IMG/VR virus record: IMGVR_UViG_3300032177_000026
Location: 1-43,648 of that record
Length of the DNA: 43,648 nucleotides
Strand: one strand, 5' to 3'
Origin: a virus
Shown here: positions 1 through 43,648 of the stretch, piece after piece
How the letters are laid out: the number at the start of each line of letters is the position of its first letter
Position numbering within the stretch: position 1 is the stretch's first letter
The notes under the pieces: generated by a model
The model's input: only the letters and a program-made list of their open reading frames with translations
Databases searched by the model: none
What the model was told of the DNA's origin: nothing
Translations under genes and position numbers: made by a program

Positions 1-296
1 CTACAAGAAAAATAGATACTACTTATCACGAGTATTTTATAGGATGTATAGATGAAGTCCGTATTTATAACCGTGTTATATCGTCAGATGAAGTGCTTGC
101 TTCTTTTAAAGGTCAAGCTGTAAGTACAACTGGGTTAGTCGGTGAATGGCTTATGCAGGAAGGAACTGGCGGGACAATAGCAGACACTTCAGTGAATGGC
201 AATACAGGAACGATTACAGGGGCAAGCTGGGCTATAATTGCGCCTTGGATAAAAGGTACTCAATCAATAACTGGTATTCAATCTATAACATTTTAG
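1..296 (+). CDS. LamG-domain surface/fibre protein, C-terminal fragment
   Basis: The frame is open from base 3, so the gene begins left of the window. The visible end reads GCIDEVRIYNRVISSDEV, the usual closing strand of a LamG (concanavalin A-like) fold. It is followed by GLVGEWLMQEGTGG, which looks like the start of a second LamG unit, and the protein ends soon after, at GIQSITF. LamG folds bind glycans or act as structural modules in surface and tail-fibre proteins. It lies 7 nt before the fibre gene at 304 and probably belongs to the same receptor-binding or surface-display cluster. Function is inferred from the fold only. Confidence 0.7.
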   Translation, partial: TRKIDTTYHEYFIGCIDEVRIYNRVISSDEVLASFKGQAVSTTGLVGEWLMQEGTGGTIADTSVNGNTGTITGASWAIIAPWIKGTQSITGIQSITF

Positions 297-303
297 AGGC
301 AAT

Positions 304-2010
304 ATGAAAAAAATAATAATTATATTCTTTATACTTCTTTTAACCACTCCCTTATTTGCGGCAGACAGGAAAAAAATACCTTTAATCCCGACGGATGCGG
401 CATTGACTATTACTGCGGCTAAAACCGCCTCATTCGCTTATAATTTTACTCACACTGGAGCGGACATTACGCTAACTGGTTCAGGGACGAGTGTGTATAC
501 TTTTCCAGTATCTACATCTACTCTTGCCTCACTCACATTAGCAGAAACATTCACGAATAAAACTCTCACAAGCCCTATTTTAAACGGCAACGTCGGCATC
601 GGGACGACGGGACCGACGACGAAATTGTATCTTGGACTGGCATCTATTACCGATAATTCCAGCATATCGCTTGACAGGGGCGGTTCATGGGCTGTCACAT
701 CTGCTTATAACGTTTATCGGACAAATGGTTTTACCTATTGGGAAGCTGGTCTTGCTCCTGATTCCACCAACAATTTTCATTTGCGTAGATGGGACGGTTC
801 TACTTATCAGAGTGATGCGATGACGGTGTTATCAAGTACCGGCAACGTCGGCATCGGGACCACGAGTCCATGGGGCAGATTGTCAATCACAGGGGCGGGC
901 GCGACTTCTGCGACTTTTGGATTGGTTGTAGCCGATAGTGCGAATAGTCCTAAAATGGTAGTTAGAAACGACGGCAACGTCGGCATCGGGACGACGAGTC
1001 CAAGTTCGCCGTTGCAGGTTTATGGTAGCGGGACGGTAAACACAAATCCCGTTTTACAAGTCACTAACACCGCAAGTGCTGCTTATGTGCCTGGTTTTAC
1101 TGTTCTTGCTCCAAACCTTACTGCAGGGCAGGCAACATATTTCTCCTTTGGTCACGATGCATCTACAAATAATTTGGCCTCTATTCTGTTTACTTATGCG
1201 GGAAGTGGCAGCACGAGTAATAGGTTAGACTATAATTTCTTTGGTGGTAATCCGTTAATGTCAATCTTAGCGAACGGCAACGTCGGCATCGGGACGACTT
1301 CGCCTTGGGCAAAACTCTCGGTGGAAGGCACTTCGTCTTTGGGCAATGAAGCACGAGCTGGCTTCTTCACCGCCACCTCCACCACCGCGACTTCTACCTT
1401 TGCGGGGGGGCTGATTGTTGGAAACGGTGGTGGAACGAATGGGTTGACGGTGACAGGAAATGTGGGGGTGGGGACTACTACTCCAAGCCAACAATTATCT
1501 GTTCAAGGAAACGGTTTCTTTTCGGGAATTTTAAGAGCCATTGGAAACTTTATTTTTCCCAAATCTGCCGACCCTACTATTACCTTTGAGGGTGAAGCGG
1601 CAATTAACACCACCACAGCTTCATCATCACTCCGTTATTCTGACGGCACAGCAGAACGCTCACTCTATCCCGACAACGACAGATTTTTCTCTTTCGCTTC
1701 TTCAACCCTAACTTACGGCGGTGGTTATAGTGCCACAGGTTCAACCACACTATTGATGTTAAATCCCTCCCGTCCCATAACCTTAACCAGATTCTTTTGT
1801 AAAACTAATCTTGGAACAGCACAGGTTAGATTTGGAGACGGTTCGGCTTCAACCACAATGGCGACTTGTAATTCCGCAGGGGTTGAGGTTGTGTTGTCTG
1901 CTAATAATACTTGGGTAATGCGTGAGAATTTCTTAATAGAGGTCGGCAAACAAACGGATTCACCTGATTGGATATCTGTCACAGTTACGATACGTTCGGA
2001 TGCGGATTAA
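304..2010 (+). CDS. Exported fibre protein with GNVGIGTT repeats
   Basis: 568 aa. It opens with a clear signal peptide (MKKIIIIFFILLLTTPLFAA), followed by a long Thr/Ser/Gly-rich beta region. Five copies of a GNVGIGTTxP-type motif are each followed by a short beta segment such as KLSVEG. This repeat is common in tail fibres and in CPR surface proteins. The C-terminus (VTVTIRSDAD) looks natural. A GAGG ribosome site sits just upstream (ttttagaggcaat). The repeats are near-identical at DNA level, and bases 583-754 recur at the window end. The signal peptide is odd for a virion fibre, so host-surface display is an alternative. Signal and repeats are seen; the adhesin or fibre role is inferred. 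Confidence 0.75.
   Translation: MKKIIIIFFILLLTTPLFAADRKKIPLIPTDAALTITAAKTASFAYNFTHTGADITLTGSGTSVYTFPVSTSTLASLTLAETFTNKTLTSPILNGNVGIGTTGPTTKLYLGLASITDNSSISLDRGGSWAVTSAYNVYRTNGFTYWEAGLAPDSTNNFHLRRWDGSTYQSDAMTVLSSTGNVGIGTTSPWGRLSITGAGATSATFGLVVADSANSPKMVVRNDGNVGIGTTSPSSPLQVYGSGTVNTNPVLQVTNTASAAYVPGFTVLAPNLTAGQATYFSFGHDASTNNLASILFTYAGSGSTSNRLDYNFFGGNPLMSILANGNVGIGTTSPWAKLSVEGTSSLGNEARAGFFTATSTTATSTFAGGLIVGNGGGTNGLTVTGNVGVGTTTPSQQLSVQGNGFFSGILRAIGNFIFPKSADPTITFEGEAAINTTTASSSLRYSDGTAERSLYPDNDRFFSFASSTLTYGGGYSATGSTTLLMLNPSRPITLTRFFCKTNLGTAQVRFGDGSASTTMATCNSAGVEVVLSANNTWVMRENFLIEVGKQTDSPDWISVTVTIRSDAD
583..754 (+). repeat. 172-nt direct repeat, copy 1 (fibre cassette)
   Basis: This stretch is 169/172 identical to 43477-43648, by direct alignment. 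The three differences are C/T transitions; two change residues (LGL versus FGP) and one is silent. It lies inside a fibre gene and spans one GNVGIGTT motif plus the following LDRGGSW domain. Shared cassettes between fibre genes suggest recombination or recent duplication. Confidence 0.95.
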
Positions 2011-2023
2011 AACAAATTGTTAA

Positions 2024-2032
2024 TGGTATATT
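2024..2032 (+). promoter_or_regulatory. Extended -10 promoter before HNH gene 1
   Basis: TGG-TATATT lies 7 nt before the ATG at 2040, so the transcript would start at or beside the start codon. No -35 was recognised. The same geometry is seen at 24107, 30349 and 34708. Confidence 0.4.
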
Positions 2033-2039
2033 AAATATA

Positions 2040-2681
2040 ATGGCGTTATTAGGACAAACAAAAAAATGTGGGGTTTGCGGAAAAATATTTTCGGCAAGGT
2101 GGGGTGTGAGTTATAGACAGTGGAAAAAATCTTTTTGGTGTTCCAGAAAATGTTATGCCGTTTCTATTACTGGAAAAAAATTGAGCAAAAAACACAAAGC
2201 AAAAATTAGCCTGTCACTAATTGGTCGCATTGTTTCTGATGTAACTAGACAAAAAATCTCATTAACAAATACGGGGAAAAAAAGAACACCCGAACAATTA
2301 GAAAGGTTAAGTAAGGCACATTTGGGGATACCCTCACCATTAAAAGGATTGAAATTTCCCAATCGGTCAGGAGAAAAACATTGGGCGTGGATAAAAGACA
2401 GGGGTCTAATAAAAATTGGCGAGAGAAGTTTTAATGACCCCCTACAAAAACAGTGGAGTTTATCAATTAAAAAACGAGATAATTGGAAATGTAGGATTGC
2501 GGATAAAAATTGTAAAGGTCGTTTAGAAGCACATCATATTTTAGACTGGAAAAATTATCCAGAATTAAGATATGAAATTAACAATGGTATTACTTTATGC
2601 CATCATCATCATCCAACAAAAAGGGTAGATGTTGAAAAGTTGTCTCCATATTTTATGAATATGGTGGCTTCATTATACTAA
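2040..2681 (+). CDS. HNH homing endonuclease with NUMOD3 motifs (HNH 1)
   Basis: 213 aa. An N-terminal zinc finger (CGVCG ... CSRKC) is followed by NUMOD3 DNA-recognition motifs (TGKKLSKKHKAKIS, GKKRTPEQLERLSKAH). A C-terminal HNH nuclease reads CKGRLEAHHILDWKNYPELR, then NNGITLCHHHH. The ATG at 2040 is chosen because zinc-finger similarity begins there, although the frame is open back to 1968. The gene sits between the fibre gene and a LamG gene that has lost its start codon, the expected signature of homing-endonuclease invasion. Its HNH core is very close to that of the gene at 28725, pointing to a shared origin. Confidence 0.85.
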   Translation: MALLGQTKKCGVCGKIFSARWGVSYRQWKKSFWCSRKCYAVSITGKKLSKKHKAKISLSLIGRIVSDVTRQKISLTNTGKKRTPEQLERLSKAHLGIPSPLKGLKFPNRSGEKHWAWIKDRGLIKIGERSFNDPLQKQWSLSIKKRDNWKCRIADKNCKGRLEAHHILDWKNYPELRYEINNGITLCHHHHPTKRVDVEKLSPYFMNMVASLY

Positions 2682-3522
2682 AATCGCTCTCACCGACTCC
2701 CTTCAAGGATATTGGAAACTAGACGAATCATCGGACGGCTCCGGTGCGGTTACTCGTGCCGATTCAACGGCGAATAATAATGATTTAACAGATTCTAACA
2801 CCACCGCCTCTGCGGCCGGTATTATAAGCAACGGTGCCGACATTGAACTATCCAACACTGAATATTTGTCCATTGCCCACGCCAGTCAGACGGGATTAGA
2901 TATGACAACAGATTGGTCAATTTCCGCTTGGGTAAAATTAGAACAATTACCATCTACAGCGGGAACTATTTTTACTGTTGCCGGCAAACACGATAACGAC
3001 ACAAACAATCGGGGATATGCCGTGAGAATTAGCACTACCGACAAAGCTCAATTTTTCTTTTATGATGAAAAAGAGAGTGGAAATTTAACCCTAATACAAA
3101 CTAATGCCGCCACATTCGCCGGTGGAGATGTTGGTAGCTGGGTTCATCTTGTTTGCACCGTAGACCTTTCTGCGGCGGGTGGGGTAATTTACAAAAACAA
3201 TAGTGTTCAAGCCAATTCCGCTGTTTTGTCCGATGCCACAACAATGACGGGAAATGCCGCACCATTTGCTCTTGGTGCTTTGAATACTATTACGGGAGCT
3301 AATCAACGAATAGACGGTGTGGTAGATGAAGTGGGTATTTGGAGTAGGATTATTGATTCTACGGAAGTTTCTTCCCTATATAATTCTGGTGCTGGATTTA
3401 CTTATCCTTTTTCAGTGGCACCTCCACCCACTCCCTATGTCGCCCCACCCCAACCGCCACAAATTATTATCTTTGGAAGTATTAAAAACTTCTTCAAGAA
3501 TTTATTAGCTAATTTATTTTAG
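2659..3522 (+). CDS. LamG-domain protein lacking a normal start codon
   Basis: The frame is open from 2659 (after a stop at 2656) and encodes a complete LamG domain: ALTDSLQGYWKLDESSDG, DIELSNTEYLSIAH, WSISAWVKLEQL and IDGVVDEVGIWSRI. A proline-rich tail and an amphipathic C-terminus (IKNFFKNLLANLF) follow. No ATG, GTG or TTG precedes the LamG start; the first candidate, TTG 2866, lies deep inside the domain. Typical relatives begin within a few residues of ALTDSL, so the original start was probably just before base 2677 and was separated by HNH gene 1. It may be translated through coupling, a spliced transcript or an ATA start, or it may now be defective. Confidence 0.7.
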   Translation: MWWLHYTKIALTDSLQGYWKLDESSDGSGAVTRADSTANNNDLTDSNTTASAAGIISNGADIELSNTEYLSIAHASQTGLDMTTDWSISAWVKLEQLPSTAGTIFTVAGKHDNDTNNRGYAVRISTTDKAQFFFYDEKESGNLTLIQTNAATFAGGDVGSWVHLVCTVDLSAAGGVIYKNNSVQANSAVLSDATTMTGNAAPFALGALNTITGANQRIDGVVDEVGIWSRIIDSTEVSSLYNSGAGFTYPFSVAPPPTPYVAPPQPPQIIIFGSIKNFFKNLLANLF

Positions 3523-3523
3523 T

Positions 3524-3841
3524 ATGGAATACACAAAAGTGAAAGTTGACGGTGTGGATAAGTTGGTGATAACAACGCCCCAGCCAGACAAGGAGGAAGT
3601 GATGACCTTGAATGAGTTGGAAGCGAATAAGGCAAGTATTGTCAGTCGGCGAGAGGCAATACAAGTCAAAGCAGATGAAGCGGTGAAGTGGCGCGCCGAT
3701 AACGAGGCGTGGTTCACAGCAGAGTTTGTTAAGTTGGACACAGAGGAAGCAAATGTAGACGCTCTGATTGCCAAAGCAAAGGAGCTGGGCGTAGAACCAG
3801 TGGCGGAAGTGGTCGTGGAGGAGGAAGTAATTACACCCTAA
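3524..3841 (+). CDS. Coiled-coil protein of the exit module
   Basis: 105 aa, acidic and rich in Ala, Glu and Lys. A central helical stretch (LNELEANKASIVSRREAIQV) looks like a coiled coil. There is no signal peptide or membrane segment. The ATG lies 1 nt after the preceding stop, and the stop overlaps the next ATG (TAATG), so it is translationally coupled to the membrane protein at 3841. I do not recognise a family. Position suggests a tail-associated or lysis-accessory protein. Confidence 0.6.
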   Translation: MEYTKVKVDGVDKLVITTPQPDKEEVMTLNELEANKASIVSRREAIQVKADEAVKWRADNEAWFTAEFVKLDTEEANVDALIAKAKELGVEPVAEVVVEEEVITP

Positions 3842-4092
3842 TGAATAATGGCCAAAGCATTGTCGGTTTAATTTTCTGGATTACGGGAATTTCCATTCCC
3901 TTAATTGGTGGAGTTTTGGCGTGGTCGGACAGCAAATTCTCCGCCAATGAAGTGGAACACACTGCGATGAAAGTGGACATTGCTGTGGCACAAGCAAATT
4001 ACGAGAATATTATGATTACTTTGGAAGAGATTAAATTGGCGTTAAAAATACCAACCAAAGTGGTCGCAAGTTCAACCATTCAAAGGAGATGA
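3841..4092 (+). CDS. Small single-pass membrane protein
   Basis: 83 aa. One strong membrane segment (IVGLIFWITGISIPLIGGVL, residues 7-26) is followed by a helical soluble tail (YENIMITLEEIKLALKI). Topology and position, just before a peptidase and an amidase, resemble phage holin-like or spanin-like accessories, but no family motif is visible. The start overlaps the upstream stop (TAATG) and the end overlaps the next ATG by 4 nt. The lysis role is inferred from neighbours only. Confidence 0.6.
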   Translation: MNNGQSIVGLIFWITGISIPLIGGVLAWSDSKFSANEVEHTAMKVDIAVAQANYENIMITLEEIKLALKIPTKVVASSTIQRR

Positions 4093-4922
4093 CCCACACA
4101 CCCATTCCAACAAACTTTTTGTATCCGGACGTAAAGGCAACCGCCTATCGTTTTGGCAGTGGGCAATTAACAGGAACGCCATTAAGGGAAGATGGGAATT
4201 GGTCAGATTACTTACCTCCACAAGAAGACCAAAATATCAGAGGAATTGAAAGCTCGGCTTGTTATGTGGAGGCGTCTCAACACTCCATCGCCACCATTCA
4301 AGAAGAGCAATTTAATTTACCAGACCAGAATTACTCCGCCCGTTTCAACACCTTGCTTTCCAACTCCACTATCTTTGGTGGCGATCCAATAGCCGGTGGA
4401 CAATCTATTCGGCACGATGGACTGATACCGGACGCAATGATGCCATTCGGCAGTTCGGTTCAGTCATGGGACGACTTTCACAGCTGGAAAGATGTGAATA
4501 AGGCAAAATGCTTGCTGGCCGGACTTGATTGGTTGAAAAAATGGAAGCCGGAATATGATATCGTCTTCACCAGAGAGGAAAGTGTGGAGGCAAAGTATGC
4601 CAAACTTAGGAATGCCTTGAAGTATTGTCCTTGTCCAATCTCAGTAACGGCGTGGTATGAAGACGATGGAGTGTATGTAAAGCCGGCTGGTTCAATAGAC
4701 AACCACCTTGTGGAAGCCGTTTATTTGGACGAACAGAATCGCTTACACATTCGCGACACTTACGCACCCTATGAAAAAGTGTTAGAGCCGTATTTTAACT
4801 TTGATTTCTGCCTCCGGTGGAGCTTGGCGCAGTTATCCACACCAGAGTTTACAAGCAACTGGTTGTGGAATATGATTAGGTCATTAAAAGAGTTTTTTAA
4901 GGATATGTTTTACAAATGGTAA
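4089..4922 (+). CDS. Papain-like (C1-type) cysteine peptidase
   Basis: 277 aa. The layout matches a papain fold: a Cys in ESSACYVEASQHSIAT (about residue 58), a central helical region with SARFNTLL and a GLIPDAMMPFG loop, then a late His in SIDNHLVEAVYLDE followed by LHIRDTYAPYE. It has no secretion signal. An AAGGAG ribosome site precedes the ATG and overlaps the end of the upstream gene. It probably cleaves peptide bonds in the envelope or in virion proteins; with the amidase it forms an exit or entry enzyme pair. The catalytic assignment rests on spacing and needs structural confirmation. Confidence 0.6.
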   Translation: MTHTPIPTNFLYPDVKATAYRFGSGQLTGTPLREDGNWSDYLPPQEDQNIRGIESSACYVEASQHSIATIQEEQFNLPDQNYSARFNTLLSNSTIFGGDPIAGGQSIRHDGLIPDAMMPFGSSVQSWDDFHSWKDVNKAKCLLAGLDWLKKWKPEYDIVFTREESVEAKYAKLRNALKYCPCPISVTAWYEDDGVYVKPAGSIDNHLVEAVYLDEQNRLHIRDTYAPYEKVLEPYFNFDFCLRWSLAQLSTPEFTSNWLWNMIRSLKEFFKDMFYKW

Positions 4923-5572
4923 AGATTTTTTTAAATGCCGGACACCACCTTAAAGACGAAGGAGCCATCGTAAATGGCTTCCAAGAGAATCTGATAAATA
5001 TGGCGATACGAGAGGAGGTTAAAAAACTTTTACCCAACGCCCTTTATGTTCCCGATGAATTAAACTTAAAAGAATCAATAAAGTGGGTTTTGGCGCGAGG
5101 AATTGATAAGACCAGTATTTGTATAGATTTACACCAAAACTCGCATCCCAACGCATCCCAGCGTGGTGTAGAGGCATATTACTGGCAAGACCCGACTACC
5201 GCCGAGTGCTTTTCAAGGAATGTGGCGGAAAGTGTTGGATTGAGCAATCGTGGGTATTTCCCTGATACTCAAACCGCAGTCGGTTCACTCGGTTGGATTC
5301 GGCAATTACTAGCACGCTCGGTTGTCTTGGAGTGTGGATATCTTTCAAACCCCTATGACCGCCAAATTCTTATCTCCGCCAACGGGCAACGAAATATAGC
5401 CAAGGGAATTTACAATGCTTGTGTGGAATTGGGATATCCAAAAGATATTATTACAGAACCAGTCAAACCAATGGACTGGAATTATGTGATAGGGTTATTA
5501 AGGAAAGCAGGAATGTCGTTTGACGCTATCGTGGCTTGGATAAAACGCTTCTTCAATGAAAAGTATGCGTAG
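4916..5572 (+). CDS. N-acetylmuramoyl-L-alanine amidase (Amidase_3), endolysin
   Basis: 218 aa. Amidase_3 features are visible in order: LNAGHH near the N-terminus (first zinc His), SICIDLHQNSHPN (second His) and ARSVVLECGYLSNPYD (catalytic Glu). The enzyme cleaves the amide bond between MurNAc and the stem peptide of peptidoglycan. A C-terminal amphipathic tail (MSFDAIVAWIKRFFNEKYA) may bind membrane or wall. It lacks a signal peptide, so it probably depends on the holin-like protein at 5862. The start overlaps the peptidase gene by 7 nt. Confidence 0.88.
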   Translation: MVKIFLNAGHHLKDEGAIVNGFQENLINMAIREEVKKLLPNALYVPDELNLKESIKWVLARGIDKTSICIDLHQNSHPNASQRGVEAYYWQDPTTAECFSRNVAESVGLSNRGYFPDTQTAVGSLGWIRQLLARSVVLECGYLSNPYDRQILISANGQRNIAKGIYNACVELGYPKDIITEPVKPMDWNYVIGLLRKAGMSFDAIVAWIKRFFNEKYA

Positions 5573-5580
5573 TTGGTAGT

Positions 5581-5763
5581 TCTCCGTCCTTTGTCCAAAG
5601 TTGGCGCGTCGCTTAATTGAAAATATATTCTTTGGGCAAGGACGGAGAGTTGCGAACCACTCTCAATCGCTTACGGCATTCTTGCGCAATGGGAAAGCGC
5701 TGGAATGTTTGTGGAAAAAAAGGGGGACACTAGCTCACCAAACTAAAAGGTCTTTTGTCCCCC
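5581..5763 (+). ncRNA. Structured RNA candidate: cluster of hairpins
   Basis: This is non-coding sequence between the amidase and holin genes. Arm 5582-5591 pairs with 5638-5647 (CTCCGTCCTT/AAGGACGGAG, 10 bp), then 5595-5600 with 5630-5635 (CCAAAG/CTTTGG, 6 bp), giving a long stem with a 29-nt loop. GAGAGT 5645-5650 can pair with ACTCTC 5659-5664, competing with the first stem. GGGGGACA 5722-5729 pairs perfectly with TGTCCCCC 5756-5763. No T-tract follows, so a simple terminator is unlikely. No known RNA family is recognised. Confidence 0.5.
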
Positions 5764-5861
5764 CATAGCGAAATTATCAATTAACTTTACACTATGGACA
5801 ACCCCGATGACCCAATTGAGGAAATTGTAGTAGAGTAGTTTATTAGTTAATCATTAAAAAT

Positions 5862-6053
5862 ATGTCGCAAGTAATTTTAGCTACTTTCGTGAACCTCGCA
5901 GTAACTCTTTTTCCTTTAATCGGTATTCAAGTTGGCGGCGATGACTTGACTAAGACGATTCAAGTTATTACCGCAATCGTAACTGGTGTTTGGATTTGGA
6001 TTCGCCGTGTCAAACAGGGAGATGTTTCGGTGTTAGGTATGAGGAAGGTTTAA
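5862..6053 (+). CDS. Holin-like membrane protein
   Basis: 63 aa with two hydrophobic segments (VILATFVNLAVTLFPLIGI and TIQVITAIVTGVWIWI) and a basic C-terminus (RRVKQGDVSVLGMRKV), the size and layout of small phage holins. It lies between the amidase and a lytic transglycosylase, which fits a role in permeabilising the membrane for lysis. The start is preceded by an A-rich leader (aatcattaaaaat) without a ribosome-binding purine box. Holins share little sequence, so the call rests on topology and context. Confidence 0.7.
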   Translation: MSQVILATFVNLAVTLFPLIGIQVGGDDLTKTIQVITAIVTGVWIWIRRVKQGDVSVLGMRKV

Positions 6054-6059
6054 TAACTT

Positions 6060-6503
6060 ATGAATAAACTATGGCTGGTGATTTTCCTCTTGATTTTCCC
6101 GACCATATCCGTAGCAAGCTCCGCTATCACGGAACCGGCTACAACAAGTATACCGGTAAGAAGTTGGTGCGGCTTTCAGGGGAGGGCGGTGGAGTGCCAG
6201 ATGGGGACGGACGGAATCTACCGCCCAACGACAGTGCAGTATTTGCTTCACCAATTCTTCGGTGAAGTTGAAGAGGAGGCACGGAAAATAGCGCGATGTG
6301 AAAGCAACTTTAATAACTCCGCAATAGGAAAGGCAGGAGAAATTGGAGTATTCCAAATCCACCCGGTTCATTTCAAGGAAGTTGAGAGTTTGAAACTTGA
6401 TTTGCACACCTTAGAGGGGAATTTTGCTTATAGCAGAATACTTTATAGCCGAGAGAGCTGGCAGCCGTGGAGCTGTGCCCGTCTAACCGGAGTAATAAAA
6501 TGA
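6060..6503 (+). CDS. Secreted lytic transglycosylase (SLT/lysozyme-like)
   Basis: 147 aa. A signal peptide (MNKLWLVIFLLIFPTISVAS) precedes a compact transglycosylase domain. The catalytic Glu is in ARCESNFNNSAIG (about residue 81), followed by GEIGVFQIHPVHF, the second conserved block of the SLT fold. The enzyme would cut the MurNAc-GlcNAc bond of peptidoglycan outside the membrane. Together with the amidase and holin-like protein it completes a lysis or entry set. It lies 6 nt after the holin gene, and its TGA overlaps the next ATG. Confidence 0.85.
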   Translation: MNKLWLVIFLLIFPTISVASSAITEPATTSIPVRSWCGFQGRAVECQMGTDGIYRPTTVQYLLHQFFGEVEEEARKIARCESNFNNSAIGKAGEIGVFQIHPVHFKEVESLKLDLHTLEGNFAYSRILYSRESWQPWSCARLTGVIK

Positions 6504-6610
6504 AACAACTTTTATACATCTTCCTTTTCGTAGCATTCACGATTGTATATCTGCCGATTGTTTTGGTTATAGGTTTTAGTAAACCTATTCATTGGTTGAA
6601 GATTACTTGA
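6500..6610 (+). CDS. 36-aa membrane protein
   Basis: MKQLLYIFLFVAFTIVYLPI begins a single hydrophobic helix, followed by a short basic tail (SKPIHWLKIT). It starts inside the transglycosylase stop (ATGA overlap), so it is translationally coupled to it. Position suggests an accessory lysis peptide such as an antiholin or minimal spanin, but no family is recognised. Confidence 0.55.
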   Translation: MKQLLYIFLFVAFTIVYLPIVLVIGFSKPIHWLKIT

Positions 6611-6847
6611 CAATTTTTTCTTTGAAAACTCCCATACCACCTCACCGGCTATAAATCTGAATCCTCCCATTGAGGATATCTCGTTTATCAGCGAGGGGGG
6701 CAAGTATTATCAATTCCCGTAGCGGTTAGTCCCCGTTGCGGTCTAAATGCTAATACTGAACTTTCACATCTCTCCGCTTAAGGTGGGGAGGTGGTATGGG
6801 GGTTGAAAATGTGATAAGATATATTAGTTCCTTTTTTATTTCCTGCC
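6611..6847. other. Non-coding stretch with small hairpins and a paired dyad repeat
   Basis: No convincing gene is seen here. A 6-bp hairpin, ATCCTC/GAGGAT, lies at 6661-6677. Two related elements with dyad symmetry, CCGTAGCGGT (6717-6726) and CCGTTGCGGT (6733-6742), start 16 nt apart and could be operator sites. The stretch separates the lysis genes from the zinc-finger gene and probably carries control signals. Confidence 0.4.
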
Positions 6848-6958
6848 GTGGCTGAACATTCCTTCGCAACGAGGAAAAAGCGCACAGACCATCCTAAAGG
6901 TGGCGAAGTGGCAAGCTGGTATAAAGATTCAAAGTTAGTTGCGACCAGCGTCCAATGA
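6848..6958 (+). CDS. Possible 36-aa basic peptide
   Basis: A GTG-started frame reads VAEHSFATRKKRTDHPKGGE and continues to ASWYKDSKLVATSVQ. The composition looks protein-like (basic centre, one Trp), but there is no ribosome site and no match to a known family. It sits alone in a non-coding region. Treat it as tentative. Confidence 0.25.
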   Translation: MAEHSFATRKKRTDHPKGGEVASWYKDSKLVATSVQ

Positions 6959-6990
6959 TTGATTCTAGACACAAACTTTTCATTGGCGGC

Positions 6991-7019
6991 AGGACATAGA
7001 ATGGGAAATGGTGTATAAT
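6991..7019 (+). promoter_or_regulatory. Promoter for the zinc-finger gene
   Basis: TATAAT at 7014-7019 is preceded by GGTG, as in the promoters at 7384 and 8904. A weak -35 (AGGACA, 6991-6996) lies 17 nt upstream. A proper AGGAGG ribosome site follows at about 7045, so this transcript has a leader. Confidence 0.5.
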
Positions 7020-7053
7020 ATTAGGCGGAAAACATCTTAACCAAAGGAGGGTT

Positions 7054-7242
7054 ATGAAAGTAGTTCGTTGCAGAAACTCTCGGTGTCGCAAACGAGGTTT
7101 GGAAAACCTGTTCGTCTGGCGGGATGGTCATCCATTCTGCGGGGCTCACTGCTACAATCAATGGATTCACCGGCATATCCGGCAACACTTCAACTTCAAA
7201 CTCATTGAGAGTTATTGGAATAAGTTGCGCGCCAGAGCGTAA
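7054..7242 (+). CDS. Small zinc-ribbon protein
   Basis: 62 aa. Four metal-ligand Cys sit as CRNSRC near the N-terminus and CGAHC in the middle, followed by a basic helical tail (WIHRHIRQHFNFKLIESYW). Such proteins often bind nucleic acid or RNA polymerase. It has one of the few strong ribosome sites in the window (aaaggaggg) and its own promoter and terminator, so it is a monocistronic gene. Its last codons form one arm of a 12-bp inverted repeat with 7325-7336. A regulator role is inferred. Confidence 0.7.
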   Translation: MKVVRCRNSRCRKRGLENLFVWRDGHPFCGAHCYNQWIHRHIRQHFNFKLIESYWNKLRARA

Positions 7243-7251
7243 GACACATCA

Positions 7252-7282
7252 GGGGGTTGATTATTCAGCCCCTTTTGTTATT
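7252..7282 (+). terminator. Rho-independent terminator of the zinc-ribbon gene
   Basis: The stem GGGGTTG (7253-7259) pairs with CAGCCCC (7266-7272), 7 bp with one G-T pair, around a 6-nt loop. TTTTGTTATT follows. Confidence 0.8.
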
Positions 7283-7317
7283 ATTTACACAGATGAACTT
7301 TAGGCATTAGTTGCGAG

Positions 7318-7350
7318 AAGCCGCCTTACGCTCTGGTTTGGCGGTTTTTC
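7318..7350 (+). terminator. Second terminator, just before the 7361 promoter
   Basis: AAGCCGCC (7318-7325) pairs with GGCGGTTT (7340-7347), with a T-run. The loop TTACGCTCTGG is complementary to CCAGAGCGTAA at the end of the upstream gene, so the loop could pair over a distance. Confidence 0.6.
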
Positions 7351-7355
7351 GTTTG

Positions 7356-7389
7356 CCTAGTTGCTTTTCCAGTTGCTTTGGTGTATAAT
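7356..7389 (+). promoter_or_regulatory. Paired-TTGC promoter P1
   Basis: The -35 TTGCTT (7361-7366) and -10 TATAAT (7384-7389) are 17 nt apart. AGTTGC occurs twice, at 7359 and 7371, 12 bp apart, overlapping the -35 and the spacer. The same layout recurs at 8876 and 15375. It drives the operon at 7399. Confidence 0.8.
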
Positions 7390-7398
7390 GACCGCGTT

Positions 7399-8358
7399 GT
7401 GTCTATCAAGTTAGAACCCTTTGGGGATAGCCCCATTTGGGAAACAGATAGTTATATAACCAAACTACGAAAACGGGTGTATTTAATGGTCGCTAAATTA
7501 GCCCGTAGTTCATCTATTAAATTTGACGAGCAAGACCTTGAACACCAAATTCTTTTTCGGGCAACCACCTTCCCCAAAAAGAAAATAAATTTGTCGGAAA
7601 TAATAAAAGAACAAAAGGAAATTGTTTTTGAGCGAATGAAAAAGGTGGACGTAAAACCAAAAGAACTTTTCTGTTTCGGTCTCTATCGCACAAATCACGG
7701 TTGGCAAATGGAATGGAGAACAACACAACTCTACGCGGTAAACAAAAACACCGGACAAAAAAAGAAAGTGTATTTTAGAGAGATTACAGATAGAAAAATA
7801 GGAAGTGATATTATAGAAAATTACCACTATATTCACTGCTCACGGAATAATGAAAATGGTTTAATGTTCGGTTTCTTTTTGGAAGATAGCAAAACACCAT
7901 TTGCGGTTGAACAAGTAGAACCCTGCTCTAATTCAAAGAATTATAAAAAAGCAATGTTGATGTTGAATGATATAAATTACCACTCCTGTTGTGAACTAAC
8001 GAGATTTTATTCTGTTCCCAATAGTCCTAAAAATCTTATCAGCATCTTGGATAGGTTGGTTGGAGAAGAATTGCGGAAAAAAGGTTTTGAGTGGATGATG
8101 ACCGCGACAATGCCTAAATACGCAAAAACAAAGGCCTCTACCGTTTCTGGCGGAATTGACAAACCAATCTTTGGAAAGAAAACACCCTTCACTTTCTTTG
8201 AACGCCCCGATGGAAAATATCAATTGTGTGTTTCGCGGAATAAGCCCAATGCCAAGACAATTACCAGCAGATGGGGAATAACCAAAACCATTGAATTTAT
8301 AAAACCCTTGGTCGGAAAATATAACAATGTCCAATTAGATTTTTATTTAATCAAATGA
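7399..8358 (+). CDS. GNAT-fold/Mom-like acyltransferase-related protein
   Basis: 319 aa from GTG 7399, which lies 9 nt after the -10 box; ATG 7486 is an alternative start. The C-terminal half (about residues 120-265) has FREITDRKIGSDIIENYHYI, a FGFFLEDSKTPFAVEQVEP beta pair and ELTRFYSVPNSPKNLISILD. This resembles the ELxRxWL...PxNS block of Mom-type DNA-modification and GNAT proteins. Known Mom proteins modify adenine in phage DNA to resist restriction. The match is partial and read by eye, so function is tentative. Its stop overlaps the CYTH gene start by 4 nt (ATGA), so the two are co-translated. Confidence 0.5.
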   Translation: MSIKLEPFGDSPIWETDSYITKLRKRVYLMVAKLARSSSIKFDEQDLEHQILFRATTFPKKKINLSEIIKEQKEIVFERMKKVDVKPKELFCFGLYRTNHGWQMEWRTTQLYAVNKNTGQKKKVYFREITDRKIGSDIIENYHYIHCSRNNENGLMFGFFLEDSKTPFAVEQVEPCSNSKNYKKAMLMLNDINYHSCCELTRFYSVPNSPKNLISILDRLVGEELRKKGFEWMMTATMPKYAKTKASTVSGGIDKPIFGKKTPFTFFERPDGKYQLCVSRNKPNAKTITSRWGITKTIEFIKPLVGKYNNVQLDFYLIK

Positions 8359-8861
8359 AAAAACTTGAAATAGAACTTAAATTCCCAGTGGTTAATCCAA
8401 GCGCTTTGATGACAAAAATTGATGGCCGGAAACCCGAAATAATGTATATCAAAGATGAGGTATTCAATAAAGGTAAAATGCCCAAAGTTAGAAAGCGCAC
8501 AATTAACTATTCAAACCGCGTAGAAGTGAGTTTTGAACGAACCACACCTATTCAAGGTGGCGTTATGAAAAAGGTTGTTGAAGAGAAAATAACCTCCCTG
8601 CCAAAAGGTTATGTTTGTAAAAATTCCTACGATAAAATTCGTTATGCCTATGTTCGGGGTGATTGTGTCATCACAATTGATTTTTATTGCTTTGGAGTTT
8701 TCTGTGAGATTGAGGGAAACGAGAAAGTCATCAAAGAAGTCGCCAAACGGCTTGGTTTCAAACTCAAAGACAATATTACAAAGAATGTGGACGCGCTTTT
8801 CTGTGATTGGTGTAAAAAGAGAAAAATTATTCCACCACTCCATTGGGGGTTTAGTAAATAG
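8355..8861 (+). CDS. CYTH-domain triphosphatase / adenylate cyclase-like protein
   Basis: 168 aa. The CYTH signature is clear: EIELKF at residues 5-10 (ExExK), KVRKR in the middle, KIRYAYVRGD and then FGVFCEIEGNEKVIKEVAKR. CYTH enzymes hydrolyse triphosphates (thiamine triphosphate, inorganic triphosphate, RNA 5' ends) or, in class IV, make cAMP, using Mg2+ in a beta-barrel tunnel. The substrate here is unknown. Coupling to the GNAT/Mom-like gene suggests a shared nucleotide or DNA-modification task, or a defence-related one. A length near 170 aa fits the family. Confidence 0.78.
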   Translation: MKKLEIELKFPVVNPSALMTKIDGRKPEIMYIKDEVFNKGKMPKVRKRTINYSNRVEVSFERTTPIQGGVMKKVVEEKITSLPKGYVCKNSYDKIRYAYVRGDCVITIDFYCFGVFCEIEGNEKVIKEVAKRLGFKLKDNITKNVDALFCDWCKKRKIIPPLHWGFSK

Positions 8862-8864
8862 CAC

Positions 8865-8873
8865 TTATCCACA
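8865..8873 (+). promoter_or_regulatory. DnaA box upstream of promoter P2
   Basis: Exact TTATCCACA, ending 5 nt before the first AGTTGC of promoter P2. Placement matches 11122 and the near-match TTTTCCACA at 15362. Confidence 0.7.
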
Positions 8874-8875
8874 CC

Positions 8876-8909
8876 CCTAGTTGCTAACCTAGTTGCTATG
8901 GTGTAAAAT
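8876..8909 (+). promoter_or_regulatory. Paired-TTGC promoter P2
   Basis: TTGCTA (8881-8886), 17-nt spacer, TAAAAT (8904-8909); AGTTGC at 8879 and 8891. It reads toward a terminator-like hairpin and then the small early genes. Confidence 0.75.
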
Positions 8910-8927
8910 GGTGGCAGTCGGGAAAAG

Positions 8928-8977
8928 TGTTGGGGCGGTGGTTCTTGTAAAACCTCCACCGCTCCGGCAGTTTTCTT
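8928..8977 (+). terminator. Strong hairpin with T-run just after P2 (attenuator or sRNA end)
   Basis: Bases 8928-8941 pair with 8956-8969 over 14 bp (three G-T pairs), with a 14-nt loop, followed by GTTTTCTT. It lies about 12 nt after the expected start of the P2 transcript, so it would release an RNA of about 60 nt or act as an attenuator for the genes from 9085. Confidence 0.65.
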
Positions 8978-9010
8978 AGGTCGGCGACACATTATTACCT
9001 TATCTTTTAT

Positions 9011-9071
9011 GTGCTCTCCGTAAATTTGTTTCAACTGCTGATAAGGGGTTGAGAGGAATTGCGGATAGCAC
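9011..9071 (+). promoter_or_regulatory. Structured leader of the 9085 operon
   Basis: Nested pairings: GTGCT 9011-9015 with AGCAC 9067-9071; CCGTAA 9018-9023 with TTGCGG 9059-9064; TCAAC 9031-9035 with GTTGA 9048-9052. Together they make one long stem with internal loops, ending 13 nt before ATG 9085. A control element is inferred. Confidence 0.45.
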
Positions 9072-9084
9072 AGAGAACAAACTT

Positions 9085-9219
9085 ATGAAAAAAGAATACT
9101 CGGAATGGCGGCAATTTTTAGCTTGGATAGGTCTGGTTGCGTTAGTGGTTGGTATCCCTTACTTCATTTGGTCAATGCACGAGATTGTGGAATTAGCAGG
9201 GTTAGTAATTGTGAAATAA
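9085..9219 (+). CDS. 44-aa membrane protein
   Basis: MKKEYSEWRQFLAWIGLVAL begins a protein with a single membrane helix (about residues 11-31, through VVGIPYFIW), a polar N-terminus and a short hydrophobic tail (VELAGLVIVK). It is the first gene after promoter P2 and its structured leader. No family is recognised. An early membrane protein could act in exclusion or host takeover; this is inferred from position only. Confidence 0.6.
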   Translation: MKKEYSEWRQFLAWIGLVALVVGIPYFIWSMHEIVELAGLVIVK

Positions 9220-9220
9220 G

Positions 9221-9379
9221 ATGCCAGACGAAATAAAAATAACAAAATCTTGGGTGAAAGGATTAAGAGATTATGTAAGAGCCGTTAAAAACACAACGGG
9301 GTTTGATAAAGAGTCAGCTCTTAATGGCTTGTTCGGTTATTTAGAAAGTTTAGATTTACTAACTGATAACCATAACTAA
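9221..9379 (+). CDS. 52-aa hypothetical early protein
   Basis: Reads MPDEIKITKSWVKGLRDYVR, then a helical half ending SALNGLFGYLESLDLLTDNHN. It is soluble and mixed-charge, with no recognised motif. It begins 1 nt after the stop of the preceding gene, in a tight run of small ORFs typical of early phage regions. Confidence 0.6.
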   Translation: MPDEIKITKSWVKGLRDYVRAVKNTTGFDKESALNGLFGYLESLDLLTDNHN

Positions 9380-9380
9380 A

Positions 9381-9470
9381 ATGCCCGACACACAAGACAA
9401 CAACTTACAAGAACGCCAAGAAGAGGCGAAAGAGAACGAGGAAAAAAATTACTTAAATAACTACGAATAA
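9381..9470 (+). CDS. 29-aa acidic peptide
   Basis: MPDTQDNNLQERQEEAKENE, ending EKNYLNNYE, is highly charged and helical. It fits with 1-nt gaps between its neighbours. The tight spacing favours a real gene, but the length is very small. Confidence 0.4.
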   Translation: MPDTQDNNLQERQEEAKENEEKNYLNNYE

Positions 9471-9471
9471 A

Positions 9472-9720
9472 ATGAAAAAGAAATTAACAAAAGTTAAATT
9501 TGAAGTTTATTATTACGAAAATAATAAAAAGATTTTAGGTATTCATAAAAGCATTTGGGGATATGTGAGCGGCATTCGGGGATATGTGAGCGGCATTCGG
9601 GGATATGTGAGCGGCATTTGGGGAGATGTGAGCGGCATTTGGGGAGATTTAGATTTGTGTGAAATTACAGTGGAAGACAGAAAGGTAGGAATTAAAATTG
9701 AAGATTTAATAGAAGAATAA
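9472..9720 (+). CDS. Protein with GYVSGIR heptad repeats
   Basis: 82 aa. A basic beta N-terminus (KLTKVKFEVYYYENNKK) leads into four copies of G-Y/D-VSGI-R/W and a closing GDLDLCEITVEDRKVGIKIE segment. Proteins with GDVSGIRGDVSGI repeats followed by a DLDxCEIT end occur in phages and are of unknown function; the repeats probably form a small beta-helix. Each heptad is encoded by a near-perfect 21-nt DNA repeat, so copy number could vary by slippage. Confidence 0.65.
   Translation: MKKKLTKVKFEVYYYENNKKILGIHKSIWGYVSGIRGYVSGIRGYVSGIWGDVSGIWGDLDLCEITVEDRKVGIKIEDLIEE
9559..9642 (+). repeat. 21-bp tandem repeat, 4 copies
   Basis: Units begin at 9559, 9580, 9601 and 9622. They are in frame, each encoding GYVSGIR or GDVSGIW. 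The only changes are CGG/TGG at the end of the unit and TAT/GAT at its second codon. Confidence 0.95.
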
Positions 9721-9724
9721 AAAT

Positions 9725-9898
9725 ATGACATTCATAGCACAAAACTTCACCACCGCTCTAGACGCCGGACTTATCCTCTGGGGCCAAGACAATGACGGCG
9801 CGCCGGAGTGGGTGGGTGATAGGGAGGCGTGGACGCGTTTTGAGCAGATGGCAATGGGCGATGAAATGACGAGATTATCAAAACTTAATTGGCAATAA
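9725..9898 (+). CDS. 57-aa hypothetical protein
   Basis: MTFIAQNFTTALDAGLILWG continues to APEWVGDREAWTRFEQMAM and ends SKLNWQ. It is more GC-rich than its neighbours (gacggcgcgccggagtggg), which may mean recent acquisition. Trp-rich and acidic; no motif recognised. It lies 4 nt after the repeat protein and 1 nt before the next ATG. Confidence 0.55.
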   Translation: MTFIAQNFTTALDAGLILWGQDNDGAPEWVGDREAWTRFEQMAMGDEMTRLSKLNWQ

Positions 9899-9899
9899 A

Positions 9900-10133
9900 A
9901 TGAAAACAACATTTGAGGACTACTTAAAGGAATGGTTTATCGGTCTAAACGAATATGGTGGAGTTCCTATCACGAAAGATAACTGCGAAGATTTATTTGA
10001 AAATTACTTGGCAAGTTTAGATGGAGAAGAATATATAAAATTAGCAGAAGCATTTGGCAGAATTCAATTTCTTCTAGGTGAGAGGACGCAATTACAGAAG
10101 CATTTAGATAGATTAAACAATAAAATAAAATGA
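9900..10133 (+). CDS. 77-aa hypothetical early protein
   Basis: A helical, acidic protein: MKTTFEDYLKEWFIGLNEYG, a middle FENYLASLDGEEYIKLAEAF and a leucine-rich end (TQLQKHLDRLNNKIK) that could form a coiled coil. No motif is recognised. The stop overlaps the next ATG (ATGA). Confidence 0.6.
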   Translation: MKTTFEDYLKEWFIGLNEYGGVPITKDNCEDLFENYLASLDGEEYIKLAEAFGRIQFLLGERTQLQKHLDRLNNKIK

Positions 10134-10300
10134 CCACCAAAGAAATTGAGCAAATGTGGGAGAAAGGATACATTCGTGGTATGGACAAATACGCCGCCAA
10201 AGAAGGTCGTTTAATGGCGAAATGGTTAGCAGACCGAGATGGAGTTTTGCCGGTGGATTACAGCCCCTTTGATGTGGAGCAACCTTATAAGAGTTATTAA
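10130..10300 (+). CDS. 56-aa hypothetical early protein
   Basis: MTTKEIEQMWEKGYIRGMDK, then KEGRLMAKWLADRDGVLPVD, ending EQPYKSY. It is coupled to the gene before it by an ATGA overlap and sits 17 nt before the ssDNA-binding protein gene. Soluble; function not recognised. Confidence 0.6.
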   Translation: MTTKEIEQMWEKGYIRGMDKYAAKEGRLMAKWLADRDGVLPVDYSPFDVEQPYKSY

Positions 10301-10317
10301 AAGTTAACAATAAAAAT

Positions 10318-10842
10318 ATGAAAAATGATTTCTTTCCTGATGCGGATTATAAATTACCAATCACCAGCAACTATATGCGGTTGGTAGAGGGGGTAAATAA
10401 GTTTCGGGTGCTTTCTTCGGCAATTGTTGGCTATGAGTATTTTGGGCAAGACAACAAGCCGGTGCGTTCAAGAGAACCATTTGACGAGACACCCAACATT
10501 AAAACCGGCGGTCGGGTAAATCACTTTTGGGCGTTCGTTGTATTCAACAGAATCGCCGAGCGGATTCAGATTTTGGAGATTACCCAAAAGAGCATAATGT
10601 CGCAGATGAAAAGCTACATTGATTCTCCCGACTGGGGAAATCCCAAGCAGTATGACCTGTCAATCGTCCGTAAAGGTATGACCAAAAACGACACCGAGTA
10701 TCAAGTGATACCCAGCCCACACAAAGAGTTGGAGAGCGAGATTAAGGACAAATACGAGGCGATGACTATAAACTTGGATGCGTTGTATTCGGGCGATGAC
10801 CCATTTGCTCAAAGTGAAAAGAGTGAAAAGAGTGAGTATTAG
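10318..10842 (+). CDS. Phage ssDNA-binding protein-like
   Basis: 174 aa. The blocks MRLVEGVNKFRVLSSAIVGY, EYFGQDNKPVRSREPF, VNHFWAFVVFN and RIQILEITQKSIMSQM match a phage family commonly annotated as ssDNA-binding or replication proteins, with an OB-like core. The C-terminus (ALYSGDDPFAQSEKSEKSEY) is flexible and carries acidic residues, as in proteins that contact replication partners through their tails. It would coat unwound DNA during replication and recombination. Its position ahead of the initiator, primase-helicase and NinB genes supports this. The leader is A-rich with no clear purine ribosome site. Confidence 0.7.
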   Translation: MKNDFFPDADYKLPITSNYMRLVEGVNKFRVLSSAIVGYEYFGQDNKPVRSREPFDETPNIKTGGRVNHFWAFVVFNRIAERIQILEITQKSIMSQMKSYIDSPDWGNPKQYDLSIVRKGMTKNDTEYQVIPSPHKELESEIKDKYEAMTINLDALYSGDDPFAQSEKSEKSEY

Positions 10843-10858
10843 AATTATTAGAATTATT

Positions 10859-10969
10859 GGGGCGGCGGATTTAGGAACAAATCCACAAAATCCTAAACAA
10901 TGTCGGTAGAGACCGACTTGCCTAAACCAGAAATGGCACGGCAAAAAATCCGTCCCAGTCAGTCGCCCC
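10859..10969 (+). ncRNA. Multibranch structured RNA candidate with alternative folds
   Basis: The outer stem GGGGCG 10859-10864 pairs with CGCCCC 10964-10969 and continues as GCGGATTT 10865-10872 with AAATCCGT 10946-10953. Inside are GTCGGT/ACCGAC (10902-10907/10912-10917, AGAG loop) and TTGCC/GGCAA (10918-10922/10940-10944). GGATTT could instead pair locally with AAATCC 10879-10884, and TTTAGGA 10870-10876 with TCCTAAA 10891-10897. Mutually exclusive stems suggest a switch. It lies between the ssDNA-binding gene and the origin region. No known family is recognised. Confidence 0.55.
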
Positions 10970-10991
10970 TTAATGCCTAGTCAAGTAAAAA

Positions 10992-11156
10992 ATGAAAACA
11001 CATATAACAAAAAACGGGTTAATACACTTTGACTTTGATGAAATGTGGAAGAAGTGGATTATGCCGGCCATAAAACACAAAATAGGCAAAAATAGAGATT
11101 TACCAAAAACAGCAAAAGGAGTTATCCACAGCGAAGAGTTGCCCATTAAAAGTTGA
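10992..11156 (+). CDS. 54-aa hypothetical protein
   Basis: MKTHITKNGLIHFDFDEMWK, then KWIMPAIKHKIGKNRDLPKT, ending EELPIKS. Basic and soluble. It contains an exact DnaA box (11122-11130) and the TTGC elements of the next promoter in its last codons. Function not recognised. Confidence 0.55.
   Translation: MKTHITKNGLIHFDFDEMWKKWIMPAIKHKIGKNRDLPKTAKGVIHSEELPIKS
11122..11130 (+). promoter_or_regulatory. DnaA box upstream of promoter P4
   Basis: Exact TTATCCACA, 6 nt before the AGTTGC element at 11137 and about 530 bp upstream of the iterons at 11656. Confidence 0.7.
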
Positions 11157-11169
11157 TTCGTGGTAAAAT
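11137..11169 (+). promoter_or_regulatory. Promoter P4 of the initiator operon
   Basis: AGTTGC (11137) and AGTTGA (11151) precede an extended -10, TGG-TAAAAT (11164-11169). The repeat spacing is 14 bp rather than 12, and -35 spacing would be 19, so this is a divergent member. ATG 11176 follows 6 nt after the -10. Confidence 0.55.
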
Positions 11170-11175
11170 GTAGTG

Positions 11176-11280
11176 ATGGCGTTAGTTAAGGAAAAAAGAA
11201 TAAATTTATTATCAGTGTCGGGTGTTGTTCAGTTCGTTATCCTTAACGGACGCCATAGCAACATCCGACTTTGTTTGTAA
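11176..11280 (+). CDS. Leaderless 34-aa peptide ahead of the initiator
   Basis: MALVKEKRINLLSVSGVVQF continues to VILNGRHSNIRLCL. The ATG falls where transcription from the -10 at 11164 should begin, so the mRNA would be leaderless. Its stop is 5 nt before the initiator ATG at 11286, suggesting translational coupling or a leader-peptide role. No family is recognised. Confidence 0.5.
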   Translation: MALVKEKRINLLSVSGVVQFVILNGRHSNIRLCL

Positions 11281-11285
11281 ATACT

Positions 11286-11759
11286 ATGGCTAAATTTAGA
11301 TATATTGATACTCGTTTCTGGCACGATACTTTTGTGCGCGACAAGTTAAATCCACTTGATAGATATTTATTTCTATATTTTCTTACCAATGACAAAACAA
11401 ATATAAGCGGAATTTATGAATTGCCAATTTCAATGATTTCAAACGAAACTGGTATAGAAGAAATAATGTTAAGAAAGATGTTTCAACGACTTTTGGGTAA
11501 AATTTATTATATTGACGGTTGGGTTTGGATTGTAAATTTTCCAAGATATCAAAATTTGAAATCTCCCAAGATTAAAATAGGAATTGAGACAGAATTTTCC
11601 AAAATACCCTTGAAGATAAAGGATAAAATAGAAAAAATAGCTAAAAAAGATGATAGGGTATGGATAGGGTATGGATATGGTATGGATAACTTATCGCATC
11701 TTAATTCTAATTATAATCTTAATTCTAATCTTAATTCTAATGAAAAACTTTATGACTAA
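11286..11759 (+). CDS. Replisome organiser / replication initiator
   Basis: 157 aa from ATG 11286 (MAKFRYIDTRFWHDTFVRDK); the frame is open upstream to 11271. The first 100 residues resemble the winged-helix N-domain of phage replisome organisers (DRYLFLYFLTNDKTNISGIY, LPISMISNETGIEEIMLRKM, VWIVNFPRYQN). Such proteins bind origin DNA and recruit helicase. The C-terminus is unusual: it is encoded by tandem DNA repeats (VWIGYGYGMD, then LNSNYNLNSNLNSN) that look like origin iterons and an AT-rich unwinding element, as in lambda O and lactococcal phages. The end overlaps the primase-helicase start. Confidence 0.7.
   Translation: MAKFRYIDTRFWHDTFVRDKLNPLDRYLFLYFLTNDKTNISGIYELPISMISNETGIEEIMLRKMFQRLLGKIYYIDGWVWIVNFPRYQNLKSPKIKIGIETEFSKIPLKIKDKIEKIAKKDDRVWIGYGYGMDNLSHLNSNYNLNSNLNSNEKLYD
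11656..11741 (+). other. Putative replication origin: iterons plus AT-rich repeats
   Basis: Three tandem 11-bp units (GGGTATGGATA, GGGTATGGATA, TGGTATGGATA) occupy 11656-11688. They are followed by three 12-bp AT-rich CTTAATTCTAAT units at 11700-11711, 11718-11729 and 11730-11741. They lie inside the initiator gene, the arrangement known for lambda ori within gene O. The origin role is inferred. Confidence 0.65.
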
Positions 11760-13407
11760 AACTCCCCCCCTAACCCCCCCAAGGGGGAATAAAGAATCGG
11801 CACTTCGTTTGCTTAAAACCAAACATAGTGTAATTCCAGTCGGCAAGGATAAAATTCCGCTCGTAAAATGGCAGGAATTTCAAAATAGGTTAGCGACCGA
11901 AAACGAAGTCAATGATTGGTTTGATAAATACCCCGAAGCCAATGTTGGAATAATAACCGGTAAGATTTCTAATCTAGTTGTAGTTGATGTTGAAAGTGGG
12001 GGAGATATAAAAAGGTTTCCCGAAACCCTAACGATTAGAACCGGTGGCGGTGGGTGGCATTTGTATTACCGCTATTATCCGATTGCTAACAAGACAAGAA
12101 TTTTTCCCCTGACCGATATTAGGGGTGATGGTGGTTATGTGGTAGCTCCTGGTTCAACTCACGCTTCGGGTAATAAGTATGAAATTTTAACAAAAGATTT
12201 TATTGCTCCATTCCCGTTTGAAATGTTTGGTGAGAAAAAACAATCAAAAGTTTTGGAAGTTAGTAGTGGTGTTGAAAAAGGACAAAGGAATCAATCCGCT
12301 TCCACAATGGCGGGTGCGTTATTGCGAGCGTTTAGTCGTCAAAAAGAAACCGCGTGGAAACTTTTGAAAGATTGGAACGATAAAAATATACCACCCCTAA
12401 CCGATTACGAACTTCGTAATGTTTTTAATTCAATAGCTGGCAGAGAAGATAAAAAGTTTTTAGATTTTCCAATTCTTGAAAGTGAGGCATTAGATAAAGT
12501 TGATTTTTTGACTTATACCGAACTTCTTAACCAAAGTAGAAAAGAACGGAGAGAGGTTGACCCTAAAAGTATTGTTTCTTTTGGTTATGATTGGCTTGAC
12601 CAACGACTTACTGGATTGTTTCCAGGCGAACTTGTGGTATTGGGTGGAGAAAGCGGAACTGGTAAAACTACCTTCGCCACGAATATAATTTACCGAGCTA
12701 GTAAAAAATTCAAATGTTGTGTCTTTGCTTTGGAAGACCGATTAAATGATTACGGAATGAAGGCGTTTTATTTTGAGATTGGAAAAATACGAAAAGAAAG
12801 GGGACTACCAAATTATCCCTGGAATGATTATCGGCGTAATGAAATCAAGGACGAAAAATATCAACAATATGAAGACCAAGCTTTTGAAAATTTACGGAGT
12901 GAAAGTATTCATTTTGCTGATGTAAAAAGGCAATTGGATATTGGATTATTGGAAAGAAAAATTGAAGAGAAAGCAAAAGAGGGTTTCAAACTTTTTCTAG
13001 TTGACCATCTTCACACTTTTGATATGCAAAGGGGAATGGACACGAAAGCCGATTTTATTGAAAAGATGATGGTAAGAATAAAGACCCTTTTGAATCGGTG
13101 TGGGGTGGCAATGATTTTAATTGTCCATTACAAAAAACTTGAAGGTCGCAAACCATCTATGGATAGTTTCAAGGATAGTATTTCAATTCCACAAAACGCA
13201 AATTATACTTTGAATTTATGGCGTAATCGTTCCGATGACAAAGATGTGAACAGATACGAAACTCAATTGATGATACCAAAAAGTAGAAACCCGAATGGTG
13301 AATTTACTTTGACTTTGGAGTTTGACCCACTAACTTATGATTATAGATTTATTGGTGAAAAGTTCGGCACGGAAATTAAAAAACAAGAAAATGAATTTGG
13401 TTTCTAA
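11752..13407 (+). CDS. Primase-helicase (prim-pol plus RecA-like helicase)
   Basis: 551 aa from ATG 11752, which overlaps the initiator stop (ATGACTAA); ATG 11740 is possible. The N-terminal prim-pol domain shows VGIITGKISNLVVVDVESGG (catalytic acidic pair), RTGGGGWHLYYRY and RGDGGYVVAPGSTHASG. A linker helix region follows. The C-terminal RecA/DnaB-like ATPase has Walker A GGESGTGKTTFA (about residue 297), a Walker B-like FKLFLVDHLHTFD and a MILIVHYKK sensor strand. It would make primers and unwind DNA 5'-3' at the fork. It sits directly downstream of the putative origin. Confidence 0.85.
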   Translation: MTKTPPLTPPRGNKESALRLLKTKHSVIPVGKDKIPLVKWQEFQNRLATENEVNDWFDKYPEANVGIITGKISNLVVVDVESGGDIKRFPETLTIRTGGGGWHLYYRYYPIANKTRIFPLTDIRGDGGYVVAPGSTHASGNKYEILTKDFIAPFPFEMFGEKKQSKVLEVSSGVEKGQRNQSASTMAGALLRAFSRQKETAWKLLKDWNDKNIPPLTDYELRNVFNSIAGREDKKFLDFPILESEALDKVDFLTYTELLNQSRKERREVDPKSIVSFGYDWLDQRLTGLFPGELVVLGGESGTGKTTFATNIIYRASKKFKCCVFALEDRLNDYGMKAFYFEIGKIRKERGLPNYPWNDYRRNEIKDEKYQQYEDQAFENLRSESIHFADVKRQLDIGLLERKIEEKAKEGFKLFLVDHLHTFDMQRGMDTKADFIEKMMVRIKTLLNRCGVAMILIVHYKKLEGRKPSMDSFKDSISIPQNANYTLNLWRNRSDDKDVNRYETQLMIPKSRNPNGEFTLTLEFDPLTYDYRFIGEKFGTEIKKQENEFGF

Positions 13408-13495
13408 CATTATCCATTTCTTAATTAAAAATCATCTAACACCAGTTTGGATTGAGAATTATTTGGTGGAGTGGTGGTTTCAAATCAATGAATGA
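13391..13495 (+). CDS. 34-aa hypothetical protein overlapping the primase-helicase end
   Basis: MNLVSNIIHFLIKNHLTPVW, then IENYLVEWWFQINE. It starts inside the helicase gene in another frame and ends over the next ATG (ATGAATGA). Tight overlaps on both sides favour a real gene. Trp-rich with an amphipathic helix; no motif. Confidence 0.4.
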   Translation: MNLVSNIIHFLIKNHLTPVWIENYLVEWWFQINE

Positions 13496-13613
13496 GCAAC
13501 AAGTGATAGACGAATTGGTTGAGTATTGCCGCCGGCGCGCCGAAGAATCCGGCATTAAAGGTGGTTATTACGAAAAGATTGCCGAGCAATTAGCCAATAA
13601 GATGAAAATATGA
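13488..13613 (+). CDS. 41-aa hypothetical protein
   Basis: MNEQQVIDELVEYCRRRAEE, then SGIKGGYYEKIAEQLANKMKI. Helical and charged. The stop overlaps the next ATG (ATATGA). No motif recognised; it belongs to a chain of overlapping small genes after the helicase. Confidence 0.5.
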   Translation: MNEQQVIDELVEYCRRRAEESGIKGGYYEKIAEQLANKMKI

Positions 13614-13687
13614 AATCTTCAACCTCAACCATCCTCCTCCTCCTCACCTTTACCATCTTTTTCTTATTAGGTTATTTATCAGTATGA
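13610..13687 (+). CDS. 25-aa membrane peptide
   Basis: MKSSTSTILLLLTFTIFFLL ends GYLSV: a single membrane helix. It overlaps genes at both ends by 4 nt (ATGA). Very small, so tentative; it could be an inner-membrane peptide. Confidence 0.4.
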   Translation: MKSSTSTILLLLTFTIFFLLGYLSV

Positions 13688-13950
13688 AAAACGAAAAAGC
13701 AATATATATTCTTGACCCTGCTCTCTCTTGGAAAACTTTCAAGTTATTACAGGACATACTTCCGAAGGACACCGGCCCCGCTCCCATTCACGGCGACAGA
13801 ATGCTTTGGCAACTCTTGCGGGACAAGCAAATAAACTTATGGTTTGAAAGCCGTGATGATTTGATGATTGGCACATCATTACCAAAAGGTCGCAAGTTTT
13901 ATTTATTAAAAAATCCAAAAAATGAAAAAACAAAAAATAACAAGTTATGA
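13684..13950 (+). CDS. 88-aa hypothetical protein
   Basis: MKNEKAIYILDPALSWKTFK, a middle PIHGDRMLWQLLRDKQINLW, then FESRDDLMIGTSLPKGRKFY and a Lys/Asn-rich tail. It looks like a compact alpha/beta protein with no recognised motif. It overlaps the next gene by 29 nt (its Lys-rich tail lies in that overlap). Confidence 0.55.
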   Translation: MKNEKAIYILDPALSWKTFKLLQDILPKDTGPAPIHGDRMLWQLLRDKQINLWFESRDDLMIGTSLPKGRKFYLLKNPKNEKTKNNKL

Positions 13951-14083
13951 GTATGTCTTGGAAGGTGATGAGCGAGACACTATCCTCACCTCTCTCCGCT
14001 ATGTCCGGCACCGCCAAGATATGCACGGCAAACGATTAGTCAACGAGCAGGAATTGGAGCGGCTTATAAACGAATTGGAGTGA
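13922..14083 (+). CDS. 53-aa hypothetical protein
   Basis: MKKQKITSYEYVLEGDERDT, a central SLRYVRHRQDMHGKRLVNEQ and a helical ELERLINELE end. Charged and soluble. The stop overlaps the GTG start of the NinB-like gene (GTGA), so the two are coupled. No motif. Confidence 0.55.
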   Translation: MKKQKITSYEYVLEGDERDTILTSLRYVRHRQDMHGKRLVNEQELERLINELE

Positions 14084-14502
14084 ACTTCATCTTCAAGCTC
14101 GGCAAAAATGGTTTGGACTTCGGCGGTGAATATAATGCTAGCCGCTGGCTTGATTTCGTTTCCAAAAGGCAGGGCAAGTATGTTAGAATTTCTGAAATCA
14201 AAGGTGGTCGGTCTTTGAAATCAAATTCCCTTTATTGGGTCTGGCTTGAAACGATTGGCAATTATTGCGGATACCACGCCGATGAACTTCACCGATTATT
14301 CAAAGGTCTTTACCTGCCAAAGAAAACAATGAAGTATCGTGGCAAGGATTACCAGATGTCCGGCTCAACGGCAGAATTAAGCACCAGCGAGTTTCAAGAG
14401 TATATGGCAAAGATACAGGTGGAGGCCAGCCAGCTTGGGGTGATACTTCCTTCGCCGGACGAATTTAAAAAATATCGGGACAGCGCACCATTAAAAAAAT
14501 AA
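14080..14502 (+). CDS. ninB: NinB (Orf)-family recombination mediator
   Basis: 140 aa from GTG 14080. The family pattern is visible: a beta N-terminus, RSLKSNSLYWVWLETIGNYC (the RSxxQNxxYW block), ADELHRLFKGLYLPKKT, then SGSTAELSTSEFQEYMAKIQ and a GVILPSPDEF end. Lambda NinB binds ssDNA-SSB and helps load the recombinase, replacing RecFOR. Its position after the ssDNA-binding protein and helicase, and ahead of a NinG-like nuclease, supports a recombination module. Confidence 0.8.
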   Translation: MNFIFKLGKNGLDFGGEYNASRWLDFVSKRQGKYVRISEIKGGRSLKSNSLYWVWLETIGNYCGYHADELHRLFKGLYLPKKTMKYRGKDYQMSGSTAELSTSEFQEYMAKIQVEASQLGVILPSPDEFKKYRDSAPLKK

Positions 14503-14512
14503 TTTAGTTATT

Positions 14513-14692
14513 ATGAAAAAATATATTTATGAATCTTTTTGTAGAGATAATCAATATGATTTAGAAGATAAAGCAAATGAAATGGGGGCTGAAGGGTGGC
14601 GGATGGTTTCTTTTTCACTAGCCGATAATGATTCTGGTTGCGTCTTTATGGAAAAAGTTTTTGAACCGAAAATGAAAAATGAAAAATCCTAG
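14513..14692 (+). CDS. DUF4177-like small protein
   Basis: 59 aa. MKKYIYESFCRDNQYDLEDK, then ANEMGAEGWRMVSFS and CVFMEKVFEP follow the usual DUF4177 layout (MKKYEYK...LNELGAEGWELV...VFKRE). The family is widespread in bacteria and phages and has no known activity. It overlaps the NinG gene by 14 nt. Confidence 0.6.
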   Translation: MKKYIYESFCRDNQYDLEDKANEMGAEGWRMVSFSLADNDSGCVFMEKVFEPKMKNEKS

Positions 14693-15062
14693 TTTAAAAA
14701 CCTTAAAGGCAAAACTTTGGTCTTTGTGCCGAGACATTACTCGCAAAAGATACCCTAATTCGTGCTATATCTGCGATTTGCGAGGACTTTCAGGGTCAGG
14801 GCTACATACTTGCCACCTAATTCCTAGCGGTGCGTGCGGAGCGAATTTACGCTTTGACCTTCGCAACCTTAGACCTTGTTGCTATCGGTGTAATATTCAT
14901 CTTGGCGGAAACGCGGCAGAATTTTACCGCCGAATGGTAAAAGAAGTTGGGCAAAAAGCTGTAGATATTTTATTTAAAGACAAACAGAAAATAGTAAAAG
15001 CCGACAAATTCTTTTTTTTAGAGAAAATAGCAGAGTATGAGAAGTTATTGAAAAGTTTATGA
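14679..15062 (+). CDS. ninG: NinG (Rap)-like recombination nuclease
   Basis: 127 aa. The core resembles NinG and other HNH-type zinc nucleases: a CYICD knuckle, GLHTCHLIPSG, NLRFDLRNLRPCCYRCNI and LGGNAAEFYRRMVKEVG. Lambda Rap (NinG) is a structure-specific endonuclease that resolves recombination branches, and it is usually found near NinB as here. The length is shorter than lambda NinG (about 200 aa) and lacks its N-terminal part. An unrelated HNH nuclease is the alternative. Confidence 0.65.
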   Translation: MKNPSLKTLKAKLWSLCRDITRKRYPNSCYICDLRGLSGSGLHTCHLIPSGACGANLRFDLRNLRPCCYRCNIHLGGNAAEFYRRMVKEVGQKAVDILFKDKQKIVKADKFFFLEKIAEYEKLLKSL

Positions 15063-15334
15063 AAAAACAACCTAAAAAACACGGATTAGAAATCAAGAGA
15101 ATTAAGTGGTTAGATGCCGTTGCCAATAATAGTTGGTTTTACGCTGATGATATGGTTCAGTGGGCGAATAGAACGAATTGTGTGATAGATGAAATTGGTT
15201 TTATAGTTGCTGACCATAAAGATTATATTGTTTTTGCCACCAGTATAAAAAGTGATGATGGTTTAGAACCTGTTAGGTATGGCGGATTACACAAAATTCC
15301 GCGTCAAATGGTTATTAGTGAAGAAAGTTTATAA
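15059..15334 (+). CDS. 91-aa hypothetical protein
   Basis: MKKQPKKHGLEIKRIKWLDA, DDMVQWANRTNCVIDEIGFI and DYIVFATSIKSDDGLEPVRY: a small beta-rich protein with a basic start. It overlaps NinG by 4 nt (ATGA), so it is co-translated. Similar small ORFs are common in phage replication regions; function unknown. Confidence 0.6.
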   Translation: MKKQPKKHGLEIKRIKWLDAVANNSWFYADDMVQWANRTNCVIDEIGFIVADHKDYIVFATSIKSDDGLEPVRYGGLHKIPRQMVISEESL

Positions 15335-15361
15335 TGCCCACAGAAAGCGAATATAAAATAG

Positions 15362-15408
15362 TTTTCCACAACACCCTAGTTGCCTTACCACTTGCTAGGT
15401 GATATAAT
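15362..15408 (+). promoter_or_regulatory. Paired-TTGC promoter P3 with DnaA-like box
   Basis: TTTTCCACA (15362-15370, one mismatch to TTATCCACA) is followed by AGTTGC (15378) and ACTTGC (15390), 12 bp apart. The -35 TTGCCT (15380-15385), 17-nt spacer and extended -10 TGATATAAT (TATAAT 15403-15408) precede ATG 15416 by 7 nt. Confidence 0.78.
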
Positions 15409-15415
15409 TACCACA

Positions 15416-15724
15416 ATGTTTAACATCTCTAAAAGAGAAAAATGTCCTGACCCGTTTGCCGACAAGGTAAAGTGCGAAGTGTGTAAGTGTTGGCTTAATA
15501 AAGGTGATGCTCACATAGTTAACCGATTTCCTACTCACATTCTTCCACCAGAAAGTTTTTTTTGCCAAGTTCATAAGAAACCATATTCTAGAGTGTTTGT
15601 GGGTCGCGACTTAGAACCATACCTCAACGAAAGATTTCCAGAAATATCAAAATATTACGGCGAGGTGGAAATGACCGAAACCGGCGAGCCAATAGGTTAT
15701 ACCAAAATAGTTAAAAAACAATGA
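15416..15724 (+). CDS. 102-aa protein with Cys-His metal site, leaderless start
   Basis: The start at ATG 15416 (MFNISKREKCPDPFADKVKC) is chosen because the P3 -10 box ends 8 nt earlier; the frame is open to 15380. CEVCKCW and a later CQVHKKPYSRV suggest a zinc-binding fold; the end reads GEVEMTETGEPIGYTKIVKK. Function not recognised. As the first gene of the P3 operon it may be an early regulator. Confidence 0.65.
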   Translation: MFNISKREKCPDPFADKVKCEVCKCWLNKGDAHIVNRFPTHILPPESFFCQVHKKPYSRVFVGRDLEPYLNERFPEISKYYGEVEMTETGEPIGYTKIVKKQ

Positions 15725-15900
15725 CAATCTTCAACACTTTCTTTCACACAACCCGCACGCAACATTGTGAAAACGCCAGAAAGGGCGGCAATGCTACTAA
15801 GGCAAAGTTAGGCATCGCTCATTACTCCAAGATTGGAAAGGTGGGCGCCGAGGTAAAAAAAATGTTAGCTGAAAAATTATCAATAATTAAAAAGAAATGA
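15721..15900 (+). CDS. 59-aa basic KGG-type peptide
   Basis: MTIFNTFFHTTRTQHCENAR, then KGGNATKAKLGIAHYSKIGK and a lysine-rich end. KGGxATKxKxGxxHYxKIGK resembles the KGG stress-protein motif, thought to bind nucleic acid or act as a disordered basic peptide. It overlaps both neighbours by 4 nt. Confidence 0.5.
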   Translation: MTIFNTFFHTTRTQHCENARKGGNATKAKLGIAHYSKIGKVGAEVKKMLAEKLSIIKKK

Positions 15901-16865
15901 AGAAACTTCTTTTGATAGTCGGCCTGTGCTTAATTGCTTTACCAGCTTATGCCATCACCTGTCCGGCTGGGCAGATGGTTGGTAGTGTCCTTATTACCCC
16001 CGAAGTGGTGGCTGTGCCTGCCGTAACCCACACCGTTCACCATGATGTGGTAACGCACATTGTTAATCACCCCGCCATAACTCACGTGGTTAATCATCCA
16101 GCCACTTACAAATGTCCAACCAATGAATCGGCATACACCTCCAACGACCACCATAAGGCGTGTTTAGTGTTTCGTGGACATCCAATACATGACTGGCGTT
16201 ATACCGACAAAGTAATTGATGTTCCAGCTTGGGATGAAACCATTGTAGATACCCCAGCTTGGGACGAGACAGTTATTGATACCCCAGCGTGGGATGAAAT
16301 AATTGTTGATGTGCCTGCCGTTGTAGCTGTGCCTGCGGTTTATGAAAACCAATGTGTCGCTGACCCAAGTTATGATGTTTGTCCAAACCTTGCGGGTAAT
16401 CAAAATACTATGCCATCTGGTTATGAGGCGTTTGAAAGTATTTGTAGAGTAGTTGATGTCTGTCCCAACATTAGTGGTTATCAGTCGTCTGTTCCAACAA
16501 TTTATGACTTAGTGGGAGATTCTTGTGTTCCGAATGGTTTAAAAGAAACCCCAACCAGTTCAGTGAAGCCAATGATTGTGGATGGTGGCCCGCCCCGTTG
16601 TCTGATTGACGGCACCTGCCCATGCTTCAGTGCCACCGGTAAAAACTTGGAAGCGTGTATAGCCCAGAAATACCCCAATGGCAAGTATTGTGAATTGGCT
16701 CCGGTCAGAACCTGTTTCGGTCAATGGAAGGACTGCACGCCTGAAGCGCCGAAGTGTGCGGTTGCCACTGCCAGTATGTCTATTGGCGCGCAGATTCAAA
16801 TAGCCGCCAACAACGGAATGTCCATAACAGAATTAGTTAAGTTAATCTGGTCGTTGCTAAAATGA
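15897..16865 (+). CDS. Exported repeat protein (PAWDET and VNHPA repeats)
   Basis: 322 aa. A signal peptide (MKKLLLIVGLCLIALPAYA) is followed by VTHIVNHPA-type repeats and then four VIDVPAWDE/VDTPAWDE repeats closed by VVAVPAVYENQC. A Cys-rich half (CVADPSYDVCPNL, VCPNISGY, GTCPCFSATGKNLEACIAQK) and a hydrophobic C-terminus (GMSITELVKLIWSLLK) follow. The paired Cys suggest a disulfide-stabilised extracellular domain. It is coupled to the membrane protein at 16862. The role is unknown: surface adhesion, superinfection exclusion or host conversion are possible. Being produced among early genes argues against a tail fibre. Confidence 0.65.
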   Translation: MKKLLLIVGLCLIALPAYAITCPAGQMVGSVLITPEVVAVPAVTHTVHHDVVTHIVNHPAITHVVNHPATYKCPTNESAYTSNDHHKACLVFRGHPIHDWRYTDKVIDVPAWDETIVDTPAWDETVIDTPAWDEIIVDVPAVVAVPAVYENQCVADPSYDVCPNLAGNQNTMPSGYEAFESICRVVDVCPNISGYQSSVPTIYDLVGDSCVPNGLKETPTSSVKPMIVDGGPPRCLIDGTCPCFSATGKNLEACIAQKYPNGKYCELAPVRTCFGQWKDCTPEAPKCAVATASMSIGAQIQIAANNGMSITELVKLIWSLLK

Positions 16866-17119
16866 GCAGAGAACAAAAAACATTAACTTTTATTGGATTG
16901 TTGATAGTCGCGGCGGTGGTTGTCGGTATGTTCTGGGCACTTTTTCGCATTAAGAAAGTGCCGGCATTCACTCCGGTAGTCAATCCGCCCGCTCAAATTC
17001 AATACACTGCCTGCGCCCCTGACCAGATAGCTTACAAACAAGGAATCAAACAATGCGATTGCGGTGGTTGGTTTGAATACTGGGATGATGGAAACACTTA
17101 TTGTAGGGATGTAAAATAA
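16862..17119 (+). CDS. Membrane-anchored Cys-rich protein
   Basis: 85 aa. A single N-terminal membrane helix (FIGLLIVAAVVVGMFWALF) is followed by an external domain with five Cys (YTACAPDQIAYKQGIKQCDC ... YCRDVK). It overlaps the exported repeat protein by 4 nt, so the two are probably a pair at the envelope. Function not recognised. Confidence 0.6.
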   Translation: MSREQKTLTFIGLLIVAAVVVGMFWALFRIKKVPAFTPVVNPPAQIQYTACAPDQIAYKQGIKQCDCGGWFEYWDDGNTYCRDVK

Positions 17120-17123
17120 AAAT

Positions 17124-17309
17124 ATGGACACAAAAACTTATTTGGAATATCAAAAGTTAAATCTCTGGTGGCAGAATGAGTTGAATGATTTTCAGCGTGT
17201 GGAATTGATGGATAGGAGTGTTTGGGATGTCTCCGAGTTCAAAAAATTTGCCCAATTGAAAGAACTCAAAAAAAGATACGAAAAGATGTTATCCGAATCA
17301 GGAATATAA
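17124..17309 (+). CDS. 61-aa hypothetical protein
   Basis: MDTKTYLEYQKLNLWWQNEL, then DFQRVELMDRSVWDVSEFKK and a helical Lys/Glu end. Soluble and helical with no motif. Its stop overlaps the next ATG (TAATG). Confidence 0.55.
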   Translation: MDTKTYLEYQKLNLWWQNELNDFQRVELMDRSVWDVSEFKKFAQLKELKKRYEKMLSESGI

Positions 17310-17584
17310 TGTATTACATATTAACATTCATACTTTCGGTTTCGGTTTCGGTAATAATAGTTATGTCTTATTTCCGTGAAGTTAGACGCAAGGAGTTGCG
17401 GGGAGAATTAAGGAAATATGAAAATTATGGGGATTATAATTCGGACGATTTGGGAAAGTTTATGGACACCAACGAAGACAACGGAATAGGCAATAAAGAA
17501 TTTCTGGCCATTAACATTACAGCTGTAATATGTGCTATAATTCTCTGTGTAATCCTGTATAATATTATTGATATTACTTGGTAA
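17309..17584 (+). CDS. Two-pass membrane protein
   Basis: 91 aa from ATG 17309, coupled to the previous stop; the frame is open to 17222. N-terminal helix ILTFILSVSVSVIIVMSYF, a charged middle (REVRRKELRGELRKYENYGD) and a C-terminal helix (NITAVICAIILCVILYNIID). The topology resembles a holin or an exclusion protein, but no family is recognised. Confidence 0.55.
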   Translation: MYYILTFILSVSVSVIIVMSYFREVRRKELRGELRKYENYGDYNSDDLGKFMDTNEDNGIGNKEFLAINITAVICAIILCVILYNIIDITW

Positions 17585-17593
17585 GTAAAAAAT

Positions 17594-17938
17594 ATGGAAA
17601 GAATTCAATCGGGAAAAAAAGTTTCTATTTATGGGGGTGAAAAAAATGGTTTTTGGGGGAAAAAACACACTGAAGAAACCCTAAAAAAAATGATTGCCTT
17701 TATTGAAAACGAACCAGAAGTGCCGGCAGATGAGAAAACAAAGTGTGACTTATGTAGCAAACAAACAGACGCCCGATGGTTTACAAGTATTGATGGAATG
17801 GCTTACTGGTTATGTCGGGACTGCCACTTCCGGAGTATAAAAGAAGACGGGCTAGAAACACGCAGTCTTACTGAAAACGATGAGGCCGACGCTATTGTTA
17901 AACAAATGAAGAAACATTTTAAGGTGATTAAAGAATAA
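17594..17938 (+). CDS. NUMOD3 motif plus zinc-ribbon protein
   Basis: 114 aa. NGFWGKKHTEETLKKMIAF matches the NUMOD3 DNA-recognition motif that accompanies homing endonucleases, but no nuclease domain follows. Instead there is a zinc ribbon (CDLCSKQTDARWFTS ... WLCRDCHF) and an acidic helical end. It may be a domesticated DNA-binding protein or a homing-endonuclease remnant. It sits 2 nt before the next ATG. Confidence 0.55.
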   Translation: MERIQSGKKVSIYGGEKNGFWGKKHTEETLKKMIAFIENEPEVPADEKTKCDLCSKQTDARWFTSIDGMAYWLCRDCHFRSIKEDGLETRSLTENDEADAIVKQMKKHFKVIKE

Positions 17939-17939
17939 A

Positions 17940-18266
17940 ATGAAAATAGCAGGAAATAGATTAAAAATGAGTTCGGGTAAGATTCGCCATTTTGGGGATA
18001 CTATGAAAACTCTACAAGCGAAAAACTTTAATTCACGAAAAGATTTAGATAACGCTGTTGAGAAAGACACAGAAGTTATCAAAGGCACTCGAGAAGAATT
18101 AGCTCGTCTTTCATTAAACGACTTACGGAAGATCAATGGAGTAAAGGTGGAGATAACCAATGACCCAACTCCTGTAGATAAATTAAAAGAAAAACCAAAT
18201 CGAGGTGAACTTTTTATTAGTAAGCTTAACAGTCAAGAAGTAAAATATGGGGACAAGAATCTATAA
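17940..18266 (+). CDS. 108-aa basic hypothetical protein
   Basis: MKIAGNRLKMSSGKIRHFGD, a helical centre (DLDNAVEKDTEVIKGTREEL) and LNDLRKINGVKVEITNDPTP. Charged and soluble; no motif is recognised. Its 3' end overlaps HNH gene 4 by 20 nt, perhaps because that gene invaded here. Confidence 0.55.
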   Translation: MKIAGNRLKMSSGKIRHFGDTMKTLQAKNFNSRKDLDNAVEKDTEVIKGTREELARLSLNDLRKINGVKVEITNDPTPVDKLKEKPNRGELFISKLNSQEVKYGDKNL

Positions 18267-18846
18267 AGACAGAATTTTATCTCCTTCTGAACGGACAAAA
18301 CGCTGGAGGCAAAGACATCCGGAAGCAGTAAAAGAATATAAGAAAAAATATAGATTGGAGCATTTGGAACAAGAAAGGAAAAAAAATAATGAAAGAAATG
18401 TTAAACATAGATTATTACATCCTGAAATGGCAAGAGAGAGGTGGATAAGATGGAAGTATAAAGATGTTAAAACGGCAAGAGAAAAAGTAAATAGTTATCA
18501 TAAGAGTCGGTATTTCAATGATTTACAATTTCGTCTCGCAAGTCGTCTTCGTGGTCGTTTGAGTGATGCTTTAAGGATAGGTAAGAAAGAGAAAGTTGGT
18601 TCACACATTAGGTTTTTAGGATGTTCTTTGGAAGAATTAAAGACACACCTTCAAAATCAATTTAAGGAAGGAATGAGTTGGGATAATTATGGTAAAAATG
18701 GTTGGCACATTGACCACAAACAACCTTTATCAAGATTTGATTTGACCAATGATAGTCAGTTAGTAAAATTGTGCCATTTTACAAATTTACAACCCTTATG
18801 GGCAAAAGATAATATTATTAAAAGTAATAAATTTATTTATGAGTAA
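18247..18846 (+). CDS. HNH-type endonuclease (HNH 4) before groEL
   Basis: 199 aa. A long basic helical N-terminus (SERTKRWRQRHPEAVKEYKK, repeated as RHRLLHPEM-like units) is followed by a nuclease core: SLEELKTHLQNQFKEGMSWD, GWHIDHKQPLSRFDLT and LCHFTNLQPLWAKDNIIKSN. The His/Asp/Asn layout matches a phage HNH family. It overlaps the preceding gene by 20 nt and the groEL start by 8 nt, so groEL translation is coupled to it. A homing role is inferred from the family and its placement. Confidence 0.75.
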   Translation: MGTRIYKDRILSPSERTKRWRQRHPEAVKEYKKKYRLEHLEQERKKNNERNVKHRLLHPEMARERWIRWKYKDVKTAREKVNSYHKSRYFNDLQFRLASRLRGRLSDALRIGKKEKVGSHIRFLGCSLEELKTHLQNQFKEGMSWDNYGKNGWHIDHKQPLSRFDLTNDSQLVKLCHFTNLQPLWAKDNIIKSNKFIYE

Positions 18847-20542
18847 TAAGACCGAAGAAAAATTACACGGGGCGGCAAGGAAAGTTATAATAAAGGGGGT
18901 TAATAGAATTTATGATGCTGTTAGACTTTCTTTGGGTCCCGAAGGCGCTGGAGTTTTGATCTATCGTTCATTTAATCGGGGTTCAAGGATTACTCAAGAC
19001 GGTGTTACCATTGCTCAGGTAATAGAACCAAAAGATCATTTTGAGAATCTCGTGGCTATTGCTTTCAAAGAAGCGGCTGTTAAAACAGGTCAACGAGCTG
19101 GTGATGGAACAACTAGCACAATCGTATTAGCTGGTAAACTCATCAACGATGCTTTTTCTTCCCTTAAAGATGACACTGAAGTTCAGATCAGAGGAATGGA
19201 AAATAATAAAGTTGGAGCAATAACTCTAAAGAAGCATTTACTTGCTGAGATTCCTAAGATTAAAGAAAAGATTGCTGATCGAACTAAAAAGATAGAAACT
19301 CAAGAAGAATTAGAAAACATTGCTGATGTTTCTTTGGGTGGTAATCGTGAGGTGGCAAAGATTGTTTCAGAAATGATTTGGAAGACAGGAATAGATGGAT
19401 TTATAACTCTTGCTGATGGTTTTAAGGGATTTTTAGAAACCGAGACAATAGATGGAGCAAGATTTCCCATGAAGATATCAGCTCCTGTATTTCTAAATAA
19501 TCCCTCTAAGTTTGAAATGGTAGCAGAAGAGTGTGATGTGATAGTAACTAATTACTCCATAGATTCATTAAAAGATTTTGCTGATTTTTGGAATACAATA
19601 CGAAGGAATAAGCTGATAGTTTTTGCTCCTTCATTTTCAGATGAAGTTCTAATCCAAATGGTTAAACTAATAGCTCCCAAATCAATGCCCAATGGAGGAA
19701 TGATGCCATCGGGTGTTCAGATATTTCCAGTTAAGTGTCCATCTCTCCGGACAGATCAACTAGATGATTTAGCAACATTCTGTGGAGCTAAGTTCATAGA
19801 TAAAAACAAAGGTGACGTTCTAAAAAACATCAAGGAATATGATCTAGGTTTTCTAGACAAAGCAATAATCAAAAGCGTAGAGGGAAAAGAAGACGCTGTT
19901 CTATTGGGAGGTAAAGGAGCGAAAGAAGGCAAGGTAGGAGATAGAATAGAAATGTTAAGAGGTCAATTAGTAGAAACTAAAATGCCAGAACATCAAGCAT
20001 TGGTTAAAAAGAGAATTGCCTCTTTAGCATCAGCCGGTGGAGTGATTAGAGTAGGAGCTCCAACGGAAGCAGAAGCATTACCTCTCAAACACAAAATAGA
20101 TGACGCTGTATTCGCTTGCCAACAAGCTCTAAGATTTGGTTATGTAAAAGGTGGTGGATTGTGCTTAAAGGAAATAGCAGAGGAATTCTATAGAGATGAT
20201 TCACTTATTCACGATGCATTATGTGCACCAAACAATCAAATCAAAGAAAACGTGGGTGGAGAATTAACAATTGAAGATAACATTATAGACCCAGCCAAAG
20301 TAGTGGAATTAGAGGTCGAACACGGCTTTGGTGTAGCGGCTAACTTAATTACCTGTAAAGCAATCATTCCAGAGTTCGACGAAAGAGATCCAAAGGAAAA
20401 TTATCGAGGAATAGCTGAAGCAATACTAATTTACACTAAACTTTTTGCCAAGAGAGAAGGATTGTATCAGGGAGGATTAAGTGAAGCCGAAGCAGAACGT
20501 CTCCAGAGACAAGAATTTTTAATGGATAAAGAAAACGACTAA
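18839..20542 (+). CDS. groEL: GroEL-like chaperonin (phage-encoded)
   Basis: 567 aa. The ATPase motifs are intact: LGPEGAGVLIYRSF, RITQDGVTIAQ (Asp 54), GQRAGDGTTSTIVLAG (Asp 89) and, late in the protein, HKIDDAVFACQQALRFGYVK with GGGLCLKEIAEE. The bacterial GGM tail is absent. The apical and intermediate domains are divergent and no GroES gene is seen. Phage GroELs are known to fold capsid proteins in some giant and Pseudomonas phages. Here it lies between HNH 4 and the packaging genes, so a role in capsid or tail folding is likely. It may cooperate with host GroES or function alone. Confidence 0.92.
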   Translation: MSNKTEEKLHGAARKVIIKGVNRIYDAVRLSLGPEGAGVLIYRSFNRGSRITQDGVTIAQVIEPKDHFENLVAIAFKEAAVKTGQRAGDGTTSTIVLAGKLINDAFSSLKDDTEVQIRGMENNKVGAITLKKHLLAEIPKIKEKIADRTKKIETQEELENIADVSLGGNREVAKIVSEMIWKTGIDGFITLADGFKGFLETETIDGARFPMKISAPVFLNNPSKFEMVAEECDVIVTNYSIDSLKDFADFWNTIRRNKLIVFAPSFSDEVLIQMVKLIAPKSMPNGGMMPSGVQIFPVKCPSLRTDQLDDLATFCGAKFIDKNKGDVLKNIKEYDLGFLDKAIIKSVEGKEDAVLLGGKGAKEGKVGDRIEMLRGQLVETKMPEHQALVKKRIASLASAGGVIRVGAPTEAEALPLKHKIDDAVFACQQALRFGYVKGGGLCLKEIAEEFYRDDSLIHDALCAPNNQIKENVGGELTIEDNIIDPAKVVELEVEHGFGVAANLITCKAIIPEFDERDPKENYRGIAEAILIYTKLFAKREGLYQGGLSEAEAERLQRQEFLMDKEND

Positions 20543-20543
20543 T

Positions 20544-20744
20544 ATGCCATACTCAGCAGTAAATAGATTGAAATATGCTTTCAAGAAATGGGTTACACGA
20601 ACAGAACCATTTCGTAAACAAGCAGATGAGATGATGAATCAAAAATATCCCCAAGGTTGGCAGAAAGGAATGACAAACTCCCTAAAGCAGATGGAGCACT
20701 CTAAAATGATGACTCAGTTGTATAGACAGAGTAAGAAGAAATGA
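20544..20744 (+). CDS. 66-aa basic protein downstream of groEL
   Basis: MPYSAVNRLKYAFKKWVTRT, then FRKQADEMMNQKYPQGWQKG and a Lys-rich end (LYRQSKKK). Strongly basic, helical, with no motif. It starts 1 nt after groEL and overlaps the ParB-methyltransferase gene by 4 nt. It may bind DNA or assist the chaperonin; unsupported beyond position. Confidence 0.6.
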   Translation: MPYSAVNRLKYAFKKWVTRTEPFRKQADEMMNQKYPQGWQKGMTNSLKQMEHSKMMTQLYRQSKKK

Positions 20745-21931
20745 TTGAAGTTGCGCTTGATAAAATAACTCCGTATTCAAAGAATGCTAAACAGCACCCA
20801 CGAAAACAAATCCAGCAAATAGCGGAGAGCATTAGAGAGTTTGGTTTCAACCAGCCCCTTGTGGTTGACAAAGACAATGTGATTATAGTTGGACATGGCA
20901 GATATGAAGCGGCTAAATTACTGAACCTTGACAAAGTGCCTGTATTAAAAGTTAATCTCTCCAAAAAGAAAGCCAAAGCATACCGATTAGCCGACAATAA
21001 ATTAAACGAATCAGAGTGGGATATGGAAATGGTTATAGAGGAATTGAAGGCGTTGGAAGATGAAGCTTTGAAAATGAATACTGGATTTGAGGATTTTATC
21101 CTGAACAATAGAAAGGATTTTATAACAGATCATTGGAACAACGATTTTTCAAATCCTGATGGTATTGATGAAAGATTAGGTTATTATGGAGGAAGTTTTT
21201 GGAAAGATTTAAGAAAAGAAAGTGCCGAAACTTGGAATTATTTTTTACCACTGCCATTTAACACAAAAGAAAATAGGTTAGGAGGAAATAGGCAAAAAAT
21301 TCGTTATTCAAGAACCAATCCATTAGAGATTGAAAGAATTGTAAAAACTTATATGCGTGAAGGAGATTACTTTTTAGAAAGTTGTGTTGGTTGGGCAACC
21401 TTTAGTAGGGTAGCAAAATTTTATGGTTACAATGGGGTGGGTGTAGATATTTGGGAAACAAGTTTAACTTATTGTGAAGAACAATTGAAAAAGATTCAAG
21501 GAACAGGAAAGGTAGAAATTAAAAAAATGGATGCTCTTAATTTGGAATTTCCAGATAATACTTTTGATTTTGTTTATTGTAATCCACCATTTTTTAATTT
21601 AGAGGGATATAAAAAAACGCCAGATGATTTATCAGTTAATAAAAGTTATGATGAATGGTTAGGAAAAATGAAGAAACTAACTTATGAATGTTATAGAGTT
21701 TTGAAGAATGATAAGTTGGCGGTATTTACAATGGCTGATTTTAGAGTTGGTGGATATTTAGTTGATGCCACAAATGAATGGATGAAGATTTCAAAAGAAG
21801 TTGGTTTTAAGTTATGGGATTATGTAGTAGCAGAAGTTAGAAGTATGAATCTTGCTCAAAGAAAAAAAGCTTACGAATTAAAGAGAACAGTTAAATGCCA
21901 CGAGAATGTTTTAGTTTTCAAAAAGCAATAA
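20741..21931 (+). CDS. ParB/Srx-domain DNA methyltransferase fusion
   Basis: 396 aa. The N-terminal ParB-like nuclease domain (about 1-100) shows ITPYSKNAKQHPRKQIQQIA, FNQPLVVDKDNVIIVGHGRY and AAKLLNLDKVPVLKVNLS. The C-terminal methyltransferase has a SAM pocket (YFLESCVGWATFSRVAKFYG, NGVGVDI) followed by NPPF in FVYCNPPFFNLEGY, the catalytic motif of amino-methyltransferases (adenine N6 or cytosine N4). Such fusions are common in phages and probably mark or protect phage DNA before packaging. It is the last gene before the terminase promoter. Confidence 0.85.
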   Translation: MIEVALDKITPYSKNAKQHPRKQIQQIAESIREFGFNQPLVVDKDNVIIVGHGRYEAAKLLNLDKVPVLKVNLSKKKAKAYRLADNKLNESEWDMEMVIEELKALEDEALKMNTGFEDFILNNRKDFITDHWNNDFSNPDGIDERLGYYGGSFWKDLRKESAETWNYFLPLPFNTKENRLGGNRQKIRYSRTNPLEIERIVKTYMREGDYFLESCVGWATFSRVAKFYGYNGVGVDIWETSLTYCEEQLKKIQGTGKVEIKKMDALNLEFPDNTFDFVYCNPPFFNLEGYKKTPDDLSVNKSYDEWLGKMKKLTYECYRVLKNDKLAVFTMADFRVGGYLVDATNEWMKISKEVGFKLWDYVVAEVRSMNLAQRKKAYELKRTVKCHENVLVFKKQ

Positions 21932-21943
21932 AAGTGTTATAAT
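21915..21943 (+). promoter_or_regulatory. Promoter for the packaging and head operon
   Basis: TATAAT 21938-21943 with TTTTCA (21915-21920) 17 nt upstream. ATG 21964 follows after a 20-nt leader, so this one is not leaderless. Confidence 0.5.
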
Positions 21944-21963
21944 TCAGGTATTCAACAGGTATT

Positions 21964-22284
21964 ATGGCAAACACAAAAGAAAACCTAGCTCCGACAATGT
22001 TTAAGAAAGGACAATCAGGCAATCCCAAAGGTAAACCTGTGGGCGCTTTATCAATGACCACAAAGATTAAAGAGTATTTGATGGAGCGTAATAAAGATGG
22101 AGAAACAAATGCCGATAAACTAAAAAGAGCTATTGTAATGAGGGCTATTGTGAAATCAGATGTTATGGCAAAAGAAATTTTGGATAGGGTGGATGGGAAA
22201 GTTGTTCAACCCTTTGAGGCAAATATCAAAGTGGAAAAGTTGGAGGAAATTCAAAAAGGACTTAAAGCTATTGCTGAAAAATGA
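21964..22284 (+). CDS. Terminase small subunit-like DNA-binding protein
   Basis: 106 aa. The start FKKGQSGNPKGKPVGALSMT is the hallmark of a phage family (DUF5681-like) found ahead of large terminase genes. A helical middle and a coiled end (VEKLEEIQKGLKAIAEK) follow, fitting an oligomeric DNA recogniser. It overlaps the large subunit gene by 4 nt. It would select phage DNA for packaging. Confidence 0.75.
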   Translation: MANTKENLAPTMFKKGQSGNPKGKPVGALSMTTKIKEYLMERNKDGETNADKLKRAIVMRAIVKSDVMAKEILDRVDGKVVQPFEANIKVEKLEEIQKGLKAIAEK

Positions 22285-23672
22285 ACGAGGTTAAAGAATT
22301 AGTAAAAAAGTTATATAAGAATTATCAAGGACAACCTTTTGAATTGACTGAGGGGCAATCAGAAATCTTTGAGATTATATTCAAACGGAAATATCCACGC
22401 ACGCAAACAATCAGCTACACGCAATACGGCAAGAGTGAAACGGTATCAATGGCTGTGCTAACACGAATTACAACCTATCCTGAAAAGTGGGCTTTGGTAG
22501 CACCTTCAAACAAAAAAGCGAGGATTATAATGGGCGACATCCTTCAGCACACTTTTGACAATGAATACACAATGGCGATGTTTGAGGTAGAAAAAGGTGA
22601 AAGTATTGATAGAATTAGGCGAGAACGAAGTAAGGAGAGAATGACTTATCGGCATCCTAATAAAACCATTGGCGAAGTGTTTACGCTTTCAAGCGAGGGT
22701 AAAAGGACAAAAGATTTGTTAGACGCTTTGATGGGTTTCGGTGCGCCAAATGTGATAATTGATGAAAGTTCTTTGATAGATGACATCCAATACGCTGGTA
22801 TTTTTAGAATGCTAGGCGGGCATAAAGATAATTTCTTATTTGAAATTGGTAATCCATTGAGACGCAATCATTTTCTCCGCACTTCTCTTGACCCGTCTTA
22901 CCACCACTTGAACATTGATTGCGAGCAAGGAATAAGAGAGGGTAGAATATCAAGAGAATTTATTGAGGAGATGAGAAATAAACCAATGTTTGCTCAACTT
23001 TATGATAATAAGTTTCCACCGCAAGACGCTATTGATACTTCTGGTTTTTCACCACTTTACACAGAGGACTTTTTGAAAGGTAAAATTGGAAAGCAAATTG
23101 ATATTTTTGGCGATGAACGATTGGGTGTGGATATAGCAGGTGAAGGTTCAAACTATTCAGTAATTGTTTTGCGGGGGCATAACGGGGCAAGGATTTTGTA
23201 TAAGGAGCACAATCCTGACACAATGAATTTTGTCGGTGTGATACTTCAAACTTGGAAAGAACATCGCAATGCGAGGATTTATCTTGATAAGGTCGGCATT
23301 GGAAAAGGTGTTTATGACCGATTGATGGAGATGCTGGAGTTAGAAGGAAAACTAATTGGAGTTTCGGCTGGCACAAGTGCTGACAAAGACGAGTTTTATA
23401 ATAAACGAGCCGAAATGTTTTGGCGACAAAAGGAATGGCTACAAACGGCAGAGTTAGAAGGAAATGATTGGTTGGACTTATTGGATGTGAGGTATAAAAT
23501 ACAATCAGATAAAAAGGTCAAGATAAAATCAAAAGACGAAATGATAAAAGATAACATTCAAAGTCCTGATGTCGCTGATGCTCTATCACTTACTTTTTAT
23601 GATTTACCATTTCAATCAAGTGGGGTCAAAGTATATTTACCACAATGGAAAGGGTATAATAAATTGAAATGA
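22281..23672 (+). CDS. terL: Terminase large subunit
   Basis: 463 aa. The N-terminal ATPase has an atypical Walker A (YTQYGKSETVS, about residue 47), ALVAPSNKKARIIM and Walker B VIIDESSLIDD (about 158). The C-terminal RNase H-like nuclease shows GVDIAGEGSNYSVIVLRG, a second acid in IYLDKVGIGKGVYD and DVADALSLTFYD near the end. It powers DNA translocation into the prohead and cuts concatemers. It overlaps both neighbours by 4 nt. Confidence 0.92.
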   Translation: MNEVKELVKKLYKNYQGQPFELTEGQSEIFEIIFKRKYPRTQTISYTQYGKSETVSMAVLTRITTYPEKWALVAPSNKKARIIMGDILQHTFDNEYTMAMFEVEKGESIDRIRRERSKERMTYRHPNKTIGEVFTLSSEGKRTKDLLDALMGFGAPNVIIDESSLIDDIQYAGIFRMLGGHKDNFLFEIGNPLRRNHFLRTSLDPSYHHLNIDCEQGIREGRISREFIEEMRNKPMFAQLYDNKFPPQDAIDTSGFSPLYTEDFLKGKIGKQIDIFGDERLGVDIAGEGSNYSVIVLRGHNGARILYKEHNPDTMNFVGVILQTWKEHRNARIYLDKVGIGKGVYDRLMEMLELEGKLIGVSAGTSADKDEFYNKRAEMFWRQKEWLQTAELEGNDWLDLLDVRYKIQSDKKVKIKSKDEMIKDNIQSPDVADALSLTFYDLPFQSSGVKVYLPQWKGYNKLK

Positions 23673-24097
23673 GCAAAGTAGAAATCAAACCAATTAAGGA
23701 CGCGCCTAACCTTAAAGAACTTATTGATAAATTTGGTGTCAATGAAGACGAATTGATTGTCGCTTACGGCAATGTGATTTATAGTCCACCAAAAGGAATG
23801 TCAAAGGATTTATTAGTTCACGAGATGGTTCATTGTGAACGGCAAGGTTTTGCTAATGACTCGGCTAAAAGATGGTGGGAACTTTATATGTCCGACAAAA
23901 AGTTTCGCCTCGCAGAGGAAGTTATAGCTTACCAAAAACAATTTCAATTTTGCTGTGATGTTTGGAAGGATAGAAACAAACGAACTAAAATACTCTTTGC
24001 TATGGCAAAAGAATTGTCATCGGAAATGTATGGAAACCTTTGTTCACAATTAGAGGCAAGGTTGTGGATAACTGGTAAAATGAAATCTGTGGTATAA
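23669..24097 (+). CDS. HExxH metallopeptidase-like protein
   Basis: 142 aa. SKDLLVHEMVHCERQGFAND carries HEMVH, the zinc site of HExxH peptidases; a further Glu in FRLAEEVIAYQKQFQF could be the third ligand. Small HExxH proteins of this type occur next to head genes in phages. It may mature head proteins or act on host protein; substrate unknown. Its last codons (GTG GTA TAA) overlap the -10 box of the portal gene. Confidence 0.7.
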   Translation: MSKVEIKPIKDAPNLKELIDKFGVNEDELIVAYGNVIYSPPKGMSKDLLVHEMVHCERQGFANDSAKRWWELYMSDKKFRLAEEVIAYQKQFQFCCDVWKDRNKRTKILFAMAKELSSEMYGNLCSQLEARLWITGKMKSVV

Positions 24098-24098
24098 T
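24090..24098 (+). promoter_or_regulatory. Extended -10 promoter of the portal gene, spanning a stop codon
   Basis: TGG-TATAAT with TATAAT at 24093-24098; the peptidase stop TAA lies inside it. ATG 24107 follows 8 nt later. A DnaA box on the minus strand lies at 24063-24071. Confidence 0.6.
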
Positions 24099-24106
24099 TG
24101 TATTCA

Positions 24107-26017
24107 ATGTTAATAAGCGACTATTTTCAAAAGGATAAAGTTTCTCTCTATCAGCCCTCGTCTGATGTGATTCAACTTACGCAAATTTCAAAAGAGAATT
24201 ACGCGCGTGGTTATGAAATAATTCATAGCGCTTTTCCGGAACTAAACGACCGAAGCGTGATTGATGATGAACAGAACGGCAAAAAGATATTCAACGCTTA
24301 TGTGGATGAATCAACTCTTGACCCATCTGAAGCGTGGAAGTGGAAAGGCACACGGAGCGCCGCTAGGAATGCGGCTGTGGCAATGCATGCTCAACTAACT
24401 GCAGGTTTCCTCTTTCCGGCAGTATCAGCTCAAGATGAAAATGATATGGAGGATAGAGCTGTTGGTGATTTTATGAGAGAATTATTGGTTTGGATGGGAG
24501 AGAATTCAAACTACAGGACATCATTCATTCAAGTGGTTATGGGAATGCTTACAAATCCAGTTACTTATCTTGGTGCTGAATATGCTGAAGTATTACAAAA
24601 GATTCGTCAAAAGACCGACAATGGTTATGAAATCAAAGAAGTGTTAGATGAAGAACTTTCAGGATTTAGAGCTCCGGTATATAGTTCATCTGATATTCTT
24701 ATCACGAATGCTTATGTCCAAAACATCCAACAACAAACTTGTGTGATTAAACAGAGATACTTAGATTACAACGATGCTCAAAAGAAATACGGAACTCACG
24801 AGAATTGGCAGTATGTCCAGAGAGGAGTCAATACTATTTTTAATGAAACAGATGGTTTATTTTATGATGTCTTTGATGCTGATAACCCTGACTTAGTAAA
24901 GGAAACAACCTTAATGTGGAGAAGTGATGACGCAGAGGTTACTTTCTTAGGCGGTGTGTATATGGGAAATGAAAATGTGGAACACAATCCGATGACTCAC
25001 CGAGATGTCAAAGGTCAGCCAAAGTATGATGTTATTCCTTTTGGATATTATAGAATCTCAGAGCATTTCTTTTATTATAAATCCCTGATGTCTTCACTCC
25101 AATGGGATGATGCTTTACTTGATGAGATGTATCGCTCAGTTATGAATAGGGAGTTCCTTGATTTGTTTCCGCCAATATCAATAGCAGGTGAAGAGAAAGT
25201 AGACACTCAAGTTATTTTTCCTGGTGCTCAATTCGTAACACCGAATAAGGACACAAAAGTTTCAACATTACTTCCCCCTTCACAAAGTAATAAATACTCC
25301 GCATTAGCAGCAATAGAGAGTTCAATTCGTGAAGGTTCAGTCAATGAAGTTAGTATGGGACAATTACCACAAGATGCTTCAACGAAGGCAACAGCTATTG
25401 TCCAAGCTACTCAAAGTGCTAGGACTCTTCTAAAAGGAGTAGGCAGGACATTAGGTGAATCAATAATTCAATTCGGTCAACTAATGGTAAATATCGCAGT
25501 AAGACATCTATCAGTTCCGCAAGTTCAGGAGATAACTGGTGGTGGATTCAAAACAAGATATGCTCAATTCGTTTTACCTAATAGAGTATCAAAAGGAAAG
25601 GCAGTAGGTAAGATTCTGAAATTTGATGGTGACTTGGTTGGTAAAAAGATGACAGATAAGGAAATTGAAATGGAGAATGTTAAACTTGCCGAACAAGCTG
25701 GTTATCCAGATGAAAAATCTAGTATAATGGTAATGAATCCAGAGATGGCATCACGAATGAAATATCTTATCTCATTTGACCCAGAGGAAATGTTTGTAAA
25801 CAACCAACAACAGATGCAAATGATTTGGCAGAATATGTATGGTCAATTACGGCAAGATCCACTAGTAGACGCAGAAGTTCTTGTCCGTGAATACTTATAT
25901 GCGTTCTTTAAGAGTAAAGGTGAGGATTTGATTAACAAGAATCCGCAGGTTCCGGAGGGAGTGTCGGGAGGAACTAAAATGCCAACACCTGTTCCGAGTC
26001 AGGTGGGTGTGGTATAA
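24107..26017 (+). CDS. Portal protein (head-tail connector, podovirus type)
   Basis: 636 aa from ATG 24107; the frame is open to TTG 24098. Blocks typical of T7-like connectors are seen: WKWKGTRSAARNAAVAMHAQ, LTAGFLFPAV, EDRAVGDFMRELLVWMGENS, FIQVVMGMLTNPVTYLG, MYRSVMNREFLDLFPPISIA and a Gln-rich C-terminus (VNNQQQMQMIWQNMYGQLRQ). The ring forms the DNA entry pore of the head and the docking site for the terminase and tail. Large size fits this family. Its end also carries GTG GTA TAA over a -10 box. Confidence 0.85.
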   Translation: MLISDYFQKDKVSLYQPSSDVIQLTQISKENYARGYEIIHSAFPELNDRSVIDDEQNGKKIFNAYVDESTLDPSEAWKWKGTRSAARNAAVAMHAQLTAGFLFPAVSAQDENDMEDRAVGDFMRELLVWMGENSNYRTSFIQVVMGMLTNPVTYLGAEYAEVLQKIRQKTDNGYEIKEVLDEELSGFRAPVYSSSDILITNAYVQNIQQQTCVIKQRYLDYNDAQKKYGTHENWQYVQRGVNTIFNETDGLFYDVFDADNPDLVKETTLMWRSDDAEVTFLGGVYMGNENVEHNPMTHRDVKGQPKYDVIPFGYYRISEHFFYYKSLMSSLQWDDALLDEMYRSVMNREFLDLFPPISIAGEEKVDTQVIFPGAQFVTPNKDTKVSTLLPPSQSNKYSALAAIESSIREGSVNEVSMGQLPQDASTKATAIVQATQSARTLLKGVGRTLGESIIQFGQLMVNIAVRHLSVPQVQEITGGGFKTRYAQFVLPNRVSKGKAVGKILKFDGDLVGKKMTDKEIEMENVKLAEQAGYPDEKSSIMVMNPEMASRMKYLISFDPEEMFVNNQQQMQMIWQNMYGQLRQDPLVDAEVLVREYLYAFFKSKGEDLINKNPQVPEGVSGGTKMPTPVPSQVGVV

Positions 26018-26019
26018 TT
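26011..26019 (+). promoter_or_regulatory. Extended -10 promoter at the end of the portal gene
   Basis: TGG-TATAAT overlaps the portal stop. The next ATG, 26043, is 23 nt away, so this transcript has an AT-rich leader. Confidence 0.5.
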
Positions 26020-26042
26020 ATATTATTAGTTAATTATCTAAA

Positions 26043-26438
26043 ATGAAATCAGTAGAATTTGTAGAGAAAGTGCTTAAAGACCTTGGAGTTAGAATGGAGA
26101 ATGAGGAAAAAGTAGATCGAGCTGTTAATGGTATGGCAACTTCAAGAGGTAGAGTTGATGGAGTAGGAGAAAGTGCTACCTCAGAAGTTATTTTAGCAAA
26201 ATACGACCAACTAGGTGGATACATCACAAAAGGAGGTTTCAAAGTTAAGAATGGTTGTTTCTTTGATGCTGTGTCAAAAGCACCGGTTAAGAAACCAGTT
26301 GTATTTTTGATTAAAGTAAACGGTGAAGTAGTAGAGCAGGTTGAAGATGCCCCAGAACCAATAGAGGTTAAGGTGGCCAAAAAGGTAGAATTAGAGAAAA
26401 GAGAAAAGAAATCACGAAAGGTTAGAGACGAAGAATAA
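26043..26438 (+). CDS. 131-aa hypothetical virion-region protein
   Basis: MKSVEFVEKVLKDLGVRMEN, ATSEVILAKYDQLGGYITKG and GGFKVKNGCFFDAVSKAPVK form a compact first part; the last third is a Glu/Lys-rich helix (VKVAKKVELEKREKKSRKVR). No family is recognised. Its position between portal and scaffold suggests a head-assembly accessory. Confidence 0.6.
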   Translation: MKSVEFVEKVLKDLGVRMENEEKVDRAVNGMATSRGRVDGVGESATSEVILAKYDQLGGYITKGGFKVKNGCFFDAVSKAPVKKPVVFLIKVNGEVVEQVEDAPEPIEVKVAKKVELEKREKKSRKVRDEE

Positions 26439-26440
26439 AA

Positions 26441-26821
26441 ATGAAAGTTTCTTTGACAAAATTAGCTTTGTGGATAATCAAACACTGCTCAAATGAAGAG
26501 ACAAGGATAATGGTATTGAATGAAGCGGTTAAACACTTATTCTATACTGTTTCCCTTGATGATATCCTCAAAGTAAACCCAGACGGAACAATTCAGTTTG
26601 AAGGTAAGACAATGGACTCATCTTACAGAAAAGAGTTACGAGAACAGGCTAATCTTTTAGAGAATCTTCTTTTGTGGAAGGTGATCAACAAAGATATAAC
26701 CTATCAGTTGCAGAAGAAAATGTTCAATGAAGCAGTGATAAATAACGATGTGGTCTGGGGTAAGTTATTAACTTTTCTCTGGGATATTATTAAACAAAGA
26801 ATATCTCAGCTTAAAAAGTAG
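26441..26821 (+). CDS. 126-aa hypothetical head-region protein
   Basis: Helical throughout: MKVSLTKLALWIIKHCSNEE, LDDILKVNPDGTIQFEGKTM and LREQANLLENLLLWKVINKD. No catalytic motif. It starts 2 nt after the previous gene. A conserved small phage protein of unknown function is the likely class; a head-assembly role is inferred from position. Confidence 0.6.
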   Translation: MKVSLTKLALWIIKHCSNEETRIMVLNEAVKHLFYTVSLDDILKVNPDGTIQFEGKTMDSSYRKELREQANLLENLLLWKVINKDITYQLQKKMFNEAVINNDVVWGKLLTFLWDIIKQRISQLKK

Positions 26822-26887
26822 TCCCACAGGAGTAATCCTGATGTTCACTAGGCGAACTTTACTAGATGTTTAATAGAACTTAAAACT

Positions 26888-27604
26888 ATGACAGAAGAAG
26901 AAAAGGTTGCGGCGGAAGCCAAAACCAAAGAGGAAGCAGAGGCAAAAGCCAAAGCTGAATCTGAAGGACAGAATAGTTCTTCACAAAATAATACTGATAT
27001 TGAAGCGGCGTTAAAAGCTGAACGCGAAAGGCGAGAAAAAGCCGAGCGTGATTTAGAAGCAACCCGCCAAAAAGCAAGAGAACGGATTGAGGAAAAAAAG
27101 CGAATTGAAGGTCAATCAAGTAATGACGAACCTTTGACTCGTGAAAGTATGCGTGCTTTATTAGATGAGGAACGTGAGGCTGTTCGTAAAGAAATGCGAA
27201 TGGAACATGTTCGCGAAATAGCGACAAAACTTTCTAAATCTGATTCTGAAGCGGAACTGGTTGTTGAGGTGTGGAAGAATCGCACTTTAGCCGGAACGCT
27301 TGATGAACAGATTGAGGAAGCTTACGCAATCGCAACTCATAAAAAAGTATTAGCACAAGCAAACGAACTCAAACGAGCTCTAGCTAATAAGAATGGTGTG
27401 GTTACAGATGGCGCAAATGCCCAAAGAAAACCAATGGCTGGCGAAGCTCCAGAACTACCAGTTGCAGATAAGTCGGTTGTAACTGGCATGGTTTGGGACA
27501 ATGCCAGAGGCGCATATCGAAAGATAATAGCAGGCGGCACAAAAGTTTTCTTTGTTTCAAAAGATTTGAAAAAGCGTTGGGTTGAAGACGCTCCGAAAAA
27601 ATAG
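26888..27604 (+). CDS. Scaffold-like protein
   Basis: 238 aa. The N-terminal two thirds are charged, coiled-coil-forming Ala/Glu/Lys sequence (EEEKVAAEAKTKEEAEAKAK, RERREKAERDLEATRQKARE). The C-terminal part is more structured (VTGMVWDNARGAYRKIIAGG, FVSKDLKKRWVEDAPKK) and may contact the coat protein. Composition and position just before the decoration and capsid genes fit a head scaffold. A 66-nt gap before it holds small hairpins (CAGGA/TCCTG). Confidence 0.65.
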   Translation: MTEEEKVAAEAKTKEEAEAKAKAESEGQNSSSQNNTDIEAALKAERERREKAERDLEATRQKARERIEEKKRIEGQSSNDEPLTRESMRALLDEEREAVRKEMRMEHVREIATKLSKSDSEAELVVEVWKNRTLAGTLDEQIEEAYAIATHKKVLAQANELKRALANKNGVVTDGANAQRKPMAGEAPELPVADKSVVTGMVWDNARGAYRKIIAGGTKVFFVSKDLKKRWVEDAPKK

Positions 27605-27612
27605 CTTCGAAA

Positions 27613-27643
27613 TCAGTATTGTCATTATTATTAACAATACTGA
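27613..27643 (+). promoter_or_regulatory. 10-bp hairpin just before the first decoration gene
   Basis: TCAGTATTGT 27613-27622 pairs perfectly with ACAATACTGA 27634-27643; the loop is 11 nt. It ends 2 nt before ATG 27646. No T-run follows, so it probably stabilises the mRNA or controls translation. Confidence 0.6.
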
Positions 27644-27645
27644 AT

Positions 27646-28158
27646 ATGTCTTCTACAAGAATTGATATTGAGGTAATTGGTGTATCAGCAGTTCAAAAGC
27701 ATCGTGTCGCAGGTAGCGCTACGAGGTTTTACGCTGGTGAACCGTTGAATATGACTGGAACATATAGTTCTGGTGTGTCTTCGGTTAACTCCGTTTCTCA
27801 AATGGCAGATGCCAAACCGGTTATCGGAACGGATAACTTTGTTGGTATTGCCGCTCAAGACGCTCCAGTAGGAACAGACACAACGGTAGATGCTGATTGG
27901 GTGGATGTTATTGAAGTTCTTCCTAACTTCACCCGACTACGCGCTAAAGCCAAGACAGCGGCCAGTGTAGACACCCTTTCTGAATTGGTTGGTGTTCTAT
28001 TTGACCAAGTGCTCTTTGACTTAACTTTAACGGTTTATACCATTGATGAAACAGCTGCAGCAGATACAAGTGGTTTGACTATTAAGGGTGGTATTTGGGA
28101 AAAGAGCCTCGTTGATGTAACAGTTGATCCGAGAGCAATGCGTGCGGATATTAGTTAA
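27646..28158 (+). CDS. Head decoration-like protein, copy 1
   Basis: 170 aa from ATG 27646; the frame is open to 27619. A beta-rich protein (SSTRIDIEVIGVSAVQKHRV, GSATRFYAGEPLN, FVGIAAQDAPVGTDTTV, GGIWEKSLVDVTVDPRAMRA). It is a paralogue of the next gene, about 60% identical by eye. The TRFYAGEPLN and VGIAAQDAP blocks look like head decoration or stabilising proteins placed between scaffold and capsid genes. This is inferred from size, beta content and position. Confidence 0.6.
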   Translation: MSSTRIDIEVIGVSAVQKHRVAGSATRFYAGEPLNMTGTYSSGVSSVNSVSQMADAKPVIGTDNFVGIAAQDAPVGTDTTVDADWVDVIEVLPNFTRLRAKAKTAASVDTLSELVGVLFDQVLFDLTLTVYTIDETAAADTSGLTIKGGIWEKSLVDVTVDPRAMRADIS

Positions 28159-28169
28159 ACTTAAAAAAT

Positions 28170-28703
28170 ATGAGCTCAACCAAGATTGACATTGAAGTGA
28201 TTGGAGCATCAGGCACTCAGAAACACCGCGTGGCAGCTTCGGCAACTAGATTTTATGCTGGCGAACCTCTCAACTTAGCGGCAATGACTTATACTTCTGG
28301 TGTATCGGATATAAATACAGTCACACAGGCGGCAGATGGAACTCCGGTAATTGCTACTGATACTTCAGGCACACAAGCATCATTTGTGGGTGTTGCTGCT
28401 GAAGATGCACCAGTTGGTTCTGATACTACAGTTGATGCAGGCTGGGTTACTGTTACTGAGCCGATTGCTCACTTCACGAGATTACGCTCTAAGGCAAAAA
28501 CTGCCGCGTCTTGTGATACTCTTTCTGAACTCATTGGACTTATCTATGATGTCTACTTATTCGATCTCACATCAACAGTCTTCACTTTTGATGCGGCAGG
28601 TGCGGATACGGGAGGTCTAAGGTGTGTCGGTGGAATTTGGGAAAAGAGTATGCTTGATGTGGTGGTAGATGCTAGAGCAATGAGGGTGGATATAACGACT
28701 TAG
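28170..28703 (+). CDS. Head decoration-like protein, copy 2
   Basis: 177 aa. It aligns along its whole length with the gene at 27646 (SSTKIDIEVIGASGTQKHRV, SATRFYAGEPLN, FVGVAAEDAPVGSDTTV, GGIWEKSMLDVVVDARAMRV), with small insertions near residue 65. The tandem pair arose by duplication and has diverged in codons as well as residues, so it is not recent. Two versions may occupy different capsid sites. HNH gene 2 follows. Confidence 0.6.
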   Translation: MSSTKIDIEVIGASGTQKHRVAASATRFYAGEPLNLAAMTYTSGVSDINTVTQAADGTPVIATDTSGTQASFVGVAAEDAPVGSDTTVDAGWVTVTEPIAHFTRLRSKAKTAASCDTLSELIGLIYDVYLFDLTSTVFTFDAAGADTGGLRCVGGIWEKSMLDVVVDARAMRVDITT

Positions 28704-28724
28704 AAATTGTTAATTATTCTTAAT

Positions 28725-29285
28725 ATGCCTAGACCTTGGAATAAGGGTTTGAAAATAGGAGAGACACATCCTCAAATAGGTTTTCAGAAAGGGAATAAAA
28801 ATTATGAAGACCCAAGAGTCAAAGCGACTCAATTCAAAAAAGGGAATAGTGTTTCGCCCCAAACTCAATTTCAGAAAGGTAAAGAGGTGTGGAATAAAGG
28901 TAAAAAAGGGCGGTTGAAACATACCGAGGAATGGAAACAACAGAGAAGTAAAGCAATGTCAGGTGAAAATCATCCAATGTGGAAAGGCGGTTTAGCATTT
29001 AGAAAACCAAACGAAAAAAAACACCTATCCAGTAAATATATGGGTTGGGTTGGGTCAGTGAAAAGTCGTGATGGTTGGAAATGTAAAATTGCAAATAGTG
29101 ATTGTAATGGAAGATTAGAAGCTCATCACATCTTAAATTGGACTGATTATCCAGAACTTCGTTATGAAATAAATAATGGTATAACATTATGCCAAGCTCA
29201 TCATCCTAAAAAATGGGCAAAAGAAAAGGAACTTATCTCAACTTTTCAAGAATTAGTTTCTCCTTCAAATGTTTTACTAGTTTAA
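28725..29285 (+). CDS. HNH homing endonuclease with NUMOD3 motifs (HNH 2)
   Basis: 186 aa from ATG 28725 (MPRPWNKGLKIGETHPQIGF). NUMOD-like FKKGNS/FQKGK repeats and GKKGRLKHTEEWKQQRSKAM precede an HNH core (CKIANSDCNGRLEAHHILNW, NNGITLCQAHHPKK). The core is close to HNH 1. It lies between the decoration genes and the major capsid gene, 10 nt before the capsid TTG start. The sequence AAATTGTTAAT lies upstream of both HNH 1 (2014) and HNH 2 (28704), suggesting a shared target or shared element end. Confidence 0.85.
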   Translation: MPRPWNKGLKIGETHPQIGFQKGNKNYEDPRVKATQFKKGNSVSPQTQFQKGKEVWNKGKKGRLKHTEEWKQQRSKAMSGENHPMWKGGLAFRKPNEKKHLSSKYMGWVGSVKSRDGWKCKIANSDCNGRLEAHHILNWTDYPELRYEINNGITLCQAHHPKKWAKEKELISTFQELVSPSNVLLV

Positions 29286-29295
29286 TTCTACTAAT

Positions 29296-30264
29296 TTGAA
29301 CTTAATAACCGGCGGTCACACAACTCTACTTTCTCCAGATGCGGCTCAAACAGCAATTGACGAAGCATTGTTTGAAGCAGTTGCCAGACCACTTGCTCCT
29401 TCGTATGTAGGAGTTGATTCTCCTGTGTTCTTCCGAACGAGTCCGATTGATACTATCGCTTACATTTGGGATGAAGATTCCAATGTCGGTGGTTTCTTGG
29501 AGACTTCGGAACAAGAGGAAATCAAGTCAGAAAATACATTCATTGGTAATCAAAAGACTGTTCGCTTGAAAAAGTGGATGAAGTCAATTGGTGTATCAGT
29601 GGAAGCATTCAAAACTGACCAAGTAGGCAAGAGGCAGGCAATTGGAGAGCAGATTGGTTCTCGTATGCGTGTTACGAAAGATAGGACAGCGATGGTTCGG
29701 GTTTATGGAGATGCCTATGATGGCAATTACTTTACAACCCCAGACGGTGCTAATTTAGCTTCTAACTCACATACTCTCTTAAAGACAGGTGGGACAGAGG
29801 ATAACTTAGAGACTGGCGCTTTAACTCCCGATACTCTCTGGACAACTTTCGTTAGTTTGACGACTCAAATGGGTCAAGATGGTGAAATTTCTGGTATTCA
29901 TTCTCCAAGAGGTTTACTTACCTGCACAACGCAGTATAAGCACCTCAAAGAAATCTTGAATTCAGAACTTATCGCTGACGGTGGTGAAAATAACCTTAAC
30001 ATCTTTGAAACCGACTACGGTCGTGTAGCACTCGGTCAAAGTTTGTATCTCAACTCTGCTTGGGATTCGGGCACTTACAAAGCAACAGCAATTCACATTG
30101 TTTCCGACTATCATCGCATTAGCCGCAAGGTATTGTCTGATATTGAAAACGATTTGATTGAACCGAGATATTCACGAACTGATTCGTGGGAATATCGTTC
30201 TCGTTACTTGGAAGTTGCTTTCCCTGCGTCTTGGGAAGGTTATGCAATGTTAGCAGGCGCATAG
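29296..30264 (+). CDS. Major capsid protein
   Basis: 322 aa, read from TTG 29296. Sequence features fit an HK97-fold coat protein: PDAAQTAIDEALFEAVARPL, AYIWDEDSNVGGFLETSEQE, an SIGVSVEAFKTDQVGKRQAI spine-helix region, ISGIHSPRGLLTCTTQYKHL and a RYLEVAFPASWEGYAML end. It is placed after scaffold and decoration genes as expected. The TTG start without a ribosome site is surprising for the most abundant virion protein; the HNH gene ahead of it may have replaced the native leader and ATG. Coupling to the HNH stop 10 nt upstream is possible. Confidence 0.8.
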   Translation: MNLITGGHTTLLSPDAAQTAIDEALFEAVARPLAPSYVGVDSPVFFRTSPIDTIAYIWDEDSNVGGFLETSEQEEIKSENTFIGNQKTVRLKKWMKSIGVSVEAFKTDQVGKRQAIGEQIGSRMRVTKDRTAMVRVYGDAYDGNYFTTPDGANLASNSHTLLKTGGTEDNLETGALTPDTLWTTFVSLTTQMGQDGEISGIHSPRGLLTCTTQYKHLKEILNSELIADGGENNLNIFETDYGRVALGQSLYLNSAWDSGTYKATAIHIVSDYHRISRKVLSDIENDLIEPRYSRTDSWEYRSRYLEVAFPASWEGYAMLAGA

Positions 30265-30333
30265 ATAATTACTAGAATCGTTCTTGTTCTTTGACAACTA
30301 CATAGTGCGGTTATAGCGAAAGTATATCGCAAC

Positions 30334-30342
30334 TGGTATAAT
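30334..30342 (+). promoter_or_regulatory. Extended -10 promoter of HNH gene 3
   Basis: TGG-TATAAT (TATAAT 30337-30342), exactly 6 nt before ATG 30349; the transcript would begin at the start codon. TTGACA at 30291 is too far away to be its -35. Confidence 0.6.
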
Positions 30343-30348
30343 ATACTG

Positions 30349-30720
30349 ATGAAAAAGTTATGTAAGCAGTGTAAAAAAGAGTTTGTTGTGATAAGAAAAA
30401 GTCATAAATTTTGCTCGCAACCATGTTGGTGGAATTCTAATAAAGGGATGATACGAATGGACTATCACGGTTATAGATTAGTTCACTTACCTAATCATCC
30501 ATCTGCCAATAGCCGTGGAGATGTTTTGGAACATCGTTTGATTGTAATGGAAAAAATAAAAAGAATTCTTAAACCTAATGAGATAGTTCATCATAGAAAT
30601 GGAATTAAAACAGATAACAGAATTGAGAATCTTGAAATAATATTACAATATCCTAAGGGTGGATTTCACAAAGGTGAAATAATTTGTCCTTATTGTTCTG
30701 AAAAATTCTCCATAAAATAA
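30349..30720 (+). CDS. HNH homing endonuclease, HNH_3 type (HNH 3)
   Basis: 123 aa. An N-terminal zinc finger (CKQCKKEF ... KFCSQPCWW) is followed by HNH_3 blocks: GYRLVHLPNHPSANSRGDVL, LEHRLIVMEKIKRILKPNEI and VHHRNGIKTDNRIENLEI. A second Cys pair (CPYCSEKF) ends it. It is free-standing and leaderless, in the gap after the capsid gene. An 18-bp imperfect inverted repeat and a 9-bp direct repeat lie around it, suggesting insertion. Confidence 0.8.
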   Translation: MKKLCKQCKKEFVVIRKSHKFCSQPCWWNSNKGMIRMDYHGYRLVHLPNHPSANSRGDVLEHRLIVMEKIKRILKPNEIVHHRNGIKTDNRIENLEIILQYPKGGFHKGEIICPYCSEKFSIK

Positions 30721-30768
30721 ACGCAATATGTAGTTGTGAAAGACAAGATTTAATCGCAACTAAAATAA

Positions 30769-31167
30769 ATGAATAATCAAAAAATGATTTTAGCTTTGAT
30801 TGCGATTATAGCAATTATCGCAATCGGTGGTTTCTACTTTCCCCGTCCTAGTCAAGAAGTAGTTCTTGGTGGAGGAACAAGGTTTATCAACGGATTGAGC
30901 ACGATTTCAACGTCTCCTAACGCTGGTCAAATCCTAACTACCAACATTGGAATCGGCAGCACTTCTCCTAGCACTTCTTTTGGTATTTCTTTGGGAACAA
31001 GTGGTGCAACTACTACAATCTTTGCTAATAAACTTTGTATTGTAGCTCAAACCCCTCAACCCGGTGGCTCTTCTGGCGGACAATATCTCTATTATACGAT
31101 TTCCACTTCTTCAACTGCGGCCAATGGTGTTGGTGGATGGGCGACCTCGACAACTCCTTGCTATTAG
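30769..31167 (+). CDS. Membrane-anchored GIGSTSP protein
   Basis: 132 aa. An N-terminal membrane anchor or signal (MILALIAIIAIIAIGGFYF) is followed by a Ser/Thr/Gly-rich exterior with one repeat-like NIGIGSTSPSTSFG motif and ISTSSTAANGVGGWATSTTP at the end. It shares the low-complexity style of the fibre proteins. The location between capsid and adaptor genes suggests a virion or surface protein. No enzyme motif. Confidence 0.6.
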   Translation: MNNQKMILALIAIIAIIAIGGFYFPRPSQEVVLGGGTRFINGLSTISTSPNAGQILTTNIGIGSTSPSTSFGISLGTSGATTTIFANKLCIVAQTPQPGGSSGGQYLYYTISTSSTAANGVGGWATSTTPCY

Positions 31168-31238
31168 TTTTCTCTCAACTCTGCTCACTTGTGATGGGCA
31201 GAGATTGGGAGGAAACATTAAAAATTAACAAATAACAA

Positions 31239-31676
31239 ATGAAAAAAGAAACTTTATATTTTGTGATTGCTATCGCTATTATATCTGTGGTGGCAATTTC
31301 GTTTTCGGTTCTTACTCAGAGAGTGCAGTTTGTTCAAGGTTCTGCTCCTTCAGGTCTTGTCACAACTGTTAGTGTGGCGACAACTACGACTGTCGGTCCT
31401 CAATACTTAACTGGAAAAGGAAAACTCATCTTTACAGAAACAGGCAATTGCGACTCAAGAATCATAACAACTGTTGGTCAAGATGTGGCTTTAACTTTCT
31501 ATGACCCCAAAGATGATGAGACAGATAATTTGTCTAGCACAACATTATCAATCCAAAAAGGTCATATTCAATTTGCTAGCACGACAATTGCTTATGATTC
31601 AGGAATATACGGCTGTGGCAACGTTTATGGTTATGCTAAAGCTTCAACTACAATTACACTTACTGAAACAAAATAA
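31239..31676 (+). CDS. Membrane-anchored beta-rich protein
   Basis: 145 aa. The anchor LYFVIAIAIISVVAISFSVL leads to a beta-rich domain (TVSVATTTTVGPQYLTGKGK, CDSRIITTVGQDVALTFYDP) with two Cys and an STTITLTETK end. It resembles its neighbour at 30769 in architecture but not clearly in sequence. A surface or head-fibre role is inferred. Its last base overlaps the next ATG (AATAATG). Confidence 0.55.
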   Translation: MKKETLYFVIAIAIISVVAISFSVLTQRVQFVQGSAPSGLVTTVSVATTTTVGPQYLTGKGKLIFTETGNCDSRIITTVGQDVALTFYDPKDDETDNLSSTTLSIQKGHIQFASTTIAYDSGIYGCGNVYGYAKASTTITLTETK

Positions 31677-32839
31677 TGAGCACAACAATTACGCAATTTG
31701 AAGAGAATCTCTCCGCAATGATGCACGGCGGAACACTTAACAAGGTGCGTAACCGCTATGCTTTGTATGAAAGGGTGGCAAATACTGTTCTAACGCGATT
31801 AGATCCGCTAGAGACAATGAGATTGACTGCTCTGACACAATCAGTCCATGATGACTTGAATGATTATGCTCTTCCAAGTGATTACAAGAAACTTATAGAT
31901 ATCTTTCCGGTAGAAGACAGAACATCTAGTGAAAGGGGAGCTAGAGTATATGCTGAACCATTCGCCGCAGAATTAGCGGTAAGAAATCAGCAACTTACAA
32001 TAGAATCAAAAGAAGGTGTAAAATACATCAGATTGAATTGGAAAGATAAGGGTGCAAAAACCATTCATACAATGGATTCTCTTACAACTAACGGCACAAT
32101 AGCGATTGTGGGAACGGCTTCAGGGTTAAAGGCAACAACACTCCATAAACTTTCTGGTTCTTCTTCTATTGAGTTTGATTCGGCTGCAAGTGGAGATGGA
32201 ATTCAATGCACTGATTTTACTGATGTCGACTTAACTGATTGGGACGAACAAGCAGATTTTATAGTTCCGGTTTACTTCGGTTCGGTTTCTAACATCACTT
32301 CAGTTTCCTTTATTTTCGGCAATGACTTGACTACAAATTACTGGACTTGTGTTGCTCAAACTACACAATCAGATGGAACAGCATTCCGAGTAGGTTGGAA
32401 TTATCTATTATTTCCTTGGTCAACAGCAACAGAAAGTGGAACGGTGGTTCCTTCGACAATTGATTGCTTCAAACTTACTATTGCTACATCAGGAGCAGTA
32501 TCAAACATCAGGGTAGATAACATCTTAGCTTCATTAGGCAGATTCTTTGACATTAAGTATTACTCGCAATACTCTTTCAAAGATTCAGTCGGCACTTGGC
32601 TCTCAAAACCAACAGCCGATACAGATTCAGTAGTTCTTATCGGAACAGCTTTACAGATCTATCTTTTAGAATGTGTGATAGCAATGGCTCAACAGATCGA
32701 AGGTAAAGACAGCACTTTTGATATCCAATGGGCAAAAAATGAATTAGCGGAACTTTACCAGAGATACCGAGCAGAACACCCTTCAGAGGCAAAACCAATA
32801 GTTGGTCGCTATTGGAATCTGGGTAATTTTCGAAGATAG
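31676..32839 (+). CDS. Head-tail adaptor with inserted beta domain
   Basis: 387 aa. The helical ends (FEENLSAMMHGGTLNKVRNR, LYERVANTVLTRLDPLETMR and LLECVIAMAQQIEGKDSTFD, ELAELYQRYRAEHPSEAKPI) look like a T7 gp11-type adaptor that docks the tail to the portal. Between them, about residues 130-290, is a beta-sandwich-like insert (SIEFDSAASGDGIQCTDFTD) reminiscent of carbohydrate-binding modules. The TAG stop shares a base with the next GTG. Confidence 0.65.
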   Translation: MSTTITQFEENLSAMMHGGTLNKVRNRYALYERVANTVLTRLDPLETMRLTALTQSVHDDLNDYALPSDYKKLIDIFPVEDRTSSERGARVYAEPFAAELAVRNQQLTIESKEGVKYIRLNWKDKGAKTIHTMDSLTTNGTIAIVGTASGLKATTLHKLSGSSSIEFDSAASGDGIQCTDFTDVDLTDWDEQADFIVPVYFGSVSNITSVSFIFGNDLTTNYWTCVAQTTQSDGTAFRVGWNYLLFPWSTATESGTVVPSTIDCFKLTIATSGAVSNIRVDNILASLGRFFDIKYYSQYSFKDSVGTWLSKPTADTDSVVLIGTALQIYLLECVIAMAQQIEGKDSTFDIQWAKNELAELYQRYRAEHPSEAKPIVGRYWNLGNFRR

Positions 32840-34692
32840 TGGATAAGACTGGAAATATAACAGAATGTCTAGGATATCAGAGTTCGCAAGATCAAACTCT
32901 TGCTGATCCGAGATATCTTTCCGCTGGCTCACAGAATGTCTTGGTAGATGTTCAGAAAAAGGTTCGTATCAGAAATGGTAATGCTAGATTGGGAACAGCA
33001 AATGTTTCAGCTACACCAAATCGTTCAGCAGTGGTGTGGAATACCTCAACTGGAACAGAATTGCCTATATTCGTCTATGATACTAATCTTGTAGTTTATC
33101 TAGGAATAGTAGATGGAGTTGTTCTTAATGATTTTTCTATTGTTATGTCTAGTTTAACTGCTACTGAAATTCCCAGATTCGCTCTTTGGTGGGACACAAC
33201 AGAGAACCTTGATGAGTTATTGTTTGTCCAGGGGAATGCCTATATCTACGAATGGAATGGTGCTGTGGCAGTGGTTGATTCTATAACAGGAACTACAATT
33301 ACTAAAAAAGGCACGACTACTTTTGCTCAAAATAGGTTCTATACTGCGGCAAACAAGACTGTTGTTTGTGTTCGGACAGGAACTGAGTATGTTTATTCTG
33401 GCGGAGAAACAACTACAACCTTGACTGGAATTGCTGATACGACTGGATTGGTAGCCGGTGATATTTTGGTTCAGAAAGTGGTATCTAATGCTAACAAACC
33501 AGCAGCTTCAAGAAATAACCATACAATATTCTCTCACGAGAATCAGATTTATGTAGGGAGTGAAGATGATAACGAAGTCTACATATCGCAAAATGACGAT
33601 TATACTGACTACAGTTTTTCAACTCCTAGAGCTTATGGGGAAGGGGGTTTGCTTGCGTTAAGCGGCACATCTGGGGGTTTTGGGGCGGTTTCTAATGTGC
33701 CTGTTATATTTTGTGGCAAGTCTGATATGTTTTCTGTTCAATTTGAACAAGAAACTGTTTCTACTGCTCTATCAGAGAGTATTAAAGTAAAGAAACTCAA
33801 ATCAGGTGTCAGTCAATCAGCGCAAACTCCAGAGTCAATCGTCTCGGTAGGTAATGCGATTATCTATCTTTCTTACGAGCCAGCCGTTAGGATTTTAGAG
33901 AGTATTGCTGGAGCTGATCAACCGCAACTAAAATCTCTCTCTTTCCCAATCAAACCAGATATGGATTCAGAAACTTGGACAAATGCTTGTGCTATTTGGT
34001 GGAAGAATGCTTACTTCCTTTCAGCTCCGGCAAGTTCGAAATACTATGTCTTGGAATTTATGGAAGATGCTGATGGTAAGTTAAGAAGATTCTGGCAACC
34101 ACCTCAGACTGGAGGATATCGTGCTTTTGGTATTATAGGTGGTTGGCTTTATGGATTCTCTAATGCTACACCAGAAGTTTTCAAACTCTTAGACTCAACC
34201 AACGAAGCACTCTCAGATTTGGTATATAATTCATCAACTGCCACAGATGAGAAAGTTCCTATTCACGCCATAGCAAGATTTTCTTATCAATCCTATGGAA
34301 GAAAAAAAGACTTAAAGTGTTTTGATGAACTTTATGTAGAAGGAGAGATAACTCCGAATAGCGAGATAACATCAGAAATACTTTATGACTTCAATGCAGC
34401 TACTCAATCAGTGGAGAATACCATTGACGGCGGAGATGAGGATATTTTAATAGGTGATCCGATTCAGGAATCTCTTGGTCAGACTTCTTTAGGGCAGAAT
34501 AATCTTGGTGGAGCATTAGCTACTCCCGAGAATGCTAGGAAGTTTAGAGTCGTGTTTGAGGAGGCAAAAGAGGATTTTAACGAAATCCAGGCAAAATTTA
34601 GTTCCAATGAGATTGACTTTTATTGGGCTATCTTAGTTCACGGTATTAACGCAGAGATTTCAAGGCGAAGAAATCCAAATTATTACAAATAA
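32839..34692 (+). CDS. Tail nozzle / stabilisation protein
   Basis: 617 aa from GTG 32839, overlapping the upstream stop. Repeated beta blades (LFVQGNAYIYEWNGAVAVVD, HTIFSHENQIYVGSEDDNEV, AIWWKNAYFLSAPASSKYYV, FGIIGGWLYGFSNATPEVFK) suggest a propeller, as in P22 gp10 and T7 gp12-like tail nozzles. A C-terminal beta domain follows, with ESLGQTSLGQNNLGG. It would form the distal short tail. Its position after the adaptor gene fits. Confidence 0.7.
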   Translation: MDKTGNITECLGYQSSQDQTLADPRYLSAGSQNVLVDVQKKVRIRNGNARLGTANVSATPNRSAVVWNTSTGTELPIFVYDTNLVVYLGIVDGVVLNDFSIVMSSLTATEIPRFALWWDTTENLDELLFVQGNAYIYEWNGAVAVVDSITGTTITKKGTTTFAQNRFYTAANKTVVCVRTGTEYVYSGGETTTTLTGIADTTGLVAGDILVQKVVSNANKPAASRNNHTIFSHENQIYVGSEDDNEVYISQNDDYTDYSFSTPRAYGEGGLLALSGTSGGFGAVSNVPVIFCGKSDMFSVQFEQETVSTALSESIKVKKLKSGVSQSAQTPESIVSVGNAIIYLSYEPAVRILESIAGADQPQLKSLSFPIKPDMDSETWTNACAIWWKNAYFLSAPASSKYYVLEFMEDADGKLRRFWQPPQTGGYRAFGIIGGWLYGFSNATPEVFKLLDSTNEALSDLVYNSSTATDEKVPIHAIARFSYQSYGRKKDLKCFDELYVEGEITPNSEITSEILYDFNAATQSVENTIDGGDEDILIGDPIQESLGQTSLGQNNLGGALATPENARKFRVVFEEAKEDFNEIQAKFSSNEIDFYWAILVHGINAEISRRRNPNYYK

Positions 34693-34701
34693 TGGTATAA
34701 T
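34693..34701 (+). promoter_or_regulatory. Extended -10 promoter of the glycine-rich fibre gene
   Basis: TGG-TATAAT (TATAAT 34696-34701), 6 nt before ATG 34708: leaderless geometry. Confidence 0.6.
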
Positions 34702-34707
34702 ATAGCA

Positions 34708-36459
34708 ATGAAAAAAATATCTTTAACAATCTCAATTCTCGCTTTACTAATTTCTGGTATAGTGTATTTTAAGCCACAATCACCACAACAAGATTATCAA
34801 TCTTACATTTCTGATCTAGTTGATCAGTATGCTAGACAAAATCTAGGTGCATCAGTCCAACCTTATGCTGGATTTTCATACACTCTCTATGGTTCTGGAC
34901 TTTCCTCTTCGGCAACTTCTATAACTCTTACGTCTTTGACCATTCCTCAAACTTCACAGAAGATTGTAGATGCTGATTTGTCTGATACTTTCTATATCAC
35001 AATAGAGCCGGGTAATAAAACTCGACAAGAAATAGTATCTTGCACGACTGTTGCTCAAAACTCTAACGGAACAGCAACATTAAGCGGTTGTTCAAGAGGT
35101 TTAGCTCCCGTAACTCCTTATACTGCTTCCTCAACCTTAGCTTTTGCTCACGGAGGTAATACTTCTGTGATTTTCTCCGATCCTCCTCAATTGTTTAATC
35201 AGTATCCAGCAATCATAGATAATTATACGATTTCTGGATTGTGGACATTTCCGAATGGAATCTATGGCGTAACTCCAACTTCAACAACTCAACTGGCAAC
35301 CAAAGGATATGCTGATGGTCTTAGTTATGCTGGTTCTCCAGATATGACTCTATTAGTAAAAGGTATTGGTGAAATGGCAACAGGATTTGAACTTGCCTCT
35401 TCAACTCCAACTGGAAACACTACAGCTCCACTTATTGCCACTTCACTTTATGCTACTTCTTCTCCTTATACTGCCTCCTCTTGGATACCAGTAACAGATA
35501 GAGATGGAAAACTTAACCAGACATTTTTGAGATTATCAGATGCCTTTACTTGGACAAATACTCATATTTTCCCAAGAATAATTACAACTGATGCGACTTC
35601 AACTAATGCTACAACAACTAATCTTTATGTTTCTGGTGCGGTAAAATTTGATGGAACTTTTTCAGGAAATGGTGTTAATGCAACAACCACAATTTACACC
35701 GCAAATGGCACTTGGACGAAACCAACAGGAGCTAAAATTGTGGAAGTTTATGTTATTGGAGGGGGTGGAGGGGGAGGTTCAGGAGACGTCCATTCTTCAG
35801 ACGCTAATTTAAGAGATGGTGGTTCAGGAGCTGGTGGTGGTTCGTTTGCGTATAAAAAATTCCTTGCTTCAGCATTAGGAACTTCTGAAACAGTTGTAGT
35901 GGGTGCTGGTGGAACTGGTGGAGCAGGAAGAGGAACACAAGGAGGTGGAAATAACGGCACTGATGGTGGTCTTAGTTCTTTTGGAACAAACTTATTAAAA
36001 GCTACTGGAGGGATTAAGGGGGTTACACCCGGGACATCAGGAAACGCCGCTGTGGGTGGAGCAGGTGGAGCTCAAACTAATGGAGATATGTCAATTATTG
36101 GCGGAGCAGGTGGAAATAGTGGCGATTCGGGTGGTGGTGCTCAAGGAGTTGATTCAACTAATGTTATTTCTCCTCGTGGCGGGGGAGGAGCTGGTTCGAA
36201 TGGACAATCCGGTGCGGCAGGTGGTGGATTCCTAACCTATTATGTTCTAGCAGGCGGTGCCGCAAATACCGCAGGAGCCACAACTGATGCTGGATTGTTA
36301 ATTGGTGGTGTAGGTGGTGGTGGGGGTAACGGTGGGACGGCTGGTGGAGCAGGAGGATATCCTGGGGGTGGAGGTGGAGGAGGTGGTGGAAGTAGTTCTG
36401 CTTCAGGAGCCGGTGGTAATGGTGCGAATGGTGTTGTAATAGTAATAACTCATTTCTAA
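34708..36459 (+). CDS. Fibre protein with signal anchor and polyglycine domain
   Basis: 583 aa. An N-terminal anchor (ISLTISILALLISGIVYF), a helical start (YISDLVDQYARQNLGASV), beta regions with LSGCSRGLAPVTPYTASSTL and a very glycine-rich C-terminal half (GGGGGGGSGDV, GGNSGDSGGGAQG and similar) ending GVVIVITHF. Polyglycine domains of this form occur at phage fibre tips (as in T4-like adhesins) and in CPR surface proteins. Leaderless start. The membrane anchor is unusual for a tail fibre. Confidence 0.7.
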   Translation: MKKISLTISILALLISGIVYFKPQSPQQDYQSYISDLVDQYARQNLGASVQPYAGFSYTLYGSGLSSSATSITLTSLTIPQTSQKIVDADLSDTFYITIEPGNKTRQEIVSCTTVAQNSNGTATLSGCSRGLAPVTPYTASSTLAFAHGGNTSVIFSDPPQLFNQYPAIIDNYTISGLWTFPNGIYGVTPTSTTQLATKGYADGLSYAGSPDMTLLVKGIGEMATGFELASSTPTGNTTAPLIATSLYATSSPYTASSWIPVTDRDGKLNQTFLRLSDAFTWTNTHIFPRIITTDATSTNATTTNLYVSGAVKFDGTFSGNGVNATTTIYTANGTWTKPTGAKIVEVYVIGGGGGGGSGDVHSSDANLRDGGSGAGGGSFAYKKFLASALGTSETVVVGAGGTGGAGRGTQGGGNNGTDGGLSSFGTNLLKATGGIKGVTPGTSGNAAVGGAGGAQTNGDMSIIGGAGGNSGDSGGGAQGVDSTNVISPRGGGGAGSNGQSGAAGGGFLTYYVLAGGAANTAGATTDAGLLIGGVGGGGGNGGTAGGAGGYPGGGGGGGGGSSSASGAGGNGANGVVIVITHF

Positions 36460-36460
36460 T

Positions 36461-38146
36461 ATGGCTTTACCAACACAAGAAGAAGTAAATTTAACACCAG
36501 CAGTTCTAGCGGAACTAGAAAAACTTGGTGTTAGGGAAGGAGACACTGTGGGTAGTGGTGTTACTTCCTTTAAGTTGTCTCCAACTGGTGCGATGACTCG
36601 TCCTGTTTCTGTTCTTTCATCTCAAACAGGTGTAAAAACAGTCCAAGATGTGATGACTAAGACGAATGGCACACCAACAACCGAAACTAAACCGAAAGTG
36701 GAAACTCCAGAGCCAAAGAAAACTGCTGAAGATTCTTTACTTCAACAAGAATATGAATCTGGATTGACGGAAAAACAAAGAATTGAAAAAGATTTTGAAA
36801 CCGAAACCGCAACAACTCAAAGCCAGTTTGATTCGGTTGCCAGACAATTGGAAACGAATAAGCAGGCAAGTATAAATAATATAAAAAGCCAATATGAAGT
36901 TTTAAGAAATCGTTTACTTGAAAGTAATCGCCGTAGAGAGAATGCCGAGACGACTCTACAAATTCGTGGTGGTTCTTCTCGCTTTGCTCCCGGCGTTTCA
37001 TCTGCAGAAATTGAGGGCGTGGTTAGGCAAGGACTTGATGCTTTAAGCACCCTTAATAGTGAGGAACAAAATTTAATCAATCAAATAAATTCAAGTTTTG
37101 CGGAAAAGCAATTGTCAACTGTTATGGAAAATTATGACGCTCTTAGGGAACTTCGCAAGGATAAAGATACCGCTTTGGAAAGTTTGAATAAAAGAATTGC
37201 TGACGCAAATGCCGCGATTCTAAAAGAAAATCAAAGATTATCAGACATTGAAGAACAAGTTAAAAAAGATATTAATGGAATTATGGATGAAGCATCTAAA
37301 AATGGTGCGCCGAAAGAAGTTAGAGAGGCAATTTTGGCTTCATCATCAGTTAATGATGCTTATAATGCCGCAGGCGACTGGCTTCAAACTGGCACTGGAA
37401 TTGTGGGTGAGTATTTATTCTATAAACGACAAATGGAAGCAAGTGGATTACAACCAGTTGATTTTAATGGATACCAAACTATGGATGCCAATCGTAAGGC
37501 GCAGATTGCTAAAGCCGCCTCTGCTACTGGTCTTGATAATACTACTCTAACAAAAGTCCAAAGTATTGCCGGACAATTTGATAATGAGGCAGTTGTTAAA
37601 GATTATAATACGATAGCTACTCAAATTACTTTTATGGACCAATTAGGACAGACACCGACAGATGATATAGCCAGAATTTACGCTTTTGCGAAGGTTATGG
37701 ACCCGAATTCAGTAGTTAGAGAAGGAGAATACGCAACCGTTCAGGCATATTCAACTGCTTTACTGGAAAGATATGGCCTCAAAGCAAAGAGGGTTTGGGA
37801 TAATGCTGGTTTTTTGACCACCGAAGCTAGGACTTTCTTAAATTCTACTCTTGAAGGAAGATTAAAAACTCAAGAAAAAACTTATAACAATGTAGCCAGT
37901 GAATATGAAAGAAGAATCAATAAAATTACTGGTGCGACTGATGGAAAGGATTATATTACTGACTATACCAAAGGTTATATTTCTACTGGTTCGGAAATGT
38001 TAATGAATGAAGATAAAGCCAAAACTTTTTTACAAGATTTTGTAAAAACAAATCCTAATTTAGCCAACCAAATAGCTTCTTTGGCAGAAAAATATAATTA
38101 TTCTGAAATTTACGATTACTTAAAAAATAAAGGAATAATCAAATGA
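36461..38146 (+). CDS. Internal virion / ejection-type coiled-coil protein
   Basis: 561 aa. Long helices dominate (SLLQQEYESGLTEKQRIEKD, VARQLETNKQASINNIKSQY, EEQNLINQINSSFAEKQLST, LNKRIADANAAILKENQRLS), followed by VVKDYNTIATQITFMDQLGQ and PTDDIARIYAFAKVMDPNSV. The latter resembles the middle of lysozyme-associated internal virion proteins. It overlaps the next gene by 4 nt. No enzyme motif. It is probably ejected with the DNA or forms a tail core; inferred. Confidence 0.6.
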   Translation: MALPTQEEVNLTPAVLAELEKLGVREGDTVGSGVTSFKLSPTGAMTRPVSVLSSQTGVKTVQDVMTKTNGTPTTETKPKVETPEPKKTAEDSLLQQEYESGLTEKQRIEKDFETETATTQSQFDSVARQLETNKQASINNIKSQYEVLRNRLLESNRRRENAETTLQIRGGSSRFAPGVSSAEIEGVVRQGLDALSTLNSEEQNLINQINSSFAEKQLSTVMENYDALRELRKDKDTALESLNKRIADANAAILKENQRLSDIEEQVKKDINGIMDEASKNGAPKEVREAILASSSVNDAYNAAGDWLQTGTGIVGEYLFYKRQMEASGLQPVDFNGYQTMDANRKAQIAKAASATGLDNTTLTKVQSIAGQFDNEAVVKDYNTIATQITFMDQLGQTPTDDIARIYAFAKVMDPNSVVREGEYATVQAYSTALLERYGLKAKRVWDNAGFLTTEARTFLNSTLEGRLKTQEKTYNNVASEYERRINKITGATDGKDYITDYTKGYISTGSEMLMNEDKAKTFLQDFVKTNPNLANQIASLAEKYNYSEIYDYLKNKGIIK

Positions 38147-39633
38147 TTTCACCAGAAAAAATAAAAGAAATGGACGCGATTACTGGTTTTGGTAATATAC
38201 CAAATCCTGATGCTGTCAATCGTGTCAATGAAATAAAAAGTTGGGCAACACCTGAACCAACATTTGACGAAAGAGTTGCAAAGAATTTTGGCGAGTTTGC
38301 TACTGGCGTAGCTAAAAGTGGGGTTCAAACTATTCAGGGCTTGGGGCAACTTGGATTAAAAGGGGTTAAAGTATTAACAGGAAAAGATTTTGGAACAGAG
38401 GAAACATTTTTTGAAGACAAAACAGCTTTAGAACCAAAAACTACCGCTGAAAAAGTTGGTAAGATAACTGGTGATATTGCTCAATACTTTATTCCCGCTG
38501 GTCAGGCGGCAAAAGCCGAAAAATTTGTAGATTTAATTTCAAAAGGAATTTCTTCTCCATTGTTAGCGGCAGGAACACGAATTGTTGGTAAGGCGACGGT
38601 TCAAGGTGTTTCGGCTGGTGCGGTAAATCTTGCTCAAACTGGTGGTGATATAAAAGAAGCGGAGAAAGTGGCAGCAACTGCCGGAATAATAAGGGGTGGT
38701 ATGGCAATAATTGGGGAAGGAGCGAGGGCTTTACATTTGCCAGAACGATTATATTCAACAATTTTCAAAAATTCCGCAAAAGATATGACAACTGAATTAA
38801 AATCAGGTGGATTACAAACTTTGCGAAATAATAATCCAGACAAATTTCAAGAATTAGTAAGTAAGGGAATAATAAAAATCGGTAAGAATGGCGACCCAAT
38901 TCTTAATGATACTCTCGCCGAAGAAGCTTTGGATAAAGGATTGAGAGGAAGTATCAGAGGAATGGCAAATGAAGTTGTGGAAAAAACATTAGAATCGGAA
39001 GACAAAGCCAGACAAATAGCATCTGGATTCAAAGGGAAGGTAGACCTTTCAGAACCTCAATTCAAAAAAGTGCTTCAGGGATTGGCTGAAGAATATCAAG
39101 ATGTTGGTTTTGGAGAAATTGCTGATGATGCCACTAATTTGGTTTCTAAAATTGACGATGGTGCTGGTAAAATTTCAGCTACTGATGCTCTTTCAATTAG
39201 AAGGTTGTTGGATAAAGCAAGAATAGCCACCTCTTTTGATAGACCGGCAATGAAATTATCTTTATCACAAGGTAATCTAAAAACACTTGCTGACGCAGTT
39301 AGAAGTAGAGTAAATGCTATTCCAGAAATGGGCGAAATAATGAAGGATTATTCTTTCTATCTTGATGCGATGGAATCGTTGGCAAAAGAAGCCGCACGAA
39401 GAGGAAACAATCAAGTTTTATCTTTGATTGATTCTCTATTCCTTTCAGGCGCTTATGCTGGCAACAATCCTATTCCCGGATTGACAATGGGAATGTTCCG
39501 AAAAATAGTCCAATCGGCGTGGGGAACGACAGCGCTGGGACAAATACTTAAAAATAGTAATGTTTCCCGTCTGACTTCTGGTCTGATTTCTGCCGGAAGC
39601 GCCGGTATTCAGTCGCCTCAAATAAACCAATGA
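38143..39633 (+). CDS. Ejection-type protein with hydrophobic segments
   Basis: 496 aa. Alternating amphipathic and small-residue regions (FGEFATGVAKSGVQTIQGLG, ISSPLLAAGTRIVGKATVQG, VAATAGIIRGGMAIIGEGAR) could insert into membranes, as known for pore-forming internal virion proteins. The middle has DALSIRRLLDKARIATSFDR; the end is FLSGAYAGNNPIPGLTMGMF and LISAGSAGIQSPQINQ. Its 3' end overlaps a minus-strand membrane peptide. The ejection role is inferred from composition and neighbours. Confidence 0.55.
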   Translation: MISPEKIKEMDAITGFGNIPNPDAVNRVNEIKSWATPEPTFDERVAKNFGEFATGVAKSGVQTIQGLGQLGLKGVKVLTGKDFGTEETFFEDKTALEPKTTAEKVGKITGDIAQYFIPAGQAAKAEKFVDLISKGISSPLLAAGTRIVGKATVQGVSAGAVNLAQTGGDIKEAEKVAATAGIIRGGMAIIGEGARALHLPERLYSTIFKNSAKDMTTELKSGGLQTLRNNNPDKFQELVSKGIIKIGKNGDPILNDTLAEEALDKGLRGSIRGMANEVVEKTLESEDKARQIASGFKGKVDLSEPQFKKVLQGLAEEYQDVGFGEIADDATNLVSKIDDGAGKISATDALSIRRLLDKARIATSFDRPAMKLSLSQGNLKTLADAVRSRVNAIPEMGEIMKDYSFYLDAMESLAKEAARRGNNQVLSLIDSLFLSGAYAGNNPIPGLTMGMFRKIVQSAWGTTALGQILKNSNVSRLTSGLISAGSAGIQSPQINQ

Positions 39634-39676
39634 GGAATAACACTATAATCGCCAAAATTGCTCCTAATATAATCAT
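39548..39676 (-). CDS. 42-aa membrane peptide, leaderless, antisense
   Basis: MIILGAILAIIVLFLIGLFE is a strong membrane helix, followed by a basic tail (ATEYRRFRQKSDQKSDGKHY then YF). It starts 6 nt after a perfect minus-strand promoter (TTGACA, 17 nt, TATACT). The gene overlaps the end of the ejection-type gene in antisense. The charged cytoplasmic tail and single helix fit small phage membrane peptides (exclusion, antiholin or toxin). Function is not known. Confidence 0.55.
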   Translation of the reverse strand: MIILGAILAIIVLFLIGLFEATEYRRFRQKSDQKSDGKHYYF

Positions 39677-39682
39677 AATGAT

Positions 39683-39711
39683 AGTATATCAAATAATAAA
39701 TAAAATGTCAA
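39683..39711 (-). promoter_or_regulatory. Consensus promoter of the antisense membrane peptide
   Basis: On the minus strand, TTGACA (39711-39706), 17 nt, TATACT (39688-39683). The ATG (39676) is 6 nt downstream. The -35 overlaps the stop of HNH gene 5. Confidence 0.7.
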
Positions 39712-40373
39712 GTGTTAAATTGATTTCTTCCCCTAACAGGAATAATTGTAAGAGCTTTTTCAATTGGCCATTTTTGTCTAAAAATTCTACTATTCAGCGT
39801 TTGATAATTTATTCCATATATTTTAGACCATTCTTTGAGACATTTTCTTTGATTGTTAATTGTGTAAAAATTTATTTTCATTCTTTGGTTCGTTCTTTGT
39901 TTCTTCCAAGTCGCCCACCGACAATTTTCCTTACAATAGTTGCCATTGTTATCTATGCGGTCAATCGTAGTATTTTTCTCGCCAAAAACTTTTATATGTT
40001 CTTGATAAGAAAGATACATATCGTCTCTAAATTCTTCAAAGGAGTTCCACAAACATTTTATTCCACGACCACCATAAAGATAAAAATTTTTGTCTTTGGA
40101 ATAATTACATCTTTTTTTAATACCCTTAAAAAGATTACAAAATCTTGTTCCATCCATCCCGTGAATTGTAAGAAGTTTTTTAAGAGTTTCAATTTTAAGA
40201 CATCCACAAGATTTAGTATCTCCATTTTTCAAACTAGCAGACCAAATTATTTTTCTATTTCCACAATCACAAAGGCATTCCCACATAGTATTTTGCCTTT
40301 TATTTATCCCCGCTTCTCTAATTACCATCAATCTACCAAATCTCTGTCCAACCAAATCAAGTTTTTTACTCAT
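39708..40373 (-). CDS. HNH-type endonuclease on the minus strand (HNH 5)
   Basis: 221 aa, one of only two minus-strand genes seen. A typical phage HNH layout: LVGQRFGRLMVIREAGI, a metal site (CLCDCGNRK ... TKSCGCL), YGGRGIKCLWNSFEEFRDDM, TTIDRIDNNGNYCKENCRWA and TWKKQRTNQR. A C-terminal helix-turn-helix (CLKEWSKIYGINYQTLNSRI) would read DNA. It has invaded the gap between the ejection-type gene and the polyvalent-like gene. Orientation opposite to all virion genes marks it as a late insertion. Confidence 0.85.
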   Translation of the reverse strand: MSKKLDLVGQRFGRLMVIREAGINKRQNTMWECLCDCGNRKIIWSASLKNGDTKSCGCLKIETLKKLLTIHGMDGTRFCNLFKGIKKRCNYSKDKNFYLYGGRGIKCLWNSFEEFRDDMYLSYQEHIKVFGEKNTTIDRIDNNGNYCKENCRWATWKKQRTNQRMKINFYTINNQRKCLKEWSKIYGINYQTLNSRIFRQKWPIEKALTIIPVRGRNQFNT

Positions 40374-40391
40374 AGTTTTTTTACCAGAAAA

Positions 40392-40433
40392 GGGCTCACG
40401 CTTGACAGAATGAGCCCATTCCTAGTGTCAAGC
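40392..40433 (+). ncRNA. H-type pseudoknot element
   Basis: GGGCTCA 40392-40398 pairs with TGAGCCC 40411-40417. GCTTGACA 40400-40407 lies in that loop and pairs with TGTCAAGC 40426-40433. The order A-B-A'-B' is a classic H-type pseudoknot with 7-bp and 8-bp perfect stems. It sits between divergent genes, so either strand could carry it. Confidence 0.65.
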
Positions 40434-40442
40434 TAATAAGAG

Positions 40443-40448
40443 TATAAT
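40443..40448 (+). promoter_or_regulatory. -10 box before the 40475 gene
   Basis: TATAAT lies 10 nt after the pseudoknot and 26 nt before ATG 40475. No good -35 at 17 nt; TTGACA at 40402 is too distant. Confidence 0.35.
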
Positions 40449-40474
40449 TATAACAAATCATTAAAAATTATCAA

Positions 40475-41773
40475 ATGCCATTAACACCAAATTATAGAAT
40501 AGACCCGATAAAAGTTAGCGATATTCTACCTCGCGCTAAATTGGCTTGGGAGAAATTACAACAGACCACCGCCTACCATTTTCCAAAAGCTTTTGTGGAG
40601 GAAAGTGGTAAGGCAGTCAAAGATATCGCCCAAAGTGTTGTCAAAGCCCCTCTTCGTATTGGTCAAACATTCTGGGATGTTGGACAACAAGCATACGGTC
40701 AAGAACCCAGTCGAGGATACAATGTTCCTTTGCTTGGTAAGGTAGAAGGATACGGCAGACAATTCTTAAACGAAGCAGGGGAAGATGCTGGTGATTGGAC
40801 TAATCCCAATACAGCACGAGCGGGAATTGAGGCAATCAGTCAGGGGATTGGGGACGCTGCTGTTTTGGGAGATATAACCCAAGGTTTGCTTCGTAAGGTT
40901 GCTAGTAGACCAGAAACTTTAACAAAAAAGGCATATGAAGTTGGGGGTTATCCAACTAAACCAGAAGGAATATCGTTTATTGATGCAAATGGACAACCGA
41001 TTGGTGGTGGTTGGACTCAACATTTGAAAGTGGCTGAAAATGCCCTAAAAGATACTGGTTATAATGTTCCAAAAAATAGTTCAAATCGCTTAGAAAGTAT
41101 AGTGCACGAATTTGGAACAAAAAGTGGTGCTATAAGAGTTGCAGATGTTGATGGAGATTTGGCATTACAGTTTTATCAAAAACCGACCCCACAACAATTG
41201 ACATTTGTAAAAAAACTAGCAGACAAAGCTAATAACATTTGGGTTCTTTTTGGTGATTATGCTGACAGATTTGAAGGAACTCCAAAAAATTATAGTGAAT
41301 TAGTTAAACAAGTGTCGGAATATTTTGCTAAAAACCCAACTGTTAGTGCAAAAGGTTCGTCAACTTTATTAGAAACCACATTGCCATCTTTTTATAAAAA
41401 CCTTCCCAAATCAGCACAAGAATTTATCAAAGAACCTAAACTTGGTTTGAGTATTAAAGATGTTAGTTCTAAAACTCTATCTATCAAAACACCAGAACAA
41501 TATCTGACTGATGTGGCTCGTAAGTATAAAAATGCCGAAGAATTTATAAATAAATCAAAAAGAGAGGGTGTGTTTTTTAAAGAAAATTTTATCTCTGACA
41601 AATATATGGAAAACGGTTTAATTAAAGATATTTATTACACAAAAGATGGTTCCTTGAAAGGAAATGCACCAAAAGAATTACAAGAAGAAATTCAAAACTG
41701 GAGAAATACTATAAGATTAGGAACTGACGATTCAAAACTTATTGAGATTTGGAATAAAGCTAACAAAAAATAA
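40475..41773 (+). CDS. Polyvalent-protein-like, probably ejected protein
   Basis: 432 aa. The N-terminal part (ILPRAKLAWEKLQQTTAYHF, IAQSVVKAPLRIGQTFWDVG) resembles the neighbouring ejection-type proteins. The middle carries GISFIDANGQPIGGGWTQHL and TKSGAIRVADVDGDLALQFY, with a KPTPQQLTFVKKL block, as in domains of large polyvalent proteins of phages and plasmids. A Lys-rich helical end follows. Polyvalent proteins travel with DNA into the new cell. The domain match is read by eye, so treat it as tentative. Confidence 0.5.
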   Translation: MPLTPNYRIDPIKVSDILPRAKLAWEKLQQTTAYHFPKAFVEESGKAVKDIAQSVVKAPLRIGQTFWDVGQQAYGQEPSRGYNVPLLGKVEGYGRQFLNEAGEDAGDWTNPNTARAGIEAISQGIGDAAVLGDITQGLLRKVASRPETLTKKAYEVGGYPTKPEGISFIDANGQPIGGGWTQHLKVAENALKDTGYNVPKNSSNRLESIVHEFGTKSGAIRVADVDGDLALQFYQKPTPQQLTFVKKLADKANNIWVLFGDYADRFEGTPKNYSELVKQVSEYFAKNPTVSAKGSSTLLETTLPSFYKNLPKSAQEFIKEPKLGLSIKDVSSKTLSIKTPEQYLTDVARKYKNAEEFINKSKREGVFFKENFISDKYMENGLIKDIYYTKDGSLKGNAPKELQEEIQNWRNTIRLGTDDSKLIEIWNKANKK

Positions 41774-41774
41774 A

Positions 41775-42503
41775 ATGCCCATATCACCACGCACAAAAGA
41801 ATACTTAATTGCAAAAACCAATCCTGCCTTGGCTACGGCTTTGTCTTTAGAGAAAGTCCGAGAGATAGCTAAACAAATGGCTATTGATGTGGTAGAAAGA
41901 GAGATCGGAGCAATTAAAATAAAAGCCGAAGAAGCTATTTATAGAGAATTAGTTTTAATTGACAAAACTTCTAAAAAGCAGTTATCTTCTGCTCTCAAGG
42001 GAGATAAAGGGGAACCGGGAGATAAAGGTAATCCCGGAGACAAAGGGGACACAGTAATAGTAGAAAAAGTCATAGAAAAAACAGAAGTGATTAAGGAACA
42101 ACCGATAATCAGAGAAATCTCTAAAATAACAAATGAAATAAAAGAAGTTGCTGTAACTGATAAGCCAGAAGTAATTGCCGAGAAACTAAACACCCTTGAA
42201 GAAGCTATAGACCAAAAAGTTATCAAGGGACTTGACAAGAGATTAAAGAATCTTAAGGGTGGTGGTAAAAAAGGAGGAAGTGGAACAACTGTAAACTATT
42301 CAGATCTTACATCTCAGTGTAATGGCGTAACTAAAACTTTTACGATTCCTTATCATACAAGATCTATCGCCTTATTTGGCACCTCATTTCCAATTGTCTT
42401 TCGCCCAGTCGTTGATTATACGATTTCTGGAACGGTTTTAACTCTAACCTCAGAAGTAGTAGCACCTGCCACTGGTCAGACATTAGTATTTATTTATGGT
42501 TAA
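41775..42503 (+). CDS. Collagen-like fibre protein
   Basis: 242 aa from ATG 41775. A helical N-terminus (LATALSLEKVREIAKQMAID) leads into a short collagen-like run (LKGDKGEPGDKGNPGDKGDT), a coiled-coil (VIVEKVIEKTEVIKEQPIIR) and a glycine/lysine linker. A beta C-terminal domain (GVTKTFTIPYHTRSIALFGT, VVDYTISGTVLTLTSEVV) follows. Such proteins are common trimeric phage fibres and CPR surface proteins. It lacks a signal peptide, unlike the following fibre gene. Confidence 0.7.
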   Translation: MPISPRTKEYLIAKTNPALATALSLEKVREIAKQMAIDVVEREIGAIKIKAEEAIYRELVLIDKTSKKQLSSALKGDKGEPGDKGNPGDKGDTVIVEKVIEKTEVIKEQPIIREISKITNEIKEVAVTDKPEVIAEKLNTLEEAIDQKVIKGLDKRLKNLKGGGKKGGSGTTVNYSDLTSQCNGVTKTFTIPYHTRSIALFGTSFPIVFRPVVDYTISGTVLTLTSEVVAPATGQTLVFIYG

Positions 42504-42504
42504 A

Positions 42505-43648
42505 ATGAAACACTTAAAAAATATCTTGATAATCGTCTTACTATTTTTCCTCGTGGGTTTTGCCTTAACCGCCTTTTTCTATCCGTCATTGACATTCGGA
42601 GCGCCGACCTCAACATATATGCGCACGATTCTACCTGAACTCTCCAACACTTATTGGTTAGGTAGTTCTGCCAATGTGTGGAATAAACTCTTTGTCAATT
42701 ATGCTTCCACTACTGCTCTGTCAGTTTCAGGACAACTTAATGGTTGCGCTCAATTTGATGCAAATGGTGGATTGATCACAACAGGAGTTGCGTGTGGTTC
42801 TGGCACCGGCTCCGGCTTCTCCACCACCTCCGCTCTATACTGGCTTCAAAGCACCACCTCACCACTAACGGTATCTTGGTTAAACGCCACCTCCACCACG
42901 GCGACTTCTACCTTTGCGGGGGGAATGAGTGTAGCGGGAACGGCGGGACTGAACGTTTTGCAGAATGGAAGAGTGGGGATTGGGACGACGGCGCCTGGGG
43001 AAAAGTTAACAGTTGATTCTGGAAATATAAGCTTTACTACCGCTGGACAATATGGACTTAAGTGGCCTGGAGGTTCTAGGCTTTATGAACAAACAACTGC
43101 TCAAGGTGGTCAGGAAAGAATGCTTTATCAGTCAAACGGCGATTGGTTTGATGTGTTAAATGAAGCAGGAAATTATTTCTTAGCAACTATTAAATATAAC
43201 CAGACTTCATTTTATACTGGCTCTACTGTTGGTGGCGCTACAACGGAAAGGTTACGAATCAATAGCGACGGCAACGTCGGCATCGGGACGACGAGTCCGT
43301 ATGCCAGACTTAGTGTGGAGGGAAGCTCGGCGCTTGGCAACTCCGCTCTGGCTGGATATTTCATCGGGACAACGACAACGGCCACCAGCACATTGGCAGG
43401 CGGACTGACGGTTGGGAATAATTCTGCCTTCGTGGTCAACCAAGCGGCTACGGCGAATAGTTTGGTGATAACAAATAACGGCAATGTCGGCATCGGGACG
43501 ACGGGACCGACGACGAAATTGTATTTTGGACCGGCATCTATTACCGATAATTCCAGCATATCGCTTGACAGGGGCGGTTCATGGGCTGTCACATCTGCTT
43601 ATAACGTTTATCGGACAAATGGTTTTACCTATTGGGAAGCTGGTCTTG
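42505..43648 (+). CDS. Exported GNVGIGTT fibre protein, N-terminal part
   Basis: The open frame runs off the window after 381 codons. A signal or anchor (ILIIVLLFFLVGFALTAFFY) is followed by WLGSSANVWNKLFVNYASTT, a Gly/Ser region and repeats NGRVGIGTTAP, DGNVGIGTTSP and NGNVGIGTTGP, with ATSTTATSTFAGG linkers typical of Parcubacteria proteins. The last 172 nt nearly duplicate bases 583-754. Function as adhesin or fibre is inferred. The window end within this repeat may be an assembly break. Confidence 0.8.
   Translation, partial: MKHLKNILIIVLLFFLVGFALTAFFYPSLTFGAPTSTYMRTILPELSNTYWLGSSANVWNKLFVNYASTTALSVSGQLNGCAQFDANGGLITTGVACGSGTGSGFSTTSALYWLQSTTSPLTVSWLNATSTTATSTFAGGMSVAGTAGLNVLQNGRVGIGTTAPGEKLTVDSGNISFTTAGQYGLKWPGGSRLYEQTTAQGGQERMLYQSNGDWFDVLNEAGNYFLATIKYNQTSFYTGSTVGGATTERLRINSDGNVGIGTTSPYARLSVEGSSALGNSALAGYFIGTTTTATSTLAGGLTVGNNSAFVVNQAATANSLVITNNGNVGIGTTGPTTKLYFGPASITDNSSISLDRGGSWAVTSAYNVYRTNGFTYWEAGL
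43477..43648 (+). repeat. 172-nt direct repeat, copy 2 (fibre cassette)
   Basis: It matches 583-754 with three C/T differences and continues to the window edge, so its true right end is unknown. Confidence 0.95.

Follow-up and report, generated by a model that had tools for sequence, protein, structure and literature searches.

The Mom family (Pfam PF25680) belongs to the GNAT superfamily and includes phage Mu Mom, which modifies DNA bases directly. CYTH proteins, or triphosphate tunnel metalloenzymes (PF01928), form a family that acts on triphosphates, and Ham1 proteins form an enzyme family that acts on NTPs. In the hypermodification pathways known from phages, a modifying enzyme works together with an NMP kinase and a hydrolase of the unmodified dNTP, and the inactivation of antibiotics is common among GNATs. 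The CYTH superfamily takes in RNA triphosphatases, and motif rules separate its triphosphatases, cyclases and thiamine triphosphatases (PMC8233210). SaTTM (Saci_0718), the solved CYTH structure nearest to the protein described here, prefers inorganic triphosphate over NTPs (PMC8233210). A jumbo-phage survey, in its passages on these genes, records both superfamilies in phages and proposes a role in modified nucleotides, but it treats Mom and CYTH separately, its Mom domains are typically fused to nucleases, and those passages contain no Mom–CYTH pair or fusion (PMC7824862). Among the open-licence papers searched, Mom and CYTH were found together only in that survey and no pair or fusion was described, in agreement with the first-pass annotation, which knew of no phage system pairing the two.

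The window, the whole stretch of DNA analysed here, is a 43.6-kb IMG/VR virus record with genes for terminase, capsid, Prim-Pol/DnaB and tail fibre. It contains a two-gene cassette in which a Mom-like protein is paired with a CYTH enzyme.

Organization of the cassette

The cassette and its flanking elements are as follows.

7251..7274, + strand: terminator-like hairpin upstream of the cassette (hairpin scan; such sites are no more numerous in the region than expected by chance)
7361..7390, + strand: putative TTGC-type promoter of the cassette, TTGCTT, 17 nt and TATAAT, TTGCTTTTCCAGTTGCTTTGGTGTATAATG (sequence read)
7399..8358, + strand: predicted Mom-like GNAT-type acyltransferase, 319 aa, GTG start (ORF, Pfam, profile comparison, alignment)
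8355..8358, + strand: ATGA stop-start overlap of the GNAT and CYTH genes (sequence read)
8355..8861, + strand: predicted CYTH triphosphate tunnel enzyme, 168 aa, ATG start (ORF, motifs, profiles)
8881..8910, + strand: second promoter copy just downstream of the cassette (one mismatch to the 7361–7390 copy)

The 4-nt overlap and the separate TTGC promoter reported in the first-pass annotation are both present: the two genes share ATGA, and the promoter sequence upstream of the GNAT gene recurs almost identically behind the CYTH gene. Two matches to this sequence occurred in none of 100 shuffles, and there is a third, looser copy at 15375; the promoter matches of a simple sigma-70 scan were not above chance. 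The GNAT start at 7399 is backed by a homologue in a second virus (L185), which begins at the same place. The pair is absent from the related viral contigs found via the terminase, records that may be fragments, and the cassette thus behaves like an accessory one. Within the window, no kinase or DNA methyltransferase gene adjoins the cassette, and a ParB-methyltransferase gene lies 12 kb away.

The first protein is a divergent relative of Mom

The PF25680 profile matches the window GNAT protein with an E value of 1.1e-4 and 22.3 bits, under the 27.1-bit cut-off. A patescibacterial intermediate (L144) passes that cut-off with 29.7 bits and matches the window GNAT protein (E = 7e-10, in a small database), which closes the homology chain to Mom. 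Moreover, a profile–profile comparison of the GNAT family with 12 phage Moms gave P = 1.8e-5, the match covering the initial part of the Mom domain. The HY and ELxR motifs of Mom are kept in the window protein when it is aligned with phage Moms, and the order of the surrounding conserved blocks is alike. The block resembling Mom that was first noticed in this gene is borne out by the sub-threshold Pfam match, the profile match, the L144 link and the two retained motifs.

Where Moms have the block S[FY]AD...GTIYQASNF, the GNAT family has TxxMPxYxKTKxxTxxGG. The Asp of S[FY]AD and the Tyr of GTIYQASNF are invariant in the phage Moms compared, whereas in a MAFFT alignment all eight family members carry Met and Ser/Ala at these positions. 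Ordinary Mom chemistry is thus doubtful, and the DNA adenine modification of the Mom type that had been considered for this gene is not supported as stated. The window protein also differs from Mom in an N-terminal extension with QDLEHQxLF, and its branch comes with a CYTH enzyme, either as a partner or in one fused protein. By these comparisons, the GNAT family is a divergent sister branch next to the Mom family and not an ordinary Mom. Given the two missing residues, the window protein may rely on a different donor or have no catalytic activity.

A GNAT fold is predicted for the first protein from its homology to Mom. A PDB profile search with this protein gave no meaningful match, and an AlphaFold2 model built on a two-sequence alignment (pLDDT 42.6) was too poor for use. 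A Mom family search over a sample of Patescibacteria placed only one genome above the cut-off. One further candidate, L145 (G353, E = 0.006), appears to be a false match; its ORF resembles a nucleotidyltransferase.

The second protein is predicted to be a CYTH triphosphatase

A Pfam search with the window CYTH protein itself gave no direct CYTH match. PF01928 is passed by a homologue (L148, 56.6 bits) and by a fused relative (L172, 24.1 bits against a cut-off of 23.2). A profile of standalone CYTH relatives matches Saci_0718 with an E value of 1.9e-23, and the profile of the viral and fused CYTHs matches that of the standalone relatives at 99.7%. The second protein contains the CYTH blocks ExExK, RxR, ExE, KIRYxY and DFY..G.F.EIEG in the general motif order of the superfamily. 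The ExExK motif (E5, E7 and K9) is invariant in split and fused members, and RxR (R46 and R48) and the late ExE metal motif (E118 and E120) are present. Motifs, Pfam-passing homologues and the profile match agree with the original assignment of this gene to the CYTH enzymes. An AlphaFold2 model of the CYTH protein alone was unusable (pLDDT 32).

The published motif rules predict that the window CYTH is a triphosphatase (PMC8233210). Class IV adenylyl cyclase (CyaB) is characterized by HFxxxxExExK and by an Ala in place of the second Glu of ExE, but the window protein has no HF and keeps Glu120. Thiamine triphosphatases have W/YxRxR, in place of which the window protein has KVRKR and the L185 protein KIRKR, so a lysine occupies the W/Y position. 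On these motifs, identification as a cyclase or as a thiamine triphosphatase was rejected. Since the hydrolase ExE and RxR are kept and the cyclase HF motif is absent, the making of a nucleotide-derived signal, one of the tasks initially suggested for the pair, becomes less likely as far as cyclic nucleotides are concerned. Given the preference of SaTTM, nucleotides are not necessarily the substrate of the window CYTH. The protein also departs from the superfamily in its setting, being the downstream partner or the C-terminal half of a GNAT-like protein.

CYTH domains also occur in other patescibacterial settings. A 652-aa protein (L176 70–2028) combines adenylate kinase, GTP cyclohydrolase II and CYTH domains, and GTP cyclohydrolase II lies beside CYTH in a second genome (L161 1444–2400).

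Conservation and fusion of the pair

Conservation of the pair, set beforehand as one of two points on which the initial proposal could fall, was found in a virus and in bacteria. In L185, a 76.8-kb virus, a GNAT gene (5992–6936) is followed by a CYTH gene (6927–7439) in the same order as in the window; the GNAT proteins are 54% and the CYTH proteins 51% identical. Comparison of 12.9 kb of L185 with the window proteins gave nothing beyond the pair and one marginal match, and L185 is apparently otherwise unrelated to the window virus. Three DNA-methyltransferase-like genes come after the pair in L185.

In three Patescibacteria genomes (L142, L143 and L172), drawn from three separately searched classes, GNAT and CYTH form one protein of ∼530 aa. 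The L143 fusion, a single ORF of more than 520 aa, was found at the same locus with GNAT (380 Patescibacteria genomes) and with CYTH (287). The L172 fusion lies on a 634-kb chromosomal contig, and the L143 contig carries an HU-like gene and thus also looks chromosomal. No methyltransferase genes were found near the fusions on their chromosomal contigs. In the CYTH tree, the viral and fused members cluster apart from the sampled standalone CYTHs with support of 94/94, which points to one old association. The GNAT tree, whose nodes are open here, allows for a split viral pair derived from a fusion as well as for the reverse.

The family is rare, with members in six bacterial genomes among roughly 1,200 searched. 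Single-protein searches with the window proteins over viral contigs, genomes, phages and plasmids gave no match, and neither did the alignment scans before the last. The relatives were reached only by whole-genome searches in Patescibacteria and then by a seven-row alignment scan of viral contigs, which led to L185.

Exchange of CYTH for Ham1 and kinase-like partners

Members of the same GNAT family, 32–36% identical to the window protein, occur in two operons of Patescibacteria (L178 and L180) in which a P-loop kinase-like gene is followed by the GNAT gene and a Ham1-family gene. The GNAT stop and Ham1 start overlap by ATGA, as the GNAT and CYTH genes do in the window, so that the NTP-hydrolysing partner is joined by the same 4-nt overlap; these operons differ in having Ham1 instead of CYTH and an additional kinase-like gene. 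L179 is an interrupted version: kinase-like sequence precedes the GNAT gene, and the Ham1-like gene that comes after it is broken and lies on the opposite strand. A more distant relative, a 653-aa protein with cytidylate-kinase-like and Mom-like domains (L164 1150–3111), adjoins genes resembling Ham1 and endonuclease III, and more distant Mom-like genes also adjoin Ham1-like genes. One acyltransferase thus seems to have two alternative NTP-hydrolysing partners, CYTH and Ham1. Both families act on triphosphates, which makes nucleotide triphosphates their common theme.

A nucleotide-level module and its alternatives

We tentatively favour the reading that the two genes together specify a single bipartite enzyme module that combines nucleotide-level acylation with triphosphate removal, in the virus perhaps against host defence. 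The first protein, a GNAT-type acyltransferase, would modify a nucleotide, and the second, a metal-dependent triphosphatase, would take the terminal phosphate off a (d)NTP or off a triphosphate derived from a nucleotide, with both enzymes sharing a small-molecule nucleotide substrate or using linked ones. The triphosphatase might clear an unmodified competing triphosphate, or it might trim the triphosphate so that the product can be modified or used. The most likely viral purpose would be a modified nucleotide for the virus's own DNA, or an altered host nucleotide, as a shield from host defence. The sequences themselves establish the homology, the conserved pairing, the fusion and the interchange with kinase-like and Ham1 partners; the acyltransferase chemistry, the nucleotide substrate and the anti-defence purpose are our inference.

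The module reading draws on the pair in L185 in the same order and the three single-polypeptide fusions, on the clustering of viral with fused CYTHs, on the Ham1 operons, the L164 fusion and the Mom-like genes beside Ham1-like genes, on the standalone CYTH relatives with adenylate kinase or GTP cyclohydrolase II and the CYTH motif rules, and on the methyltransferase-like genes behind the L185 pair. The gene sets observed (GNAT, kinase-like, and CYTH or Ham1) fit the hypermodification pattern, which also counts for it. The two missing Mom residues, the window cassette lacking an adjoining kinase or methyltransferase gene, the SaTTM preference and the rarity of the family speak against it. It is possible, if somewhat doubtful, that the proteins represent a new family of bifunctional acyltransferase–triphosphatase modules that make an acylated nucleotide, common to Patescibacteria and their viruses, with an interchangeable NTP-hydrolysing half (CYTH, or Ham1 with a kinase-like protein); such a family would amount to a previously undescribed pathway of nucleotide modification.

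The main rival to the nucleotide-level module is that the proteins remove or inactivate a nucleotide-derived host signal or a nucleotide or nucleoside antibiotic, the triphosphate being stripped and the rest acylated, as viral counter-defence and bacterial detoxification. The sporadic spread over host chromosomes and viruses, the triphosphate-cutting partners of two unrelated folds and the frequency with which GNATs inactivate antibiotics would suit such a role, but the kinase-like gene in the Ham1 operons suggests that a product is built and not merely destroyed, and no PADLOC defence profile matched the GNAT or CYTH protein; we consider this role rather unlikely. Direct modification of DNA bases by the GNAT protein, as by phage Mu Mom, with an auxiliary CYTH that aids the reaction or removes a by-product, for protection from restriction, appears improbable. 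It would account for the Mom homology with HY and ELxR and for the methyltransferase-like genes beside the L185 pair, whereas the loss of the invariant Asp and Tyr throughout the family, partner enzymes that act on free triphosphates and fusions on chromosomal contigs away from methyltransferase genes all disfavour it. Action on RNA, in which CYTH would take off the 5' gamma phosphate and GNAT would acylate RNA or tRNA, is very unlikely: some CYTH proteins are RNA triphosphatases (PMC8233210), but replacement by Ham1, an enzyme family of free NTPs, does not fit, and Pfam recognized no RNA-binding domain.

Gene fusion and partner swapping tie the Mom-like acyltransferase branch to nucleotide-triphosphate enzymes and make a strong case, at the level of sequence, for a shared pathway. 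Should the module act on nucleotides, it would give a new way of producing modified nucleotides to a bacterial phylum and its viruses in which hardly any gene function has been tested. The single-chain fusion makes the module directly testable.

Host and other features of the window

The homologues in Patescibacteria, together with GNVGIGTTSP tail-fibre repeats common to many Patescibacteria genomes, though to other groups too, suggest a patescibacterial host. These repeats lie at both ends of the window (304–2010 and 42964–43648) in near identical DNA, and the repeat DNA is also found in many Patescibacteria and other groundwater genomes.

A GroEL-like chaperonin gene (18839–20542; Cpn60_TCP1, E = 3e-23) lies just upstream of the ParB-methyltransferase and terminase genes, and three related viral contigs have chaperonin homologues with 27–34% identity near their terminase. 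The ParB-methyltransferase gene (20741–21931), in the packaging region, encodes a protein that joins a ParB-like domain with an N6/N4 DNA methyltransferase domain. Short repeat proteins are encoded in both viruses, at 9472–9720 in the window (21-nt DNA repeats) and at 3574–3822 in L185 (pentapeptide-like repeats), and the window repeat protein has a homologue in a related contig (G002).
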